Part shown: piece after piece, positions 1-64,000 of the stretch
How the letters are laid out: the number at the start of each line of letters is the position of its first letter
Numbering within the stretch: the first letter of the stretch is position 1
Assembly: GCA_015061545.1 (NCBI GenBank)
Contig: SUWJ01000008.1
Location: 1 to 64,000 of the forward strand
Length of the DNA: 64,000 bases
DNA from: Lentisphaerota bacterium
Lineage (GTDB): Bacteria > Verrucomicrobiota > Lentisphaeria > Victivallales > Victivallaceae
Direction of reading: 5' to 3'
The notes under the pieces: generated by a model
Databases searched by the model: none
What the model saw: only the letters and a program-made list of their open reading frames with translations
Told to the model about the DNA's origin: nothing
Program-made: the position numbers and the translations under genes

Positions 1-82
1 CCCTCAAAGCAAATTTATGAGAAAATGCAAAAATATAACGCAGAATAACCGGATATGTTACATATTTGAGCTTAATTACTAC

Positions 83-121
83 AAAAAAAGTGTTGCAAAA
101 CTATTCAGAGTTTTGCAACAC
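83..121 (-). terminator. Rho-independent terminator of the feoAB operon
   Basis: A perfect 12-bp inverted repeat (arms 90-101 and 110-121, 8-nt loop) is followed on the minus strand by seven T residues (A-run 83-89). It lies 35 nt beyond the feoB stop codon. Confidence 0.9.
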
Positions 122-155
122 CCCCATTTCAAGTCTGACAGTATTAACATTTTAC

Positions 156-2300
156 TTACAGCAGCGTGGTGCCGATGCCCAGCAGCGAACAGCTCTGGTA
201 AACTATAAAAGTCAGCAGATATGCCAGAGCAAACAGCCCCCCGGCTTCGACCAGAGCCATCTTCCAGGAGTTCATTTCCCGCTTGATAATAGCCAGCGTT
301 GCCAAGCAGGGAATACTCAGCAAGCTGAACAGCATTACGCAGAATGCCTGCAGCGGAGTGTAGTTTTTGCGGAGATGTTCACGCAGCGAATCCGATTCTT
401 CGTCGGTTTCCCCTTCGCTGTAAAGTACACCGAGCTGGGCAACAAAGACCTCTTTAGCTGCCAGCGCACCGATCGACGCGGTGGTGATCTTCCAGTCAAA
501 ACCGATGGGGCGGAAAATCGGCTCCAGCGTCTGCCCGATGCGTCCGGAAATGGTGTAGGAAAGCATTTCCGCCTGCTGTTCAAATTCAATCTTTTCCAGA
601 GCTTTATCGCGCTGGGTTTCATCGGTGATCTGTTGTGCGACGGAGGTCATTGCCGCGTAATCACGGTCAAAAGATTTTTTCAGCGGCAGCGTGTTGCAAA
701 TATACAAAACTACCGTTGCCCCCAGAATGATCGTTCCGGCTTTGTGGACATACATCTTGCCGCGATCCCACATATGCAGCAGCAGGCTTTTAAGCATGGG
801 CATACGGTAAGGAGGCAGTTCCATAAGATAGATCTCGCCATCGCCTTTGAAGAGTGTAGAACGCATCATCCGCGCTGCAAACAGGGCAATGACCACTCCG
901 ATAATGTAAATCGCCCACATGGTGAACGCCTGATATTTGCCGGTAAAGAAGGCGGGAATTATCAATGCATAAATCGGCAGACGGGCGCTGCAGCTCATTA
1001 AAGGCAGCACCATGATCGTGACTTTGCGGTCGCGTTCGGATTCGATAGTACGGGTCGCCATGATCGCAGGTACGGTGCAGCCGAAGCCCAGTACCAGCGG
1101 CACAAAAGATTTGCCCTGCAAACCGAACTTGCGCATAACGCCATCCATTACAAAGGCGGCGCGGGCCATATAACCGGAGTCTTCCAGTATGGCAATGGCG
1201 AAAAACAAGAATAATATGTTGGGCAAAAAGACCAGTACACCGCCTACACCTTCGATCAAACCGACGGTTACAAAATCGCGCAGATAGCTCAGTTTATCTT
1301 CGGGCCAGATGTTTTGGATTCCGCCGCTTATCCAACCGAAAAATTCTTCGATCCACCCCATCAGCGGATCGGCGCAGATAAAGGTGAAATAAAACGTCAG
1401 ATACATGATCCCCAGAAAGATCGGCAAGCCCAGATACTTATTGGTCATTACCGAGTCGATCTTGTCGGAAATCTCTCTCCGCCGTTCCGTTGACATGGTT
1501 ATCGAACCTGAACACGCTCCCGCCAGCATGGCATAACGGCAGTCAGCCATAAAAGTTTCGGCCTGAATAGCGTGTTTGCTCCAGAGATGGGAAATTTGTT
1601 CTTCGACTTCGCCGTGAACACTTTTAAATTCTTCGATCCGCATCGCAGCGGTGTCGTGTTCCAACAGCTTTACGGCAAAAAAACGGGCTGGAATATGAGC
1701 ATATTTGCTTACGTTCAAAGCATCGATCTTGTCGGCAACTGCCTTGATAGCATCATCTATATCGTTGCCGTAAGAGAGCATGGGCACGCCGTGATCTTCC
1801 AGCGAATTAAGCGTTTTCAGCAACGTTTGCAGCAGCGGTTTGACCCCGTCGGCACGGCAGCCGACGGTTTGAACGATCGGTGAACCGAAATATTTTTCCA
1901 GCTTGGGTATATCGTAGCGCATACCCTTCTTTTCGGCATCATCGCTCATGTTGAACGCCAGCAGCATGGGTATATGCAACTCTGCCAGCTGGGTGGTCAA
2001 ATACAAGCTGCGGCGGGGAATGGTGGAATCGACCACGTTGAGGATCAGGTCGATCCCCGGTTTGGTCAGTTCCTGAAAAACCACATCTTCTTCGGGGGAG
2101 GAAGATGAGAGGGAGTAAACGCCCGGCAGGTCGATCAATTCGATTTCCACATCCTGCAGCTTGAAGTGTCCGGTTTTGCTTTCCACCGTTACGCCGGGAT
2201 AATTCCCGACGTGCTGCCTTGCACCGGTAAGCGCATTGAATATACAGGTTTTGCCGCAGTTGGGGTTGCCCGCCAGAGCAATACGGAAATGTTTTTTCAT
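156..2300 (-). CDS. feoB: Ferrous iron transport protein B (FeoB)
   Basis: GTP-driven Fe2+ importer of the inner membrane, 714 aa, slightly shorter than E. coli FeoB. The N-terminal G domain shows G1 GNPNCGKT (residues 12-19), the GNYPGVTVE switch region, G3 DLPG and G4 NMSD. A helical insertion domain (about 170-270) follows, then a polytopic membrane domain with two gate-like repeats, each with a conserved Cys in a GCTVP or SCSARLP motif. The ATG is preceded by AAGGGAG at good spacing and lies 20 nt after feoA. The gene is the last of the operon and is closed by the hairpin at 83-121. No FeoC is visible. All key nucleotide-binding motifs are intact. Confidence 0.97.
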   Translation of the reverse strand: MKKHFRIALAGNPNCGKTCIFNALTGARQHVGNYPGVTVESKTGHFKLQDVEIELIDLPGVYSLSSSSPEEDVVFQELTKPGIDLILNVVDSTIPRRSLYLTTQLAELHIPMLLAFNMSDDAEKKGMRYDIPKLEKYFGSPIVQTVGCRADGVKPLLQTLLKTLNSLEDHGVPMLSYGNDIDDAIKAVADKIDALNVSKYAHIPARFFAVKLLEHDTAAMRIEEFKSVHGEVEEQISHLWSKHAIQAETFMADCRYAMLAGACSGSITMSTERRREISDKIDSVMTNKYLGLPIFLGIMYLTFYFTFICADPLMGWIEEFFGWISGGIQNIWPEDKLSYLRDFVTVGLIEGVGGVLVFLPNILFLFFAIAILEDSGYMARAAFVMDGVMRKFGLQGKSFVPLVLGFGCTVPAIMATRTIESERDRKVTIMVLPLMSCSARLPIYALIIPAFFTGKYQAFTMWAIYIIGVVIALFAARMMRSTLFKGDGEIYLMELPPYRMPMLKSLLLHMWDRGKMYVHKAGTIILGATVVLYICNTLPLKKSFDRDYAAMTSVAQQITDETQRDKALEKIEFEQQAEMLSYTISGRIGQTLEPIFRPIGFDWKITTASIGALAAKEVFVAQLGVLYSEGETDEESDSLREHLRKNYTPLQAFCVMLFSLLSIPCLATLAIIKREMNSWKMALVEAGGLFALAYLLTFIVYQSCSLLGIGTTLL

Positions 2301-2320
2301 AATTGATTCTCCCTTGCAGC

Positions 2321-2572
2321 TCAGCTGAGTTTGACCATAATGTTTTTGCCGTCGTTGCGATGCAGCGCCAGGCTGCTGCCGAGCAGTTTTATCCGCAGCA
2401 GTCCGCCCAGCGGCGCGTGGGATTCCATGCTCAGGCGTGTTCCGGGAACCATTCCGGCATCCGCAAATTTTTTGGGATTGCGCATGGCATTGCTGATTTC
2501 GGTGATGATTGCGCTACTGCCGATCGGCAGATCCGAAAGCGCCAGAATTTCGGGAGAAACCAAGTTGTTCAT
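2321..2572 (-). CDS. feoA: FeoA domain protein
   Basis: Small (83 aa) SH3-like cytoplasmic partner of FeoB, required for Fe2+ uptake in characterised systems. The sequence shows the FeoA pattern: LSDLPIGSSA near the N terminus, GMVPGTRLSME in the middle, a small hydrophobic core and the final ALHRNDGKNIMVKL strand. The start ATG follows GAGGT with a 6-nt gap. It is the first gene of feoAB. Transcription probably starts near 2695, leaving a leader of about 120 nt that contains a strong hairpin. Confidence 0.93.
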   Translation of the reverse strand: MNNLVSPEILALSDLPIGSSAIITEISNAMRNPKKFADAGMVPGTRLSMESHAPLGGLLRIKLLGSSLALHRNDGKNIMVKLS

Positions 2573-2617
2573 TTTTTTACCTCAATATATATAATTGTAA
2601 CAAAAAACGCTGAAAAC

Positions 2618-2666
2618 CCGGGCTGTTTCAGATTCCAGAGCAAGAAAGAATCTGAAAACAGCCCGG
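2618..2666 (-). promoter_or_regulatory. Hairpin in the feoAB leader, possible attenuator
   Basis: Arms 2618-2635 and 2648-2666 are complementary over 18 bp with one bulged base. On the minus strand the stem is followed by a T-rich tract (TTTTCAGCG then six T). It sits between the predicted transcription start and feoA, so it could terminate or attenuate the transcript. It could instead be a plain 5' stabilising hairpin. Confidence 0.55.
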
Positions 2667-2686
2667 CAGTAAAACTTCAATAAAAA

Positions 2687-2730
2687 TTAGACTCGCCTAA
2701 GTTATTCTGCAAAAAAATTTAACCGTTCAA
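2687..2730 (-). promoter_or_regulatory. feoAB promoter with DtxR/MntR-like palindrome
   Basis: On the minus strand TTGAAC (2725-2730) is separated by 17 nt from GAATAA (2702-2707). Immediately downstream lies TTAGGCGAGTCTAA (2687-2700), an imperfect palindrome with TTAG/CTAA ends like DtxR-family metalloregulator sites. Its position over the predicted +1 fits repression by iron. The regulator is not in the window. Confidence 0.5.
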
Positions 2731-3002
2731 ATTGTACACATAATCAAACGGGAAATCTGTTCTGCTAATAAGTTACATCCAACTAACTGAAAATGCAAGT
2801 TAGACAATGCGAATTTTTCAGATTTTTTTACGGACAGCCGATTTCAAGCCGATTCTGAGGGTTGAAAAAGCAGAAATCAGCGTTGTGGAGCCGCAGCGAA
2901 AACAAGTCGTATCGTTCGGATTACTGGTTATCTTCCGGCAAAAATATTACCGGGATTTGTTTAGTTGGGGTTTGATTTGTTCTTGATTTTGCTTTTTTAA
3001 TG
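2731..3002. other. Intergenic region between feoA and the META-domain gene
   Basis: No ORF with coding character was seen. The only local structures are a 6-bp inverted repeat with a 9-nt spacer (CTAACT 2783-2788, AGTTAG 2798-2803), which could be a second regulator site, and a short CCGG-ended AT-rich repeat near 2936-2955. No tRNA or known riboswitch pattern was recognised. Confidence 0.4.
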
Positions 3003-3031
3003 TTGACAAAACTCGTGAGGCAGAGTATTGT
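3003..3031 (+). promoter_or_regulatory. Sigma-70-type promoter of the META-domain gene
   Basis: TTGACA (3003-3008), 17-nt spacer, TATTGT (3026-3031). The predicted start lies about 35 nt before the ATG at 3074. Confidence 0.75.
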
Positions 3032-3073
3032 AAACTCACAACAATAATCTTGTAACTGAATTATGGTGTTTAT

Positions 3074-3607
3074 ATGACAATTCTGCACAGCGCTGTAACC
3101 ATGGGGAATAAACGCGCCTGCTTCACGTTTGGCGCGATTGTAATAATATTATTCACGATTGGTGAACTTGCTACTGATTTCGGTTGTATCCGATCAAGAA
3201 TAAAAGAGAAAGATTCCCGGGCGGTAACTCAAACTGTTCCGCAAGTAAATCTTAATTCCATTATCGGGCAATGGCAGTTGATACAGCCCATTGAGTATGC
3301 CGTCGGGCAGACTCTCAATGTGGATCAGGCAGGAAATATTTCCGGATTTTCCGGCGTGAATAATTATCAGGGGAAACTCACGGATTCTTTCCGACAAAAC
3401 GCTTTTGCTTTCGATGGTGCCGTTGCCGTAACTATGCGTATGGGCGAAAATATGGCTCAGGAAAGCGCTTTTTTATCTATGTTGAATCAAGTCAACTCCT
3501 GGCGGATAAATAAATCGAATCAACTTGAGCTTAAAAACGGCGATACTCTGCTTGCACTTTTCGGCCAATACCTGCCAAATCAAGATGATTCTGCCGTCAG
3601 GCGCTGA
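3074..3607 (+). CDS. META-domain (HslJ-like) membrane-anchored protein
   Basis: 177 aa with one N-terminal hydrophobic segment (about residues 14-30), so probably anchored in the inner membrane or exported. From about residue 60 it follows the META/HslJ pattern: a GQWQL opening strand, a GFSGVNNYQG stretch where the family usually has GCNxYxG, AVTMRMG, ESAFLSMLNQV, and a closing LELKNGDTLLALF. The conserved Cys of many HslJ proteins is absent. META proteins are linked to heat or novobiocin stress in other bacteria; the role here is unknown. It is a single gene with its own promoter and an AT-rich weak hairpin downstream (3621-3656). Confidence 0.6.
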   Translation: MTILHSAVTMGNKRACFTFGAIVIILFTIGELATDFGCIRSRIKEKDSRAVTQTVPQVNLNSIIGQWQLIQPIEYAVGQTLNVDQAGNISGFSGVNNYQGKLTDSFRQNAFAFDGAVAVTMRMGENMAQESAFLSMLNQVNSWRINKSNQLELKNGDTLLALFGQYLPNQDDSAVRR

Positions 3608-3669
3608 CCATTGATGGTAAAAATATTGTCTTATACGGTTGCAAAAGATATTTTTTAATGCTAAATTAA

Positions 3670-3692
3670 ATTGAATGTAATAAAAATTCAAT
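3670..3692 (+). promoter_or_regulatory. Palindromic operator candidate upstream of the panE-like/znuABC operon
   Basis: ATTGAAT (3670-3676) and ATTCAAT (3686-3692) form a perfect 7-bp inverted repeat with a 9-nt AT-rich spacer, 13 nt before the ATG at 3706. Its size is similar to Zur/Fur-family operators, although the sequence does not match a consensus I can name. Confidence 0.4.
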
Positions 3693-3705
3693 CGGTGACA
3701 ATATT

Positions 3706-4635
3706 ATGAAAATATTAAATATTGCCTGCGGCGCAGTCGGCGCCTATTTCTGCGGGCGGTTGGCTCAGCACGGAGCGGATGCGGCAGTTTGTGTAAGGCG
3801 TGATGCGGAATTGATCCGCAAAGACGGATTTCAAATCAAAAGTATTGCAGGAGATTTTATTTTCCGACCGGCTATGGTGCTGGAAAACGCTGCGGATTAC
3901 CCGGATACGGCTGATTACATCTTCCTTACCAGCAAGGTTCTGCCGGAAGCGGATCCGCTTGAACTGCTGCGCGGCGTAGTCAAACCCGGCAGCGTGATCG
4001 TGCTTATTCAAAACGGCATCGGCATCGAAGATCGTCTGGCGGAGGCTTTTCCTGAAAATGAAATTTTAAGTGCGGTTGCTTATATTGGTGTAACTCGTGT
4101 TGCGGCAGGAAAAATCGAACATAAAGGCGCAGGAAAACTCATTATCGGCAAATTCGGCGGCGGCGAAAGCAATGCCTGCCGCAAGCTCTGTCAACTATTT
4201 GAAGCAGCCGGAGTTACTGCCGAATACACTTGCAATATTGCTTTTTACCGTTGGAAAAAATTACTATGGAACGTGCCTTTCAACGCACTAAGTGTATTAT
4301 CCGGCGGTCTGCTTACCGGAGAAATGACCGATAACGGGCGTATGGAAAAACTTTGTGCTGAACTTATGCGGGAAGTCATTGCAGTAGCCCATGGCTGCGG
4401 CGTTGAACTGGCGGAAGATATGATTGGAGAAAATATTGAGTATACCCGCAATTTTCCGCCTTATAAGACCAGTATGCTGATCGACTGCGAAAATCATCGG
4501 CCGCTGGAAGTCGATGCCATTGTCGGCAACGTAGTAAAGCTGGCGGAAAAACTCAATATCAATGTGCCGCATCTGGAAACAATTTACACGCTGCTTAAAG
4601 CCTTCGACAATCACGCCCGCACAGCTGGCAAATGA
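3706..4635 (+). CDS. 2-dehydropantoate 2-reductase family protein
   Basis: 309 aa, typical length for ketopantoate reductases (PanE/ApbA), which reduce 2-dehydropantoate with NADPH in pantothenate synthesis. The N-terminal Rossmann motif is present in a modified form (ACGAVG; the first Gly of GxGxxG is Ala). IQNGIGIEDRL in the middle matches the family's QNG motif, and WKKLLWN carries the conserved catalytic Lys and Asn. It is followed after 20 nt by a metal-binding protein gene, so it is probably the first gene of the zinc importer operon, which is unusual company for panE. A paralogue with another 2-oxoacid substrate cannot be excluded. Confidence 0.75.
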   Translation: MKILNIACGAVGAYFCGRLAQHGADAAVCVRRDAELIRKDGFQIKSIAGDFIFRPAMVLENAADYPDTADYIFLTSKVLPEADPLELLRGVVKPGSVIVLIQNGIGIEDRLAEAFPENEILSAVAYIGVTRVAAGKIEHKGAGKLIIGKFGGGESNACRKLCQLFEAAGVTAEYTCNIAFYRWKKLLWNVPFNALSVLSGGLLTGEMTDNGRMEKLCAELMREVIAVAHGCGVELAEDMIGENIEYTRNFPPYKTSMLIDCENHRPLEVDAIVGNVVKLAEKLNINVPHLETIYTLLKAFDNHARTAGK

Positions 4636-4655
4636 CCGGAAAGAACCTGTAAAAA

Positions 4656-5510
4656 GTGAAAAATCTGCTTATTTTTATGCTCATCGGGGCACTCTACGGT
4701 TTGGTGTTTGCTCCCGTTTACGCTGTAGAGGCAGTCTGCACGGCTTATCCGCTGAAACTAATTACAACTGCTTTAACCGAAGGCGCAGGTAATGTAAAAG
4801 TTACTCACCTGCAGGCTCATGCTCACGGCTGCGCCCACGAATACACGCCATCGGCAGCGGATTTGAAAAAAATCCAGAACGGTAATATTATATTGATTGC
4901 CAACGGCGTGGGACTGGATGATCATATCGTAAAGCAGGCAAAGCAACTTAATCCCAAGCTGAAAATCATTTATGCCAATGCGGCAGATAAATCCCCTGCC
5001 CCCGTTGACGCCCATACCTTTGCCAGCCCGGACACGGCAGAGATCATGGCGAAAAATATCACCGCAGGGCTGATTGCTGCCGACTCAGCTAATCAGCAGC
5101 TTTATGCAGCTAATCAGCAGAAATTCTGCGGCAAGATGCAAGAGCTTACCCGCCGGCTGCAAGCACTCAGCAGCAATCAAACGGTATTCATTCACTATCC
5201 GGTTTATAAAAATCTCTGTACATTGCTGAAATGGCAAGTATTGACTTTGAAACAGGAAAAATCCGAGCTGCTCCCCCCCGGCAGACTTATTGAGCTGGTA
5301 AAACAAGGCAAAAAATCCCGTCCTGCTGCCCGATTGATCTTGTGTGATTCAACTGCCGATCCCGCAGTTCAGCAGCTGGCAAAAGCAGCCCAAGCGACGC
5401 TTCTGCAAATAGATCCGCTGCTTCACGGGGAGGACGATGCTCCCGCGGATCGCTTTATCGAAACTATGACCCGCAATGTTGAACAAATCAAAAAAGCGCT
5501 GAAAAAATGA
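4656..5510 (+). CDS. znuA: Metal ABC transporter substrate-binding protein (ZnuA/TroA family)
   Basis: 284 aa periplasmic binding protein, starting at GTG. A hydrophobic signal peptide covers residues 1-23. Candidate metal ligands appear in the usual order: a His in CAHEYTPS, a His in DAHTFASP (family HxxxSP), a His in FIHYPVY and a C-terminal acidic residue in LLQIDPLLHGEDD. The long His-rich acidic loop of E. coli ZnuA is reduced to HLQAHAHGCAHE. It overlaps the ATPase gene by 4 nt (ATGA). Zinc is the most likely substrate, with manganese possible. Confidence 0.85.
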   Translation: MKNLLIFMLIGALYGLVFAPVYAVEAVCTAYPLKLITTALTEGAGNVKVTHLQAHAHGCAHEYTPSAADLKKIQNGNIILIANGVGLDDHIVKQAKQLNPKLKIIYANAADKSPAPVDAHTFASPDTAEIMAKNITAGLIAADSANQQLYAANQQKFCGKMQELTRRLQALSSNQTVFIHYPVYKNLCTLLKWQVLTLKQEKSELLPPGRLIELVKQGKKSRPAARLILCDSTADPAVQQLAKAAQATLLQIDPLLHGEDDAPADRFIETMTRNVEQIKKALKK

Positions 5511-6310
5511 GTCATAATTTACATAAATGCACCTGCCCCAGACATACGGCAATAAAGATTGACAATCTATCTGTAACGCTCAACAGCGTCAAAATCTTGC
5601 GCAATATTACCGCAGCGGTTCCACGCGGAGTCTGTACGGCAATCGTGGGACCTAACGGTGCAGGAAAAAGTACGCTGGTAAAAGCGATCCTGAACGAAAT
5701 AAGCTACAGCGGAACCATCTCCTTCGGGCAGGATGACGGCAGTTTTGGTTCGCATCCGCCGCGCTGGGGATATGTGCCGCAAAAGTTGAATTTTGATCGT
5801 GCCATGCCCATAACCGCGCTGGAGTTTATGATTGCCAGTCAGAGCCGACGGCCGCTTTTTCTGGGCAGCAGCAGAAAATTGCAGGATAAATGCCTTGCGC
5901 TGCTGCACGAAGTGGAGGCTCCCCATACTGCCAATCGGCAGCTGGGCAAGCTCTCCGGCGGCGAATTACAGCGCATACTGCTTGCCACCGCCATCTTGCA
6001 GGAGCCGCAAATACTGGTGCTGGACGAAGTGGCTTCCGGGGTGGATTTTCAGGGCGAAAAACTCTGTTGCGGCTTGCTGGAAAAATTCCGCAGAGAGCGG
6101 AAGTTCACCCAGTTGATGATAAGCCACGATCTGGCTACTGTTGCCGCCCACGCCGCCCATGTGATTTGTCTGAATCACAGTCTGGTCGCAGCAGGACATC
6201 CTGCAGAAGTTTTGACCGAAGAAAATCTGCGTGCGGCATTCGGTATGCACGCCCGCACACCGATCATCGCCGCCCACAAGGAGATTTGCATATGTTCGGA
6301 ACAGGATTGA
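5507..6310 (+). CDS. znuC: Metal ABC transporter ATP-binding protein (ZnuC-like)
   Basis: 267 aa cytoplasmic ATPase that energises the metal importer. Walker A is GPNGAGKST (about residues 48-56), the signature is LSGGELQR, Walker B is ILVLDEV, and the switch His is in ISHDLATV. The Q-loop is in WGYVPQK. There is an extra N-terminal CTCPRH segment and a short C-terminal CICSEQD tail, both Cys-containing and possibly metal binding. It overlaps znuA by 4 nt and the permease by 19 nt, so the three are translationally coupled. Confidence 0.9.
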   Translation: MSHNLHKCTCPRHTAIKIDNLSVTLNSVKILRNITAAVPRGVCTAIVGPNGAGKSTLVKAILNEISYSGTISFGQDDGSFGSHPPRWGYVPQKLNFDRAMPITALEFMIASQSRRPLFLGSSRKLQDKCLALLHEVEAPHTANRQLGKLSGGELQRILLATAILQEPQILVLDEVASGVDFQGEKLCCGLLEKFRRERKFTQLMISHDLATVAAHAAHVICLNHSLVAAGHPAEVLTEENLRAAFGMHARTPIIAAHKEICICSEQD

Positions 6311-7170
6311 TCGAAAAGATATACAGCTTGTTCAGCTGTATTCCGCTGGAAGTGTTGCAATACAGTTTTATACAAAGCGCGCTGCTGGCAGTTCTGATTG
6401 CCGCCCTGCTGACAGCGGTTGCCGGAATCCAGATCATCAACTACCGCATGGCTTTTTTTGCCGATACTATTGCCCACAGCGCTTTTGCCGGAGCTGCGCT
6501 GGGTATATTCCTGCTGGGCAGCGCAGGGCCAATGTGGTTCATGCCCCTGCTGGCAATGTTGATTGCTCTGGGCGTGATGAAACTTAAACGCAGCAGCAAT
6601 CTCTCCGGCGACAGCGCAATCGGAGTATTTTTTGCCATAACAGCCGCGGGGGGACTGCTGATGGTAAGTAAACTGCCCAATGCGGCCTTGCTTGCTCAAA
6701 ACTTTCTTTTCGGCGATATTCTGACCATAAGTGCAAGGGATATACTAATGTTGATATTATTGGCAGCAGCTTATATTGTATTTCTGTTTTTTGCCAATAA
6801 TGCCTTGCAAATCATGGCGATCGACGAAAATCTTGCCCGGGCACATCGGGTGCCGACTTGTTTCTACAGTTATTTGCACATTGCGCTGCTGGCGCTGATC
6901 GTGATTTTTTCGGTGCGTACCATCGGTGTATTGCTGGCGGGAGCAATGCTGATCGTACCGGCGGCGGCAGCAAGAAGCATTGCCCGCAGCGCAAAAGCTG
7001 TTTTCTACTACGCAATAGTGTTCGGAACTATTTCAGGAGTAAGCGGACTTTTGATTTCAGCGCAGGAATGGGCCAATACTGCCGCCGGTGCAACCATCGT
7101 TATTGTCAACTGCATTCTCTTTTTAATTTGCCAGCTGATAAGGTCTTTGCAGAAAGCTCTGATCCAATAA
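6292..7170 (+). CDS. znuB: Metal ABC transporter permease (ZnuB-like)
   Basis: 292 aa with about eight hydrophobic segments, ABC-3 family. The ATG at 6292 is chosen because AAGGAG lies 8 nt before it. The frame stays open further upstream only because it overlaps the ATPase gene. Family patterns include YRMAFFADTIAHSAFAGAALG near the N terminus, GDILTIS in the middle and RTIGVLLAGAMLIVPAA towards the C terminus. It completes a standard ABC metal importer with the two preceding genes. Confidence 0.92.
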   Translation: MFGTGLIEKIYSLFSCIPLEVLQYSFIQSALLAVLIAALLTAVAGIQIINYRMAFFADTIAHSAFAGAALGIFLLGSAGPMWFMPLLAMLIALGVMKLKRSSNLSGDSAIGVFFAITAAGGLLMVSKLPNAALLAQNFLFGDILTISARDILMLILLAAAYIVFLFFANNALQIMAIDENLARAHRVPTCFYSYLHIALLALIVIFSVRTIGVLLAGAMLIVPAAAARSIARSAKAVFYYAIVFGTISGVSGLLISAQEWANTAAGATIVIVNCILFLICQLIRSLQKALIQ

Positions 7171-7239
7171 AAGCGGTACTTGAGAACAGAGCTTTGCAGC
7201 AAGAGCGGTAATCAGGTCTGAAGCGTTAAATGGTTGATT

Positions 7240-7740
7240 TCAGAAGTTGCACACAACCATTTCCGGATCATTCAAGTGGCGCTTTTTGACCACTTCCAGA
7301 TACTTTTGTGCATCTTCCAAATGTTTAAAAGCCTTCAGTATGCAGCGGGGAATATCTTTGCGCACCAGATCGTAAACGCAATAATATCCCGCCGCAGACA
7401 TTACCGGCAGCACCCAGCCGGGGCAATGCATACAATATATATCGCACACGCCTGCATCGTTATCCAGCACCTTGCCCAGACTGGGGCATCCGTGCATATA
7501 AAAAGTGTAAGATTTGCCATCTTCAAGTATAGCATCGGCATCGCAGTTTTCTTCAAAGATGATATGATCCCAATATTCCTTCATCCCCGTCAGCCCTTTT
7601 TCCTGAAAAAGTTTCAGGCAATGGGTCTTCTGGTGTTCGGCAATGGTGGAGTAATATTCATCAACGGCGGCCTGACCGCGCTTTTGAAGATATTTGAATA
7701 CTTCGCTGTAGAACTTGACAAAATGATCGCTCGGTATCAT
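7240..7740 (-). CDS. Cys-rich protein, third of a three-gene cluster (possible ATC-hydrolase-like family)
   Basis: 166 aa, soluble, start ATG preceded by AAGGAG. It is clearly paralogous to the protein at 8290-8811: both begin IPSDHFV, share THCLK, EENCD, GCPSLxKVxDNDAG, CxHCPGWVLP and a GYYxVYDL helix. Six or more conserved Cys and several His suggest metal or thiol chemistry. The layout is reminiscent of the L-2-amino-thiazoline-4-carboxylate hydrolase-like family, but I cannot confirm this by eye. It is the last gene of a minus-strand operon and lies 12 nt after the preceding gene. Confidence 0.5.
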   Translation of the reverse strand: MIPSDHFVKFYSEVFKYLQKRGQAAVDEYYSTIAEHQKTHCLKLFQEKGLTGMKEYWDHIIFEENCDADAILEDGKSYTFYMHGCPSLGKVLDNDAGVCDIYCMHCPGWVLPVMSAAGYYCVYDLVRKDIPRCILKAFKHLEDAQKYLEVVKKRHLNDPEMVVCNF

Positions 7741-7752
7741 GGAAAAACTCCT

Positions 7753-8202
7753 TTATTTGAACCGCAAAGTCTGACGGCAGCCTTTTTCCTGATGTTCGAC
7801 AACTATTTCAAACGGAGAACCTTCGCACCAGACACTATTCATCTTCTCAGTAGCGTGGCAGATCAGCGGACGGTCGTCGATCTTTTCTTTGGCAAGCTGC
7901 CGCAGCGCAGGACATTCGCGCAATTCCAGAACCGCGGTTCCGTCGGGATTTTCCGTCAACGTAAAGTCACATTTTTCCCGCTCCAGATAGTAGCGCCAAT
8001 GGCAGATAAGTTCGGAACTGTCGCCCCGCTGCAGCCGCTCGTAAATAGATTTATAAACCTTCTCGGCGGTATTGGTCAAAACTTCGTCAACAGCTTCCAT
8101 ACCAAAGTGATCCAGCAGATATTTCAAGCCAACATAGGTACTGCCGTGAAAATCCAAATGCACCTCGCCGGTGGAACAATAACGCATTTCTTCAGGCTTC
8201 AT
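7753..8202 (-). CDS. Conserved hypothetical protein, middle gene of the three-gene Cys-rich cluster
   Basis: 149 aa with the start at MKPEEM, chosen because GAGGAAGG lies 7 nt upstream. The longer frame to 8235 lacks a ribosome binding site. It has a helical first half (YVGLKYLLDHFGMEAVDEVL) and a second half with RECPALRQL, a later Cys-His (ICHATEKM) and another Cys, in the same order as the GCPSL...CxHC block of its neighbours. It may therefore be a distant member of the same fold lacking several of their Cys. Function unknown. Confidence 0.45.
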   Translation of the reverse strand: MKPEEMRYCSTGEVHLDFHGSTYVGLKYLLDHFGMEAVDEVLTNTAEKVYKSIYERLQRGDSSELICHWRYYLEREKCDFTLTENPDGTAVLELRECPALRQLAKEKIDDRPLICHATEKMNSVWCEGSPFEIVVEHQEKGCRQTLRFK

Positions 8203-8289
8203 GCTAAAACCTTCCTCTTTTGATATTACAAACAACTTTCAAGTTTTTTATTGTCAAAACCTGAAAATATATCCTCTGAAAACGCTTTT

Positions 8290-8811
8290 TCAATCTTTTT
8301 CCGGAAAATTCCATTTTACCAGCGTCCGGTCGCCTTTATGCCGTTTCAATACCAGTTTGAGCTGAGCACGGGCATCTTCAATATGCTCGCAGATTGTCGT
8401 CTGACAACGGGGCATATCCAAACTGATGAGATCATAGACATAGTAATAACCGACTTTGCTCATCAACGGCAAAACCCAGCCGGGACAGTGATAGCAATAG
8501 AGCGGACAACTCCCCGCATCGTTATCCTGAACTTTGGCCAGACTCGGACAACCGCTCATAAAACTTTTGAGCACCTTGCCGTACTGACCGTCTTCAATAA
8601 ATTTGTCGGAATCACAGTTTTCCTCTTTTTTGATCATCATCCAGTAGTCATACATTCCCTGCAGACCACCTTCGCTGAATTGCTTCAGACAATGAGTCTC
8701 CTGATGGCGGCTGATTTCGAGGAAATAATCTTCCAGATGTTCGTGCCCTTTATCTTCCAGATACTTGAAAATTTCGTTGTAAAAACGGACAAAGTGATCG
8801 CTGGGAATCAT
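8290..8811 (-). CDS. Cys-rich protein, first of the three-gene cluster (paralogue of 7240-7740)
   Basis: 173 aa. The ATG at 8811 is preferred over the GTG two codons earlier because AAGGAA is 8 nt away and the paralogue starts at the same residue (MIPSDHFV). It has the conserved blocks THCLK, EENCDSD, SGCPSLAKVQDNDAG, CYHCPGWVLPLM and YYVYDL. It lies downstream of the lyase gene at 8884-9810, with an 11-bp inverted repeat between them, so the four genes may be co-transcribed. Function unknown; a hydrolase or metal-dependent enzyme is plausible. Confidence 0.5.
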   Translation of the reverse strand: MIPSDHFVRFYNEIFKYLEDKGHEHLEDYFLEISRHQETHCLKQFSEGGLQGMYDYWMMIKKEENCDSDKFIEDGQYGKVLKSFMSGCPSLAKVQDNDAGSCPLYCYHCPGWVLPLMSKVGYYYVYDLISLDMPRCQTTICEHIEDARAQLKLVLKRHKGDRTLVKWNFPEKD

Positions 8812-8828
8812 AAACACTTTTCCTTGTA

Positions 8829-8864
8829 TAAAGTGTTATCCTGAATCAACAGAATAACACTTTA
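8829..8864 (-). promoter_or_regulatory. Perfect 11-bp inverted repeat upstream of the Cys-rich cluster
   Basis: TAAAGTGTTAT (8829-8839) and ATAACACTTTA (8854-8864) are perfectly complementary with a 14-nt spacer. On the minus strand a TTGACA lies just upstream (8867-8872). There is no T-run after it, so an operator or mRNA hairpin is more likely than a terminator. Confidence 0.5.
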
Positions 8865-8883
8865 ACTTGTCAACGGTTGGATC

Positions 8884-9810
8884 TCACTTGAGCAGCCACG
8901 CTTTTTCAGCGCGGATGACTTCATCAATATCTTTGGAACATTGTTCCGAAAGCTGATAATTCAAATAAGTCTTGGCGGTGTTGAACACGCCCAGCCGCAC
9001 CATTATCTCTTTCTGCCCTGCCATCCAGCACTCGATGGACTTGCCGCCGAAGATCTTGAACATAACTTCCGCCAGATGACTCTGGATTGCCTGAGTTTCG
9101 TCAAACTTGCCTTCGGCTGCCAGTCGGCACATTTCTGCAGCGTAAGCACCGTTAAAGCAGCCGCCGCCGAACAATACGCCGTCGTACCCGGCTTTAAGAT
9201 AGGTCACACAGTCAAACTCATCGCCGCACAGCACCGCCAATTCACCGTTACGGCGCTGTTTGGCTGCCATGATCGCCTGAGTAAATTCCGTCATGCTGGC
9301 GGAATCTTTACACAATATCACTTTGGGATTATCCAGCAAACGCCCCAGCACTTCGGGATCAACATAGACGCTGGAAAACTTGCCGCGATTGTAGATACCC
9401 ACCGGGATCTGACTGGCTTCGATGACCTGAGTATAGAGATCGTAAATAAAATCGCCTTTGGCGGCGTTGAGCTGGAAAAACGGCGGGGCAATTACCGCTA
9501 TATCAATAATATCCTGATAGCGCTGCAAATTTTCGATCATCCGTTCTGCCGAGTTATCAGTTATCTGCATCGCCACGGGGATCCGTCCGTCCACATAACG
9601 CACCGTCAATTCCGCCAGACGCATCCGTTCGGCATCGGGCAGAAACGGGCCTTCCCCGGCGGTTCCCGCCAGAAACAACCCCTTGATGCCCAGTTTGATC
9701 TGGTGTTCAACCAGCTTGGCAAGCGCATCACGATCCACCTTGCCATCCAGCGTCAGCGGAGTAGACATTGCCGACCAGGCACCTTTGAATGAATCCATCG
9801 AAAATTTCAT
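8884..9810 (-). CDS. Dihydrodipicolinate synthase / N-acetylneuraminate lyase family protein
   Basis: 308 aa class I aldolase-type TIM barrel. The Schiff-base Lys is K168 (ILCKDSA), the catalytic Tyr is Y140 (GIYNRGKF), and the GTTGE substrate-carboxylate loop appears as GTAGE at residues 49-53. The YNxP motif of true DapA and NanA is changed to YNRG, so a sugar-acid or other 2-oxo acid aldolase is more likely than lysine biosynthesis. The ATG at 9810 has AAGGA 8 nt before it. The frame extends nine codons further upstream without a site. It is divergent from a GntR regulator, which suggests an inducible catabolic role. Confidence 0.85.
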   Translation of the reverse strand: MKFSMDSFKGAWSAMSTPLTLDGKVDRDALAKLVEHQIKLGIKGLFLAGTAGEGPFLPDAERMRLAELTVRYVDGRIPVAMQITDNSAERMIENLQRYQDIIDIAVIAPPFFQLNAAKGDFIYDLYTQVIEASQIPVGIYNRGKFSSVYVDPEVLGRLLDNPKVILCKDSASMTEFTQAIMAAKQRRNGELAVLCGDEFDCVTYLKAGYDGVLFGGGCFNGAYAAEMCRLAAEGKFDETQAIQSHLAEVMFKIFGGKSIECWMAGQKEIMVRLGVFNTAKTYLNYQLSEQCSKDIDEVIRAEKAWLLK

Positions 9811-9843
9811 CTTGATATTCCTTTCCATACGAAACAAGGTTAT

Positions 9844-9897
9844 ATGTAGTATTTATTTTTGCTACATTTAAGATAATCACAAAAAGTGAAAATACAA
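9844..9897 (-). promoter_or_regulatory. Promoter of the lyase gene with an overlapping palindrome
   Basis: Minus strand: TTGTAT (9892-9897), 16-nt spacer, TATCTT (9870-9875). The inverted repeat ATGTAG (9844-9849) / CTACAT (9862-9867), with a 12-nt spacer, covers the predicted start site and first transcribed bases, as expected for a repressor site of the divergent GntR protein. Confidence 0.5.
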
Positions 9898-9940
9898 ATC
9901 ACAAATTAACAATGTTGCTACTTTTTTTATATTTTTGCTA
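9859..9940 (+). repeat. Three direct TTGCTA copies in the lyase/GntR intergenic region
   Basis: TTGCTA occurs at 9859-9864, 9915-9920 and 9935-9940. The last two are 20 nt apart (two helical turns). They may be regulator half-sites. The region is AT-rich, so chance is possible. Confidence 0.3.
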
Positions 9941-10024
9941 TAAAAACGGATAAGGCGCATATTTAGAATAAAAAAAATATCGAATAAGATTTGAATTTTT
10001 CTATGAAACGTGCAATATTATCTT

Positions 10025-10669
10025 ATGCAGAAAAATAAACGTAAAACTTTGACCGATCAAGTGGAACAGCGGATATACGAACATATCCGCGAGCATGGTT
10101 ACGCTTTTGGCGACCTGCTGCCCAAAGAAGAGGAGTTTGCCGCCGAACTTTCGGTGTCGCGCACCATCACGCGGGAGGCTTTGAGCCGCTTGAAAGCGGC
10201 AGGAATCATCGAAAGCCGCCGCAGACGCGGAATGATCCTGAAAAAGCCCGACCTTTTTGCGGGGCTTGATAAACTTATCCATTTTAATATTCTGGACGAA
10301 ACCGCCCGCAAAGAGTTTGCTGAACTGCGGCTGGTCATCGAAATCGGCTTATCGGATTTGATCTATATGCACAAAACGCCGGAAGCCCTTGACGAGCTGG
10401 AGAAAATCGCCCGCCGTTTTATCGACAGCAAAGAACACGGCAAGATCGAGCAGGAGTTTCACCGCCGATTGATGGCGATGAGCCAGAATCGGCTGATCGA
10501 CCGCTTCCAACTGCTGTTGGATTCAGTTTTTGTTTCCGCAAAAGAGTTGTCCGAAGAAGTGATGAGTCAGGCCTACGGCGACCATATGGAAATCGTTGAA
10601 GCGTTGCGCAGCGGCACGTTGGCGGAGTGGCGCGAGGTAGCCCACCAGCATTTTACCAATTATTTCTGA
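10025..10669 (+). CDS. GntR-family transcriptional regulator (FadR/FCD type)
   Basis: 214 aa from the ATG at 10025; a GTG at 10010 would add five residues. Neither has a strong ribosome binding site. The N-terminal winged helix-turn-helix is clear (QRIYEHIREHGYAFGDLLPKE, then SVSRTITREALSRLKAAGII). The C-terminal helical FCD-like domain contains EFHRRL and DHMEIVEAL with a spaced His that may bind a metal or ligand carboxylate. It is divergent from the NAL/DHDPS-family lyase, so it probably represses that gene and responds to a pathway metabolite. Confidence 0.88.
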   Translation: MQKNKRKTLTDQVEQRIYEHIREHGYAFGDLLPKEEEFAAELSVSRTITREALSRLKAAGIIESRRRRGMILKKPDLFAGLDKLIHFNILDETARKEFAELRLVIEIGLSDLIYMHKTPEALDELEKIARRFIDSKEHGKIEQEFHRRLMAMSQNRLIDRFQLLLDSVFVSAKELSEEVMSQAYGDHMEIVEALRSGTLAEWREVAHQHFTNYF

Positions 10670-10715
10670 TTTCTTCCGCCGGCAAGGTCTGATTTTTTTT
10701 AACGCCCTGTCCGGT

Positions 10716-11627
10716 TCACTCTGAATTGTGATGGTTGATACGCGCCTGCTGGCGGTCAAAAATAAACATCTGCCACGCATTGAAACTGTTGTGCCACAGA
10801 ACATAACTTATTACCCCCATTGCCGCCAACGGGCCGGCATAAGCAAATGCCAGATAGATGGTCAATGTGGTATTTTTCTGCCCCAGACTCTGGCTTGCCT
10901 CCCGCCGCAAACCTTTTTCGCCCAGATAGTAGCCCAAAGTAAAGTTCAGCGCACAAATCACCATGGCAATCAAGCAACTTTCCACAATAATCCAGCGCGA
11001 CAACTGCGGATTATTCTGCAGAAAATGCATCGCCGAAGCTGCAATGATAAACAGGCACAAACTCCATAATCCGAAGGTGGCAGTAGCAAGTTTCTGCGGC
11101 AGATTCCGGGCCTCAGGATAAAATTTCCGCAAGATCACAGCTGCGGAAAACGGCAGCAAAAGCAGATAAACCAGCGTTTCGGCCACTTTCAACATAAATT
11201 CCATGGAGCTGTTGCCGCACACCCACCCCAACAGCCACGGCATAACCAGCGCAATTCCCACATTGGTAGTTACAAACGAGGTTATCACATAGCCCACATT
11301 GCCCCGAAGAAAACTCATCACCACCGCCGCTGCCGTAGCCGTAGGGGTAACCGCTACAAAAAATGCCGACTGCGCCAGAGTTTTATCTTTGAACAGCCAC
11401 AACACTATCCAGTAACAGCCGATTCCCAGCAGCAGATTGACCGCCAGCAGCATAAAATGGGATCGCCGCAGCTTCAACTCCTTGAAATCCAAACGCAAAA
11501 ATACCATAAAGAGCATCACCATCAGCAAATAACGGATCAGAAAATTCAGTCCGTTGGCTTGCGGAAAGATCACTCCCAAACTCAATGGCACAAATATCAT
11601 TGCAGGACGGATCAATGTTTTAAGCAT
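10716..11627 (-). CDS. Bile acid:sodium symporter (BASS) family transporter
   Basis: 303 aa inner membrane protein with about nine or ten hydrophobic segments. It opens with SLGVIFPQANGL and has TPTATAAAVVMSFLRGN, the polar crossing segment typical of BASS/SBF proteins, and FVTTNVGIALVMPWLLG. In this fold a substrate (organic anion, pantoate, pyruvate or bile acid) is moved with Na+. It is convergent with the GntR gene. Substrate unknown; proximity to the lyase locus allows a link to its substrate. Confidence 0.75.
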   Translation of the reverse strand: MLKTLIRPAMIFVPLSLGVIFPQANGLNFLIRYLLMVMLFMVFLRLDFKELKLRRSHFMLLAVNLLLGIGCYWIVLWLFKDKTLAQSAFFVAVTPTATAAAVVMSFLRGNVGYVITSFVTTNVGIALVMPWLLGWVCGNSSMEFMLKVAETLVYLLLLPFSAAVILRKFYPEARNLPQKLATATFGLWSLCLFIIAASAMHFLQNNPQLSRWIIVESCLIAMVICALNFTLGYYLGEKGLRREASQSLGQKNTTLTIYLAFAYAGPLAAMGVISYVLWHNSFNAWQMFIFDRQQARINHHNSE

Positions 11628-11747
11628 AATAAAAGATTCTGTATAAACTGTTCAGAAAAAACCAAAACGTTCTGTTTTCCCTGAAGGGTGGTTTCTTGTT
11701 GCAAGTTTGATATTTTAACTCCCCCGCAACAGAAAATATAACCAACA

Positions 11748-11775
11748 AAAAAAGGCGACCGCAGCCGCCTTTTTT
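11748..11775. terminator. Bidirectional terminator between serC and the symporter gene
   Basis: The stem AAAAAAGGCG (11748-11757) / CGCCTTTTTT (11766-11775) with an 8-nt loop ends in six T on either strand. It lies 20 nt beyond the serC stop. Confidence 0.85.
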
Positions 11776-11795
11776 CTATTGCTGAACGCTCAAGC

Positions 11796-12872
11796 TCAGC
11801 CGTTGCGCTTTTCAAATTCACGCATGAAGTCGATCAACGCATCAACGCCGGCCATGGGCATGGCATTGTAGATGCTGGCACGGCAGCCGCCGACGATACG
11901 ATGCCCCTTGAGCGAAGTCAAACCCGCCGCCGTGGCTTCTTTGACAAACTGGGCATCCAGCTCTTCGCTGGGCAGACGCCAGACCACGTTCATCCGCGAA
12001 CGGCTTTCCTTCTGAACAGGAGTGGTATAGAAATCGGTGCTGTCCAGATAGCCGTAGAGTTTATCCGCCTTGGCATCGTTGAGCTTTTCGATCGCCGCAA
12101 TACCGCCCTGCGCTTTGAACCAGTCGGTCACCAGCGCCAGCAGATAAATGGCAAAGGTCGGCGGAGTGTTGTAAAGCGAGTTGTTTTCGCTATAGGTCGA
12201 GTATTTGAGCATGGTCGGCAGATTCGCCGGAGTGCGTTCCTGCAGATCCTTGCGCATGATCACCACCGCCATACCGCTGGGGCCGAGGTTCTTCTGCGCA
12301 CCGGCATAAATCATGCCGAAATCGTTGACATTGACCACCCGCGACATAATATCGCTGGACATATCCGCAATCAGCGGAACATCCACTTTGGGGAACGTGC
12401 GGTACTGGGTACCGGCAACGGTGTTGTTGCTGGTAATGTGCAGATAAGCAGCATCGGCAGGAGTGGCTTCCCAGCTGGAAAATTCAGGAATATACGCGTA
12501 TTTATCAGCCTTGCTGGAGCAGACGATTCTGGCATTGCCCAGATTGGCAGCTTCTTTGTACGCTTTGTTGCTCCACACCCCCGTATCGGCATAGTCGGCA
12601 GTTTTGCCGTTCAGCAGGTTCATCGCCAACATGGCAAACTGCATACTGGCACCGCCCTGAATGAACATGACATCGTAATCATCGCTGATATTCATCAGTT
12701 CTTTGACATTGGCAACCGCCCGTTCGATAACTTCGGTAAACTGCTTGCCGCGGTGGGAAAGTTCGATAAGACCGCTGCCGGATTCCTTAAAATCGCAAAA
12801 TTCAGCCTGAGCGATCTTCATTACATCCTCCGGCAGCATAGCCGGACCGGCACTGAAGTTGTAAACCTTCAT
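11796..12872 (-). CDS. serC: Phosphoserine aminotransferase (SerC)
   Basis: 358 aa PLP-dependent class V aminotransferase that converts 3-phosphohydroxypyruvate to phosphoserine (serine pathway), and also acts in B6 synthesis in some bacteria. It has the family start VYNFSAGPAMLPEDV, the substrate loop FIQGGASMQFAM, the PLP Lys in GAQKNLGPSG, SDIMSR, and the C-terminal LKGHRIVGGCRASIYNAMP. It starts at an ATG after AGGAAGGAAG. It is a single gene with a clear promoter and terminator. Confidence 0.97.
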   Translation of the reverse strand: MKVYNFSAGPAMLPEDVMKIAQAEFCDFKESGSGLIELSHRGKQFTEVIERAVANVKELMNISDDYDVMFIQGGASMQFAMLAMNLLNGKTADYADTGVWSNKAYKEAANLGNARIVCSSKADKYAYIPEFSSWEATPADAAYLHITSNNTVAGTQYRTFPKVDVPLIADMSSDIMSRVVNVNDFGMIYAGAQKNLGPSGMAVVIMRKDLQERTPANLPTMLKYSTYSENNSLYNTPPTFAIYLLALVTDWFKAQGGIAAIEKLNDAKADKLYGYLDSTDFYTTPVQKESRSRMNVVWRLPSEELDAQFVKEATAAGLTSLKGHRIVGGCRASIYNAMPMAGVDALIDFMREFEKRNG

Positions 12873-12930
12873 GATCTTCTTCCTTCCTATTTATAAAATG
12901 GAGTTGTTACAAATTCTTTAATGAACTAAT

Positions 12931-12958
12931 AATATAGCACATCTAAAAAGTTTTTCAA
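12931..12958 (-). promoter_or_regulatory. serC promoter
   Basis: Minus strand: TTGAAA (12953-12958), 16-nt spacer ending GTGC, TATATT (12931-12936). Confidence 0.75.
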
Positions 12959-12994
12959 CCTATAGAGTAAAAAAATATCGAATCAGCTTAATAT

Positions 12995-13023
12995 TTGCAA
13001 AAGCACCTTTGCTGAAGTATATT
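12995..13023 (+). promoter_or_regulatory. Promoter of the uup-like gene
   Basis: TTGCAA (12995-13000), 17-nt spacer, TATATT (13018-13023), with the ATG at 13055. Confidence 0.75.
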
Positions 13024-13054
13024 AAACAAATTTTTTTCTCAGCAGGAGTTTTTT

Positions 13055-14941
13055 ATGGCAGAACAAGTGATCTGGTCAGGCGCCAATCTGCGTTACAGCA
13101 TCGGCACCCAAACCATTTTTGATAATACGGAATTTTCCATTGCCGCAGGCGAAAAGGTGGCGCTGGTGGGTCGCAACGGTTGCGGAAAATCTACACTGCT
13201 GAGTGTTATCAAAGGCAGTTTGATCTTGCAGAATGCTCAGATCAGCAAGATGCGCGATCTGCGGATCGCATCGCTGGATCAGGAATTCAATCTGCCGTTG
13301 GATACAAGCGTAAAGGATTGCGTGAAAAGCGGTCAGGAATATATTTATCGACTCCTTGCTGAATACGAAAGCGCCGACTGTCCGCCGCAGCGGCATGAAG
13401 ATTTGGAGCATTATCTGACCATGCACGATGCCTGGCACCCGGAAAGTCTGTTATCAGAAGTGATGGACAAGCTGCGTCTGGAGCGATCGGATGAACTTGT
13501 GCAAAATCTCTCCGGCGGCGAAAAGCGGCGGGTGGCGCTGGCGCGGGCGATCGTATCGCAGCCGGATTTGCTGCTGCTGGATGAACCGACCAACCATCTG
13601 GATATAGAAACGGTCAACTGGATCGAAGATTTTCTGACCGCTTACAACGGCACCACGCTGCTGGTGACCCACGACCGTTTTTTCCTTGATCGGGTGGCAA
13701 ACAGTATTGTGGAACTGGATCACGGCAAATTTTATCGGGTGGAAGGTTCTTACGCGGACTTTCTGGCATTCAAAGCCGAGCGCGAGGCCAACGAAGATAT
13801 TATTGAAGCCAAGCGCAAACACTTTCTCCGTTCCGAAATCGAATGGGTGCGCCGTTCCCCCAAAGCACGGCTGCGGCGCAATCTGGGGCGGCTGCGCCGT
13901 TACAACGAAATTGCCGCTCAATCGGGTCCTGAACGGACGGGGGAAGTCGAGCTTTTGATCCCGCCCGGCCCGCGCTTGGGCAATATGTGTCTTGAAATAA
14001 AGAATATCTCGAAAAAACTGGGCGGAAAAACGCTGTTTGAACCCTTTTCGCTGGAAATAACTCCGGGCAGAAAAATCGGCATTACCGGCTCCAACGGCAG
14101 CGGTAAAACCACATTATTAAGGATCATTACCGGGCAGCTGCCGCCGGACAGCGGCAATATAAAAATGGCACCGCAGGTGGAATTCAACTATATAGATCAG
14201 AACCGGGTGGTGCTGAACGAAGAAAATACCGTCTACGACGAAGTTGCCGAAGGACGCGACAATATCCGTTTCGGCAGCGATACAATAACTGTGCGCAGCT
14301 ATTTGAGAAGATTCCTGTTTGAAGACGAACGGATCAACACCCATATAAAGTATCTTTCAGGCGGCGAAAAAGCCCGTATCATATTGGCAAAAATCCTTAA
14401 AAAAGGCGGCAATTTTCTTATTCTGGACGAGCCGACCAACGACCTTGACCTGTCCACATTGCGGATGCTGGAAGAAGCCTTGAGCAATTACAACGGCACC
14501 ATACTGCTGGTCAGTCACGACCGCTATTTTCTCAACCGTATTTGCGACGGGATCATTGCTCTGGACGGTCAAGGCAAACTCTTTTACACTCCCGGCGATT
14601 ACGACTATTACCTGCAGAAGCGTCCCGCAACGGCAACGACGGAAAAGAAATCCGCCGCCGCGCCCGCCAAACCCGCCGCGACGGTTTCCGCAGCGGCAGC
14701 CCCGGGCAGAGAAAAGGCGCGCAAACTGACCTTCAGGGAACAAACCGAATTCAAAAAACTGGAAGAATCGATCCCATTGCTGGAAGCGCGTATTGCCGAA
14801 ATAGAAAATATTTTTCAGGAACCTGATTTCTACAGCAAATACGGCAGCCGTACCAACGAACTGAATACCGAACTGGAACAGCTCAAAAAACAGCTTGATT
14901 CCGACAGCGAACGCTGGCTGGAATTAGCCGAGTTTGCCTGA
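13055..14941 (+). CDS. uup: ABC-F ATPase, Uup type
   Basis: 628 aa soluble protein with two ABC domains and no membrane segment. Walker A motifs are GRNGCGKST and GSNGSGKTT; signatures are LSGGEKRR and LSGGEKAR; Walker B motifs are LLLDEPTNHLD and LILDEPTNDLD. Between the domains lies the charged ABC-F linker (RRSPKARLRRNLGR). An Ala/Pro/Lys-rich spacer (about 530-555) leads to a C-terminal coiled coil (FREQTEFKKLEESIPLLE), the hallmark of Uup. ABC-F proteins act on ribosomes; Uup is also tied to transposon excision and DNA branch handling in E. coli. Confidence 0.9.
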   Translation: MAEQVIWSGANLRYSIGTQTIFDNTEFSIAAGEKVALVGRNGCGKSTLLSVIKGSLILQNAQISKMRDLRIASLDQEFNLPLDTSVKDCVKSGQEYIYRLLAEYESADCPPQRHEDLEHYLTMHDAWHPESLLSEVMDKLRLERSDELVQNLSGGEKRRVALARAIVSQPDLLLLDEPTNHLDIETVNWIEDFLTAYNGTTLLVTHDRFFLDRVANSIVELDHGKFYRVEGSYADFLAFKAEREANEDIIEAKRKHFLRSEIEWVRRSPKARLRRNLGRLRRYNEIAAQSGPERTGEVELLIPPGPRLGNMCLEIKNISKKLGGKTLFEPFSLEITPGRKIGITGSNGSGKTTLLRIITGQLPPDSGNIKMAPQVEFNYIDQNRVVLNEENTVYDEVAEGRDNIRFGSDTITVRSYLRRFLFEDERINTHIKYLSGGEKARIILAKILKKGGNFLILDEPTNDLDLSTLRMLEEALSNYNGTILLVSHDRYFLNRICDGIIALDGQGKLFYTPGDYDYYLQKRPATATTEKKSAAAPAKPAATVSAAAAPGREKARKLTFREQTEFKKLEESIPLLEARIAEIENIFQEPDFYSKYGSRTNELNTELEQLKKQLDSDSERWLELAEFA

Positions 14942-14968
14942 GCATTAATTTGAGGAGCAACTCTTGTT

Positions 14969-15289
14969 ATGAACAACGCTTATGAACTTTTTACCGCCGT
15001 ACCCAAACAGCACAACTGCGCGCAGGCGGTCGCCGATGGATTCGGTGACCACGCGCTGTCGGCAGCTATGAAAGTTTGCGGCGGCGGCAACGCCCCTTAC
15101 GGTCGCTGCGGAGCATTGCATGCAGCATTGCTACTGACCGATCAAGCCTGCCATGAAGAACTTATCCGTGAATTTACCACGGCAGCAAAATCCGAAAAAT
15201 GCAAAGAGATCAAAGGCTCTGCCGAGCCCTTCCCCTGTGCTGAATGTGTGCGTCTGGCGGCGGAACTGGTAGAAAAATTCCGTTCGTAA
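14969..15289 (+). CDS. C_GCAxxG_C_C family redox protein
   Basis: 106 aa. The Cys pattern matches this family: HNCAQAV near the N terminus, VCGGGNAPYGRCGALHAA in the middle and EKCKEI, then PFPCAECV at the end. Members are thought to bind a metal cluster or act in redox, mostly in anaerobes, but no specific reaction is established. It starts at an ATG about 7 nt after a GAGGAGC site and lies 27 nt downstream of uup, so it is probably co-transcribed with it. Confidence 0.75.
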   Translation: MNNAYELFTAVPKQHNCAQAVADGFGDHALSAAMKVCGGGNAPYGRCGALHAALLLTDQACHEELIREFTTAAKSEKCKEIKGSAEPFPCAECVRLAAELVEKFRS

Positions 15290-15352
15290 AATCAGAACTG
15301 TACAGCTCCGCATCTGCCCATTGGCGATTTATTTATCCTACACGGTAAAAAG

Positions 15353-16399
15353 TCAACGCTTTTTACTTTTGGCAAGCAGGATCGTATGCAGCGCAAAAAC
15401 GATCCCCACCGCGCTGGCGGCAACGTAGATCGCGGAAAACACCACCGGGATCACCGCCGCTTGTGCTGCCGGTATGGAACAGGCTTTAAGTATTTCACAA
15501 TAAGCCGCATCGCGCACACCAAGCCCACCGGGAGTCAGCGGCAGCGTGGCAGCCAGTTCGCCGATACTGCCCGACAGCAGCGAGCCGACAATATTATTCA
15601 TCAGGTAAGCTCCTTCCCCCGCCAGACAAGCCGAACCGATCAGAAAAGCCGCCAGCGCAAAGAGCGGAAAAGCCACAAACCCCGAAAGCAATACACACTC
15701 CAATACACTCTTCCACGCCGGTCGGTAAGCTGCCAGCGCCGCTTCGATTCGGGAAAAGCCCCCACGGCTGATACGATCCAGCAAATCAAAACAAGCCTTC
15801 AAAAAGCGGATTTTCAGCACAATATCGCAGCGGAACGCCATCAATGCCGCCAGCAGCCCCAGCGGAGATACAACTACGATCATCATCAGCAGATGCCGAA
15901 ACCATTGACTGCTGCTTAGATTGCAAGCCAGCGCTGTTACTGCCGCAATCAGCGAAAGGATCAACAAACCGCACAAGCCGCAAACGCGGTCGATCAAAAC
16001 CGAAAATACCGCTGCAAAACGGTTACCCTCCCCCGCCCGTGAGGATATGAGTGCAGCTTTGACCACATCGCCTGACACCGATCCACCGGGAATAAACAGC
16101 GTATAAAACAATCCCTGCAGCGTCAGCGACACCGCCTCGGTCAGTTTGGTACCGATGCCGATCAAACGCAGCAGCAGCCACCAGCGGATCCCTGTCAGAA
16201 CGTGCTGCAGCAATATCACCGCAAAAGCCGCCAGCAGCCAGCCCCATGCCAGATCAGAAAACTGCTCTTTCTGCACGCCGCCGCGAAAGATAACTATAGA
16301 AATAATTGCCCCTGCCAGCAAAAGTTTCAGCGCCATTACCAGAAACTTATACCAGCGCTGTTCCCGACAGCGACTGAACTTATTTTTCAAATTCAGCAA
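15353..16399 (-). CDS. Flippase-like integral membrane protein (lysylphosphatidylglycerol synthase TM/UPF0104 family)
   Basis: 348 aa with about eight hydrophobic segments. Family features include LLQHVLTGIRWWLLLR, the GLFYTLFIPGGSVSGDVVKA block and, towards the C terminus, LPLTPGGLGVRDAAYCEIL. It lacks the aminoacyl-transferase domain of MprF, so it belongs to the stand-alone group proposed to flip or bind lipids. Its start overlaps the 3' end of the ArnT-like gene by 20 nt, which implies coupling: it may move the lipid-linked sugar used by that enzyme. Confidence 0.7.
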   Translation of the reverse strand: MLNLKNKFSRCREQRWYKFLVMALKLLLAGAIISIVIFRGGVQKEQFSDLAWGWLLAAFAVILLQHVLTGIRWWLLLRLIGIGTKLTEAVSLTLQGLFYTLFIPGGSVSGDVVKAALISSRAGEGNRFAAVFSVLIDRVCGLCGLLILSLIAAVTALACNLSSSQWFRHLLMMIVVVSPLGLLAALMAFRCDIVLKIRFLKACFDLLDRISRGGFSRIEAALAAYRPAWKSVLECVLLSGFVAFPLFALAAFLIGSACLAGEGAYLMNNIVGSLLSGSIGELAATLPLTPGGLGVRDAAYCEILKACSIPAAQAAVIPVVFSAIYVAASAVGIVFALHTILLAKSKKR

Positions 16400-18095
16400 C
16401 CGTTACCCCCTGTTCTGAAAAGGATCGCTTGATCGGCCAGTCCGACGGATAAGCCGCCTTTTTTGTATCGCGGCAAATTATATAAAAAACCCGCCGTGCC
16501 CCTGTATCTTCCAACAGTTCCGTCAATTTATTTGCGGGGTAATAACGCCCTTTGTACTCATCGGGATACTTGGTAAAAGCATAGTTGAATTCACCGATTC
16601 TGCCCAGCACGATCAAATCTGTACGGTGCAGCACCCAGGCAACGGCAGCCGCCGCAGCACGATCGACCACCACGGCATCGCCCGGCATGATCTCCGCCGT
16701 CTGACACAATTTGCGCAATGTTTTTTCCGGCATTTTATCCGGATTTGTCGAATCGCTCAACACCGCAGGTGCGCTCCAGAAGGTTATCAAGCCGAATGCC
16801 GCCAGCGCCAACGCAAGCTGCAGCAATATGTTGCGCTTGCTATGCAGCAGCAAAGCGCTGCCGCATACAGCTGCCACCGCCGCCGCAATCAAAGGCAGCG
16901 GATCAAGCGGATCGAATATCGGCAGCGTTTCCACCAGCTTCACCCGCCATACACCCAAAAACACAACTGATAGCGTGGACAGAACGATCAGCAGCCACGC
17001 CCAGACGGAACAGGAGATTTTCAGAAACTTTTCCGTCTTTTCCTGCGCATTATCCATTGCCGCAAGCAACGCTCCGGCAATCAAAATTGCCAGCGGCGGA
17101 AAACATGGCAGAATATAGGTACCCGTTTTGCAGCTGGAGGCAGAAAAAAGCAAAAACGGCATCACGCTCCAGCAAAGGCAGAAACGCACGAGTTCATCAC
17201 TCAAAAATGATTTTTTCACTCCCCGCCACGCCGTCAGCAGCAGCAAGCCGCCCGGCAGCATACCGCCCAGCAGAATCGGCACAAAAAACCAAAACGGCTC
17301 CGGATCGCGGTCATAAGTACCCGAAGTAAACCGCTTGACGTGTTCTTCGATAAAAAAGTAATTCCAGAAATCAGGTTCCTCTTTCCAGATGGCAATACTC
17401 CAAGGCAGCGCCAATGCCACCGCCATTACCAGCGGCAGCCACGGAGTAGTAAAAAACTTTTTCCAATCTTTCTGCCAGATCAGAAACGGCACGATCACCG
17501 CCACCGGCACCGCAAAAGCCAGAAATCCTTTAAATAAAAATGCCGCACCAGCCGCCAGCCCCGCCAGAAGCAGATAAAATACCGCTGAAGTTGTTTTCTG
17601 CGCCTGACACGCCAGAAAATATGCCCCGATGCACCAGCTCAGCGCCATGGTCAGCTGCGAATCCAGCACCGCAAAACCGCCGACTCCCAGCACCATGGCA
17701 AAGCTCAAATATATCATACTTGCCAGCGGTGCCAGCCAGCGGTTACGGTTGTTGCCCACGCAAAGTTGGTAGATCATCAGCATTGTGATCCCCACCGCCA
17801 GCGCCGACGGCAGCCGCACCGCAAAAGCGTTTTCGCCGAAACATTTCATCGACAGCGCCGACCATTGATAGCCCAGCGCAGGTTTTTCAAAATAACGCGC
17901 CCCGACCAGCAGCGGAGTTGTCCAGTTGCCGCTGGCGATCATTTCGCGGGGAATTTCCCCGTAGCGGAATTCGTCCGGGCGCATCATATCGCGCAACCCC
18001 AGCGGCAATATGTAGCAAAGGATAAAAAATCCGCTCAACAATGCCAAGGCTGTAATATGAAATTTGCGCTCCGACATCTTTTTTTCCATATCCAT
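16380..18095 (-). CDS. ArnT/PMT-type GT-C glycosyltransferase
   Basis: 571 aa from the ATG at 18095 (preceded by AAGGGAG); an upstream extension lacks a site. The acidic motif of the first periplasmic loop is present (MMRPDEFRYGEIPREM), followed by GARYFEKPALGYQW, typical of ArnT and related GT83/GT39 enzymes. About 11-12 membrane segments are followed by a soluble C-terminal domain. These enzymes use polyprenyl-phosphate sugars to modify lipid A or proteins. The target here is not known. It is followed by an overlapping flippase-like gene. Confidence 0.85.
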   Translation of the reverse strand: MDMEKKMSERKFHITALALLSGFFILCYILPLGLRDMMRPDEFRYGEIPREMIASGNWTTPLLVGARYFEKPALGYQWSALSMKCFGENAFAVRLPSALAVGITMLMIYQLCVGNNRNRWLAPLASMIYLSFAMVLGVGGFAVLDSQLTMALSWCIGAYFLACQAQKTTSAVFYLLLAGLAAGAAFLFKGFLAFAVPVAVIVPFLIWQKDWKKFFTTPWLPLVMAVALALPWSIAIWKEEPDFWNYFFIEEHVKRFTSGTYDRDPEPFWFFVPILLGGMLPGGLLLLTAWRGVKKSFLSDELVRFCLCWSVMPFLLFSASSCKTGTYILPCFPPLAILIAGALLAAMDNAQEKTEKFLKISCSVWAWLLIVLSTLSVVFLGVWRVKLVETLPIFDPLDPLPLIAAAVAAVCGSALLLHSKRNILLQLALALAAFGLITFWSAPAVLSDSTNPDKMPEKTLRKLCQTAEIMPGDAVVVDRAAAAAVAWVLHRTDLIVLGRIGEFNYAFTKYPDEYKGRYYPANKLTELLEDTGARRVFYIICRDTKKAAYPSDWPIKRSFSEQGVTVAEFEK

Positions 18096-18135
18096 AAAAA
18101 ACTCCCTTACTGCAGCAAAAACCACTTTACTCCAT

Positions 18136-18141
18136 AATATA
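18136..18141 (-). promoter_or_regulatory. Possible extended -10 of the ArnT-like gene
   Basis: The minus strand reads TAATGTATATTATGG, with TATATT at 18136-18141 preceded by TG, as in other promoters of this window. No good -35 lies at 16-18 nt. Confidence 0.35.
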
Positions 18142-18191
18142 CATTATGATTTTTATCAGCTTTTCAACATTGGATTAATCTTTGTTCATAT

Positions 18192-19808
18192 TCAGTTCTG
18201 CAAGGGCAGCTTTACCCAGACAAAAGTCCCTTCATTGGTCTGACTGGAAATTTCCACCGTTCCATTGTGAGCAGTAACGATCGCCTGTACCAGACTCAAA
18301 CCCAACCCGTTACCCGGCAAGGTGCGGCTGCTGTCGGCGCGGTAAAAGCGCTTGAACACCTGCTGCAGCTCCTGTTCGTTCATTCCGCAGCCGCTGTCGC
18401 GCACGCTCAATGTAACGCTGGAGTGTTCCAGCTGCAAACCAACTTCAACCATTCCGCCGCTGCCGGTAAATTTGACGGCATTATCCAGCAAATTGGCGAT
18501 CAACTGCTGAATCTTTATCCGATCGCCGTAAAAGATAACCGGCATTTCGGGAACCCGGCACTTGAGGCTGATTTGCTTTTGATCTGCCAACATTCCAAAA
18601 AGACCGATGGATTGATCCAGCAATTTTACCAGATCAAACTTTTCCATCCGCAGCTTATCAGTACCTGATTCGGTTCTGGTTATATCCAGCATGGTATTGA
18701 TCAGCGTCAGCATCCGCCGACACTCTTCCACGTTGGCAGCAAAGGCATTTTCGTAATCTTCCCGACTCATTTCCCCGGTTACGGTCAATTCCGCCCGCCC
18801 CAGCATACGGGTCAGCGGAGTACGCAGATCGTGGGCAATATTATCGGAAATCGTGCGCAGCTCTTCCATCAATTTTTCCGTATTGCCGATCATGGTGTTG
18901 AAATTTATCATCATCCGATCGATCTCGCTACCGGAATTGTGCGGCACCACCCGCCGTGAATAGTCCCCGTTGGCAATCGCATCCGCCGCCGCGCTGACAG
19001 CCTCCACGCCGCGGCACAATCGGCAGGCAATCAGATAACTGCAAACAAAACTCACCAGCAGCACACCGCCGGCAATCGCCAGATAAACGATCAACATCCG
19101 TTCAATGCCGCTGTCAAAATCGTGTAAACTGCGGGCAACTGCCAGTACCCGCATATCCGGCAAAGTGCGATAAGCCACCCGCAAACGGTGCCGTCTGTCG
19201 CTGACGCTGTCAAAACGCACTTTGGGGCTGCCCTGCTTATACTCAACATCGTCGATCCAGTTGTGATCCTCCGTTTTGATTCCTGAACCAAACACATTTT
19301 TGCCCGCGGTATCGCACATCCAGAAATACTCATACTGACGGCCGCGGCTGGGCAGAGCGATCACAAACTCATCAATCTTTTTTTCGCTTCCGGCGGGACG
19401 GACAAATTTTTCTGCAATCGGCGCTTTACCGGGCTGCAGCTGCAGTTTCATAAGCTCGTTTCCGCATTGACCGATCAGAATAAAACTTTTGGTATTAAGA
19501 TTTTCAAATACAATTTCACAGCGGAAATCCTGATTCAGATCCCGACGGACAAGATTTCCCACATAACGCGCCCGTTTGCTGTCCACCGCACCATATTCAC
19601 TTGGCAGCACTCCGCCGGTTATATACTCATAACTCAAACGCTCAACGCTGTTGCCCAGATCCCGATCGACCAGGGTATAAATCTCCACCCTGCTGTAAAT
19701 AGCAAAAACAACACACAACACCAGAAATGACATTGTCAGCAGCGCAGCATAAACTGCGGCGATCTTGAATTTAACCGACCGCAAAAAAGGAGCTTTAATC
19801 CAACGCAT
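18192..19808 (-). CDS. Sensor histidine kinase (CusS-like)
   Basis: 538 aa. Membrane segments at about 15-38 and 237-261 flank a periplasmic sensor domain of about 200 residues. It is followed by a HAMP linker, the H-box NIAHDLRTPL (phosphorylated H326), the N-box LLDNAVKF, and G-boxes DSGCGMN and GNGLGLSL. The overall plan and the presence of a CusR-type partner suggest the heavy-metal sensor group, but the sensor domain is longer than usual and its ligand cannot be read. The first codons overlap the response regulator gene by 14 nt. Confidence 0.9.
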   Translation of the reverse strand: MRWIKAPFLRSVKFKIAAVYAALLTMSFLVLCVVFAIYSRVEIYTLVDRDLGNSVERLSYEYITGGVLPSEYGAVDSKRARYVGNLVRRDLNQDFRCEIVFENLNTKSFILIGQCGNELMKLQLQPGKAPIAEKFVRPAGSEKKIDEFVIALPSRGRQYEYFWMCDTAGKNVFGSGIKTEDHNWIDDVEYKQGSPKVRFDSVSDRRHRLRVAYRTLPDMRVLAVARSLHDFDSGIERMLIVYLAIAGGVLLVSFVCSYLIACRLCRGVEAVSAAADAIANGDYSRRVVPHNSGSEIDRMMINFNTMIGNTEKLMEELRTISDNIAHDLRTPLTRMLGRAELTVTGEMSREDYENAFAANVEECRRMLTLINTMLDITRTESGTDKLRMEKFDLVKLLDQSIGLFGMLADQKQISLKCRVPEMPVIFYGDRIKIQQLIANLLDNAVKFTGSGGMVEVGLQLEHSSVTLSVRDSGCGMNEQELQQVFKRFYRADSSRTLPGNGLGLSLVQAIVTAHNGTVEISSQTNEGTFVWVKLPLQN

Positions 19809-20463
19809 ATCCGAAACCTCTTACCGTTCTTATCATCTTATGTTCAAAAGGCTTATCCACTTTTTCCCGCAAGCGGAATATCCCTGCTTCAACAATATTG
19901 CTCTGAGTATCAAAGTTATATTCCCAAACGTGTTCCAGAATGGTAGTGCGCGACACCACCTTCCCCCGGTTGCGCATCAAATATTCCAACAGCTGAAATT
20001 CCAGCGGCTGCAAATCAATATTCACTCCGTTTCGGGTCACTTTCCGGCTCAAAAGATCCATTACCAGATCTCCCGCCACCAAACTGGTCGGCTCGGCGGT
20101 GTGGCTGGCTCGCCGCAGCAGCGCCTGGATCCGCGCCAGCAGTTCAGCAAACGAAAAGGGTTTGGCAAGATAATCATCGCCGCCTTTTTCAAGCCCCTGA
20201 ATCTTGCTTTCCACCGAATCGCGGGCGCTCAGCACAATTATCGGCAGCGTCAACCCCGCTGCCCGCACCTCGCCGATAAGCGACAAACCATCCAGCTTGG
20301 GCAGCATAATATCCACCACCGCCAGATCAAAGGACTCGCTGCGCAACTTGATCAGACCTTCGAGTCCATCGGCAGCATGAACACAGCGGAAACCGGATTG
20401 ACTCAACCCTTTGCTGATAAAATCAGCGGTTGCACTGTCATCTTCAACGATCAATATACGCAT
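19795..20463 (-). CDS. OmpR/CusR-type response regulator
   Basis: 222 aa. The receiver domain has the acidic pair VEDD (7-9), the phospho-acceptor D51 (VVDIMLP), a conserved Ser in VLSARD and the Lys of YLAKPF. The C-terminal winged helix has LEFQLLEYLMRNRGKVVSR and TVRGFGYALD, matching the CusR/CopR subgroup. It is the first gene of a two-gene operon with the kinase. No copper or silver efflux genes are nearby; the ArnT-like/flippase pair lies directly downstream on the same strand and is a possible target. Confidence 0.93.
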   Translation of the reverse strand: MRILIVEDDSATADFISKGLSQSGFRCVHAADGLEGLIKLRSESFDLAVVDIMLPKLDGLSLIGEVRAAGLTLPIIVLSARDSVESKIQGLEKGGDDYLAKPFSFAELLARIQALLRRASHTAEPTSLVAGDLVMDLLSRKVTRNGVNIDLQPLEFQLLEYLMRNRGKVVSRTTILEHVWEYNFDTQSNIVEAGIFRLREKVDKPFEHKMIRTVRGFGYALD

Positions 20464-20514
20464 AAAGCTCCTGAATCATTCATCTGAAAAAATATTGCAA
20501 CATCCATCGCTTAT

Positions 20515-20543
20515 AATATAGCACGTTTGAATGTTCTTGTCAA
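20515..20543 (-). promoter_or_regulatory. Promoter of the two-component system
   Basis: Minus strand: TTGACA (20538-20543), 17-nt spacer ending GTGC, TATATT (20515-20520). Confidence 0.8.
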
Positions 20544-20673
20544 TTCCCATCCATCAATCTGCGGAAGCCATGCGGTAATGACATTATCCGCACGGTCAAT
20601 ATCAAGCTGCCAGTATAAAGTTTTTTTAAGAAAAGTCCATACAATTTTTTTGAGTAAATTTTTTTTCCTGTGC

Positions 20674-20701
20674 TTGTAATAACTGTTTTTTAATGTATTT
20701 T
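20674..20701 (+). promoter_or_regulatory. hisF promoter
   Basis: TTGTAA (20674-20679), 16-nt spacer, TATTTT (20696-20701), about 50 nt before the hisF ATG. Confidence 0.5.
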
Positions 20702-20749
20702 AAACGCAGTCTGAAAAGATAATTAAAAAATTCAAGGAGAATTTGCTTT

Positions 20750-21523
20750 ATGAGCGAAATAATTCCGGTTTCCATTATGCCGTGTCTGGATATGCAGGCA
20801 GGACGCGTAGTAAAAGGTGTTCACTTTGTGGATATTGCCGATGCAGGCGATCCCGTAGCGTGCGCCCAAGCCTATTGTGCCGCAGGTGCCGACGAACTTG
20901 CCATGCTTGACATTACCGCAACCGTGGAAAAACGTGATACCTTAATTGAAGTGGTCAAACGGGTAGCCCCGGTTTGCGGAGTTCCTTTTACGGTGGGCGG
21001 CGGCATCCGCGATGTTGCCAGCGCAGCCGCGGTGCTCAACGCAGGAGCCGACAAAGTATCCACCAGCAGCGCCGCCTTCCGCAAGCCAGAAGTTATTGCC
21101 GAAATGATCAAAGAATTCGGTACCGATAAAGTTACGGTTGCCATCGACGTTGATGTAAATCCCGCCTTGCCTTCCGGCTACGAAGTTTATATCGACGGCG
21201 GCCGTACTGCGACAGGAACCGATGCGGTTGAATGGGCAAAAAAAGTGCGTGATTTTGGTGTAAAAACCATCCTGCCGACCAGCAAAGCAGGCGATGGAGC
21301 CCGTACCGGTTACGATCTGCCCGTGATCAAAGCGATCCATCAGGCGTGTCCTGAGTGCGTTGTAGTGGCGTCCGGCGGAGCCGGCAAGATGGAAGACTTT
21401 CTGGCGGCGGCTCAAGCCGGAGCCAGCGTGCTGCTGGCAGCCTCGGTTTTCCACTTCCACATAATCGACATAGCCGAACTGAAAAAATATCTTGCCGCCA
21501 ACGGCGTAGCAGTCCGTAACTGA
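20750..21523 (+). CDS. hisF: Imidazole glycerol phosphate synthase subunit HisF
   Basis: 257 aa TIM barrel that makes IGP and AICAR from PRFAR with ammonia supplied by HisH. PCLDMQAGRVVKGVHF carries the first catalytic Asp, VAIDVDV the second, and FTVGGGIR and GADKVS are standard phosphate/barrel motifs. The loop normally written TSxDxDGTxxGYD reads TSKAGDGARTGYD, so its first Asp is Ala. It is alone here, without hisH or hisA, between its own promoter and a strong terminator. The histidine genes are probably dispersed. Confidence 0.92.
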   Translation: MSEIIPVSIMPCLDMQAGRVVKGVHFVDIADAGDPVACAQAYCAAGADELAMLDITATVEKRDTLIEVVKRVAPVCGVPFTVGGGIRDVASAAAVLNAGADKVSTSSAAFRKPEVIAEMIKEFGTDKVTVAIDVDVNPALPSGYEVYIDGGRTATGTDAVEWAKKVRDFGVKTILPTSKAGDGARTGYDLPVIKAIHQACPECVVVASGGAGKMEDFLAAAQAGASVLLAASVFHFHIIDIAELKKYLAANGVAVRN

Positions 21524-21540
21524 AAATCACCCCACCAAGC

Positions 21541-21577
21541 GGGTGCTGCCCAAACTCGTGCAGCACCCCTTTTTTTA
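21541..21577 (+). terminator. hisF terminator
   Basis: GGGTGCTGC (21541-21549) pairs perfectly with GCAGCACCC (21560-21568), followed by CTTTTTTT. Confidence 0.9.
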
Positions 21578-21672
21578 TATACTGTATCCAACAGTTGATA
21601 TACAGAAAAACCGCCCCGCAACTATTCAAGCTGCGGAGCGGTTGCTTTTACCGGACTGAAAACGTCAGTTTT

Positions 21673-24600
21673 TCAGCAAATCGAAATATCCAGTTTGTAA
21701 CCGGTCATATTCTTCTTTTCGTTAGAAGTTTCCACCGAAACGAAATATTTGCCTGCTTCCAGTTCGTTCTTGCTGATAAGTTCCTTATCCAGCGACAGCG
21801 ACTTGCCTGCCGCATTGAAGAGTTTGACCTTTACCGCCTTGCCCGCCTTCAGCGAAGCATCGTCCAGCTTCAGATCAAAATCAACCTTGCCGCCGTCGGA
21901 CAGCTCAAAGGCAAAGAAGTCACTCTTATCGCCAAAACCAACCCAGTCATCGACCAGCGCTTCGGCGCCATCCCAGCCATTGACCACCCCGGAAACACCG
22001 GTTTTGGTCAGATCCGCGGCCTGAGCAATGCTGTTGTTCGCCTTGGCTTCCACCGGGAAAATTTCAGCCTGAACATTAATATTGTAATTACTGTTCTGCT
22101 TCTTGCCCTTGTCAGCCGACGCGACCTGAATGTAGAAATCACCGTCAACCAGCAAATTCTTGAGGTAAGTGCCATCCTTGGAGATGCTTACACTCTTGAC
22201 TTTCTTCTGATTTCTGTCATATACCGTCAGCTTCATCTTGCCCTGCACACCGCTGACCTTGATCGCCAGCCGTTCAGCACTGGCACTGGTAAAGCGGTAG
22301 TAATCGGCGACATCGCCCTTGCCGACCCAGCCGGTCAGCTTGTTGGCTGCAGTCAAAACACTCTTATTCTTGTCGGCCTGAGCAAAGCTGTCGTTGGCAG
22401 TAACATCTGCTGCTACATAGCTCGAATTGATGCTGAACTTGTAGTCACTGTTCTGCTTGCCTTTGCCTTTGTCACCGGACGCGATCGAAATATAGTATTT
22501 GCCGCCCAGATAACCGCTGAACAGATCTTTGCCGCTCTTCAAAGAGTAACTCTTGACCTTCTTCATATTTTCATCGTAGATCACCACCTTGGTCTTGGCA
22601 GAAATTCCACTGACCTTGATCGACGTATAGGCCGAACGGCTGCCGCTGACCGCGATATAATCTTCGGCATCGCCATAGCCGACCCAGCCGCTGCAGGTCA
22701 GAGAAGCCTTGCTGCCGCTGTTGACCAGCTTGGTGGTGCTGAGTTTGCCGCTCTTGAATTTATCCGCGTTGTCATTGGTAGTGGCAGCGGGGAAGTAATC
22801 CACCGTGGTCGAAATAGCGTACTGGACGCTGGTTTTCTTCTTGGCGGGCGACACACCGATATAATATTTACCGGTCTGCAGCAATACATCCAGACTCTTG
22901 CTGCCGGATGCCACCTTGAGATTCTTGACTTTCTTGCCCGAAGCATTGTAAAGCGTAACTTTGACACCGCCCTTACCGTTACCCAGCGAGATAACATCCT
23001 TAACATTGATCGAAGCCATACCGTTGCCGGTCATCTTCAATTCGTAATAATCGACCGTATCGGAGTAATTCACCGAGTCATAGTAGACCTTGCCCAAGGT
23101 CACCTTGGAAGCCGAACCGAAGCTGTTGCCCGCATCCTTGTTTTCGATCAGGAAGATGCTTTCCTTGGTCACGTTGCTTTCGTCGTAGACCCAGCCGAAG
23201 ACATCGCTGGCATGCCCCTTGGCATCAAACGCCTGCAAGCTGAAGCAATATTTACCGATCGACAGATTATTCAGCTGATACTTGGTAGCATCGCCGGCAA
23301 CCGTAATGGACTGCACGGTCACATAGTCGCCTTTTTCATTCATCTTCTTGTAGATCAACTTGTAATGACTGACACCGACTGCGTCGCTGGCGGCTTTCCA
23401 GGAGAACATCACATCGTTGACCGCCACCGTGGCCTTGACCGACTTCAGATCCAGTACCGGAGCGGTGGTATCGACCACGATCGAGGAACCCAGCGTCTTG
23501 AAACCGCTGGACTTGCCGGCAAAGTCAACCGCATTGACCTGCACGGTGTACACACCATCGGGCAAGCCGTTGATCACTACCTGATTATTACCTTTATCGG
23601 TGGTGATCGTGTATGTACTGCCGCTCTTGGCAATAGAAGCAACGTTGCTGTAGTCGGCATTGACCGAGTTGTATTCCTTGATCGACACAGTTTTATCGAA
23701 ACCGCCCTTGCGGGTCAGCTTCAGGCGGTATTCTTTGATACCGAAAGCATCGTTGGCGCGGCTCCAGGAAATCACCGTGCCGCCGGCGTTGTTGGATTTG
23801 ATCGAAGCACTGCCGGAAAGAGTCGGCGCCATCTTATCGGTAATAAGCATGGCAGCACCGTCTTCGTTGCGGTGATTCTGGTCGTAAAGCGACACAGCCT
23901 TGCCCGCATTGCCCAAATGCCACACATCGGCGGCGTTACCGTTGTCGTTGGTGGCACGCACCCGCCAGTAGAACTTCTTCATGCCCTGCAGCTCACCGGC
24001 GCAGATGTGACCGTTGCTTTCGCCGTTGCCGCCGTCAAAGATCAGCTCGGTCGTATCGGTGATAAAGCTCTTGAGCGTAGAACCGGAGAAGGTGTCATCG
24101 GCGCAGATCTGCACTTCATACAGCACCTTGCTGACTGAATCGGTATGATTGGAGTTGAACTTACAGGTAATGGTAACATCGGAAACATAATCGAATGTTT
24201 CGGTCTTGCCATTGTCATCGACCTTATAATAGGTACTCCAGGCGCAATCCACATCGGCGGAACTGCTGCTGCCGAAAGCACCTTCCGGAGCAGTATTGTC
24301 AATGATGAACGATCCGCTGGAACTGGTGGCTTTATTGCCGCCGAAGTCGTAGGCATCCACAAACCATGTGTATTTGCCATCCTTGGCAGGATCGATCTTG
24401 CCGCTGGCGGCTTTGATCGTGGTATGGGTATTTTTCTGACCGTTGACTTTCTGGGTGACAACGGTATCCAAAACGCCGTCGCCGTCCTTATCGGTCTGAA
24501 CCGTCAGCACATAGTGCGAAATACCCGTGGAGTTGAATCCGGCAGGATCGTTGGCAATGCTCCATTCAAAGTCCACCGAAGCAGCCTTACCGGAAGAATT

Positions 24601-27600
24601 TCTGTTGATATTGCTGTACAGATAGCTCTTGTCGGCAAAAGTCGGGGCAACGAGGTCGCCCTTCCAGTTGTCGCTTCCGCCAATGCTCACAGCATTGCCG
24701 GCATAGTCAACTGCCTGCAATTTCCACTCATATTCGCCGTTGGCGATGGAGAATTTGCCGCTGGTGGCAGCAGCGCTGAACCACTGTTCACCTTCCGCGC
24801 CGGTCTTGACATTCTTGTAAACTACGCGGTAGCCCTTGAGCCCGCTGGCGGCATCGGCAGCCTTTTCCCACGAACCGCTGACAACCAGCTTCTTGCTGCT
24901 GCTGTCCCAGATGGCGGACCAGACTGTTTTGTCGCTGCTGAATACCGGAGCAGTCGAGTCGCCGTAAGAGGTGACCAGCTTGCCGGTGCTGACATTCATA
25001 GCATAGTCATAGGACTGGACCTTCCACTGATAGTTGCCGTTGGGCAAACGGTAAGTGTACTTGCAGGTGGTGCCGGAAACTTTTGCCACTTCCACCCATT
25101 CGGAACTCGTTTCATCGTAGTAAGAAACAATGTAGCCTTTAACGCCGGAGCCGGGAGAATCGTTATTGTCCACATCTGCCACGGCCTCCCAATCCAGATT
25201 CACGACCACATCGCAGTAATCCTTGCCGACTTTGTAGCCGCCGTTACCGGCGGTCAGCGTGGCGGTATCAATGGCAATATTATCGCCGTACCACGTTCCG
25301 GAAACTTCCTTGCTGGCATTATCGGCATAGTCATAGGCCATGACTTTCCATTCGTAGTCAACATTGTTCAGATCAACAGTATAGCTCTTGTTGCGGTTAT
25401 CCAGCACCACTTCGGTCCACTTTTCGGTACCCTTTTCGCGGTATTGGATGGTGTAGTCGCGTACGCCGGTACCGCCGGCATTATCAGCGGCGTTGTTCCA
25501 GGTCAGCGAGTTGGTGACAAAACCGACATCTTCGGGATTTTTGTCGATATTGAAGACCACGGTATCGACCACTTCGCCCATATTCGGCGCGATATCATCT
25601 TTGATCATCATCAACGGATCGATGCTGACCCAGTCGGACTTGTTGCCTTCGTTATCTTCGCAACGCACCTGCCAGTAGAGATATTCCGAATCGTTCAAAC
25701 CGGTCACGATCAGTTCGTCGGCGGTGGTGTATTTGTGATAATAGTTGGGCGTGACGCCGTATTCAAAGGAATCCCAATCCACATCCAGCACTTCATCGGA
25801 GCTGGAGAAGTAACGGATTTCGTAGCGTTTCAGACCCTTTTCGCACTTGAAGCCTTCCCAGTTGAGTGTAACCACAGCCGAAGAGGTGGTCGTGCCGCTG
25901 ACTTCGGGGTTTTCGACGGAAAGTTTAACTTCTTTTACGTTGTAGTAATCGACTTCTTCGCCGGAGAAATCAGTTACCACGCTGTCTTGGGTCCAGACGG
26001 AGAATTTATCTTCGCCCAGCACGGCGCGCACTTTGTAATCGACTTTGCTGCCATGGGCAAGCGCTTCGATGATAAAGTTGTTCTGGCTGCCGTCAACGAT
26101 TTCGGTATATTCTTCACCGTCAACGGTGTAAACCAGTTCGTAGTTTTGGGCGCCGGTAATAGCGGTCCATTCCAGTTCCAGCGAACCGTCTTCGGTGCTT
26201 TCGGCAACGGGAGTGACAACGTCGAACCCGGGAGCGTTCTGCATATCGACAACGGTGGTTTCCGACCAGTCGGTAAAGCTGCGGTGGGCAGAGTAGTGAG
26301 CGCGGACGCGGTAAGCGACCTTCTGATTATCGCGGATATCGTCGAAAGTGTAGCTGGTAATATCGCCATCCAGCATCACGGTAATGCTCTTACCGTTGTC
26401 GATGATATATTCCACTTCGTACTTATCGACATTTTCGACTGCCGCCCAGTTGAATTTGACCGAGTCACCGGCTTTATCGATCAGGCTGTCCACCACAGGA
26501 GCGGCATAAGTTTCGTCAAGTTCAGCCAATTCATCGACTGTGACCGAGAAGACGCCGTTTTCAAATTTGCTGGAAGCCTTGAAGATCACATTGTCGTTGC
26601 TGTCTTTGACTTCAACGCTTTCGCCGACCTTGGCCCACTTGGTATAGTCCTGATAGACAAAGGCGATCTGGCGGCTGCCCCAACCGCTCTGGTTATCGTT
26701 GGCAATATAGTAGGTTTTGCCGGCACCGTCGAGCACCACATCGTTAAGGTTGATCGACACCGAAGCGGTCGAAGTCAAAGCCTGACCGGAAGTCATAGTA
26801 AAAGTTGTATCGTCCGCAGCAGTTTCATTCGCCGCAGAATCCATTGCTTTATCGTTGAGCATGAAGGTAAGATTCAGCTTACCGGCAGTAGATTGCAAAC
26901 TGCCTTCAACCCGGGCATTGCTGTCCACAATCAGAGTATTTTCCCCGTTGGCAAGTTCAATAGAACCGGTAACGGAAGCCCCGGCAGCAATTTCCAGATA
27001 ATCGTTCGTGTTATGATGTGTAAGCAGACCGGATGCAGTCATAGTTCCGGCTACAATCGCATAACCGCCATATCCAAACACTTCTTCTGATGTCACAGAA
27101 CCGGAAATACGCAGATTCATTCCTGCCGCAAAACCATGTATCCCGATCATCCACCCATTAGCAGAACCGGCAAAGTCAAAGATACCGTCATCGGTATTAG
27201 TCATATTCCGAGTGACTGTTATGGCAATGTTGGACTTTACACTACCGGTAAACGCCTTGGCGGTAATCTTTCCGGCGGCAATCCCGACAAGTTTTACACT
27301 GTCAACCATAGTATTTGTAGTAATATTACTCGCCAGATATCCGTTAACGGTTATAGTTCCGGCTTGAACCGCGAACAGATTATACTTATTATTGGCAGCA
27401 ATATCATTGAACAGAATACTGCTCCAGCTATCATCCATTTGCAAATCCACGGAACCCGCCATATTACCATTAACCGTCAAACTACCGCTACCGAGATTGA
27501 TACCATAAACATTACTCGTATTGCCGGATACAGGGTAAGTAAGCTTTGCGTTATTACCGGATTGTGCTGCAGTATACCCCTTCAACGAAGTCGCAAGATC

Positions 27601-29112
27601 GGCGGTAAAATCACCGGCAACCGTCAAGCTGGAAGCATTGATTGCCGCCACATTAACCGTGTTACCGGAAACAGTAACAGTTCTATTGGTAGCATTTTCT
27701 CCGGTTGCCTTGAATTCAATACCATCGGCACTGGCAGAGATCTTGCCACCCAATTCACCAACCGTCAAATTGCCGGCATTGATACCATATACAGTTACAC
27801 TATTGCCGGAAACCGAAGCGGTAGTGCTGGTTTCGCTGCTGGAGCTGCTGCCGCTGCCGCTGGAAGCCACCGGCTTACTGGAAGCTGAAGCAGTAAATTT
27901 ATTATTCTTGGCACTGGCAGTAATTTGCGCATCAAGTTTGCCAATTTCAGCAGCACCGGTGGCGTTGATACCAACAGCCGAAACTTTATTGCCGGAAACA
28001 CTCGCCGAACTTGCGGAAACCGATTCCGTAGTCGTGGTCGAGCCGTTGGATTCCGAAGTCGTGGTCTTGTTGCCATCCGCCACCGATTTGAAAACGTTGG
28101 AATCAGCATTGGCATTGACTTTACCATTCTGTTCTTTTACAGTCAAAGATGCAGCTGTAACGCCCATTACATCCACAGTATTGGAAGATACACCGGCAGT
28201 AGCCTTGTTGGTTTTATCTTCGTTCTTCAAGAGTTCACCCTTGTCACCCAAAAATTGATTACCGGCGGCACTCACGGTAATCTCGCCACCCCAGTAACCG
28301 TTCGACAAGGTGGCAGCACCGGCAGTTTTAACGCCATAAGCCGATATCTTATTGCTGCTCACCGAAGGAGCAATATACCCCTTGAAGGTACTTGCATCGG
28401 ACTTGGCAAGCAATTTACCAGTAAAGTTATTGGCAAAATCAACCGTACTGGCATTGACAGCAACTGCACTGGCGGTATTGGAAGAACCTTTTTCAATGTA
28501 CGATGTAGCATCTTTACCATCAGAACCGGTCTGGGGAATCCGAGATCCCTGAATAACAATCTTGCTGGTAACATCCACCGTTGCAGCCATATCGCTTATA
28601 AAATTAAGTTTGGCTGCGCTGATACCGGTAATGGTGGCATCCTGCGATGCACGCAACAAATCCTGAGAACCACTTACAGGGGAAGAAGCAGAATAAATGT
28701 TACTTCCAACAATGGTAATATCAGTATCCTTGATTACACTGTTGGCATCTTCGGCATTGGTCCCGGAAACAGCTCCGCCGGTGTGTGCCGTAAAGTTCAC
28801 AAAACCATTACCATCAAATTTGATAACCGTACCAGCCTGTTGCAGATTCGTTGCATTATAAACGAAACTATTATTACCGGCACCAATTCCGCCAACAGTC
28901 AGAACTGCATCATCACTTAACAGCTTGATTGTTTCATCATATGGATCCCAAACAGAAAGTGTATTCCAATTTTCCTGCGTGACATTAGCTTTTCCACCGC
29001 TTTCAAGAGTATCAGTTTTTCCGGTGAACACATAATTGTTAGTAATACTATAATGACCTACACCCGAAGTAAAGTAGTTATTCATTCTGCCTTTAACGCC
29101 GTACTTGGACAT
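21673..29112 (-). CDS. Giant repeat protein, predicted type I secretion substrate (FN3-like and PPC-like domains)
   Basis: 2,479 aa from the ATG at 29112 (GGGG 8 nt upstream). There is no Sec signal peptide or C-terminal beta-barrel. Three zones are visible. Residues 1 to about 860 are Ser/Thr/Ala/Gly/Asn-rich with recurring units like GINAxxLTVxGxxxGxIxA, suggesting a beta-solenoid. About 870 to 1975 hold ten FN3/Ig-like units, each with a Trp strand (WxxAxD) and a YxVxY strand, several opening with APxF/APxL. About 1985 to 2479 hold four pre-peptidase-C-like beta units with DYYxF, KVxxYDxNxKKVKS and GxYYIxVAS motifs. It diverges from an ABC/HlyD exporter, the main reason to predict type I secretion. 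A role in adhesion or the cell surface is inferred. Confidence 0.7.
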   Translation of the reverse strand: MSKYGVKGRMNNYFTSGVGHYSITNNYVFTGKTDTLESGGKANVTQENWNTLSVWDPYDETIKLLSDDAVLTVGGIGAGNNSFVYNATNLQQAGTVIKFDGNGFVNFTAHTGGAVSGTNAEDANSVIKDTDITIVGSNIYSASSPVSGSQDLLRASQDATITGISAAKLNFISDMAATVDVTSKIVIQGSRIPQTGSDGKDATSYIEKGSSNTASAVAVNASTVDFANNFTGKLLAKSDASTFKGYIAPSVSSNKISAYGVKTAGAATLSNGYWGGEITVSAAGNQFLGDKGELLKNEDKTNKATAGVSSNTVDVMGVTAASLTVKEQNGKVNANADSNVFKSVADGNKTTTSESNGSTTTTESVSASSASVSGNKVSAVGINATGAAEIGKLDAQITASAKNNKFTASASSKPVASSGSGSSSSSETSTTASVSGNSVTVYGINAGNLTVGELGGKISASADGIEFKATGENATNRTVTVSGNTVNVAAINASSLTVAGDFTADLATSLKGYTAAQSGNNAKLTYPVSGNTSNVYGINLGSGSLTVNGNMAGSVDLQMDDSWSSILFNDIAANNKYNLFAVQAGTITVNGYLASNITTNTMVDSVKLVGIAAGKITAKAFTGSVKSNIAITVTRNMTNTDDGIFDFAGSANGWMIGIHGFAAGMNLRISGSVTSEEVFGYGGYAIVAGTMTASGLLTHHNTNDYLEIAAGASVTGSIELANGENTLIVDSNARVEGSLQSTAGKLNLTFMLNDKAMDSAANETAADDTTFTMTSGQALTSTASVSINLNDVVLDGAGKTYYIANDNQSGWGSRQIAFVYQDYTKWAKVGESVEVKDSNDNVIFKASSKFENGVFSVTVDELAELDETYAAPVVDSLIDKAGDSVKFNWAAVENVDKYEVEYIIDNGKSITVMLDGDITSYTFDDIRDNQKVAYRVRAHYSAHRSFTDWSETTVVDMQNAPGFDVVTPVAESTEDGSLELEWTAITGAQNYELVYTVDGEEYTEIVDGSQNNFIIEALAHGSKVDYKVRAVLGEDKFSVWTQDSVVTDFSGEEVDYYNVKEVKLSVENPEVSGTTTSSAVVTLNWEGFKCEKGLKRYEIRYFSSSDEVLDVDWDSFEYGVTPNYYHKYTTADELIVTGLNDSEYLYWQVRCEDNEGNKSDWVSIDPLMMIKDDIAPNMGEVVDTVVFNIDKNPEDVGFVTNSLTWNNAADNAGGTGVRDYTIQYREKGTEKWTEVVLDNRNKSYTVDLNNVDYEWKVMAYDYADNASKEVSGTWYGDNIAIDTATLTAGNGGYKVGKDYCDVVVNLDWEAVADVDNNDSPGSGVKGYIVSYYDETSSEWVEVAKVSGTTCKYTYRLPNGNYQWKVQSYDYAMNVSTGKLVTSYGDSTAPVFSSDKTVWSAIWDSSSKKLVVSGSWEKAADAASGLKGYRVVYKNVKTGAEGEQWFSAAATSGKFSIANGEYEWKLQAVDYAGNAVSIGGSDNWKGDLVAPTFADKSYLYSNINRNSSGKAASVDFEWSIANDPAGFNSTGISHYVLTVQTDKDGDGVLDTVVTQKVNGQKNTHTTIKAASGKIDPAKDGKYTWFVDAYDFGGNKATSSSGSFIIDNTAPEGAFGSSSSADVDCAWSTYYKVDDNGKTETFDYVSDVTITCKFNSNHTDSVSKVLYEVQICADDTFSGSTLKSFITDTTELIFDGGNGESNGHICAGELQGMKKFYWRVRATNDNGNAADVWHLGNAGKAVSLYDQNHRNEDGAAMLITDKMAPTLSGSASIKSNNAGGTVISWSRANDAFGIKEYRLKLTRKGGFDKTVSIKEYNSVNADYSNVASIAKSGSTYTITTDKGNNQVVINGLPDGVYTVQVNAVDFAGKSSGFKTLGSSIVVDTTAPVLDLKSVKATVAVNDVMFSWKAASDAVGVSHYKLIYKKMNEKGDYVTVQSITVAGDATKYQLNNLSIGKYCFSLQAFDAKGHASDVFGWVYDESNVTKESIFLIENKDAGNSFGSASKVTLGKVYYDSVNYSDTVDYYELKMTGNGMASINVKDVISLGNGKGGVKVTLYNASGKKVKNLKVASGSKSLDVLLQTGKYYIGVSPAKKKTSVQYAISTTVDYFPAATTNDNADKFKSGKLSTTKLVNSGSKASLTCSGWVGYGDAEDYIAVSGSRSAYTSIKVSGISAKTKVVIYDENMKKVKSYSLKSGKDLFSGYLGGKYYISIASGDKGKGKQNSDYKFSINSSYVAADVTANDSFAQADKNKSVLTAANKLTGWVGKGDVADYYRFTSASAERLAIKVSGVQGKMKLTVYDRNQKKVKSVSISKDGTYLKNLLVDGDFYIQVASADKGKKQNSNYNINVQAEIFPVEAKANNSIAQAADLTKTGVSGVVNGWDGAEALVDDWVGFGDKSDFFAFELSDGGKVDFDLKLDDASLKAGKAVKVKLFNAAGKSLSLDKELISKNELEAGKYFVSVETSNEKKNMTGYKLDISIC

Positions 29113-29169
29113 AATTTTCGCCCCTTTCACAAAAAATTATCTCGTTTATGTTTAAATTTGTTCAAGCCT

Positions 29170-29198
29170 AAAATAACACCGCAAAAATCATTTTGCAA
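29170..29198 (-). promoter_or_regulatory. Promoter of the giant repeat protein
   Basis: Minus strand: TTGCAA (29193-29198), 17-nt spacer ending GGTGT, TATTTT (29170-29175). Confidence 0.65.
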
Positions 29199-29410
29199 GT
29201 GCATAACGGGGCGCCGTTGAACTTTTTTCGTTTTTTTTGATCTTTTTTTCTCAAATATCAGCATTTTTCAACCATTTACCCATTTTTTCGGGGGATATCT
29301 GTGTAAAAGACAAATCGCATTGATGCGATCGGCCCCACCAATCGAATGAGCCATATATAATATTGATGTATGGAGCGCGTTGTTTTTTATTAAAAATTTT
29401 CGGCAAAAAC
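29199..29410. other. Divergent intergenic region of the secretion locus
   Basis: No coding character. AT-rich with T-runs around 29227-29250, a short TGATGCGATC-type dyad near 29321-29330, and a TATAAT (29356-29361) without a good -35. It probably carries control sites for both directions. Confidence 0.4.
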
Positions 29411-29439
29411 TTGTAAAATAGGCTTAGAAGTGTTATCTT
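29411..29439 (+). promoter_or_regulatory. Promoter of the ABC exporter operon
   Basis: TTGTAA (29411-29416), 17-nt spacer, TATCTT (29434-29439). It predicts a leader of about 110 nt before the ATG at 29554. The decamer AAGTGTTATC overlaps it (29428-29437) and recurs at 29465-29474. Confidence 0.55.
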
Positions 29440-29473
29440 ACAACATAATCAATTTGGCGTAAGCAAGTGTTAT

Positions 29474-29505
29474 CCCACGGAGAAAGCATCTCCGAGGGCT
29501 TTTTG
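29474..29505 (+). terminator. Terminator-like hairpin in the exporter leader (possible attenuator)
   Basis: CCC-A-CGGAGA (29474-29483) pairs with TCTCCG-A-GGG (29489-29498), one A/A mismatch, 5-nt loop, followed by CTTTTTG. It lies between the predicted promoter and the first gene, so it would act as a leader terminator. No known riboswitch was recognised. Confidence 0.55.
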
Positions 29506-29553
29506 TGTTTGCAAAAAATAATACCGTCAAACGGTTGTTTATGGGGAATATTT

Positions 29554-32109
29554 ATGGCTGAAATTCAAACCATCCAAAAAAACAGCGGAATCGAATGTCT
29601 CAGAAAGATATTCAAAGAGTTCCGGCGCAATATCAACTTTGATGCGCTGCTCACTAAAGAACTCTACGAAAAATTCAATGGCAATGAGTCCGAAATAATT
29701 ATCGAATTATCCAACGCGCACGATCTGCGCCCGGAAAAACACTCCGACCTTGCCGAAATTGCCAAAACCTACAACGGCCCGGCGATCCTGCAGCTCAACA
29801 ACGGCTCATTTGTATTGCTTTTGAGAACTCAGCAGGTAATTCAGGAAAGCGGCGTGGCGCTCTACGACCCCTCCGTCGATAAATCGCTGATGGTCAAACA
29901 GCCGCAGCTGATGGAACGCGCAGGCAGCAACGTGATAATTTTCCGCAATCTGCAGGAAATCGACGCTCAGGAACAAAGCGCCCTCTACTGCCTTTGCGCC
30001 ATTGCAAGGCATCACAATATCTCCATGGATTTGCGGCGGGTGATGCACGACTTTGCCATCGACACAGAAGAACCCCGCCCTGCCCTGATCAAAAGCATTG
30101 CCGACAGTTACGAGCTCAAGACCCGCACGGTAAAAATGAAGTTCGACAAACTTATCCGCCTCGGTCAGGCTTATCCCGCCATGGGCAGAAAAAAGAACGG
30201 CAAATATCTGGTGATCTGCGGCGCAAGACAAAATCAGGATGAATCCATTGATCTGGTGGTGCTGGATCCGGAAAACACCAGCGCAGAATCACGTTTTTCG
30301 TTCCTTACCAGAGAACAGGTCGAGTCGGAACTCGCGCCCGAAGTCATGCTGCTTAAACGGCGCTACAAGCTCTCCGACGAAGACCGCCCGTTCTCGCTGG
30401 CGTGGTTCCTGCCGGAGTTTTTCAAGCTGCGCGGGATCTTTGCCCAGATCGCGCTAACGGTGGCTATGATAACGATCCTTTCGCTGATCGTGCCGCTCTT
30501 CTTCCAGATAGTTGTGGACAAGGTACTTATCAACAAATCATACAACACTTTGAACGTGTTAGGTATCGGTATTATTGCCGCGGTGATCTTCAACGGATTC
30601 CTTGATTATCTGAGAAGCTACTTCCTGCTTTTTGCCACCAACAAGATCGACGTGGCAACCGCCACCAAGACTTTCCGCCATTTGATGCGGCTGCCGGTGG
30701 ACTTCTTTGAACGCGTCCCGTCGGGGGTGTTGCTCAAACATATGCAGCAGACCGAAAAGATCCGCGGATTCCTTTCCGGAAATTTGTTCTTCACCATTCT
30801 GGATTTGTGCAGTCTGTGCATTTTTATTCCCGTGCTGCTGCTTTACACGGTGGAACTTACACTGGTGGTGCTGGGGTATTCGGCATTGATGGCGCTGGTG
30901 ATCGCCTGTCTGATCAAACCCTTCCAGCAGCGGTTGAACGAGCTGTATCAGGCGGAAGGTAAGCGCCAGAGTATGCTCGTGGAAGCCATCCACGGTGTGC
31001 GCACGGTAAAATCGCTGGCGCTGGAACCGGTTCAGGAAAAACATTGGGACGATTCTACAGCATATGCGGTAAAATCCTACTTCCGTGTCGGCAAGATTTC
31101 CATGTCGGCAAAGAGCATAAGTCAAGTGCTGGAAATGATGATGACCATTACCGTGATCTGGCTGGGAGCGCTGCTGGTCTTTGAGCATCAGATCTCCGTC
31201 GGGGCGTTGATCGCCTTCCAGATGCTTGCCAACCGCGTGACCGGTCCGCTGGTCAAACTGGTGGGGTTGATCCACGAGTATCAGCAGATCGCACTTTCGG
31301 TGCGGATGCTGGGGGTAGTCATGAATACTCCCGTCGAACATCAGGGCGGCGGGGTGCGCAATCCGCTTAAAGGGGCGATTGATTTTGAACACATCACCTT
31401 CCAGTACCGTCAGGATCTGCCGACGGTCATCAAAGATTTTTCGCTCTCGGTCAAACCGGGTACCACCATCGGTATCGTGGGGCGTTCGGGATCGGGCAAA
31501 AGCACCATTACCAAGCTGCTGCAGGGGCTTTATCCTGTGGTGCAGGGGTTGATCAAGATCGACGGCATTGATTTGCGCGAAATCGACAAATCCCACCTGC
31601 GCAGTTCGATCGGGGTGGTGCTGCAGGAAAACTACTTCTTCTCGGGTACGGTGCGCGAAAATATCAGTTTGACCAAGCGCAACGCTTCGCTGGAAGAGAT
31701 CATCTATGCCGCCAAGCTGGCGGGTGCCGATGAGTTTATCCAGAAGCTCCCCCGCGGATACGACACCATGCTGGAAGAAAATGCGTCCAACCTTTCCGGC
31801 GGTCAGAAACAGCGCCTCGCCATTGCCCGCGCGCTGCTGAACAATCCGCCGATGCTGATCTTTGACGAAGCCACCAGCGCCCTTGACCCCGAAAGCGAAC
31901 TGGTTATTCAAAATAACCTCAAGTCGATCGCCCGCGGCCGCACGGTGCTGATAATCTCGCACCGGTTGAGCATTGTGTCCGGTGCCGATCAGATCGTGGT
32001 CATCGACAACGGCAAGATCTCCGCGCTGGGCAGCCACAAAGAATTGCTGGAACAACCCGGTACCTACCGCGAATTCTGGCATCAGCAAATGCGTATAGAT
32101 ATGGATTAA
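29554..32109 (+). CDS. Type I secretion ABC exporter with two N-terminal C39-like domains
   Basis: 851 aa inner membrane exporter. The start at MAEIQT is chosen because GGGGA is 7 nt upstream. Residues about 1-140 and 140-290 each resemble a degenerate C39 peptidase-like domain. The second has the HlyB-type pattern (DAQEQSALYCLCAIARHHNI, VLDPEN) and neither has an intact Cys/His catalytic pair, so both probably bind substrate rather than cleave it. Six membrane helices follow (about 300-580), then the ATPase with Walker A GRSGSGKST, signature LSGGQKQR, Walker B MLIFDEATSALD and switch His in ISHRLS. An HlyD partner follows after 21 nt. Confidence 0.88.
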   Translation: MAEIQTIQKNSGIECLRKIFKEFRRNINFDALLTKELYEKFNGNESEIIIELSNAHDLRPEKHSDLAEIAKTYNGPAILQLNNGSFVLLLRTQQVIQESGVALYDPSVDKSLMVKQPQLMERAGSNVIIFRNLQEIDAQEQSALYCLCAIARHHNISMDLRRVMHDFAIDTEEPRPALIKSIADSYELKTRTVKMKFDKLIRLGQAYPAMGRKKNGKYLVICGARQNQDESIDLVVLDPENTSAESRFSFLTREQVESELAPEVMLLKRRYKLSDEDRPFSLAWFLPEFFKLRGIFAQIALTVAMITILSLIVPLFFQIVVDKVLINKSYNTLNVLGIGIIAAVIFNGFLDYLRSYFLLFATNKIDVATATKTFRHLMRLPVDFFERVPSGVLLKHMQQTEKIRGFLSGNLFFTILDLCSLCIFIPVLLLYTVELTLVVLGYSALMALVIACLIKPFQQRLNELYQAEGKRQSMLVEAIHGVRTVKSLALEPVQEKHWDDSTAYAVKSYFRVGKISMSAKSISQVLEMMMTITVIWLGALLVFEHQISVGALIAFQMLANRVTGPLVKLVGLIHEYQQIALSVRMLGVVMNTPVEHQGGGVRNPLKGAIDFEHITFQYRQDLPTVIKDFSLSVKPGTTIGIVGRSGSGKSTITKLLQGLYPVVQGLIKIDGIDLREIDKSHLRSSIGVVLQENYFFSGTVRENISLTKRNASLEEIIYAAKLAGADEFIQKLPRGYDTMLEENASNLSGGQKQRLAIARALLNNPPMLIFDEATSALDPESELVIQNNLKSIARGRTVLIISHRLSIVSGADQIVVIDNGKISALGSHKELLEQPGTYREFWHQQMRIDMD

Positions 32110-32130
32110 TCAAGGGAGCGCAGTAATATT

Positions 32131-33516
32131 ATGAAAATCTTTTCCATCCTCGGCGCCCCCTGGCGCAAGTTTGCAAAATTTATGAACTGGAACGCTTCGG
32201 AAGTGCCCGATGCCGCCATCGAGTATCAGCCGGACGCGTTGGAAATCGCCAACTCGCGGCTGCCGCTCTGGGCAAGATACAGCGTGATTTTTGCCTTTAT
32301 TTTTATGGCCGGAGTGATTGCATGGGCTTCGTTGGGCAAAGTGGATGTAATCGTTACCGGCAACGGAAAAATCGTCAGCGACAAGCAGACGATCGTTATG
32401 AAGCCGCTGGAACTTACTGTCATCAAAGAGGTGAATGTACGGGTTGGCGATGTGGTCAAAGCCGGGCAGACGCTTATTACTTTTGACCCCACGGTCAACA
32501 TTGCCGAAGAACAGCGGCTGCGTTTGGAAGTCGAAAGTTTGAGCGCCAAGTTTGAGCGCTTGCAAGCCGAATTCAACGGCAAAGATTATCAGGCCGCCAG
32601 TCAGTCGCGTTTTCCGCAGCTGCAGGAAGCGATCTTCAAACAGCGCCGCGATTACTACAACGAGCGCATAAAGTATTTTGAAGAAACCCTCAAGCAGATC
32701 GAAGCCTCGCGCAAGACCCGCGAAGACTCCATGAAAAATCATCAGGCCCGTTTGAAAGAGATCCTGGTGCTGGAAGAAACCTTTGAACGTATGTTCAAGC
32801 AGAAGGTTGCCACGCTTAAAGAGTATGTGGAGCTGAAACTCTCGCGTATGCAGATCGAAGCATCCATCGACGAACTGCAGAATGCGTTGCTGGAGTTGCA
32901 GCATCAGCGCGGCAGTACCGAATCTTCCCGCGACGGGTTTATCGAAGAATGGCGCAACGGCATCTCTGAACAGCTGGTGGAAACTGAGCGCGAACTCTCC
33001 GCCAATCAGCGGCAGTACGAAAAAAATCAGATGCGCGTGGAATTTCTCTATCTGCGGGCGCCCTGCGAAGCGGTGGTTCACGAAATCGCCGCCTTCTCGG
33101 TCGGTTCCGCCGTACAGGAAGCCGAAGCGCTTATTACTTTGATTCCGCTGGATGGCAAAGCCGAACTGGAAGCGGAAATCCGCCCGCAGGATATTGCCAA
33201 AGTCCATGTGGGGTCAGAAGTACGGGTCAAGCTGACGGCGTATCCGTTCCAGAAATATGATACGCTGGACGGGGTGGTGCGCAACATTTCCGAAGACACC
33301 TTCACCATGCAGCGGCAGACCGATATCAACGAAAGCCCCACCTATTACCGTGCGCGCATAACCCTGTCGGGCAAATTGCGTAATCAAAGCGAAAATTTCC
33401 GCTTGATCCCCGGCATGGAAGCTACGGCGGAAATCAAAGCGGGACGGCGCAGAATCATCGAATATCTGATCTATCCGCTGATCAAGGCGCTGGACGAAAC
33501 CGCCCGCGAACCGTAA
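32131..33516 (+). CDS. HlyD-family membrane fusion protein of type I secretion
   Basis: 461 aa. A cytoplasmic N-terminal segment is followed by one membrane helix (about 48-68), then a lipoyl-like half (VIVTGNGKIVSDKQTIVMKPLELTVIKEVNVRVGDVVKAG), a long coiled coil (about 130-290) and the second lipoyl half (LRAPCEAVVHEI), ending in a beta-barrel region with RPQDIAKVHVGSEVRVKLTAYP. This is the standard periplasmic adaptor that joins the ABC exporter to an outer membrane channel. No TolC-like gene is in the window, so the channel is probably shared or encoded elsewhere. Confidence 0.93.
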   Translation: MKIFSILGAPWRKFAKFMNWNASEVPDAAIEYQPDALEIANSRLPLWARYSVIFAFIFMAGVIAWASLGKVDVIVTGNGKIVSDKQTIVMKPLELTVIKEVNVRVGDVVKAGQTLITFDPTVNIAEEQRLRLEVESLSAKFERLQAEFNGKDYQAASQSRFPQLQEAIFKQRRDYYNERIKYFEETLKQIEASRKTREDSMKNHQARLKEILVLEETFERMFKQKVATLKEYVELKLSRMQIEASIDELQNALLELQHQRGSTESSRDGFIEEWRNGISEQLVETERELSANQRQYEKNQMRVEFLYLRAPCEAVVHEIAAFSVGSAVQEAEALITLIPLDGKAELEAEIRPQDIAKVHVGSEVRVKLTAYPFQKYDTLDGVVRNISEDTFTMQRQTDINESPTYYRARITLSGKLRNQSENFRLIPGMEATAEIKAGRRRIIEYLIYPLIKALDETAREP

Positions 33517-33539
33517 GGAAGAATACAGAAATATTTTAT

Positions 33540-33582
33540 GAGGAAAAAACTGTTTTCACCAATGGTTTTTTCCTCTTTTTTT
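33540..33582 (+). terminator. Terminator of the exporter operon
   Basis: GAGGAAAAAAC (33540-33550) pairs perfectly with GTTTTTTCCTC (33565-33575) and is followed by seven T. Confidence 0.9.
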
Positions 33583-33614
33583 AAAGTAAGCATCAACATT
33601 TTCAGGAGGCAGTT

Positions 33615-34247
33615 ATGAATAAAAAACGCACGATCGCAATTACATTATTATCAATTATAATTACGGCAGCAGCTCTGCTGACGGTGCTGGTAATGCTGGT
33701 TTTTGACCGCGCACCGCTGCCGCCGCTGCCGCCTGCCACAGTTCAGGAAAATATTGATACAGCCAAACTCTCAGGGCGGTTGATGACGCAAATTTCGCAG
33801 GCATTCGGCAAACAGCAGGAACAATTGACTTTGACTCTTTCGCAGGATGAACTTGATTTGCTGCTCAAACACGCTGCCAGATATCATGAGTTGAATAAAA
33901 AAGCCGATGATCCGTCATTTTTGGCTTCATCATCAGCCAATGGCATTACATTTCAGCTTTCGCAGCCGGTGGCGTGGGGATATTGCCGCTTTCAAATCTG
34001 CGCCGAACCGGAAATTGCCGACAATAAATTTACAGTAAGAGTAAAATCCTGCTCGCTGGGCAGTATTGCGCTGCCGGCAGGAAAAGTTGAAAGTGCCATT
34101 GCCGAAAAGATTGCCGAAAAACAGAGCGATCCGCGTTTTCAACTTATGCTGAACGCTGTCGAAAGCCTGACCATGCAGCAGGATGGCTCGATAAAAGCAG
34201 TTATCAACTGTCAGGCCGCGGCAATGGCGGCAGGAGCGCTGCTGTAA
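33615..34247 (+). CDS. Hypothetical membrane-anchored protein (weak YpmS/DUF2140-like features)
   Basis: 210 aa. One N-terminal membrane helix (about 8-31) is followed by a Pro-rich linker and a soluble extracytoplasmic domain. The stretch LTLTLSQDELDLLLKHA resembles the LTxxQLNxLL pattern of YpmS-type proteins, but the match is weak. AGGAGG stands 7 nt before the ATG. It begins only 33 nt after the exporter terminator, with no room for a full promoter between, so expression probably depends on read-through or a promoter within the operon. Function unknown. Confidence 0.5.
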   Translation: MNKKRTIAITLLSIIITAAALLTVLVMLVFDRAPLPPLPPATVQENIDTAKLSGRLMTQISQAFGKQQEQLTLTLSQDELDLLLKHAARYHELNKKADDPSFLASSSANGITFQLSQPVAWGYCRFQICAEPEIADNKFTVRVKSCSLGSIALPAGKVESAIAEKIAEKQSDPRFQLMLNAVESLTMQQDGSIKAVINCQAAAMAAGALL

Positions 34248-34278
34248 AATCATATCTCAAGCAATTTTATTCGCTGCG

Positions 34279-34827
34279 TCACTTGACTTCCAGCATGGGC
34301 AGGGTCTGCATATCTTTTGAGCGCAGCACAATGAACTTGCGCCAGTTTTTAACCGATTCTTCGGCGCCGAAAAGTTCGATCCCGACAAAGAGTCCGTTCT
34401 CAGGCATATCGCCGCGCACGGACTCAAAACTTATATTCAGCGTACCTTGTCCGGCAAGAGCAGCAAGGTCAAACTCCAACGGCAGCGCTTTGAATACATA
34501 TCCTTCAATGGGAGTAACGTCTACCACGGGCAAGGTGCCGATATTGCTGATCTCAACAGTATGATCGTTGATCTTCAGGTCGCAGAGTTTGCCTTCCTGC
34601 GGTAAAGCATTACTGCAGCGCAAATAAATTTTTTCCAAACGGCAATCTTCGGGGATGGTCATGCTCCAGACATTCTGACTGTTGGGAGTCACAGCAATAT
34701 CCCACAACGCAGTACGCCCCTGCGGCAGCAGCAATATACTTGCCCCGACCACTGCGGCACAGATCAGATAAACCCAGCGCCGTTTGGATCGGCGCGGCGT
34801 ATCGCAAGTTTTGTATAACTCGTTCAT
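34279..34827 (-). CDS. Hypothetical membrane-anchored protein downstream of acpS
   Basis: 182 aa with the start ATG at 34827 (AAGGA 9 nt upstream, overlapping the acpS stop region). A basic N terminus and one membrane helix (about 18-36) anchor a beta-rich extracytoplasmic domain, with alternating hydrophobic strands and two Cys (LRCSN, LCDLKI) that could form a disulfide. No family was recognised. It is co-transcribed with acpS, only 6 nt away. Confidence 0.5.
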   Translation of the reverse strand: MNELYKTCDTPRRSKRRWVYLICAAVVGASILLLPQGRTALWDIAVTPNSQNVWSMTIPEDCRLEKIYLRCSNALPQEGKLCDLKINDHTVEISNIGTLPVVDVTPIEGYVFKALPLEFDLAALAGQGTLNISFESVRGDMPENGLFVGIELFGAEESVKNWRKFIVLRSKDMQTLPMLEVK

Positions 34828-34833
34828 ATTCAA

Positions 34834-35199
34834 TTATCCTTCCAATATTACAAATGCAGCGGCGTACTCTTTTTCGTGGGTGATCGAGAGGTGGATTTGT
34901 TTGCCGCCAATGGCTTTAAACGTCTGCAAGGTAATGCCGTCAAGCCGCATCTCCGGCTTGCCCGAAGCGTCGTTGACTACAGTTATATCCTGCCACGAAC
35001 ACTTTTTTCCGAAGCCGCATCCCAACGCTTTGGCAAAAGCCTCTTTTGCCGCCCAGCGCCCTGCCAGATGCTCGCAGCGGTGCGCCGAACCTGCGGCGGC
35101 GGCAAGTTCAGTTGCGGTGAAAACCCGCGCAGAAACTTTTTCCAGCGCGCAGCTCAAACGCTGAACCGAAACTATATCTGTACCAATTCCAACGATCAT
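34834..35199 (-). CDS. acpS: Holo-[acyl-carrier-protein] synthase (AcpS)
   Basis: 121 aa enzyme that transfers 4'-phosphopantetheine from CoA to acyl carrier protein. The metal-binding Asp is in GIGTDIVSV at the N terminus and the catalytic Glu and Lys are in GRWAAKEAFAKALG. It ends with the normal ISITHEKEYAAAFVILE-like strand pair (LSITHEKEYAAAF). The start is the ATG at 35199; a TTG six codons earlier is less likely. It is divergent from rsmE. Confidence 0.95.
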   Translation of the reverse strand: MIVGIGTDIVSVQRLSCALEKVSARVFTATELAAAAGSAHRCEHLAGRWAAKEAFAKALGCGFGKKCSWQDITVVNDASGKPEMRLDGITLQTFKAIGGKQIHLSITHEKEYAAAFVILEG

Positions 35200-35203
35200 T
35201 GAT

Positions 35204-35231
35204 TTGCAAACTTCCAAAGTTAAACTATATT
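35204..35231 (+). promoter_or_regulatory. Promoter of rsmE and the kinase gene
   Basis: TTGCAA (35204-35209), 16-nt spacer, TATATT (35226-35231). A second -10-like TATAAT is at 35243-35248. Confidence 0.6.
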
Positions 35232-35273
35232 ATCCGTTGTAATATAATACTGTTTGGCAGGAACGCAATTTTT

Positions 35274-35987
35274 ATGAATACAATCTTACTGGAAAAAAGT
35301 GATTTTATCGCCCCGGATGTTGTCTGTATTGCCGACAGCCGGGCAGAACATATGCGGAAAATTCTTAAATGCCGCATCGGCAGCACCTGTAAAGTCGGGT
35401 TGCTGAACGATCAGCTGGGTACGGGGGAAGTTCTGGCGCTGGATGATAAAACCGCTCAAATGCGCGTTAATTTAACCACCCCCGCCCCGCCGGTGACGGA
35501 TCTGGTGCTGGCGTGTGCCATGCAGCGGCCGCAAACTTACAAAAAAGTGCTGCATATTGCAATAACTATGGGGGTCAAAAAGCTGCTGTTTTTCGGCTCG
35601 TTCAAAGTGGAAAAAAGTTATTGGGACAGTCCGGTGCTGAGCGGAGAAATTTTCAAAAGGGAAGCTGTTGCCGCATTGGAACAATGCTGCGATACGGTTA
35701 TGCCGCAAGTGGAATACTGCCGCTATTTCAAACAATTCGCCGATGAACTGCTGCCTGAGTTGAGCTGCAACCGTACCGTTTATCTGGCACATCCTGCCTG
35801 TCAAGGCTCCTTCCCTGCCCGCCCGCAGCTGCCTGCATTGCTGCTGATGGGGCCGGAAGGCGGATTTACTGACTACGAAATCAACCACCTGCTGGAAGCG
35901 GGAGCGGTCGGCGGCACCCTGGGACCGCGAATACTGCGTACTGAAACTGCGTTGGCAGCGCTGCTGGGCAGATTTATCCGGAATTAA
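35274..35987 (+). CDS. rsmE: 16S rRNA (uracil-1498-N3)-methyltransferase RsmE
   Basis: 237 aa SPOUT-class methyltransferase. The start at MNTILL follows AGGAACG; the frame is open further upstream but without coding sense. It has an N-terminal PUA-like domain with AEHMRKILKCRIG and the trefoil-knot motifs LLMGPEGGFTDYEI and LGPRILRTETA, which bind S-adenosylmethionine. It is followed after 23 nt by the Ser/Thr kinase gene, so they are probably co-transcribed. Confidence 0.94.
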   Translation: MNTILLEKSDFIAPDVVCIADSRAEHMRKILKCRIGSTCKVGLLNDQLGTGEVLALDDKTAQMRVNLTTPAPPVTDLVLACAMQRPQTYKKVLHIAITMGVKKLLFFGSFKVEKSYWDSPVLSGEIFKREAVAALEQCCDTVMPQVEYCRYFKQFADELLPELSCNRTVYLAHPACQGSFPARPQLPALLLMGPEGGFTDYEINHLLEAGAVGGTLGPRILRTETALAALLGRFIRN

Positions 35988-36010
35988 AAATTTACAATTA
36001 CGGAGCAACG

Positions 36011-38272
36011 ATGAGTGATACTGTAAAAATCCGATCTGACAATGACAAAACCGACGAAATAACCATCGTTATTCCCCCTGTTCATCATAACAGCAACGTT
36101 GAAATTGCTGCTGAGAACGTCCGTTCCGATGCAGCCAGACAGGAAAAAGTCAGCGGCTTCAGAAAGTTTACCGCTTTCCTGAATTTCAAGCGTACAGTGG
36201 CAGATGAACAGATCAAACTGCCGGACAGTTGCCGCATTGATAAAGTAACCGCGGTAAAAGATCCGCATCCGGAATTATCCGATTTGAGCAGTTTTTTTGC
36301 GGTAGAAAGCCAACCTTTTGCGTCAGGCGGTCAAGGCAGTATCAGCCGGGGTGAAGATCGGGCGCTGGGCTGCACGGTAGCGATCAAATCGCTGCACAAA
36401 AAACATTGCAGCGATCCGCTGAACCGCCGGAACTTTATCAACGAGGCCTGTTTGACCGCCGCGCTGGATCACCCGGCAATCATACCAGTTCACGGCTTGT
36501 TCGGTGACGGGCAGGACGGACTGCATCTGGCGATGAAACTGGTTGACGGCTGCACTTTATCGGAGTATATGAAGCAGCTTAATGATATCTACACGCGTCA
36601 TGGCATCCAACGCTATAACGAGCGCAAATCCCTGCGCAACCGACTGGAGATTTTTCTGCGGGTATGCGATGCCGTAAGCTGCGCACACGACCGCAATATC
36701 ATCCACCGCGATCTCAAGTGCGAGAATATCATGCTGGGCAAATATAAAGCTGTATATGTAACCGACTGGGGCATTGCCTGCCGCGAAGCCGATGCCGCCA
36801 AGCTGGAAAAAGTCAGCGGTACCCCCGGCTACATTGCGCCTGAACTTTTGACCGAAAAGCGCGCCGACCGCCGCTCGGATATATACTCGCTGGGGATCAT
36901 ATTATTTGAGCTTACCACCTTGAAAAGCGCCTTTGCCGATGAACCTTTGAATATTCTGCTGGCAAAAGTTCAGCGCGGTATGCATCAGGAGCTGAAGCAC
37001 AAATTTGCCTGTGCGATCGATCCCAATCTGGCGGCGATCATCCGCCGCGCCATTCATCTGGATCCTGCCAAGCGGTATCAAACGGTACAGGATTTGAGCC
37101 GTGATTTGCGTAAATACCTTGCCAACGAAGCAGTTTCCGCCCGCAAGGAATTTTTTTGGGAAAAATTTGCCCGCTGGGGAGTCAACCATCGGCGCGGCAT
37201 GATGATTACGGTTCTGGCGGTGCTGCTGCTGGGGAGTTCTTCCACAGTTTACACGCTGCAAAAGGAGATCCGATCCGGCATTGCCGAACAGCGCCGTACT
37301 GCGGCGATAAATCACATCCAAACCAATATCGCAGCATTGAGCAGCTCAATGGAAAAGCGTATACGGCATATAGAGTATCAGATGGATGCTTTAAGGATGA
37401 ATATACTCTTTTCTCTGTTTGCCGCCGTCCCCGAACCGGTCAAACAGACCAAGCTGAACTATGTGGAAAAAGAAAGCTATAAAAATTCGCCGCCTGCAAC
37501 TTATCTTATGTCGCCGGTTTACGGCAGCCGCATCGACAGCAGCTCCTGGTGCTACTTCAATTATCTGCATAAGAGTGTATCAGCTCAGGAGCTGCAAAAA
37601 TTCACCCCGGCGGCGCTTTTTATGCAAAAAATGCTGCTTGGCACCGTCGATACTGAACAAATCAAACGTTTCGGCAATCAGGCATTGCTCAATGGCACTC
37701 AACCAGCCAAATTGGTCATGGCAGCATTGCAAAACGGCCTGTTCGTCTGCTATCCCGGCAACGGAGATTTTCCCGAAAACTATGACCCGACCACGCGGCC
37801 GTGGTATAAACAGGCGGTCGCAAATCCCAACGAAGTTCAATGGGTGACTCCTTATAACGATGTTGGCAGCAACAACGAACTGGTTACAACCTGCGCATTG
37901 GCAATCAACGACAATAACGGTAAACTTATCGGCGTGGCGGCAATGGATTTTTCGCTGAACAGGTTAAGTCGGGAAATGCTCTCGGCTGGAATCAAATACA
38001 ATCAGTTTGTCCGGGAAAAAATGCTCATTAACCAACACGGCAGAATTTTCCTTAAATCGACCGAATCACCCCGCCGATATTCGTGGATCCAATCCACGCC
38101 TGAGCTTATTCAGCAGATGCTTGCCATGCAGCACGGCACTTTGAGTGTAAAACACGACGGAGAAGAACATTTGCTGGCATTTTCGCTGCTCAAATCAGTT
38201 CAAATGCTGTATGTGGAAGATATCGACCTGCCGGCATTGCTCAACTCAACAAACTCTGCTGAACAGCCGTAA
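36011..38272 (+). CDS. Transmembrane Ser/Thr protein kinase with an extracytoplasmic Cache-like sensor
   Basis: 753 aa. After a charged N-terminal 95 residues comes a Hanks-type kinase domain (about 96-370): Gly-rich loop ASGGQGS, the catalytic Lys K126 in VAIKSL, HRDLKCEN (232-239), DWG at 252-254 instead of DFG, GTPGYIAPEL and the DIYSLG motif. A membrane helix (about 397-413) leads to a periplasmic region of about 330 residues. There, YDPTTRPWYKQA, a GSNNELVTT segment and IGVAAMDFSL match dCache sensor domains, usual in chemoreceptors and histidine kinases. This is an unusual pairing with a Ser/Thr kinase. Catalytic residues are intact. Ligand and targets are unknown. Confidence 0.85.
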   Translation: MSDTVKIRSDNDKTDEITIVIPPVHHNSNVEIAAENVRSDAARQEKVSGFRKFTAFLNFKRTVADEQIKLPDSCRIDKVTAVKDPHPELSDLSSFFAVESQPFASGGQGSISRGEDRALGCTVAIKSLHKKHCSDPLNRRNFINEACLTAALDHPAIIPVHGLFGDGQDGLHLAMKLVDGCTLSEYMKQLNDIYTRHGIQRYNERKSLRNRLEIFLRVCDAVSCAHDRNIIHRDLKCENIMLGKYKAVYVTDWGIACREADAAKLEKVSGTPGYIAPELLTEKRADRRSDIYSLGIILFELTTLKSAFADEPLNILLAKVQRGMHQELKHKFACAIDPNLAAIIRRAIHLDPAKRYQTVQDLSRDLRKYLANEAVSARKEFFWEKFARWGVNHRRGMMITVLAVLLLGSSSTVYTLQKEIRSGIAEQRRTAAINHIQTNIAALSSSMEKRIRHIEYQMDALRMNILFSLFAAVPEPVKQTKLNYVEKESYKNSPPATYLMSPVYGSRIDSSSWCYFNYLHKSVSAQELQKFTPAALFMQKMLLGTVDTEQIKRFGNQALLNGTQPAKLVMAALQNGLFVCYPGNGDFPENYDPTTRPWYKQAVANPNEVQWVTPYNDVGSNNELVTTCALAINDNNGKLIGVAAMDFSLNRLSREMLSAGIKYNQFVREKMLINQHGRIFLKSTESPRRYSWIQSTPELIQQMLAMQHGTLSVKHDGEEHLLAFSLLKSVQMLYVEDIDLPALLNSTNSAEQP

Positions 38273-38280
38273 AAGCTCAT

Positions 38281-39012
38281 TCAAATCAGCTTTGTATGAG
38301 CTGATTTTGCCCAGCTGCGGCCGAATGCCTGAGCAACGGCAGCTTTTGCCAAATCGGAATCAGCGGTGCCGGAATATATCAGAGAACCATCTTTCAGCAG
38401 CAGCATACGGTCAATAAAATCAGGTGCGCTGTAAAGGTCGTGGCAGACCATGATTACACATTTATTCTGCCCGTGAGCGATTTTTTGCAGTTTTTCATAA
38501 AGTTCCAGCTGGCGGTTCCAGTCCAGCGCCGCAGCAGGTTCATCCAGCAGGATATAGTCTGTATCCTGCGCCAGTACCCGCAAGAGCTTTACCCGCTGCT
38601 GCTCGCCGCCTGAGAGTTCGGCAAAGGGACGCTCCGCCAAATCTCCGCTTGCCCATTCCTGCAGCAGGCGGTCGATCAAGACGCTTCCGTCATCGTCCCA
38701 TACATAGCGCCCCAGCCGGATGGTTTCCCGCACCGTAAAGGGCAGGATCAACTCGCTGCCCTGGGCGCCGACGGCAATATGTCTGGCGCGTTCCCGATTG
38801 GAAAAAGCGTTGACTTGCTTATTATCCAACCTTACTGCGCCGTGACTGTTCAATTCGCCTGCCAGCAGTTTGAGCAATGTGCTTTTGCCGCTGCCGTTGG
38901 CGCCAAAGATTCCGTAAAAAACGCCTTGTTCAAAGCTGCAGGTGATATTTCTTAATACATTACCGCCCTTCTTTTTATAGGCAAAAGAGAGATTTTCAGA
39001 TGTCAAACTCAT
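38281..39012 (-). CDS. FecE/BtuD-type ABC transporter ATP-binding protein
   Basis: 243 aa. Walker A GANGSGKST, Q-loop VGAQGS, signature LSGGEQQR, Walker B YILLDEPAAALD and switch His CHDLYS are all present. It energises the importer formed with the FecCD-type permease (4-nt ATGA overlap) and the binding protein upstream. It is the last gene of the operon. Its 3' end converges on the kinase gene, and a 9-bp hairpin (38283-38291/38299-38307) at its stop may end both transcripts. The substrate class is iron-siderophore, haem or cobalamin. Confidence 0.9.
   Translation of the reverse strand: MSLTSENLSFAYKKKGGNVLRNITCSFEQGVFYGIFGANGSGKSTLLKLLAGELNSHGAVRLDNKQVNAFSNRERARHIAVGAQGSELILPFTVRETIRLGRYVWDDDGSVLIDRLLQEWASGDLAERPFAELSGGEQQRVKLLRVLAQDTDYILLDEPAAALDWNRQLELYEKLQKIAHGQNKCVIMVCHDLYSAPDFIDRMLLLKDGSLIYSGTADSDLAKAAVAQAFGRSWAKSAHTKLI
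38283..38307. terminator. Possible bidirectional hairpin between the kinase and ATPase genes
   Basis: AAATCAGCT (38283-38291) and AGCTGATTT (38299-38307), 7-nt loop. It overlaps the ATPase stop codon. A competing stem GCTCAT/ATGAGC (38276-38281/38296-38301) is possible. No long T-run, so only a weak terminator. Confidence 0.35.
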
Positions 39013-40001
39013 ACTGCAAGACCTTCATAACGTTTTATACGGCAGAAAATAAGCACAAAGAAAAATGGTGCGCCGATCAGCGCAGTAAGCACTCCGACCG
39101 GGATTTCCAAAGGTATCATCAATGTACGCGATGCCGTATCTGCCGCAATCATCAAACACGCCCCGCACACGCTCGAACCCAGCAGCTGATTACGGAATTC
39201 GCCGCCGAAAATCCGCCGTGCAATATGCGGAATAAGCAAACCGACAAAACCGATCACCCCGCAGTTGCCCACCACCAGCGCCGTAGCCAGCGACGAAGCC
39301 AGCACAGCAATAAAAATAACTTTTTTAGTATTGACTCCCGCCGCAGCCGCCGCCGCTTCGCCCAGATAAAGCATATTCATCTCCCGACGGACCAGCAGCA
39401 GCAAAGGCAGTATCACCAGCGTTGCCACCAGCAGGATATTGCAGCGCAGCCAATCCAATTTCCAGAATCCGCCCAGCAGCCAGAAAATAACCCCTTCCAA
39501 CCGTTCCCCCGCTGCAAACAATACTCCGCTCATAGCCGCCGAAGCAAAAGCGTTAAGCGCAATACCTGCCAGCAGCAGCGATACTATCTGCCGACAGCTG
39601 CGGCCGAGAAACAACAGCAAAAGCAGCGATAACAACGCTCCGGCAATACTTCCGCCCAGCACCGCCGCCGCGCCGCCGCCGCACAGCGCCATTACCAGCA
39701 CCGAACCCAGCGCCGAAGAATTCACCGCCCCCAGCACATGAGGCGAACTTAAAGGATTGCGGAACAGTAGCTGAACCGTACACCCCGCCACCGCCAGCAA
39801 TATTCCCGCCAATGCAGCACCCAGAATACGCGGCACTCTTATCTGCCAAAGTATTGTTTTTACCGCCGGGTCAAGCCCGGAAAAAGTCAATAATTTCAGC
39901 CAGTTTTCCGAACCCAGCGCCGCCGCACCGCAAAGCAGCGATACAGTTGCAAGTATCACCAGCAGCAGTATGGCGATCAAGAATTTACCCTTCAGCGCCA
40001 C
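39009..40001 (-). CDS. FecCD-family ABC permease
   Basis: 330 aa inner membrane permease with about nine or ten hydrophobic segments. GTG at 40001 is preferred: AGGAG lies 9 nt before it, at the end of the radical SAM gene, and the resulting length suits the family. The frame stays open to 40094, but that would overlap the upstream gene. Motifs include VPRILGAALAGILLAVAGCTVQLLFRNPLSSPHVLG near the N terminus (family RxPRxLxAxLxGxxLAxSGxxxQ) and GVIGFVGLLIPHIAR. It forms the translocation channel with the ATPase. Confidence 0.88.
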   Translation of the reverse strand: MALKGKFLIAILLLVILATVSLLCGAAALGSENWLKLLTFSGLDPAVKTILWQIRVPRILGAALAGILLAVAGCTVQLLFRNPLSSPHVLGAVNSSALGSVLVMALCGGGAAAVLGGSIAGALLSLLLLLFLGRSCRQIVSLLLAGIALNAFASAAMSGVLFAAGERLEGVIFWLLGGFWKLDWLRCNILLVATLVILPLLLLVRREMNMLYLGEAAAAAAGVNTKKVIFIAVLASSLATALVVGNCGVIGFVGLLIPHIARRIFGGEFRNQLLGSSVCGACLMIAADTASRTLMIPLEIPVGVLTALIGAPFFFVLIFCRIKRYEGLAV

Positions 40002-40005
40002 CGGA

Positions 40006-40749
40006 TCACTCTCCTGCAACAACTTTAACGCGGAAACGGTCATCGCGGCAGCTGAGATCCAGCGCTTCTTCGGTAGTAAGATGCGATGCGGCAACGTTTT
40101 TCAGATACTTCCGGCAAAGTTCGGTAATGCTTTCCATTTCCCCCTGCTCAGGGCGGCGGTACGGTTCGCCCGGTACAGGAATGTACCCCATGATATGAAA
40201 CGGTATATCATCGGAAAGGCTGCTCAAAAATTCCACGCAACCGCGGAATTCATCCGCTTCGACCAAGCCCGGCACATAGACCATGTTAGCCGCCAGAGTC
40301 ATACCGCTTTGAAATGCCTTTTCAAAGTTGCCGTAGATCAAATCTTTAGGTCTGCCGGTGATCTTTTCGTGCAAATCTTTGCTCCAGGCTTTGAATCCGA
40401 CATTGGCTCCGTCCAGATTATCCAGCGGCAGCATACTGCCGTTGGTATGGCCAAGTTTAGTCATAGCGCCCAATTCATTTTTGGCAAAGTCAAGAATTTC
40501 GGGCAACTCCTTTGCCACCGTCGGTTCGCCGCCCATAAAGTAGACCTTTTCGGGCTGAAGTTTGCGCAGAACATCCTTGATCTCGTCAACGCTCAGATAG
40601 CGCTGTGGTTTGGGATAGGCAAAACCGGGACGGCCCTCCGCACCGCTGCGCAGTTTGTAACTGCAGAATGAACAGCGGAAAGTACATCCGTAATTGTGCA
40701 GAGTGGCAAATTTATATTGTTCGTGATAGGTAATGCGATGAAAAGCCAT
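40006..40749 (-). CDS. Radical SAM protein within the ABC importer operon
   Basis: 247 aa. The N-terminal CTFRCSFC provides the three Cys of the [4Fe-4S] cluster (CxxxCxxC), followed by YFMGGEPTV, the SAM-binding GGEP motif, and later HTNGS. Length and layout resemble PFL-activating-enzyme-type proteins; there is no SPASM or other Cys-rich tail. It lies 3 nt after the binding protein and 5 nt before the permease, so it is translated as part of the uptake unit. It may modify or reductively process the imported ligand (haem, corrinoid or siderophore), or modify a partner protein. The reaction is unknown. Confidence 0.75.
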   Translation of the reverse strand: MAFHRITYHEQYKFATLHNYGCTFRCSFCSYKLRSGAEGRPGFAYPKPQRYLSVDEIKDVLRKLQPEKVYFMGGEPTVAKELPEILDFAKNELGAMTKLGHTNGSMLPLDNLDGANVGFKAWSKDLHEKITGRPKDLIYGNFEKAFQSGMTLAANMVYVPGLVEADEFRGCVEFLSSLSDDIPFHIMGYIPVPGEPYRRPEQGEMESITELCRKYLKNVAASHLTTEEALDLSCRDDRFRVKVVAGE

Positions 40750-40752
40750 AAA

Positions 40753-41616
40753 TTATTTATCCTTTAACAGTTGTAATTTTTCCTTAAAAAACTTCAGCAG
40801 CCGCTCCGGGGCAACGCCTTCGCAGAGCAGTTCGCGCGGGACTGCAAAAATATGCTTGTTTTTTGCCGCGGAGCTGTTACGCAGCGCAGGACGGGAAATA
40901 ATTTCAGCAGCCGAAGCAAAATTTTCCACATAAAAAACCGCTTCAACTTCCGCCATTGCCACCGCTTCGGGAGAAACTACTGATATATTTGCGCCCGCCG
41001 GCTCTACAGCCTGAACTCCGCCTGCCAGCGATAAAATTGCCCCGATATAACTGTCAATCGCCGGTACCTTCCACGGGGCATAAAGCTCCATATAGACCTT
41101 GACCGGAACCGATGTATCATTGTTTTCGCCGCTGATTGCTGCATCAAATTTACTTATCAACGGCTCTGCGGCAACTTTTTTTCCGCACAATTCCGCCAGA
41201 TCGTCCACCAGATGGCAATATGTTTGCAAATTGATCGGAGAAACTGTGTAGACAAAAACGCCTTCTTTACGCAAAAATTCCGCCAGCTCCTGCTGATAAT
41301 ACCACACCACCGCACAGTTGATCTTGTATTGATGCAGCATTTCGCGGGAAATGGTACTTCCGACTGCAATTACCGCTTTATCCGCCATTGCCGGCAGTAT
41401 CTTCCCATGGCGGTCAATGGCAGCAATTTTATCGCCGCAGCCCAGTTCCGATAAAATATGATCCGCCGCCGTCACCAGCGAAAGTATGCGTAACTCTTCA
41501 GCCGATGGGCGCTTGACTCCGCTGCTTTCGCCGCAGGAACTGCAAAACAAGCCGACCGATGCCGCCACCAGCATAAAAATTGCAGCCGGTAAAATTTTAA
41601 TCCCGCGAATACCCAT
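40753..41616 (-). CDS. BtuF/FepB-type periplasmic substrate-binding protein
   Basis: 287 aa with a start at MGIRGIK (41616). The N terminus is a signal peptide with a hydrophobic core and Cys pair (GLFCSSCGES), so it may be a lipoprotein or exported. The two-lobed TroA/BtuF-like pattern includes RILSLVTAADHILSELGCGD, IAVGSTISREML, INLQTYCHLVDDLAEL and SVVSPEAVAMAEVEAVFYV, with a long backbone helix in between. It overlaps the prepilin-like gene by 20 nt. The ligand is likely a siderophore, haem or corrinoid. Confidence 0.8.
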   Translation of the reverse strand: MGIRGIKILPAAIFMLVAASVGLFCSSCGESSGVKRPSAEELRILSLVTAADHILSELGCGDKIAAIDRHGKILPAMADKAVIAVGSTISREMLHQYKINCAVVWYYQQELAEFLRKEGVFVYTVSPINLQTYCHLVDDLAELCGKKVAAEPLISKFDAAISGENNDTSVPVKVYMELYAPWKVPAIDSYIGAILSLAGGVQAVEPAGANISVVSPEAVAMAEVEAVFYVENFASAAEIISRPALRNSSAAKNKHIFAVPRELLCEGVAPERLLKFFKEKLQLLKDK

Positions 41617-42244
41617 TGTAATCCCAATACCTTGCCGGCATATTTTCGTAATTGATATATTCTGAATGGCTATCGGCAAAAACTGCCACAAATCCTTTTT
41701 TGTGCCGCAGCGCAAGATAACAGTAAACGCCGCCTTCCACCACGTTATTCACCACCTGACCGGCCCCTGACCGATCTTTGCCGATATAATATTTACTGCT
41801 GTCGGCAAGCGCGATAAATCCGGAGGGATCTTTGATTTTGCTCCAGCTGATTCCATACCACAGCAAGTCGCTTTTCGGATCTTTGACCGCTGCTGCGCTG
41901 TAAGTTTGGTTGATTCCGTAACTGGTGATCTTTTCAATTGACACATCACTCTGACAGCGCCAGACGCCATCGGCACAACCGTCTTTTCCGCTGTTATTCA
42001 CATAAGGCGCAATCAGATCCATCCATCGGGTGTTGCCTTTTGACCACACAGGCGGCGTATAATTGTAAGTATCTGCATAACTCAAATAGCCCAACCCCAC
42101 TTGCCGCACATTGTTCATACACTCGCTGGTTCTTGCCGTAGCCCGGGCATTGCTTAACGCCTGCAAAATACACGCGCCAAGAATAGCAATAATGGCAATG
42201 ACGACCAGAAGTTCGATCAGCGTGAACGGTGGTTTGTTGAACAT
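41597..42244 (-). CDS. Prepilin-type N-terminal methylation domain protein (DUF1559/H-X9-DG type)
   Basis: 215 aa. The N terminus PPFTLIELLVVIAIIAIL is a classic prepilin peptidase site: cleavage before Phe, Glu at +5. A globular domain follows, with CMNNVRQVGLGYLSYAD and a late VFADSHSEYIN segment, resembling the large family expanded in Planctomycetes and Lentisphaerae. The ATG at 42244 is chosen because the prepilin leader fits there. It is the first gene of the importer operon and overlaps the binding protein gene. A secreted pseudopilin role is presumed, but its link to nutrient uptake is unexplained. Confidence 0.8.
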   Translation of the reverse strand: MFNKPPFTLIELLVVIAIIAILGACILQALSNARATARTSECMNNVRQVGLGYLSYADTYNYTPPVWSKGNTRWMDLIAPYVNNSGKDGCADGVWRCQSDVSIEKITSYGINQTYSAAAVKDPKSDLLWYGISWSKIKDPSGFIALADSSKYYIGKDRSGAGQVVNNVVEGGVYCYLALRHKKGFVAVFADSHSEYINYENMPARYWDYNGYSRD

Positions 42245-42255
42245 AATTTGACCTG

Positions 42256-42312
42256 ATATTATTACGAATTTTATTTTCGTAATAATATACACCCGCAATA
42301 CTCAAAAAGCAA
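42256..42312 (-). promoter_or_regulatory. Promoter and perfect 13-bp inverted repeat controlling the importer operon
   Basis: Minus strand: TTGCTT (42307-42312), 17-nt spacer, TATATT (42284-42289). A perfect 13-bp inverted repeat (42256-42268 / 42276-42288, spacer 7 nt, ATTACGAA half-site) overlaps the -10 and predicted start. This position is typical of a strong repressor operator; iron, haem or corrinoid response is plausible. Confidence 0.65.
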
Positions 42313-42361
42313 CTGCAGCAACCTGCAAATACCTCAATAGATAGTTACCGGCAGTATCGCG

Positions 42362-43693
42362 CTACTCCATGCGAACCCGCGGATCCGCCCAGGCGCAGAT
42401 CAAATCGGCAATAAGATTGATGACCACAAACAAAAGCGCATTGACTATGGTCAGAGCTTTAAGCAATGCCAGGTCGGAATTGTTCAAGGCATCGATCGAA
42501 GCATATCCCAGCCCCGGAATTCCGAAAAATGATTCCAGCAGCAAACTCCCGGTAAAAATGAACGGCAGCAGCGATGCCGCCCGGGCAATGATCGGGATCA
42601 GCGCGTTGCGCAACAGGTGTTTGATATAAAGCTGCGGTTTGGAACAGCCTTTGGCAAGGGCGGTACGCAAATATTCACTTTTGAGTTCGTTGACAAATAC
42701 CGTCCGGTAAAAACGCACTCCGCCGCCCAATCCGGAAATAACGCCCAGCAATATCGGCAGCAGCAAATAACGTATACTCCCCCACCCCCAGACAGGAAAA
42801 ATATTCAGATAATACCCCAGAAACCATTGCCCTGCAATTATCAGCACCAGATAACTTATACTCATGCCCGCTACTGATATTATCAGCAGCCAGCGGTCAA
42901 CCCAACTATCCTTGAACGCGGTTGCCAGCAATGCCAGCGCGATCCCCAGCAGCAGTTCCAGACAAAAAACCGGCAGCATTACCGACAAAGAGGGCCCCAC
43001 ACCGCGGGCAATGATGTTGTTGATCGGTTCACGGGTGGTGATGGTTTTGCCGAAATTAAGTACGCGTATGTACGGAAATGAGCTTTGCACATCCACCAGT
43101 TCCCGCAGCGAATTGATCAGCTGACTGTTCCAGCCGTTGCTCTGATATCGGAAAAACTCCACTTTTTTCAGCTGCAAACCGTGATCGTCGTAAGAAGCGA
43201 TGACCAGCTTTTCCGGATTGCCGTCAATAATTATATCAGCAATACGGAGAGTGCGGTCGCTGCAGTTTCCGCCGCAGGATTCCCGCAAATACTTGTCGTT
43301 GACTTTGCCCATACCGGAAAAAACTACCCGGCAAAGCAGTTTATCGTCAACTTGAAAGCGGCGTTTGAAAGTTACCCCTTTGCCGTACAGCTCCAAAACT
43401 CCGTTGCGATGTATTGCCTCGCCATCCGGCAATACATCGGGCAGTTCCACCTTGCCTGCGCTGTAATCAACTGCGCCGTAGACCTCGCTTTTACGCCAAT
43501 GACCGTAAAAAAGCGGCAGATCACTTTTAAGCTCCCGCCGCAGATTTTCAATTTCCAGCGGCTTGGGATTTTTCCCCAGCACCGCCGCAGCCGGATCGCC
43601 CGCCGCCATCTGAAAAAGCAGAAAAGTCAAAAGCATCACCCCCAGCATGACCAGCACGCTGTGTCCAAGCCGACGGATGATGAAGTTTAACAT
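42362..43693 (-). CDS. DppB/OppB-like ABC permease with a large inserted domain
   Basis: 443 aa, longer than the usual 305-340 of this family. The first membrane helix (MLNFIIRRLGHSVLVMLGVMLLTF) is normal. Residues about 45-210 form an insertion, rich in beta strands with two or three Cys. The rest is a standard permease core with an EAA loop (ALAKGCSKPQLYIKHLLRNALIP) and FFGIPGLGYASIDAL. Partner DppC, ATPase and binding protein genes are absent on both sides, so it may share components encoded elsewhere. The ATG at 43693 is preceded by GGGA. Confidence 0.8.
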   Translation of the reverse strand: MLNFIIRRLGHSVLVMLGVMLLTFLLFQMAAGDPAAAVLGKNPKPLEIENLRRELKSDLPLFYGHWRKSEVYGAVDYSAGKVELPDVLPDGEAIHRNGVLELYGKGVTFKRRFQVDDKLLCRVVFSGMGKVNDKYLRESCGGNCSDRTLRIADIIIDGNPEKLVIASYDDHGLQLKKVEFFRYQSNGWNSQLINSLRELVDVQSSFPYIRVLNFGKTITTREPINNIIARGVGPSLSVMLPVFCLELLLGIALALLATAFKDSWVDRWLLIISVAGMSISYLVLIIAGQWFLGYYLNIFPVWGWGSIRYLLLPILLGVISGLGGGVRFYRTVFVNELKSEYLRTALAKGCSKPQLYIKHLLRNALIPIIARAASLLPFIFTGSLLLESFFGIPGLGYASIDALNNSDLALLKALTIVNALLFVVINLIADLICAWADPRVRME

Positions 43694-43768
43694 TTTTAAA
43701 AATCCCAAATTTGCAAATACTCAAAACTACTGTAAAGTAATAATATAATACCGAAAGTGAATTTTGCC

Positions 43769-44308
43769 ATGTCCAAGCGATTATTACTGCATATTTGTTG
43801 CGCCCCCTGCGCTTGCGGCTGTCTGGAGCAGCTGCGGCTTGACGATTGGGAGTTTGCCTTTTATTTTTCCAACTCCAATTTGAACAGCGCCGAAGAATTT
43901 CAATGCCGTTATGCTGCTGCCGAAACGCTGGCTGCCGCGGAAAATGTCCACCTTTATTGCGATCCTTACGATCACGCAACCTGGCTGGAACGCACCGCTG
44001 AACTTGGCGCCGAACCCGAGCGGGGGCGCCGCTGCGCCATTTGTTTTGAATGGAGCTTGAGCCGCACCGCTCTGGCTGCAGAGGCAATGAACTTCGACGC
44101 GTTTGCCACCAGTTTGACTGTAAGCCCGCATAAACCAAGCAAGCTGATCTTTGAAATCGGCAAAGCCTTTGAAAAATTCACTCCTTATGATTTTAAAAAA
44201 CGCGACGGATTCCTGAAAGGCAACCGCCGCGCCAAAGAGCTGGAGTTATACCGCCAGCAATATTGCGGGTGTGAATTTTCTTACCGCGACCGCTTTAATC
44301 AAGCGTGA
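43769..44308 (+). CDS. queH: Epoxyqueuosine reductase QueH
   Basis: 179 aa. The Cys/motif set of QueH is complete: LHICCAPCACGC near the N terminus, RRCAICFEWSLSRTA in the middle, ATSLTVSPHKPS and a late YCGCEFS. QueH reduces epoxyqueuosine to queuosine with Fe-S or metal chemistry in the last step of the tRNA modification Q, replacing QueG in many anaerobes. The start at MSKRLLL (43769) is chosen; a GTG four codons earlier is possible. Its 3' end overlaps the convergent DUF362 gene by 14 nt. Confidence 0.9.
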   Translation: MSKRLLLHICCAPCACGCLEQLRLDDWEFAFYFSNSNLNSAEEFQCRYAAAETLAAAENVHLYCDPYDHATWLERTAELGAEPERGRRCAICFEWSLSRTALAAEAMNFDAFATSLTVSPHKPSKLIFEIGKAFEKFTPYDFKKRDGFLKGNRRAKELELYRQQYCGCEFSYRDRFNQA

Positions 44309-45335
44309 TAAGCTCGTAACTGTTGCTGCCCAGACCGATCTTTTCGGCATAAGCAAGCTGCTCGGTTCCGGCAAATTTTTTACCCGCTGCCGCCGCCGCA
44401 TCGCAGCAGGCGCGGTCGATCGCCACGGGGTCCAGCGAGGCAAAAATACCTATATCGTTGATACAAGGCTTCATCGGCAGCGGTTCACAGTCGCAGCCGC
44501 GGGTGATGTTCAAAGCAAAATTGATAAATATGTGCTGTTTGTTCAGACTCGCGCCGTAGGCATATTCCACCAGCTTTTCGCGGAAAAATTTGCCTTTGAA
44601 CATGGCGTTGACCAAACCTTTCCAGCTCCAGATGGAAACTCCGTGATGGCGGCATACTGAAAAACACGCGCCGCAGCCCAGACATTTGCTCTGATCTATC
44701 TTCGGCGATTTACCCAGCGTGATCGCTCCCGCCTGACAACGGCTCAGACACATTCCGCAGCGTTTGCACAGCCATTTGCGGATCCGCGGCCGCACGTTCA
44801 TATGCATTGCCAGTTTACCGCCTTTGCTGGCAAATCCCATACTCAACTGTTTGATCGCTCCGCCGAAACCCGCCAGCGCGTGCCCCTTGAAGTGCGACAA
44901 TACCAACACCTGACGGTAACGCTCAAAAGCCTTGCCGATCGAACAATAACGGAAATGCTTCAAATTCACCTCCGTTTGATACTGTTCTTCGCCGTTGGCA
45001 CCATCGGCAATTTCCACCGGCAGCGCGGTAAAGCCGTGTTCGGCGGCCAGCGCCAGATGGCTGGTACGCTCAAAGCGTTTGCCGCCGTAAAGTACGCTGG
45101 TTTCCAGAAAACGGTCATCGCGGTTGGATTCTTTAAGGTAATCAATGATCCCGTTGTAATTCTCGGGCTTGATGTAGGTACGATTGCCCTTTTCGCCGAA
45201 GTGGGTTTTGATCGGAATTTCGGCTTCCAGCACAATATTTTCTTTTTCCACGATATATTCCAGCAATCTTCTTGCCGCCGCGCTGATCTGCCCGTGATCG
45301 TGGGTATGGATCGGAATAAAATAAACTTTGCTCAT
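44295..45335 (-). CDS. DUF362 protein with two [4Fe-4S] ferredoxin motifs
   Basis: 346 aa. The N-terminal two-thirds follow the DUF362 pattern (IPIKTHFGEKGNRTYIKPE, LSHFKGHALAGFGGAIKQLSMGFASKGGK). CKRCGMCLSRCQAGAI and CLGCGACFSVCRHHG give two clusters. The C terminus ends with NDIGIFASLDPVAIDRAC, another conserved block. These proteins are found in anaerobes and are thought to handle low-potential electron transfer; no defined substrate is known. Its stop lies inside the convergent queH gene. Confidence 0.85.
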   Translation of the reverse strand: MSKVYFIPIHTHDHGQISAAARRLLEYIVEKENIVLEAEIPIKTHFGEKGNRTYIKPENYNGIIDYLKESNRDDRFLETSVLYGGKRFERTSHLALAAEHGFTALPVEIADGANGEEQYQTEVNLKHFRYCSIGKAFERYRQVLVLSHFKGHALAGFGGAIKQLSMGFASKGGKLAMHMNVRPRIRKWLCKRCGMCLSRCQAGAITLGKSPKIDQSKCLGCGACFSVCRHHGVSIWSWKGLVNAMFKGKFFREKLVEYAYGASLNKQHIFINFALNITRGCDCEPLPMKPCINDIGIFASLDPVAIDRACCDAAAAAGKKFAGTEQLAYAEKIGLGSNSYELITLD

Positions 45336-45630
45336 AACAACCTCTTGGAGTAGTCGATTTTCCGTTAATATAGTGCCGATCCCGCAGTTTTGCCCGTTTG
45401 CCGCACTTTTTTTTGCTGTTTTTTGCTTTTTTGTTGATCCGGTCGGAGCAAGTGATTATTTGAAATAAAAAATTTCAGACCAGCTTGCAAAACACTCTTT
45501 TCAGCTTATCTTAATAAAAAATGCTTTATTTTTTTCCGAACTGCCAAGAAAACGCATATATCGCTCGTCTTATTATGCGTAAACAGGCAAATTGCCCCGG
45601 GAGCGATTTGCCGCATAACAAGGAGAAAAC
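45336..45630. other. Intergenic region with inverted repeats before the ECF sigma gene
   Basis: Two perfect 7-bp inverted repeats precede the sigma gene: ACGCATA (45552-45558)/TATGCGT (45574-45580), and GGCAAAT (45586-45592)/ATTTGCC (45606-45612) just before the AAGGAG site. The second could hide or mark the ribosome binding site. No tRNA or additional gene was seen. Confidence 0.4.
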
Positions 45631-46119
45631 ATGGAACGCAAACAAGCTATCTTCGACTGCCTGATCCGGGAGTCGCTGCCGATGTTCAGAAGCACGGCAT
45701 ACAGCGTACTGGGCAATGCAGCAGATGCCGACGATGCCGTGCAGGAAGCGTTGATAAAAGCGTGGAAAAGTTATCACCTTTTCCGCAGCAAGTCAAAACT
45801 TTCCAGCTGGGTATGCCGTATAACATTGAATGTTGCCTGCGATATGCTGCGCAAAAAAAAGCGCGAACAGGCAAAAATTCAGAAAATCCAGCAGGAAAGC
45901 GCGCCTGATAACAGCGATTCCGAAAGCGGTCAGCTTGAACAGCTGCAAAGTGCCATCGCCGAACTTGAAGAACCCTACCGCAGCGCCATTACCCTGGGAG
46001 TACTGAGCAATATTACAGGCGAAAAAGCCGCCGCAATACTGGAATGTAATCCCAACACTCTTTACTGGCGGATCAGCCGCGCCAAAGAACTGCTGCGCGC
46101 CAAACTGAAAGGTATGTAA
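45631..46119 (+). CDS. ECF-type RNA polymerase sigma factor
   Basis: 162 aa. Region 2 (YSVLGNAADADDAVQEALIKAWKS) and region 4 (LEEPYRSAITLGVLSN then GEKAAAILECNPNTLYWRISRAKELLR) are clear, with a short acidic linker and no extra C-terminal domain. It starts at an ATG after AAGGAG. It is followed after 3 nt by a membrane VWA protein, which may act as its regulator or its effector. Confidence 0.93.
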   Translation: MERKQAIFDCLIRESLPMFRSTAYSVLGNAADADDAVQEALIKAWKSYHLFRSKSKLSSWVCRITLNVACDMLRKKKREQAKIQKIQQESAPDNSDSESGQLEQLQSAIAELEEPYRSAITLGVLSNITGEKAAAILECNPNTLYWRISRAKELLRAKLKGM

Positions 46120-46122
46120 ATC

Positions 46123-48012
46123 ATGGAAAATAAAAATATTGACCATCTGCTCGATTCTCTGCAAAAAAAGAACGCTTCTGCTGCGGAAGAATTTTCCGGC
46201 GCCGAAGAGTTCAAAAGCCGCTTTTTTGAACGGATCAGACAGGAAAAACAGCGCTCTTACCGCCGCTTGAGATTCTACACCGTCTGGAGTGCCGCCGCTT
46301 GCGTGGTATTGGGTACAGTACTGCTGCCGCTGCTTATGCCGGAAAAACAAACTTACGAACCTGATACATCAAAAGCATCGGCCCCGCCCGAACATATTAT
46401 TCCCGTTATTCCCGCCGCAGCAGTTACCGACCGTACGGCTGCAACAGCCTCAAAAGAAGCATTGCCGCCACCGGAAGAAGCTGTTGCCGAAGTTATGGTG
46501 CATGACGCGGTAAATACAGTCAGCGCCCCCATGCGTCTTTCCAAGAAAGCGCCGATGTTGCAAGCGCCCGCAGCTGCATTTGCAGCGCCGAGCGTAAAAT
46601 TCAACACTTCCGAGTATAAAAGTTTTACCGAAAACAACTTTGTCAATGTCAAAGACCGGAGTCTTTCCACTTTCGGCGCCGATGTTGATACTGCCAGTTA
46701 CACCAATATGCGTCATTGGCTGACCAGACGGCACCAGCTGCCGCCCGCGGATGCGGTGCGTACCGAAGAATTGATCAACTTCTTCCGTTACGACTATCCG
46801 GCTCCGGCTGACGGCGAAAAATTCAGCGTGAGTTTTGAAACCGCCACCGCCCCGTGGCAGGATAAACACAAGCTGGTGCTTATAGGCGTACAGGCTGCCA
46901 ATCTGCCAAGTCAGGAACTGCCGCCGGCGAACTATGTTTTTCTGGTGGATAACTCGGGCAGTATGTACGACGAAATGGAAAAAGTCATCACCGCCTTGAC
47001 CGGTTTGATCGGTGAACTGCGCAGCGAAGATCGCCTCAGCCTGATAACTTACGGCGGCGGAGTCGATATTCTGCTGGACGGCATCAGCGCCAAAGATAAA
47101 GCGGTTGCGCTGCAAAAAGTCCGGCAGCTCGTTTCCGACGGCTACACTCCCGGCGGCGAAGCGATACAAAAGGCTTATCAACTTGCCCGCAAACACTTTA
47201 TCAAAAAAGGCAACAACCGCATAGTGCTGATTACCGACGGTGACTTCAATGTGGGTGTTTCCAGCGAAGCAGAATTAGTGCAGATGGTCAGCCGCGAACG
47301 AAATAGCCTCATATATTTGAGTGTTTTCGGTATGGGCGACGGCAATTATCACGAAAACAAGCTCAAGATGCTCGCCAATAAAGGTAACGGCAATTACTAC
47401 TATGTGGACAGCCTCCGCGAAGCCTCCAACGCTATGAAAGCGTGTTTTGCCAACCGTATGTTTGCCATTGCCAGAGATGTGAAATTTCAGATCGAATTCA
47501 ACCCCGCGCGGGTCAAAGCCTACCGCTTGCTGGGCTATGAGCTGCGCAAACTTGAAGATCGGGATTTTAATGACGACACCAAAGATGCCGGGGAAGTCGG
47601 AGTGGATCATCAAGTAACTGTCATATACGAAATCGTGCCGGTTGATGCTCCCGAAGGCAGTGCTGACGGCGGCGAGGTGGATAAGCTCAAATATCAAACC
47701 GTGATCACGGGCAACTCCTCCGAACTGCTGACTTGCAAGATCCGCTATCAGGATCCTGCGGAAAACCGCCCGAGCGAACTGAGAAGTTTTGTGCTGGCTG
47801 ATTACACAGCTCCCGGCAACAATCTGCGCTGGGCTTCGGCGGCGGCAGAATTTGCCATGCTGCTGAAAAATTCAAAACACAAAGGCAATGCCTCCTACCG
47901 TTCGCTGCTGAACCGTGCCAGAATCGCTCTGGGCAGCGATGAAGACGGCAAACGCGCCGAGTTTCTGACGCTGGTCCGCATTGCTGCAGAATTATCCGAT
48001 GCGCTCAAGTAA
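46123..48012 (+). CDS. Membrane-anchored VWA protein (YfbK family), co-encoded with the ECF sigma factor
   Basis: 629 aa. A short acidic cytoplasmic N terminus (about 1-45) is followed by a membrane helix (about 50-70) and a Pro/Ala-rich linker. The conserved VWA_N segment (NNFVNVKDRSLSTFGADVDTASY) precedes a von Willebrand A domain with the MIDAS motif DNSGS (about residue 275) and later conserved Asp (TDGDFNVGV). A C-terminal DUF3520-like region completes the YfbK plan. The cytoplasmic part is not a standard zinc-finger anti-sigma domain, but its position resembles one. Substrate or partner unknown. Confidence 0.8.
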   Translation: MENKNIDHLLDSLQKKNASAAEEFSGAEEFKSRFFERIRQEKQRSYRRLRFYTVWSAAACVVLGTVLLPLLMPEKQTYEPDTSKASAPPEHIIPVIPAAAVTDRTAATASKEALPPPEEAVAEVMVHDAVNTVSAPMRLSKKAPMLQAPAAAFAAPSVKFNTSEYKSFTENNFVNVKDRSLSTFGADVDTASYTNMRHWLTRRHQLPPADAVRTEELINFFRYDYPAPADGEKFSVSFETATAPWQDKHKLVLIGVQAANLPSQELPPANYVFLVDNSGSMYDEMEKVITALTGLIGELRSEDRLSLITYGGGVDILLDGISAKDKAVALQKVRQLVSDGYTPGGEAIQKAYQLARKHFIKKGNNRIVLITDGDFNVGVSSEAELVQMVSRERNSLIYLSVFGMGDGNYHENKLKMLANKGNGNYYYVDSLREASNAMKACFANRMFAIARDVKFQIEFNPARVKAYRLLGYELRKLEDRDFNDDTKDAGEVGVDHQVTVIYEIVPVDAPEGSADGGEVDKLKYQTVITGNSSELLTCKIRYQDPAENRPSELRSFVLADYTAPGNNLRWASAAAEFAMLLKNSKHKGNASYRSLLNRARIALGSDEDGKRAEFLTLVRIAAELSDALK

Positions 48013-48050
48013 AATCCGCTGCTGAAAACACGCTTCAAACCAGCAAAAGC

Positions 48051-48088
48051 GCTGTCGGGAGTTTAACAGCTCCCGGCAGCATTTTTTT
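48051..48088 (+). terminator. Terminator of the sigma/VWA operon
   Basis: GCTGTCGGGAG (48051-48061) pairs with CTCCCGGCAGC (48070-48080), one T-G wobble, followed by seven T (48082-48088). Confidence 0.9.
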
Positions 48089-48123
48089 ACGCGGAATAAA
48101 AACAGGTTTGTACAGTTGTAAAC

Positions 48124-48152
48124 TGGAAAAATCGACGCTGTTGTGGTATATT
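48124..48152 (+). promoter_or_regulatory. icd promoter
   Basis: TGGAAA (48124-48129), 17-nt spacer, TATATT (48147-48152), with TATTATAATG continuing the AT-rich -10. The ATG is 44 nt downstream. Confidence 0.55.
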
Positions 48153-48195
48153 ATAATGTTTGTTTTAACCGCAAATTTTATAACCAAGGAGCACT

Positions 48196-49449
48196 ATGAG
48201 CAAGTTTGATAAAATCGTGATCCCCGCCGGGGATAAAATAACCGCCGATGCCAACGGCAAACTGCAAGTATCTGACCAGCCGATCGTGGCGTTTATCGAG
48301 GGCGATGGCACCGGTCCTGACATTACCAAAGCCAGTATGCACATCTGGAACAGCGCGGTGGAAAAAGCCTATAACGGCAAGCGCAAGATCGCGTGGATGG
48401 AAGTCTTTGCCGGCGAAAAAGCCAACGCAGTCTACGGCAAAGATCTCTGGCTGCCCGATGAAACGGTGGAAGCTATACGCGAATATCTGGTGGCGATCAA
48501 AGGGCCTCTGACCACTCCCGTCGGCGGCGGGATCCGTTCGCTGAACGTGGCGCTGCGCCAAATGCTCGATCTCTACGTATGTCTGCGTCCGGTGCGCTAT
48601 TTCAAAGGTGTACCTTCACCCGTCAAAGAACCCGAAAAGACCGATATGGTGATCTTCCGTGAAAACTCCGAAGATATTTACGCGGGCATCGAATGGATGG
48701 CTGGCACGCCTGAAGCGGAAAAAGTTATCGAATTTCTCCGGAAAGAGATGAATGTTACCAAGATCCGTTTCCCCGAAAGCAGCTCCATTGGCATCAAACC
48801 CGTCAGCAAAGACGGTTCCGAAAGATTGGTGCGGGCAGCTATGGAATATGCCATCAAGCAGAACCGCCGCAACGTTACTCTGGTGCATAAAGGCAATATC
48901 ATGAAGTTCACCGAAGGCGGCTTCAAAAACTGGGGCTACGATCTGGTGCGCAAAGAGTTTGCCGATGTGGCAGTTCCCGCTCCTGACTGCGACTGGAAAG
49001 CTCCCGAAGGCAAGATCCTGGTCAAAGACTGCATTTGCGACGCATTTTTGCAGCAGATCCTGACCCGGCCTGATGAATACGACGTGGTTGCCACGCTGAA
49101 TCTGAACGGCGATTATGTATCTGACGCGCTGGCTGCCTGCGTGGGCGGTATCGGGATCGCCCCCGGTGCCAACATCAACTACGTTACCGGTCATGCGCTT
49201 TTTGAAGCCACCCACGGCACGGCGCCGAAATACGCCAATCTGGATAAGGTCAACCCCAGTTCGCTGGCGCTTTCGGGCGAAATGCTGCTGCGTCACATCG
49301 GCTGGAACGAAGCTGCCGATCTGGTAACGCAGGGTATTGAACGCGCTATTCAGGACAAGGTAGTGACCTACGACTTCGCCCGTCTGATGGAAAATGCGAC
49401 CGAAGTAAGCTGCTCGGGCTTTGCCAAAGCGGTGGTTGAACGTATGTAA
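48196..49449 (+). CDS. icd: NADP-dependent isocitrate dehydrogenase
   Basis: 417 aa, typical of homodimeric bacterial type I enzyme in the TCA cycle. [10 protein letters not shown] opens the Rossmann-like fold, [13 protein letters not shown] carries the regulatory Ser and substrate Arg residues, and [14 protein letters not shown] and [20 protein letters not shown] are the expected metal/coenzyme motifs. Lys and Tyr in the coenzyme pocket pattern (AEHGTAP-like region) suggest NADP rather than NAD. It is a single gene with its own promoter and hairpin terminator. Confidence 0.96.
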
Positions 49450-49455
49450 AAAATT

Positions 49456-49498
49456 TCCGGCGGAGAAAAAAATGCTCCGCCGGATTGGTTTGTATTTT
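49456..49498 (+). terminator. icd terminator
   Basis: TCCGGCGGAG (49456-49465) pairs perfectly with CTCCGCCGGA (49475-49484), followed by a T-rich (not pure) tract. Confidence 0.7.
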
Positions 49499-49525
49499 AT
49501 TTGAGAAGTTTTGCAGAGGTCTGCA

Positions 49526-50422
49526 ATGAAATTTGTTTCGATGCTTGACGAGGAATTGCTGTTGGATCATATCCCCGGCAATTCAAGGGAAGAAGTTTAC
49601 AGTTGGATGCTGGACAAGCTGGCACTTTACGCCGAGCTTGAGCTGGATAAGGAAAATCTGGTTGCCGCCATGTGCAAACATGAAGATGCGGCAGGAACTT
49701 TGCTGGACGGTTTGGCCATGCCGCACGTCCGCGACGAAAAACTCAACGACCTTTACATTGTGGTCGGTCTGCCCGAAAATCCGTCGGCAGTCAACGGCAA
49801 AGTGATCTTTATGACCCTTATCGGCGAAAATATGTCCGATATCTACTTGAAAGTAATCTCTACGCTGGCAAGATTCCTGAGCAAACCTGAATGTGCTGCC
49901 GAATTTATTCTGGCGGCTGATACGGGTAAAACTGCATTTTGGGATTATTTGCAGAAAAGCGATATAAAGCTGCGTAACGTAGTCTGCGCCGAAGACGTAA
50001 TGAGTCCTGCCGATGTTTTTCTGCAGCAAAGCGCTCCGTTATCGAAAGCATTTGACCTCTTCAACAGCACCCATCGCCGTTTTCTGCCGGTGGTCAACAG
50101 CGCGGGGGAACTGGTGGGGGAACTTTCTGCCCGCAAAGTGGTCAGAAGCTTTTTCCCTGAATATGTTTTTATGATGGAAAACCTTAATTTCCTCAACGAT
50201 TTTGCTGTTTTCAACGAAATTTTCCAATCGGAACATTCTCTGCCGGTTGCGCAGTATATGGATCACGAACCGCCTTGCGCCCATTTGGATACACCTTTGG
50301 TTCAGCTTACGCTGCTGCTGACTAAAACCAATGCCGGAAACGTTTATGTGGTGGATAAAGAAAAACACCTGAAAGGGATCTTTTCCATAGATAATGTTAT
50401 AAGCAAAGTATTACGGGGTTGA
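49526..50422 (+). CDS. PTS EIIA (Ntr/fructose type)-CBS domain regulatory protein
   Basis: 298 aa soluble fusion. Residues about 1-145 follow the EIIA type 2 pattern with the phosphoryl-accepting His in DGLAMPHVRDE. Residues about 165-298 are a CBS pair: VMSPADVFLQQSAPLSKAFDLFNSTHRRFLPVV and QYMDHEPPCAHLDTPLVQLTLLLTKTNAGNVYVVD. Such proteins usually sense adenylate ligands and PTS phosphorylation. The start at MKFVSM follows AGAGG. It ends 8 nt before a transporter gene, which suggests it regulates that transporter. Confidence 0.85.
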   Translation: MKFVSMLDEELLLDHIPGNSREEVYSWMLDKLALYAELELDKENLVAAMCKHEDAAGTLLDGLAMPHVRDEKLNDLYIVVGLPENPSAVNGKVIFMTLIGENMSDIYLKVISTLARFLSKPECAAEFILAADTGKTAFWDYLQKSDIKLRNVVCAEDVMSPADVFLQQSAPLSKAFDLFNSTHRRFLPVVNSAGELVGELSARKVVRSFFPEYVFMMENLNFLNDFAVFNEIFQSEHSLPVAQYMDHEPPCAHLDTPLVQLTLLLTKTNAGNVYVVDKEKHLKGIFSIDNVISKVLRG

Positions 50423-50430
50423 GGGTTATT

Positions 50431-51750
50431 ATGGATTGGACTTTCTGGATAGGCACAATAATTTTTGTTGCCACATATATACTTATTGCCAGCGAAAAAG
50501 TGCACAAAGTGATTTGTGCGCTGGGCGGAGCATCGCTGATGTTTATCTGCGTGCTGGGCAAAAAAGGCCACAGCGATTTGGATGCTTTTGCCAGCAACGT
50601 AAATTTTGACGTTATCTTCACTTTGTGCGGCATGATGATTCTGGTCAACATATTGAGTACCACGGGGTTATTTCAGTATGTAGCGATCAAATGCGCCAAG
50701 CTGGCAAAAGGCAGTCCGCTGAAAATGCTTATACTGCTCTCTCTGGCAACGGCGTTTATGTCGGCATTTCTGGATAACGTAACTACGATTCTGCTGGTGG
50801 CACCGGTAACGCTGCTGGTCTGCTCACAGCTGGGTGTATCGCCGCTGCCGTTCCTGATGGCGGAAACGCTCTCCAGCAATATCGGCGGAACTGCCACGTT
50901 GATCGGGGACCCGCCCAACCTGATAATCGGCTCCTTTGTAAAATTGGACTTTATGGCATTTATCGTCAATCTGACGCCGTTTATTGTCATAATAATGGCA
51001 ATTTATATGCTGATCCTCTTTTTTTACTATCGCAAAAAACTTTATGTAACGATCGAAAAGCGCGCCAGAATCATGGAACTGGACGAACGCGCTGCCATTA
51101 CCGACGCTAAAAAAATGCGGCGCGGCTTGTTCGTAATCGTGCTGACCATCGCCGGATTCCTCTCCCACAGCGCAACGGGGTTGGAACCGGGCGTAGTGGC
51201 AATGGCCGGGGCAGCGCTGGCGTTGGCGATCTGCAAAGTAGATATTGAAAAAGCGCTGGAAAAGGTCGAATGGGTCACGCTGTTCTTCTTCATCGGATTG
51301 TTCGTTCTTGTATCAGGTGCCAACGAATGCGGCCTGATCGGAGTTATCGGCAACGGGTTATCGGTCATGAACGATATCCACCCGCTGGCGGTAATATTGA
51401 TCGTGATGTGGGTTTGCGGCTGCGCTGCGGCGGTAACCAACAACGTATCGTTCACAGCGGCAGTAGTGTCGATCATCGCCCTGTTTATGGAAAAAGCACC
51501 GACTTTCAGCGGCAACGAGATCCTCTGCGATCTTATGTGGTGGGGGCTGGCGCTGGCAGTCTGTCTGGGCGGCAACGGCTCGCTGGTCGGAGCGGCTGCC
51601 AACCTGGTTACGGCCGGATTGGCGGAAAAAGCCGGCTATAAGATCACGTTCAGCACGTTTTTGCGCTACGGCTTGCCGGTAACGGCCGGCAGCATGATTT
51701 GCGCCAGTATCTATATAGTTATCCGTTATGCTTATCAGGTGGGATTTTAA
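50431..51750 (+). CDS. ArsB/NhaD-type anion or Na+ transporter
   Basis: 439 aa with about 11 hydrophobic segments, ion-transporter superfamily. SAFLDNVTTILLVAPVT and SNIGGTATLIGDPPNLIIGS are the paired signature motifs of NhaD, ArsB and P proteins; the second half repeats them in AVTNNVSFTAAVV and CLGGNGSLVGAAANLV. The first polar segment suits Na+/H+ antiport or anion transport. ATG at 50431 is preferred (GAGGG close by); a TTG at 50419 overlaps the preceding gene's stop. The substrate is not resolved. Confidence 0.85.
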   Translation: MDWTFWIGTIIFVATYILIASEKVHKVICALGGASLMFICVLGKKGHSDLDAFASNVNFDVIFTLCGMMILVNILSTTGLFQYVAIKCAKLAKGSPLKMLILLSLATAFMSAFLDNVTTILLVAPVTLLVCSQLGVSPLPFLMAETLSSNIGGTATLIGDPPNLIIGSFVKLDFMAFIVNLTPFIVIIMAIYMLILFFYYRKKLYVTIEKRARIMELDERAAITDAKKMRRGLFVIVLTIAGFLSHSATGLEPGVVAMAGAALALAICKVDIEKALEKVEWVTLFFFIGLFVLVSGANECGLIGVIGNGLSVMNDIHPLAVILIVMWVCGCAAAVTNNVSFTAAVVSIIALFMEKAPTFSGNEILCDLMWWGLALAVCLGGNGSLVGAAANLVTAGLAEKAGYKITFSTFLRYGLPVTAGSMICASIYIVIRYAYQVGF

Positions 51751-51753
51751 CCA

Positions 51754-52179
51754 TTGAACGGTATAAAGACAGTTATTCTTAAAGAACTTACGCTCCGGCA
51801 GCAGCAGGAACTGCTGGAGCTGTTTGTCGAAGCAGAATTTGCCGATGTTGGCGATGGAGTTCAATGGCTTGCCGATGCAGTCAAAAACTCGCTGCTTGCA
51901 GTCGGAGCGCTGGATGAAGCCGGTCACTTGATCGGCTTTGCCCGTGCTTTGGGTGACGGTTCAAGCGATTGTTACATTCAAGATGTAACTGTCAAAAACA
52001 GCTTCCGCCGACGGGGGATAGGCGGCGAGCTGGTCAAATTCCTGCTGCAAGAGCTGCAAGCACGCAACATCGACTGGATCGGCTTGATCGCCACGCCGGG
52101 CAAAGCGGAATTCTATCGTCAGCTCGGCTTTGAAGTCATGACCGGCTTTACCCCCATGCGCTGGAAAAACAATTCCTGA
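51754..52179 (+). CDS. GNAT-family N-acetyltransferase
   Basis: 141 aa acetyl-CoA-dependent acetyltransferase. DCYIQDVTVKNSFRRRGIGGELVKFLL contains the acetyl-CoA loop R-R-x-G-I-G, followed by FYRQLGFEVM at the C terminus. It probably starts at TTG 51754, only 4 nt after the transporter stop, since no ATG suits. Its substrate (amine or small molecule) is unknown. It is probably co-transcribed with the EIIA-CBS/transporter pair. Confidence 0.8.
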   Translation: MNGIKTVILKELTLRQQQELLELFVEAEFADVGDGVQWLADAVKNSLLAVGALDEAGHLIGFARALGDGSSDCYIQDVTVKNSFRRRGIGGELVKFLLQELQARNIDWIGLIATPGKAEFYRQLGFEVMTGFTPMRWKNNS

Positions 52180-52272
52180 CCGACTGTTCAAACGTTGTTC
52201 AGGCAACATAGCCCAACAGCAATTATATTGATTTCCCTTCCCCTTCAAACTTATTACTCCGGATTAATCAAC

Positions 52273-52309
52273 AAAAAAAGCGGAGCTGAAAACTTGTTTC
52301 AACCCCGCT
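52273..52309 (-). terminator. Terminator of the Gfo/Idh oxidoreductase gene
   Basis: On the minus strand an imperfect stem (AGCGG/CCGCT ends, 52279-52309) is followed by seven T (A-run 52273-52279). It lies 20 nt beyond the stop codon. Confidence 0.8.
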
Positions 52310-52328
52310 GAAATATCGGAAAGATATT

Positions 52329-53399
52329 TTACTTATTGCACTTGCCGCAAATCTTGACCGGCGCACCGGACTGAGCAGATTTGTAAATGCTGCAAATAAG
52401 TTCAACCGCACGACGACCTTCCAAGCCGGAGAGTTCCACCTCTTTCTGACCAGCCAGAATCGCATCGGCAAGATCTTCGATCTGCACGCGGTGACCTTCG
52501 CTGGAAATCGCCATGGGGTCGCCCGCACCGCCGCCGGAGATGACCTCGCCAATGCCGAAATTCTTTCTGATTTCTTCGTCGCCGGGTTCATCGTTGACAA
52601 ACTGCCAGCGGATGATCTTGTTATCTTCCAGCACCACGCTGCCCAGCGTACCGGAAATTTCAACCCGACGGGGGAAACCCGGAGCGCAGGATGTGGAACC
52701 TTCAATAGTCCCCAGAGCGCCATTTTTGAATTTAAGGATCGCCACCGCATTATCTTCGACCTCGATTCCGGTGTGCGAAAGCGTACCGGTCAGTGCCGAA
52801 ACTTCTTCCACATCGCCATTCAGATAAAGCAGCAGGTCGATCGTGTGAATGCTCTGATTCATCAGTGCGCCGCCGCCATCCAGTGCCCAGGTGCCGCGCC
52901 AGGAGGCAGAGTCATAATATTTCTGCTCGCGGAACCATTTGCACTGCGCGCTCGCCAACACGATCTTACCGAACCGTCCGGCTTGGATCGCCTGCTTGAT
53001 AAGTCCCACGTTTTTAACAAAACGGGACTGAAAAACACTCATCAAAATCACGCCCGACTGGTGGCAGGCATCAATGATTTCATCGGCTTTATCCGTGGTG
53101 ACATCCAGCGGTTTTTCGCAAAGAATGTGTTTACCAGCCAACGCAGCAGGCACCGCCACCTTGCCATGGATCCCGGTGGGAGTGGCAATAGTCACAGCTT
53201 CAACTTCCTTATCCGCCAGAAAACTTTCAAAATCAGCAGCAGCCCGCACATTGTATTTTTCGGCAAAAGCCTGAGCGCGTTCCGTCACCTGATCGAAAAC
53301 CGCTACCAGTTCAGCGTTGCGGGATTTTTTAAGAGCATCCGCGTGCATAGTGGCAATCGCACCAGTACCGATGATTCCGAATTTAACTTTGTCAGCCAT
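52329..53399 (-). CDS. Gfo/Idh/MocA family NAD(P)-dependent oxidoreductase
   Basis: 356 aa. GIIGTGAIATMHADAL is the Rossmann dinucleotide motif, GKHILCEKPLDVT carries the conserved Lys-Pro of the family, and GGGALMNQSIHTIDLL supplies the conserved catalytic His region. The start at MADKVK is chosen by GGAG 5 nt upstream. Such enzymes usually act on inositol, glucose-fructose or amino sugars. No sugar transporter or kinase flanks it, so the substrate cannot be assigned. It may relate to the nearby polysaccharide locus, but lies outside it. Confidence 0.85.
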   Translation of the reverse strand: MADKVKFGIIGTGAIATMHADALKKSRNAELVAVFDQVTERAQAFAEKYNVRAAADFESFLADKEVEAVTIATPTGIHGKVAVPAALAGKHILCEKPLDVTTDKADEIIDACHQSGVILMSVFQSRFVKNVGLIKQAIQAGRFGKIVLASAQCKWFREQKYYDSASWRGTWALDGGGALMNQSIHTIDLLLYLNGDVEEVSALTGTLSHTGIEVEDNAVAILKFKNGALGTIEGSTSCAPGFPRRVEISGTLGSVVLEDNKIIRWQFVNDEPGDEEIRKNFGIGEVISGGGAGDPMAISSEGHRVQIEDLADAILAGQKEVELSGLEGRRAVELICSIYKSAQSGAPVKICGKCNK

Positions 53400-53647
53400 A
53401 TAAAAACTCCAAAATTTAAGATTGTTGCCTGTTTTATGGTGAACCGTGTCAGCATTAAACTTCAAAGCCACCGACCCTATCACTCATACACGTTATAAAC
53501 ATACCTTCTCCGCGCAAAAATGCAAATTTGAAAAGGTATTTTTTGCACATTTTTATTGATTATGCCCCCTCAGTTCATGGATAAATCGGTCGGCGGGTTC
53601 CGACGCAGACGATTGCAGCTTTACAAACAGCTGCGACAAACTTCACC
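53400..53647. other. Intergenic region between the Gfo/Idh gene and the polysaccharide locus
   Basis: About 250 nt without a supported gene. It would hold the promoter of the Gfo/Idh gene (no clear -35/-10 identified) and the 3' end of the glycan operon (no convincing hairpin). Confidence 0.3.
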
Positions 53648-54418
53648 TCAGGTGTTTTTACCCAATCTGCCGGACGATATCTTGCGCAATACAAAGCGGA
53701 ATATTTTTCTGAACCAGCATTGTTTTTCCAGGTTGACCAGCTCCATAGTTGTATATGCGAGCTGATTTTTCAACACATAAACATCCAGCAACCGTTCACC
53801 AACGAAGCCGAACACCCTGGCATCGTACGCCGAATAAGCCGATATATCAAGGCGCTTTTCCAACTCAAAAAGGATTCCGAACAGCCATTGACAATAGTTG
53901 TTGAAAAGATCCCGCCGCATCACAAACATATTGAAACGCGAACCGTAACTCCGTTGCATAACCTGATCGTAAGCTGCAAGGTAATCAGGAGCGATGTCGG
54001 TTATAACCCGTCTGGTTACTTCCAGATCTTCCGCATGATGCGCGTGGATATACTGCTGATAGTTGCTTTCGATAAAATATTTCCGCGGCTTGGGCAATAT
54101 CAGCGGAACTTGCTGCAGCGCCGCCGCCAAGTCAGCATATCCGGCAATGCGTTCAAACTTTTTGCCGCGGCGCTTTCCGGTAAAATAACGGCGGTAATGA
54201 CACAATCCGTAATAATCAGCATGAAGATTTTTCCATGCCCAATAAAGCGCCGTCAACTCGCAATAATGGGGATTTTCAGCACTTATATTGTCATTTTCAT
54301 CGTCGCGCTGATATCCCAGCGGCGGATTCAAAGCGCTGCCGGCTTGAACCGGCAAATAGATGTCATCCGCAGGAAACTGATATTTTTTATGAGTTGCAAC
54401 AACGATTTTTATATCCAT
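53648..54418 (-). CDS. DUF4422 family protein (putative glycosyltransferase)
   Basis: 256 aa. The N terminus IKIVVATHKKY, the central YCELTALYWAWKNL and the following YGLCHYRRYF match DUF4422, a family common in capsule and O-antigen clusters, where members are predicted glycosyltransferases. It lies 8 nt after glf, as the last gene of the polysaccharide operon. Length is normal for the family. It may add a sugar to the galactan, but the specific linkage cannot be determined here. Confidence 0.75.
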   Translation of the reverse strand: MDIKIVVATHKKYQFPADDIYLPVQAGSALNPPLGYQRDDENDNISAENPHYCELTALYWAWKNLHADYYGLCHYRRYFTGKRRGKKFERIAGYADLAAALQQVPLILPKPRKYFIESNYQQYIHAHHAEDLEVTRRVITDIAPDYLAAYDQVMQRSYGSRFNMFVMRRDLFNNYCQWLFGILFELEKRLDISAYSAYDARVFGFVGERLLDVYVLKNQLAYTTMELVNLEKQCWFRKIFRFVLRKISSGRLGKNT

Positions 54419-54426
54419 GATCCAAC

Positions 54427-55554
54427 TTAAAACCGGCTTTTAATCTTCTCAAAAGCCTCCAGCGCCGCTTCCACCGTATCGTCCATATCCAGATATTTGT
54501 ACAACCCAAGCCGTCCGCCGAAGACCACATTGGGCGCTTTTTCTGCCGCCATGGCTATATACTGATCGTACAATTGCTTGTTACGCTCAGTAAATACCGG
54601 ATAATAGGGTTCGTCCCCGGCTTTGGCAAAGCGGGAAAACTCTTTGAAGATCAAAGTTTTGCCGGTATCCTGCCGTTCAGGGTGATAATGTTTGAATTCG
54701 TGGATTCGGGTAAAGGGGACCGTTTCTTCGGCATAGTTCATTACAGTGGTTCCCTGATAGTCAGGATAATCAAAACGTTCCGCCGTAAAATCGACCGTCC
54801 GCCACTCCAGCGCCCCCAGCGAGTAGTCGAAAAATTCGTCGATCGCCCCGGTGTAAAGCACCAGCGTATCCGCATTGACTTCGCCTTTGATATCCGCAAA
54901 ATCGGTATTGAGTTTGACCGTAATGTTTTTGTGATCGACCAACCGTTCAAAAAGTTTGCCGTATCCATCCAGCGGAATACCTTCAAACTTATCGGCAAAA
55001 TAGCGGTGATTGTAGTTATATCTGACCGGCAGACGGGTAATGATATCCGGCGAAAGCTCGGTGGGATCTTTTTCCCATTGCTTGATGGTGTAGCCGCGGA
55101 AAAAAGCCTCATAAAGCCCGCGTCCGATCAAAGAGATGGCTTTTTCTTCCAGATTGGCAGGATCGGTTATATTTTCTTTGGCGATTTCATTGGCGATAAA
55201 CTTTCTGGCATCTTCCGGCGACATGGCTTTGCGGAAATACTGATTGATGGAGCCAAGATTGATCGGCATGGTATAGACTTCATTTTTATAAGTGGTCAGC
55301 ACGGTGTGCCGATACTCGTTGAACCCGGTAAAATTGCCGATATACTCCCAAACTTTTTCATTGGAAGTGTGGAAAATGTGCGAACCGTACTTATGATACT
55401 CGACTCCGGTTTTCGGATCGACTTCGCTCCACGAATTACCGCCGATATGATTTCTGCGGTCAATTATTGTAACGGGCAAATCCAGCTGCGAAGCAACCCG
55501 CTCCGCCACGACCGCACCATAAAACCCGCATCCGACCACCAAAAGTTTCTTCAT
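54427..55554 (-). CDS. glf: UDP-galactopyranose mutase (Glf)
   Basis: 375 aa flavoenzyme that converts UDP-galactopyranose to UDP-galactofuranose. The FAD motif VVGCGFYGAVVAERVA opens it, followed by IGGNSW, and the family-specific HIFHTSNEKVW and GYTIKQWEKDP-type blocks. Arg in TRIHEFKHY and the late GRLGLYKYLDMDD are also conserved. The start is ATG 55554, with AAAGG 8 nt upstream. Its presence makes galactofuranose a likely building unit of this locus, matching the GlfT-like transferase at the other end. Confidence 0.96.
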   Translation of the reverse strand: MKKLLVVGCGFYGAVVAERVASQLDLPVTIIDRRNHIGGNSWSEVDPKTGVEYHKYGSHIFHTSNEKVWEYIGNFTGFNEYRHTVLTTYKNEVYTMPINLGSINQYFRKAMSPEDARKFIANEIAKENITDPANLEEKAISLIGRGLYEAFFRGYTIKQWEKDPTELSPDIITRLPVRYNYNHRYFADKFEGIPLDGYGKLFERLVDHKNITVKLNTDFADIKGEVNADTLVLYTGAIDEFFDYSLGALEWRTVDFTAERFDYPDYQGTTVMNYAEETVPFTRIHEFKHYHPERQDTGKTLIFKEFSRFAKAGDEPYYPVFTERNKQLYDQYIAMAAEKAPNVVFGGRLGLYKYLDMDDTVEAALEAFEKIKSRF

Positions 55555-55597
55555 CACTCAAACGCCTTTCAACTTATTATTTTCCCCGCCGGCAAAC

Positions 55598-57997
55598 CTA
55601 TTTTCTTTTCCGGATTGCCAACTTTTCCCACATCCGATTCAAAGTGTTAAAAAACCCCCGCTCCATGACAGAACGTTTGATCTTGATATTCAAACTTTCT
55701 TTCATCGCTTTTTTCACCATCACAGGCTGTACGGCATTGTTTTTTTCAGCAGCTTTTTGCTTATTCATAGCCCTGAGATGATTTTGCAATCCGATAACAA
55801 TGCGATCTTTCTCATTGCGTACCGTATTAACTGTTTCCTTATTCGGCTTTACCGGAAGCACCAAAGCTTCTTTCAACCAATTTAAGGCTTTGATCTTTTC
55901 GCGCTCCAATGCGCAATATGCCGAACTATAATCAACGGATTCCATTGCCCGATCATCTTTACAAACATCCAAAGCGTTAAAGAAAAGGCGTTGCTGCAAA
56001 CCCAGCAATCCGGCAACAGTTTCAAATCTGGAACTGCCGCGACTGCTGTTCACTAAAGCCGCATAATTGCGTTTGTAAATGATTGCCATACACACACCAT
56101 GGTGCGAGTCGGTCATCATATATGTACAATTTTTAACAGCCTTTACCATATCCTCTACGCCAACCCGAGGCAATACGGTTCCGATATGCCATTGATCTTT
56201 GGAATATTTATACTCTTTCATGCCAAGCAAAGTTACCACCGGCATATTCATCTTTTCAGACAAATACTCAGCAGCCTTTTCCTTTTCCGGAGTTGGATCA
56301 AGTATATAGCACAGTATATACTTTTCCGGCAATGTTTCTTTGCCTTGTTCAGCTAAAATATCAAACTCTTTTTCGCTGCACAAAAAAATCGGATCTATAA
56401 TGTGATCAGCCTTAAGCCCGAAACGATTCTGCATAATCTTCGTACCTTGCTCTTCGCGCACACTGAGAGCATCAAAACGTTCCAAATAATCCCGTGCAGT
56501 TTCTATAACACTATCTTCGGCAATAAAATCATTATGTCCGAAAGAGGTGGAAAAAGCTATCTTCTTTTTATCTTTGTCTGCAAAATCTAAAAAGAACGTA
56601 TAGCCGACCAGCTTCAAAGTTCCCACCGTCCACATTTGATCTGAGCCCAAAATAAATCCATCAACAAATTGATTAAACTCAGTCATCTTGTCAAAAGATC
56701 GATTATTGGCTACCCGAAAATGGCGTTTTATAAAATCAACAGTGCTTTGAATTTCTCTTTCCCATGGATTACCGTCAGTTTTGGCAATAGGAATAAATAT
56801 AACCGATTGCCCCAGCGAATCAAGAACTTTTCCCAGCGAATAATAGGTCAGCGAACTACCGTAATTACTGGCAAACCACCAACCGACAATCCCCCAATCC
56901 CAACGCATCCCGCGTCCATACCACAACGCTTTATGGAATCCGAACTTTTCCAAATGATTAAAAAAGAATCTGCGGCTTGGATGCAATGGAGACGGTTTTA
57001 TCAATTGCGGATTAAACTGTTTTATAAAATCAAAAGGTATCTTGCGGCAAAGTTTCATAGAGCTTTTAAGCCGCTCAAAAATCACCCTGCCCTTGGCTGA
57101 ATTTACCATGACCAGACTGGTCCCCTTCCGGTCATCATAAGCCTTATCAAGCCGATGAATCTGCCAACAATCACCTAAAGTAATATCGGCAATACGGCTG
57201 CTGTTGGCATAAGGACAATTTGCGCAAGCTTCACGGATAGTTACGCCTTCCAAAAATCCCTTATACCACATCCCTTTATTCCAGGCAGCCTTTTTGACAT
57301 CTCCATTTTTCAAATACACAACCTGAGGTGTGGACCATTCAAAAAATTTTTTATCGCGGAAATCGACCTTGGCAATTTCTCCGCCTTCTGAAAACTCCCG
57401 GATAAACGAGCGGTATGCCGTTACGCTGTTTGCACCGTGACAAACCAAATCCGCAGTATATAATTTATCATAATCCCTGCCTAAAAACGCATACAAGCCT
57501 GCAATCTGGCACGGACATCCTACATAAAGAACGGCTGATCCGGCTTCCAAACAGGCTTTCGCTTCCCGGAAAGTGTCACGAGTATCGCTCTGCACATATT
57601 TCGATCCGCGCAACCGGGCAAGTTCTTCAGAGTTTTTTGCCACAAAATGATATACCGAAAGAAAATCATCTGAATATATTGCCCCGCACACTACGCCCCC
57701 GCGGGATAAAATTTCCTCTGCTAAAAGCGTGAACATTCCCCCGGAAGAAGATTGCAAACGAATCTCATCTTTCGCCCACACAGCATAAGTATCGAACGCA
57801 GTATGTCTGCGGCACGGATTCATTGCCGGACAACTTTTTACACACAATCCGCAGTTGGTACATTTATCCTGATCGATTACCGGAAAAAGGAAGCCATCCG
57901 AATCATATTCCATACGGATCGCGTCAACAGGGCACTTATTAAAACACGCCCCGCAACCGGTACACTGACTATGCTCAACGCTATTGATATTTTTCAT
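55598..57997 (-). CDS. FrhB-like/polysaccharide pyruvyl transferase fusion with two [4Fe-4S] motifs
   Basis: 799 aa. Residues 12-23 (CTGCGACFNKCP) and 46-57 (CTNCGLCVKSCP) bind two clusters. Residues about 60-345 resemble the coenzyme F420-reducing hydrogenase beta subunit (FrhB): QSSSGGMFTLLAEEIL, YVGCPCQIAGLYAFLG and a later Cys block GVTIREACANCPYA. From about 365 to 690 the sequence follows polysaccharide pyruvyl transferases (NYGSSLTYYSLGKVL, ILGSDQMW, REEQGTKIM). A basic tail follows. It is in a glycan operon, so it probably transfers pyruvate to the polymer; the redox half is unexplained. Confidence 0.85.
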   Translation of the reverse strand: MKNINSVEHSQCTGCGACFNKCPVDAIRMEYDSDGFLFPVIDQDKCTNCGLCVKSCPAMNPCRRHTAFDTYAVWAKDEIRLQSSSGGMFTLLAEEILSRGGVVCGAIYSDDFLSVYHFVAKNSEELARLRGSKYVQSDTRDTFREAKACLEAGSAVLYVGCPCQIAGLYAFLGRDYDKLYTADLVCHGANSVTAYRSFIREFSEGGEIAKVDFRDKKFFEWSTPQVVYLKNGDVKKAAWNKGMWYKGFLEGVTIREACANCPYANSSRIADITLGDCWQIHRLDKAYDDRKGTSLVMVNSAKGRVIFERLKSSMKLCRKIPFDFIKQFNPQLIKPSPLHPSRRFFFNHLEKFGFHKALWYGRGMRWDWGIVGWWFASNYGSSLTYYSLGKVLDSLGQSVIFIPIAKTDGNPWEREIQSTVDFIKRHFRVANNRSFDKMTEFNQFVDGFILGSDQMWTVGTLKLVGYTFFLDFADKDKKKIAFSTSFGHNDFIAEDSVIETARDYLERFDALSVREEQGTKIMQNRFGLKADHIIDPIFLCSEKEFDILAEQGKETLPEKYILCYILDPTPEKEKAAEYLSEKMNMPVVTLLGMKEYKYSKDQWHIGTVLPRVGVEDMVKAVKNCTYMMTDSHHGVCMAIIYKRNYAALVNSSRGSSRFETVAGLLGLQQRLFFNALDVCKDDRAMESVDYSSAYCALEREKIKALNWLKEALVLPVKPNKETVNTVRNEKDRIVIGLQNHLRAMNKQKAAEKNNAVQPVMVKKAMKESLNIKIKRSVMERGFFNTLNRMWEKLAIRKRK

Positions 57998-58002
57998 CAG
58001 TA

Positions 58003-58971
58003 TTAAAACCTCTTTTCCAGCGGCAATTTGTCTACCAGATATTGAGCGCTCTTATTGACTTTCGGCAAATATTTTTGCGCATCATAAGCCACAATAAGAT
58101 CCGCAAATTCCCGCAAATGATCCTTGCCGCGACGGACAGATTTTCCCAAACAATCCGGAACTACAAAACGCAAACACCATTCCATTAATTCCGGTCCGAA
58201 ATCTTCAAACCAGTTATTTTTCTTATAGCAGGCAAAGACGTGTTTCAACATTATCATATGTTTGGCAATCTTTTCATCTTTATTCTTATTCACATCTGCC
58301 ATAAGCGATCCGGGGCGTACCCAGCGGTATTTGTACAACTTATCGGCAATAAACGAAAAATTTCTGCCATGCGGAAATGCTTCCAGCTGGAAAACACTAT
58401 CTTCGCCGAACTTGACATCTTCCGCAAAACTCAAGTTATACTCCTGCAAAAATTCCCGTTTATAAGCCTGACGCCAAACAAAGGGCAGCGCACCATGTCC
58501 TCCAAACAGCACATCCGGAGTAAAATGATCGAACCGTTTAGTTGAAATGTTCAAAACCGAATAATACCATGGAGTAGGATCGCTCAGCTGCGGAAACATT
58601 GCAGTGCCGAACACGCAAATATCGGTCGGAGCTTCAAGAAACTCCCGCCAGATACGTTCACAGGCGTTCGGTGCCAACAAGTCATCCGAATCGCAAAACA
58701 TAACAATATCGCCACGGGCAATCTGCAACCCGGCATTACGGGCTGCCGGCAACCCCTTATTTTCCTGACTCAACACCACAATACGGTTATCAGTATTGGC
58801 AAATGTATTAAGGATTTCCAACGAATTATCTATGCTGCCGTCATTGACGCAGATAATCTCTATATCCAGCAACGTTTGATTAAGTAAACTGCTCAAACAT
58901 TCAGGCAAATACTTTTCAACATTATAAACCGGAACCACTATCGAAATTTTAGCTGAATAGTCCACTTGCAT
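58003..58971 (-). CDS. Family 2 glycosyltransferase
   Basis: 322 aa GT-A enzyme. SIVVPVYNVEKYLPECLSSL and the ICVNDGSIDNS nucleotide site are followed by ENKGLPAARNAGL, the DSDD metal motif and EDSVFQLE. The C-terminal 100 residues are helical, with no membrane segment. It overlaps the preceding GT2 by one base (TAATG) and precedes the FrhB fusion by 5 nt, so translation is coupled. The transferred sugar is unknown. Confidence 0.9.
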   Translation of the reverse strand: MQVDYSAKISIVVPVYNVEKYLPECLSSLLNQTLLDIEIICVNDGSIDNSLEILNTFANTDNRIVVLSQENKGLPAARNAGLQIARGDIVMFCDSDDLLAPNACERIWREFLEAPTDICVFGTAMFPQLSDPTPWYYSVLNISTKRFDHFTPDVLFGGHGALPFVWRQAYKREFLQEYNLSFAEDVKFGEDSVFQLEAFPHGRNFSFIADKLYKYRWVRPGSLMADVNKNKDEKIAKHMIMLKHVFACYKKNNWFEDFGPELMEWCLRFVVPDCLGKSVRRGKDHLREFADLIVAYDAQKYLPKVNKSAQYLVDKLPLEKRF

Positions 58972-60131
58972 TACCTCAGTTTATTAGCAGCTTTTTCCAG
59001 TACTCTGAGCAAGGTATATCTGAATCCATTAACCCGCAAACATCTGTAACCGCGTTTCATATTTCTTATCACATAGGATGATTTTCTGCCCATTACCGGC
59101 GGCGGAAGAACTTCACTCACGCCCTGTTTTTCTCTGGAATGACGTTTATGAGTGGCAGCTGCAGAGTCATCTATTATACGGCAAAGCTCGATCCAGCGAT
59201 ACCATTCAAAATATTTATGCTGCAGCAAACCTTCATCATTCAGCCGGACAAAATCATCATGAAAGCGATTCATGAACTCACCGGCAAGGATCTCGTTGAG
59301 CCGGTAATAATTCCAGAAATAACTGTCGTAACGCAATCTGGCGCAAACCGGAGCAAGAAATGCTTTTTTAAGCGGTTGAGTTTCAATAAACCGCTCCATT
59401 TCGGCATATTCATCGCAAATGCAATAAACTTTGCCGGGCGAGTTGATACTTGAAGCTTCATTATCCTGCCGGTAATGCAAAAAACACTCCCGCATCAGTT
59501 TTATTCTTTCAGCGCAAGCCCAGACCTTGAAATTAAAGCTCGCATCCTGATAGCTTGCACCGGGAGTTTCGTTGAAACGTATGTTGTTGCTGCGGATAAA
59601 ATCTTTGCGGTAAATTGCCGACCAGATGGTAGGTTTGATATTGAAAAATTCCACCGCTTCCAACGGAGCCTTGAAATCTCTGGTCGGACAAATTATCCGA
59701 CGGCTCATAACTTCGCTGCAAATCGGGTTGGGAACACTGCGTTCTTCCGGATTCGACCAGTAAAAATAAAAGCCTGACTTCACAACATCCAGCTCATCAG
59801 CTTTGGCGCAATCGTAAAGTTTTTCAAACATATCAGGATCGGCATAATCATCGGACTCGACAATACCGATATACTCTCCGGTGGCTTTGTCAAAACCGCA
59901 ATTCATCGAGTGACCGTAACCGCTGTTGGGTTTATTGATAACCACAATACGGGGATCTCTGGATGCATACTCATTGATTATATCCGGCGACGAATCTTTG
60001 GAACCATCGTTGACACAAATAATTTCAATATCGCGCAATGTCTGATTGACAACGCTGTCCAGGCACTGACGCAGATATTTTTCCACGTTGTATATCGGAA
60101 TAACCACCGATACCTTTACTTGATTTGCCAT
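58971..60131 (-). CDS. Family 2 glycosyltransferase
   Basis: 386 aa GT-A enzyme. SVVIPIYNVEKYLRQCLDSVV, ICVNDGSKDSSPDI, NSGYGHSMNCGFD and the metal motif ESDDYADPD are conserved. A Trp/Tyr-rich C terminus may bind the acceptor. It starts the second part of the locus behind its own internal promoter. It is close in plan to the next GT2 but only the catalytic core matches, so recent duplication is unlikely. Confidence 0.9.
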   Translation of the reverse strand: MANQVKVSVVIPIYNVEKYLRQCLDSVVNQTLRDIEIICVNDGSKDSSPDIINEYASRDPRIVVINKPNSGYGHSMNCGFDKATGEYIGIVESDDYADPDMFEKLYDCAKADELDVVKSGFYFYWSNPEERSVPNPICSEVMSRRIICPTRDFKAPLEAVEFFNIKPTIWSAIYRKDFIRSNNIRFNETPGASYQDASFNFKVWACAERIKLMRECFLHYRQDNEASSINSPGKVYCICDEYAEMERFIETQPLKKAFLAPVCARLRYDSYFWNYYRLNEILAGEFMNRFHDDFVRLNDEGLLQHKYFEWYRWIELCRIIDDSAAATHKRHSREKQGVSEVLPPPVMGRKSSYVIRNMKRGYRCLRVNGFRYTLLRVLEKAANKLR

Positions 60132-60154
60132 AAACTTTACTTTCTTGCTGATAT

Positions 60155-60183
60155 ATTATAATGTTTTTTTTCATCAATCGCAA
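60155..60183 (-). promoter_or_regulatory. Internal promoter of the glycan locus
   Basis: Minus strand: TTGCGA (60178-60183), 17-nt spacer, TATAAT (60155-60160), within the 68-nt gap between wzt and the first GT2. It allows glycosyltransferase expression apart from the exporter. Confidence 0.6.
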
Positions 60184-60199
60184 TCAGTATTCAACCTGC

Positions 60200-60913
60200 T
60201 TATATCCCGATATTTCCATCTTTTATTATCTTGCCGTGGTCGAGGCGGATCTCGCGCCGGCAGAACTTTTCTATATCGCTGCGGTTGTGGGATACCAATA
60301 TCAAAGTCGTTCCGTTGGCCAGCAATTTATTGATACGCCCTGTACACTTTTCCTTGAAGTTTGTATCGCCAACTGCCATAACTTCGTCCACCAGCAATAT
60401 TTCAGGCTCAATCGCCGTGGCAATACCAAAGCCCAATCGAGCCTGCATCCCGGAAGAATACTGGTAGATCGGCGCATCAATAAAATCGCCCAGCTCCGCA
60501 AAATCCACTATATCGTCCAGCAAATTCTGCATCTCACGCCGTGTACGCCCCTGCAATATACCGTTGAGCATAATATTTTCCCGCCCTGAAAGCTGTTTGG
60601 AAAAACCTGCCCCCAGCGCCAGCATCATTGACACCCTGCCCCGCACCGAGCATACCCCGGAATAATTTTTATACACCCCGCCGATGATCGACAGCAAGGT
60701 GGTTTTGCCGCAGCCGTTATGCCCCGTCAAACCGATGCGTTCGCCGCGGTTGACTGTTAAATTGATATTATCCAGAGCGGTAAAAGCTTTGGCATTGGAT
60801 TTATCTTTGATATATTGCGGCAGATGCAGAACAATATTTTTGAATCCGTAATGTTTTTTTTCCATCACGAACTTCTTGCTCAAATCTCTTATTTCTATAA
60901 TCGGGTCATTCAT
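60200..60913 (-). CDS. wzt: Polysaccharide ABC transporter ATP-binding protein (Wzt/TagH type)
   Basis: 237 aa. Walker A GHNGCGKTT, signature-like region YSSGMQARL and Walker B ILLVDEVMAVGD match the polysaccharide export subgroup. It lacks the C-terminal carbohydrate-binding domain of Wzt proteins that recognise chain termini, so export may be coupled to synthesis, as in galactan-type loci with short Wzt. It follows the permease by 13 nt. Confidence 0.9.
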   Translation of the reverse strand: MNDPIIEIRDLSKKFVMEKKHYGFKNIVLHLPQYIKDKSNAKAFTALDNINLTVNRGERIGLTGHNGCGKTTLLSIIGGVYKNYSGVCSVRGRVSMMLALGAGFSKQLSGRENIMLNGILQGRTRREMQNLLDDIVDFAELGDFIDAPIYQYSSGMQARLGFGIATAIEPEILLVDEVMAVGDTNFKEKCTGRINKLLANGTTLILVSHNRSDIEKFCRREIRLDHGKIIKDGNIGI

Positions 60914-60926
60914 TGCTGCGCACCTC

Positions 60927-61700
60927 TTACATCATTTCCGCGAATCGCTTTTCCAAGCGCACGAATATACTGCGCCCCACCCAGAAGACCACAATACCAA
61001 TCAAAAACAACTTCAACCAGAGCAGGCAATTTATGTCGGGGCTGTAGAATATATTGCGCCAGATCCGTACCACCCCCGCCATGGGATTTACCACATAGAT
61101 CCAATGATATTTTTCAGGGATCGAACTTTCCGGAATGAAAATCGGAGTCATAAACATCCACATTTGCATAATTATCGCCATGATCCGCTCCAAATCCCGG
61201 AAAAAGATATTCGCCGCCGCGTAAGCATAACTCAAACCAATGGAAAACAGCGCCAGCAGCAGCAGTACCACCAGCAGATTCGGCAGAAAAGTCAGCCAAT
61301 CGGGCTTTACTCCGTATGCCAGCATCACTACGACCAGCACGGGAATAGTCAGAATAAAATGGATGCTTTCGGTAAAAAATGTTCCCCAGACAAACAGTTT
61401 ACGATCCACCGAGGTCTTTTTCAGCAAACCCGCATTCACCATCAGAATACGACCATTCTGCAGTACCACATTGGCGAAAAACTGCCACAAAAACGTTCCG
61501 CACAGCAGATACAAAAGGTAGTTCGGCGCCCGGAAACGCATCAGCACTCCGAATACCGCAAAGTAAATCAAGCTGGAAAAAACCGGCACCAGCAACGACC
61601 ACAGAAAGCCCAACGCCGTTGAATTGTACTTCAGCTTGAAATCCTTGGCAATCAGCACTGTTATCTGATCGCGTTTAAGCTCCATAGAACGAGAAATCAT
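60927..61700 (-). CDS. wzm: Polysaccharide ABC transporter permease (Wzm/TagG type)
   Basis: 257 aa with six predicted membrane segments. The N-terminal IAKDFKLKYNSTALGFLWSLLVP and the NPMAGVVRIWRNIFYSP block near the C terminus are typical of O-antigen/teichoic export permeases. ATG at 61700 is chosen with AAGAGG 9 nt upstream; a GTG at 61721 is weaker. It forms the exporter with the ATPase that follows. Confidence 0.92.
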   Translation of the reverse strand: MISRSMELKRDQITVLIAKDFKLKYNSTALGFLWSLLVPVFSSLIYFAVFGVLMRFRAPNYLLYLLCGTFLWQFFANVVLQNGRILMVNAGLLKKTSVDRKLFVWGTFFTESIHFILTIPVLVVVMLAYGVKPDWLTFLPNLLVVLLLLALFSIGLSYAYAAANIFFRDLERIMAIIMQMWMFMTPIFIPESSIPEKYHWIYVVNPMAGVVRIWRNIFYSPDINCLLWLKLFLIGIVVFWVGRSIFVRLEKRFAEMM

Positions 61701-61809
61701 CCTGTTCAACCTCTTTACCACCCATAAACAGCTCTCCGTAAGCCCGTCGAATCAACGCCGCCCATCAAGGATACACCGTCTTTTTTTCATAAATAGAAAC
61801 ACTCGCCAT

Positions 61810-61838
61810 AATATACACCCTGAAAAGCGTTATTTCAA
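61810..61838 (-). promoter_or_regulatory. Promoter of the wzm-wzt operon
   Basis: Minus strand: TTGAAA (61833-61838), 17-nt spacer ending GGGTG, TATATT (61810-61815). Confidence 0.75.
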
Positions 61839-61875
61839 GGCATCTTACTATAATAGGCGGATATAAAGACCACTT

Positions 61876-62793
61876 TTAGCTCTTTTCTTCTGATACAGCT
61901 CCTGAAAAATATTCTATCGGCGGATTAAAACTGAATCCTTTCTTATATGCCGACAGTATCAAACTTATTCTCTCCTTTCTCTCCGACGGAGCCAAACAAA
62001 ATATTTTAAGCAGATGATAAATACACCTGCAAGCGTAGTATACTGAACCTTTCCACCCCTCCCGCCGATAAAGACAGCTCTCATTCCGGTAAGCCAATGC
62101 GTAACGCGGCAGCCGCTCCGGAACATCCCGCGCAATATCCGAGCCGTGATTATTCTGCATGGCGTGAAGTACCACGCTTTTTTCCACCAGAAAAGAATCC
62201 AGCTTGCACCTCAGCGCCAAACGTCGGCTGTACTCCACATCGTCCCCCCAGATGAAAAATTCTTTTTGCGGCAAACCTGCCAGTTCAACGCTTTTACGCG
62301 ACAGAAAAAATGATACAAATGTAGCCTGCCGTACCGGACGCAGTCCGAACTTCTGCCATTGCGATTGAACTTTACTGCTGCGGGAAAATTTCGGCAGATT
62401 CATCCGGCAGCAGCTGCCATCGTGCCAGAGCGCCCGGGAGACCAGAAAACCGTAATTGCCATTTAAAAGTTTATCCGCCGTCAACAATTCCGCCAGCGCA
62501 TCCGGTTGGGGAATACAATCGTCATCCATCAGCCACAGACGTTCATAACCACGCTCCATAGCAAGTTTCATCCCCAGATTAAAACCGCCTGCGCCGCCGA
62601 GATTATTCCCGGGATTAAAGTAGAAAATTCTTTCATCAGTAAGTTTAGATACATATTCAAAAGTGCCGTCGCCGCTGTTATTGTCGATCACCAGCACATC
62701 GCAGGCAACGCTCTGACGCTGCAACGCAGTCAGACACCTTTCCAGCATACTGCAACGATTGTAAGTTACGACAATGGCAACTGTGGACATCAT
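61876..62793 (-). CDS. GlfT-like family 2 glycosyltransferase (probable galactofuranosyltransferase)
   Basis: 305 aa. VAIVVTYNRCSMLERCLTAL, VIDNNSGDGT and NNLGGAGGFNLGMKLA match the rhamnosyl/galactofuranosyl GT2 group; LWLMDDDCIP is the metal-binding block (WxDDD type in GlfT) and FFIWGDDVEYSRRL provides the catalytic acid segment. Together with glf in the same locus this supports transfer of galactofuranose. The ATG is 62793 (or the next codon), with AAAGGTG upstream. It precedes wzm but has a 175-nt gap with its own promoter between. Confidence 0.85.
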   Translation of the reverse strand: MMSTVAIVVTYNRCSMLERCLTALQRQSVACDVLVIDNNSGDGTFEYVSKLTDERIFYFNPGNNLGGAGGFNLGMKLAMERGYERLWLMDDDCIPQPDALAELLTADKLLNGNYGFLVSRALWHDGSCCRMNLPKFSRSSKVQSQWQKFGLRPVRQATFVSFFLSRKSVELAGLPQKEFFIWGDDVEYSRRLALRCKLDSFLVEKSVVLHAMQNNHGSDIARDVPERLPRYALAYRNESCLYRREGWKGSVYYACRCIYHLLKIFCLAPSERKERISLILSAYKKGFSFNPPIEYFSGAVSEEKS

Positions 62794-63098
62794 AACGCTT
62801 CACCTTTGATTAAAGATTCAAAAAAACCTCAGATACAGGTGTGAAGCAACAATGTACAACCAATCCCGACACGCTCCCGCCTCCGAAAGCTGTCCGGACT
62901 GAAAATACACTTATAAAATTTCTTCACGATGTTTAATATAACCACCGATCGAACAAATACAACTTGTTTGCGCTATTTTTTCAAGATAAAAGTTTTTTTT
63001 GTAAAAAAATATTCCGGTTATTTGCATTATTATTCAGGCGGGTGTATCTTACCTTGACAAAAATCTGTAACGTTTCAGAAGCAAATTTTATTATTGAT
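62794..63098. other. Intergenic region before the LacI-type regulator
   Basis: About 300 nt without a supported gene. A possible minus-strand promoter for the GlfT-like gene is TTGTAC with a GTATCT 17 nt downstream, near 62828-62856. The right part holds a candidate LacI-family operator. Confidence 0.4.
63065..63078 (+). promoter_or_regulatory. LacI/GalR-type operator candidate
   Basis: CTGTAACGTTTCAG is palindromic at 12 of 14 positions around a central CG, the form expected of LacI/GalR-family operators. It lies 20 nt before the regulator's ATG and just after a TTGACA (63054-63059), suggesting autoregulation. Confidence 0.55.
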
Positions 63099-64000
63099 AT
63101 GGCTTGGACTGAGAAAAATAGCCGGATCACCTTGTCGAGCATTGCCAAAGATTTGAAATTGGCAACCTCTACGGTTTCCTTTTGTCTGTCGGGCAAGGCT
63201 TCGCAGTACGGAATCAAGTCGGAAACTGAAAAACTGGTGTGCGATTATGCTGCGCAAGTCGGCTATGTTGCCAATTCGGCAGCGCGGCAGCTGCGCGGTA
63301 ATTGCGCTGCGCCGATCGGGCTGCTGTTTGATCCGCGAATCAATTCCGGAGCAGTTCCATCGGAGGCATTGAGTCAGGCGATACAGAGGATCACCTCCGC
63401 CAAGCGTGAGGTCAGAGTGGTGGCTTCGGACTTATTTTCCGGATTGATCCAGCTGCGCGAACTCAACTGCCGCGAAGCGATCATCTTTCAGACTGTTACC
63501 GAAGCCCCCGGCAGCAAGGAAGCGTTACAAAAAACCTTGAACGCTTATCTGGCGGCAGCGGCAGGAATCAAATTGTTTTGCTTGAACTATGGTTTTCATA
63601 AGTACGAAACGCCGCTGTTACCCAATATAGTACGGCTGGGCATCCACCGCCGCGAAATCAATTTGCTGCTGGTCAAATATTTAAATGAACTGACCGGCAA
63701 ACCGGTAATGTTAAGTTCATGGGCCGGAGTATCTGAAGATGATGATTTACCTGTATCCATGCTTAATGTTCCGTCGGATATGCGTCCTTATGAACTGGGG
63801 CATTTTTGGGCGCAGGAGTATCTGCAGCAACGCAAACACCTGCCCATTGGCGCCATCATGCCCGGCGATGACCGTGTCAGCGCAGGTTTGATCAGCGAAC
63901 TATTAGCGCATAAGGTAAAAATTCCGCAGGATGTACGGATCATAAGTTTTGACAACCTGGATTTTGGAGCGTATCTGCCCGTACCGCTGACCAGCTGGGG
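63099..64000 (+). CDS. LacI-family transcriptional regulator, cut by the right end
   Basis: The first 300 residues are visible, with no stop before the window ends. The N-terminal helix-turn-helix is clear (ITLSSIAKDLKLATSTVSFCLSGK), followed by ETEKLVCDYAAQVGYVANSAARQLRG with the hinge helix. The periplasmic-binding-like effector domain includes PIGAIMPGDDRVSAGLISEL and ISFDNLDFG. The linker and effector domain differ from classical LacI proteins, in line with the divergent regulators abundant in Lentisphaerae. Its target and inducer are unknown; the downstream genes lie outside the window. Confidence 0.85.
   Translation, partial: MAWTEKNSRITLSSIAKDLKLATSTVSFCLSGKASQYGIKSETEKLVCDYAAQVGYVANSAARQLRGNCAAPIGLLFDPRINSGAVPSEALSQAIQRITSAKREVRVVASDLFSGLIQLRELNCREAIIFQTVTEAPGSKEALQKTLNAYLAAAAGIKLFCLNYGFHKYETPLLPNIVRLGIHRREINLLLVKYLNELTGKPVMLSSWAGVSEDDDLPVSMLNVPSDMRPYELGHFWAQEYLQQRKHLPIGAIMPGDDRVSAGLISELLAHKVKIPQDVRIISFDNLDFGAYLPVPLTSW

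Follow-up and report, generated by a model that had tools for sequence, protein, structure and literature searches.

The window, as we call the whole 64,000-nucleotide stretch of DNA that was analysed, holds three small open reading frames on the minus strand within 7240-8811, where a first-pass annotation had placed a cluster of three small Cys-rich proteins. All three are present there and are called P1, P2 and P3 here (Table 1). They share their strand with a lyase gene, whose true start probably lies inside the ORF listed, and the gaps along the putative operon are 72 bp between the lyase and P3, 87 bp between P3 and the ATG of P2, and 12 bp between P2 and P1. From its position, the divergent GntR/FCD-type gene likely encodes the regulator of the lyase-P3-P2-P1 unit; related regulators of the same cluster are found on five distinct contigs including the window (six loci, two of them on one contig). 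Genes were called from ORF length and composition rather than by a trained gene finder.

Table 1. Positions of features in the window, in the genome it comes from (G000) and in related loci
Feature	Source	Positions	Strand	Remarks
ZnuA / ABC ATPase / ABC-3 permease cluster	window	4656-7170	plus	convergent to the P1-P3/lyase unit
P1	window	7240-7740	minus	putative P1-type subunit gene, 166 aa; ORF and translation
P2	window	7753-8202 (from ATG)	minus	putative P2-type subunit gene, 149 aa; TTG start at 8235 possible
P3	window	8290-8811	minus	second putative P1-type subunit gene, 173 aa, P1 paralogue
DHDPS/NAL-superfamily lyase gene	window	8884-9837	minus	first gene of putative operon; PF00701 E 6.7e-39
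GntR/FCD-type regulator	window	10010-10669	plus	divergent; PF00392 E 4.9e-17, PF07729 E 2e-12
Small protein	window	14969-15286	plus	C_GCAxxG_C_C match below threshold, E 0.00048, 20.6/27 bits
PF00701 gene	G000, C45	80292-81143		E 1.5e-93
AGE-type epimerase	G000, C41	14370-15401
BNR-domain match	G000, C19	8704-9066
P1-YhcH fusion	G288, L071	6487-7452	minus
P1-YhcH fusion	G288, L072	5970-6935	plus	no P2 gene found beside it
P1-YhcH fusion	G288, L126	1808-2764	plus
NeuB with cytidylyltransferase-cluster genes (nonulosonate biosynthesis)	L077	10890-13327		NeuB about 4 kb from the pair
NeuB with cytidylyltransferase-cluster genes (nonulosonate biosynthesis)	L080	479-3819		NeuB 12 bp downstream of P1

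P1 and P3 are 55.6% identical (E 8e-70) and have the GCPSL, DNDAG and CxHCPGWVLP blocks in common, in agreement with their earlier description as paralogues. The middle gene had been put forward as a possible divergent member. Compared pairwise, P2 and P1 alone give E 0.001 at 21% identity, and comparison of the smaller alignments A1 and A2 was unconvincing (6.4% probability, E 0.0057). The homology is convincing only with the larger alignments A3 and A4, profiles of 40 P2-type and 45 P1-type sequences matching over 145 columns with 98.2% probability and E 6e-14, against E 0.011 or 0.014 in the controls with one profile reversed. Because the family profiles match at this level, P2 is by its profile a true but remote homologue of P1 and P3 and a divergent member of the family, as had been supposed.

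Of 387 genomes from the phylum, 56 yielded P1-type proteins with the P1 profile A1, and 70 loci were mapped from these 56. Loci L005-L010 and L012-L014 lie outside the 56 counted genomes, and L001, L002, L003, L004 and L011 repeat sampled genomes, their rows being left out of the counts. Occurrence outside the phylum was probed by P3 peptide patterns only; in public contigs these found 14 loci, under titles naming Lentisphaerae/Lentisphaeria, Kiritimatiellae, Verrucomicrobia or 'uncultured bacterium', and several of the matches are ruminant gut MAGs. In 59 of the 65 testable loci the gene immediately upstream of P1 is P2; the two overlap in 46 loci, by exactly 4 bp in 37. Six loci depart from this rule (L116, L050, L068, L072, L122 and L125): in L116 P2 adjoins P3 and the contig stops before P1, and in L125 P1 is incomplete, lying at the end of a contig. 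P1 stands without a detected P2 in five of the 65, and two P1-type genes occur in seven of the 70 loci, the window included. This order and overlap suggest that P2 and P1 are translationally coupled, and for the same reason we infer that their products probably form a heteromer.

Searches of Pfam and NCBIfam with P1, P2 and P3 gave no significant match, none being better than E 0.09; for P1 nothing was listed in either library at E up to 10 or in PHROGs at E up to 1, and the PHROGs look-up of all three gave nothing useful. Sequence searches of the PDB with both first profiles returned weak, unrelated matches only (E 0.77 or worse). The first-pass annotation had held that it would be contradicted if the proteins matched a well-known family of set function; such a match was looked for in Pfam and NCBIfam with P1-P3 and their homologues, and none was found. 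The Pfam model matching most members of the pair family is PF14196 (ATC hydrolase), which had been proposed for comparison. It matches 11 of the 40 P2 proteins (best E 0.00095) and 7 of the 45 P1 proteins (best E 0.0077). Membership of this family was rejected on the curated cut-off: P1-P3 of the window have no match to the model, a P2 homologue in genome G018 scores 19.8 bits, below the cut-off of 28.1, and the cut-off was exceeded in 0 of 21 genomes. A remote relation to the family does stand for P2, whose profile aligns with four PF14196 proteins at E 1.1e-4 (reversed control 0.63), C-P, C and C falling in register. With the P1 profile the same four sequences give E 0.13, and the register is not seen. 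The pair resembles ATC hydrolase in length and, for P2, in the C-P ... C ... C register and a weak profile similarity, and differs from it in scoring below the cut-off where bits are given and in being a gene pair with a lyase partner.

PF02830 (V4R) is missing from the Pfam models to which the 40 P2 and 45 P1 proteins show a match at E 1 or better. HH alignment of a V4R profile of five sequences gave E 0.073 with A3 and E 0.29 with A4, and membership of PF02830 was undetected by this alignment. The NCBIfam model MsvR, a transcription factor, matches nine of the 40 P2 proteins (best E 1.8e-5); MsvR is listed as a V4R-domain regulator (PMC3729527). On the strength of predicted structure and of three Cys that are conserved, a published analysis unites V4R, HNOB and ATC hydrolase (PMC5847659). 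AlphaFold2 models of P3 and P2 have a mean pLDDT of 87.4 and 82.5, respectively. The top Foldseek matches of both are TRAPP subunits with probability 1.00 (E 6.7e-3 for P3, 1.5e-3 for P2), and at E 0.001 or better Foldseek gave none for either model. VIA-align placed the P3 model closest to BcsD (8poc_A; Z 8.7, rmsd 3.8 over 130 residues) and the P2 model closest to 2bjn_A (Z 7.9, rmsd 4.3 over 120 residues), moderate scores on a scale where a Z below 8 may mean merely a common arrangement of the chain. The models also resemble the sensor domains of PoxR, MopR and DmpR. The fold of P2 and P3 is thus predicted to belong to the TRAPP/V4R/H-NOX/BcsD group. The pair is like this superfamily in its predicted fold and conserved Cys cluster, and unlike it in having neither a PF02830 match nor a sensor or membrane-traffic context; heteromeric dimers are known in TRAPP (Bet3-Trs31 and Bet3-Trs33 entries). 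From the PF14196, MsvR and fold matches, together with the superfamily link as given in the excerpts of PMC5847659, we therefore take the pair to be a new branch of the V4R-HNOB-ATC hydrolase superfamily, outside PF14196 and PF02830 as modelled. Our literature searches brought up no earlier description of the pair that we recognised.

In all 45 P1-type proteins C88, C106, H108, C109 and C136 are invariant, a set that reads C-P-S ... Y-C-x-H-C ... C. Tyr105, Pro89 and Glu64 are also invariant, and Cys66 (26 of 45) and Cys102 (16 of 45) are variable. The 40 P2-type proteins have invariant Phe18 and Glu76 and keep C97 in 37, C115 in 31, C126 in 27 and C142 in 31. Cys115 and Cys142 are both absent from one P2 clade (L054, L055, L057, L058, L059, L062, L064 and L066), three members of which have lost Cys97 too. 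The strict Cys/His pattern claimed at first for the cluster thus holds for P1 and P3 but not for P2, and the loss of Cys among homologues, which was to have told against the claim, is limited to part of the P2 proteins and leaves the P1 type intact. Should a metal site be retained throughout by one of the subunits, that subunit would therefore be P1. Judged from this conservation, the Cys4-His set of the P1-type subunit probably binds zinc or another transition metal, and the metal-thiolate chemistry proposed at the outset is consistent with the Cys/His pattern of these proteins. That the heteromer does contain the predicted metal site we consider likely.

Linkage to lyase genes was counted in 58 of the 70 loci, those flanked by 1 kb or more of sequence on each side, and the expectation was based on 233 DHDPS-family genes in 227 Mb. 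Of these 58 loci, 30 have a co-oriented DHDPS-family gene no more than 150 bp away (11 of 20 families; 0.009 expected) and 35 have one within 2.5 kb (12 of 20 families; 0.15 expected), and the spacing between lyase and pair is 2-20 bp in many loci. The association with the upstream lyase that the first reading had proposed is thereby supported, and we have strong grounds for linking the pair to a lyase pathway. In three loci, HpcH/HpaI lyases, which we take to be a metal-dependent class of pyruvate aldolases, are found within 2.5 kb, and in 22 of the 58 neither a DHDPS nor an HpcH lyase is found on the same strand within that distance. The further suggestion that the unit is catabolic fits the lyase loci, though NeuB/cytidylyltransferase genes of sialic-acid-type biosynthesis are found near two of the loci.

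The window lyase is a clear PF00701 member of the NAL/DHDPS superfamily, with the Schiff-base Lys and the Tyr in the conserved columns. Among 44 linked lyases, taken within 2.5 kb from all mapped loci and so a different set from the 58, the Schiff-base Lys is present in 43 and the Tyr in 41. Two specific assignments of the window lyase were rejected, DapA (TIGR00674, 112.9 bits against a cut-off of 206.15) and NanA (TIGR00683, 50.9 bits against 382). Its own genome has a much better PF00701 match elsewhere (C45 in Table 1), and its PDB relatives, the best of them at E 1.7e-24, are mostly named DHDPS. By sequence the window lyase is a generic one, as are the lyases of L085 and L066; that of L006 is NAL-like, its best PDB matches being N-acetylneuraminate lyases (E 4.5e-39). 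Other neighbours within 2.5 kb are SDR (11 loci), AKR (7), BNR/sialidase-like (6 loci in 6 families), SGNH (5), SSS symporter (4) and Kelch (3) genes; these families are clusters or profiles built from the loci, with one or a few members of each compared with Pfam. A lyase, an SDR and an AKR recur together with the pair in L066, L076, L078, L079 and L088, with an SGNH hydrolase in L066, L078 and L088, and could possibly make up a sugar-oxidation pathway; KdgK- and Eda-like genes were seen by eye nearby in L079.

Three P1 genes of genome G288 encode a C-terminal DUF386/YhcH domain (E 6.7e-30, 1e-31 and 2e-32, above the cut-off; Table 1). In the fused proteins PF04074 covers only the part after residue 165, and it is not among the models matched by P1-P3 or by members of A3 and A4. 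Genome G172 has YhcH, a pilin-like gene, two lyases, P2 and P1 in this order on one strand, and G175 has YhcH, a GH-like gene, a lyase, P2 and P1 (pilin-like and GH-like being assigned by eye). Across the 70 loci, YhcH occurs within 4 kb on the same strand five times, three of these being the fusions of one genome, against about 0.08 expected. By genome, YhcH is found in 51 of the 56 that have the pair and in 190 of 288 in a sample of the phylum that includes some of these, a co-occurrence that is suggestive only. According to excerpts of Kentache et al. (PMC8141875), more than 99% of Neu5Ac is a closed ring, several free transition metals speed its opening without enzyme, E. coli YhcH contains Zn and opens cyclic Neu5Ac to feed the aldolase NanA, and NanM is the other Neu5Ac anomerase. 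On the same excerpts (PMC8141875), the pair is like YhcH/NanQ (PF04074), a zinc anomerase found in sialic acid operons, in that the latter is a small cytoplasmic metalloprotein encoded with a NAL-type aldolase; it is unlike it in having two subunit types rather than one and in its conserved residues.

The Kelch genes adjoin P1 in three loci, all of family f35; that of L056 matches the NANM model PF24996 with 57.1 against 45 bits and falls below the NCBIfam NanM-type cut-offs. In L080 the NeuB beside P1 scores 473 bits, above the 400 set as cut-off for TIGR03569. A cytidylyltransferase lies 2.6 kb downstream, PseF being its best-scoring model though below cut-off (157.6/205.7 bits); genes of the cytidylyltransferase cluster are in the neighbourhood. 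NeuB linkage is seen in only 2 of 56 genomes (G110 and G346), in G110 at a distance of about 4 kb. None of the 58 well-flanked loci has NeuB within 2.5 kb, L080 itself lying outside the 58 since its upstream flank is too short. The genome of the window has an AGE-type epimerase and a BNR-domain match (Table 1), so sialic-acid-type metabolism may exist there apart from the P1-P3/lyase operon. No lyase was seen by eye beside the epimerase in the C41 stretch, and because of this we make no claim of sialic acid degradation by the window unit.

As we see it, the common denominator of the DHDPS/NAL and HpcH lyases, NeuB, NanM and YhcH is a 2-keto-3-deoxy sugar acid. We propose that P2 and P1/P3, as subunits of two kinds, would make up a single cytoplasmic heteromer of V4R/H-NOX/TRAPP-like fold, in which the Cys4-His set for zinc or another transition metal would sit on the P1 type. 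The heteromer would partner a Schiff-base pyruvate lyase of the DHDPS/NAL superfamily in 2-keto-3-deoxy sugar-acid pathways, and would most likely act on the lyase's own sugar acid, by metal-assisted ring opening or anomerisation of its cyclic form, so that the lyase would receive the open 2-keto form able to make a Schiff base. That the heteromer is tied to lyase pathways is in our judgement very probable. Ring opening or anomerisation is the best-supported step because of the YhcH fusion and the neighbouring genes; as an assignment it is tentative and, taken by itself, doubtful, since the fusion could equally be read as P1 doing a different step, and with YhcH in 51 of the 56 genomes a further opener may be redundant. 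To the explanation as a whole, a metal-site heteromer that opens rings for the lyase in 2-keto-3-deoxy sugar-acid metabolism, we give somewhat less than an even chance.

The pair may instead be a separate pathway enzyme, such as a lactonase, a cyclic-imine or amide hydrolase, or a dehydratase, which would make the 2-keto-3-deoxy acid before the lyase acts and would be comparable to the ATC hydrolases of PF14196, which cleave rings. The breadth of the PF14196 matches and the shared Cys register with the P2 profile argue for this, and in the five loci with lyase, SDR, AKR and pair no dehydratase was seen by eye. The P1 profile reaches just E 0.13 with PF14196, however; several lyase types and NeuB are hard to fit with one fixed upstream reaction, and the YhcH fusion is a pointer to the keto acid in its ring form, not to a reaction further upstream, so that we regard such an enzyme as rather improbable. 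It is less probable again that the pair is a V4R-like ligand or redox sensor, binding a pathway metabolite or sensing thiol state and so regulating the lyase or its expression. The MsvR matches and the resemblance to the PoxR, MopR and DmpR sensor domains are in keeping with a sensor, but no convincing DNA-binding domain was seen (the FadR and AbrB models each matched 2 of the 40 P2 proteins, with E-values of 0.013-0.03, and none is listed for P1), and both the 2-20 bp coupling to the lyase in many loci and the YhcH fusion better fit a role as pathway enzyme.

A non-enzymatic part, in which the pair would serve the lyase as an accessory subunit for structure or metal delivery, would account for the tight coupling of lyase, P2 and P1, and the fold relatives TRAPP and BcsD are subunits of larger assemblies. 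But the lyases that accompany the pair are of different types (DHDPS/NAL and HpcH/HpaI), some loci have none nearby, and the linked lyases nearly all keep their own active-site Lys and Tyr, which makes this the least likely of the alternatives and an improbable one outright. The ring-opening reading, carried to its full extent, would make the pair a third 'openase' partnering aldolases beside NanM and YhcH and unrelated to them, a two-subunit metal-thiolate enzyme of V4R-like fold that would open cyclic 2-keto-3-deoxy sugar acids for pyruvate lyases, would be in wide use across the phylum and is sometimes fused to YhcH; stated in this specific form we think it rather unlikely.

P1, P2 and P3 thus represent an undescribed two-protein family that often adjoins sugar-acid lyase genes in one phylum and may aid substrate handling. 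It is a conserved pair without a specific family model inside sugar-acid operons across the phylum, gut MAGs included, and naming it would complete these operons. The V4R/TRAPP superfamily, which is mostly associated with sensors and membrane-traffic subunits, would gain from it a branch that is so far undescribed and likely enzymatic in role. Naming the pair would further test the expectation, expressed in the excerpts of Kentache et al. (PMC8141875), that further ring openers feeding aldolases are to be found.

Two minor observations concern the surroundings of the unit in the window. The ZnuA/ABC cluster that converges on it is a zinc- or manganese-type uptake system; by eye, such genes also flank the unit in L003 and not in L073. 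The small protein at 14969-15286 matches C_GCAxxG_C_C below threshold (Table 1).
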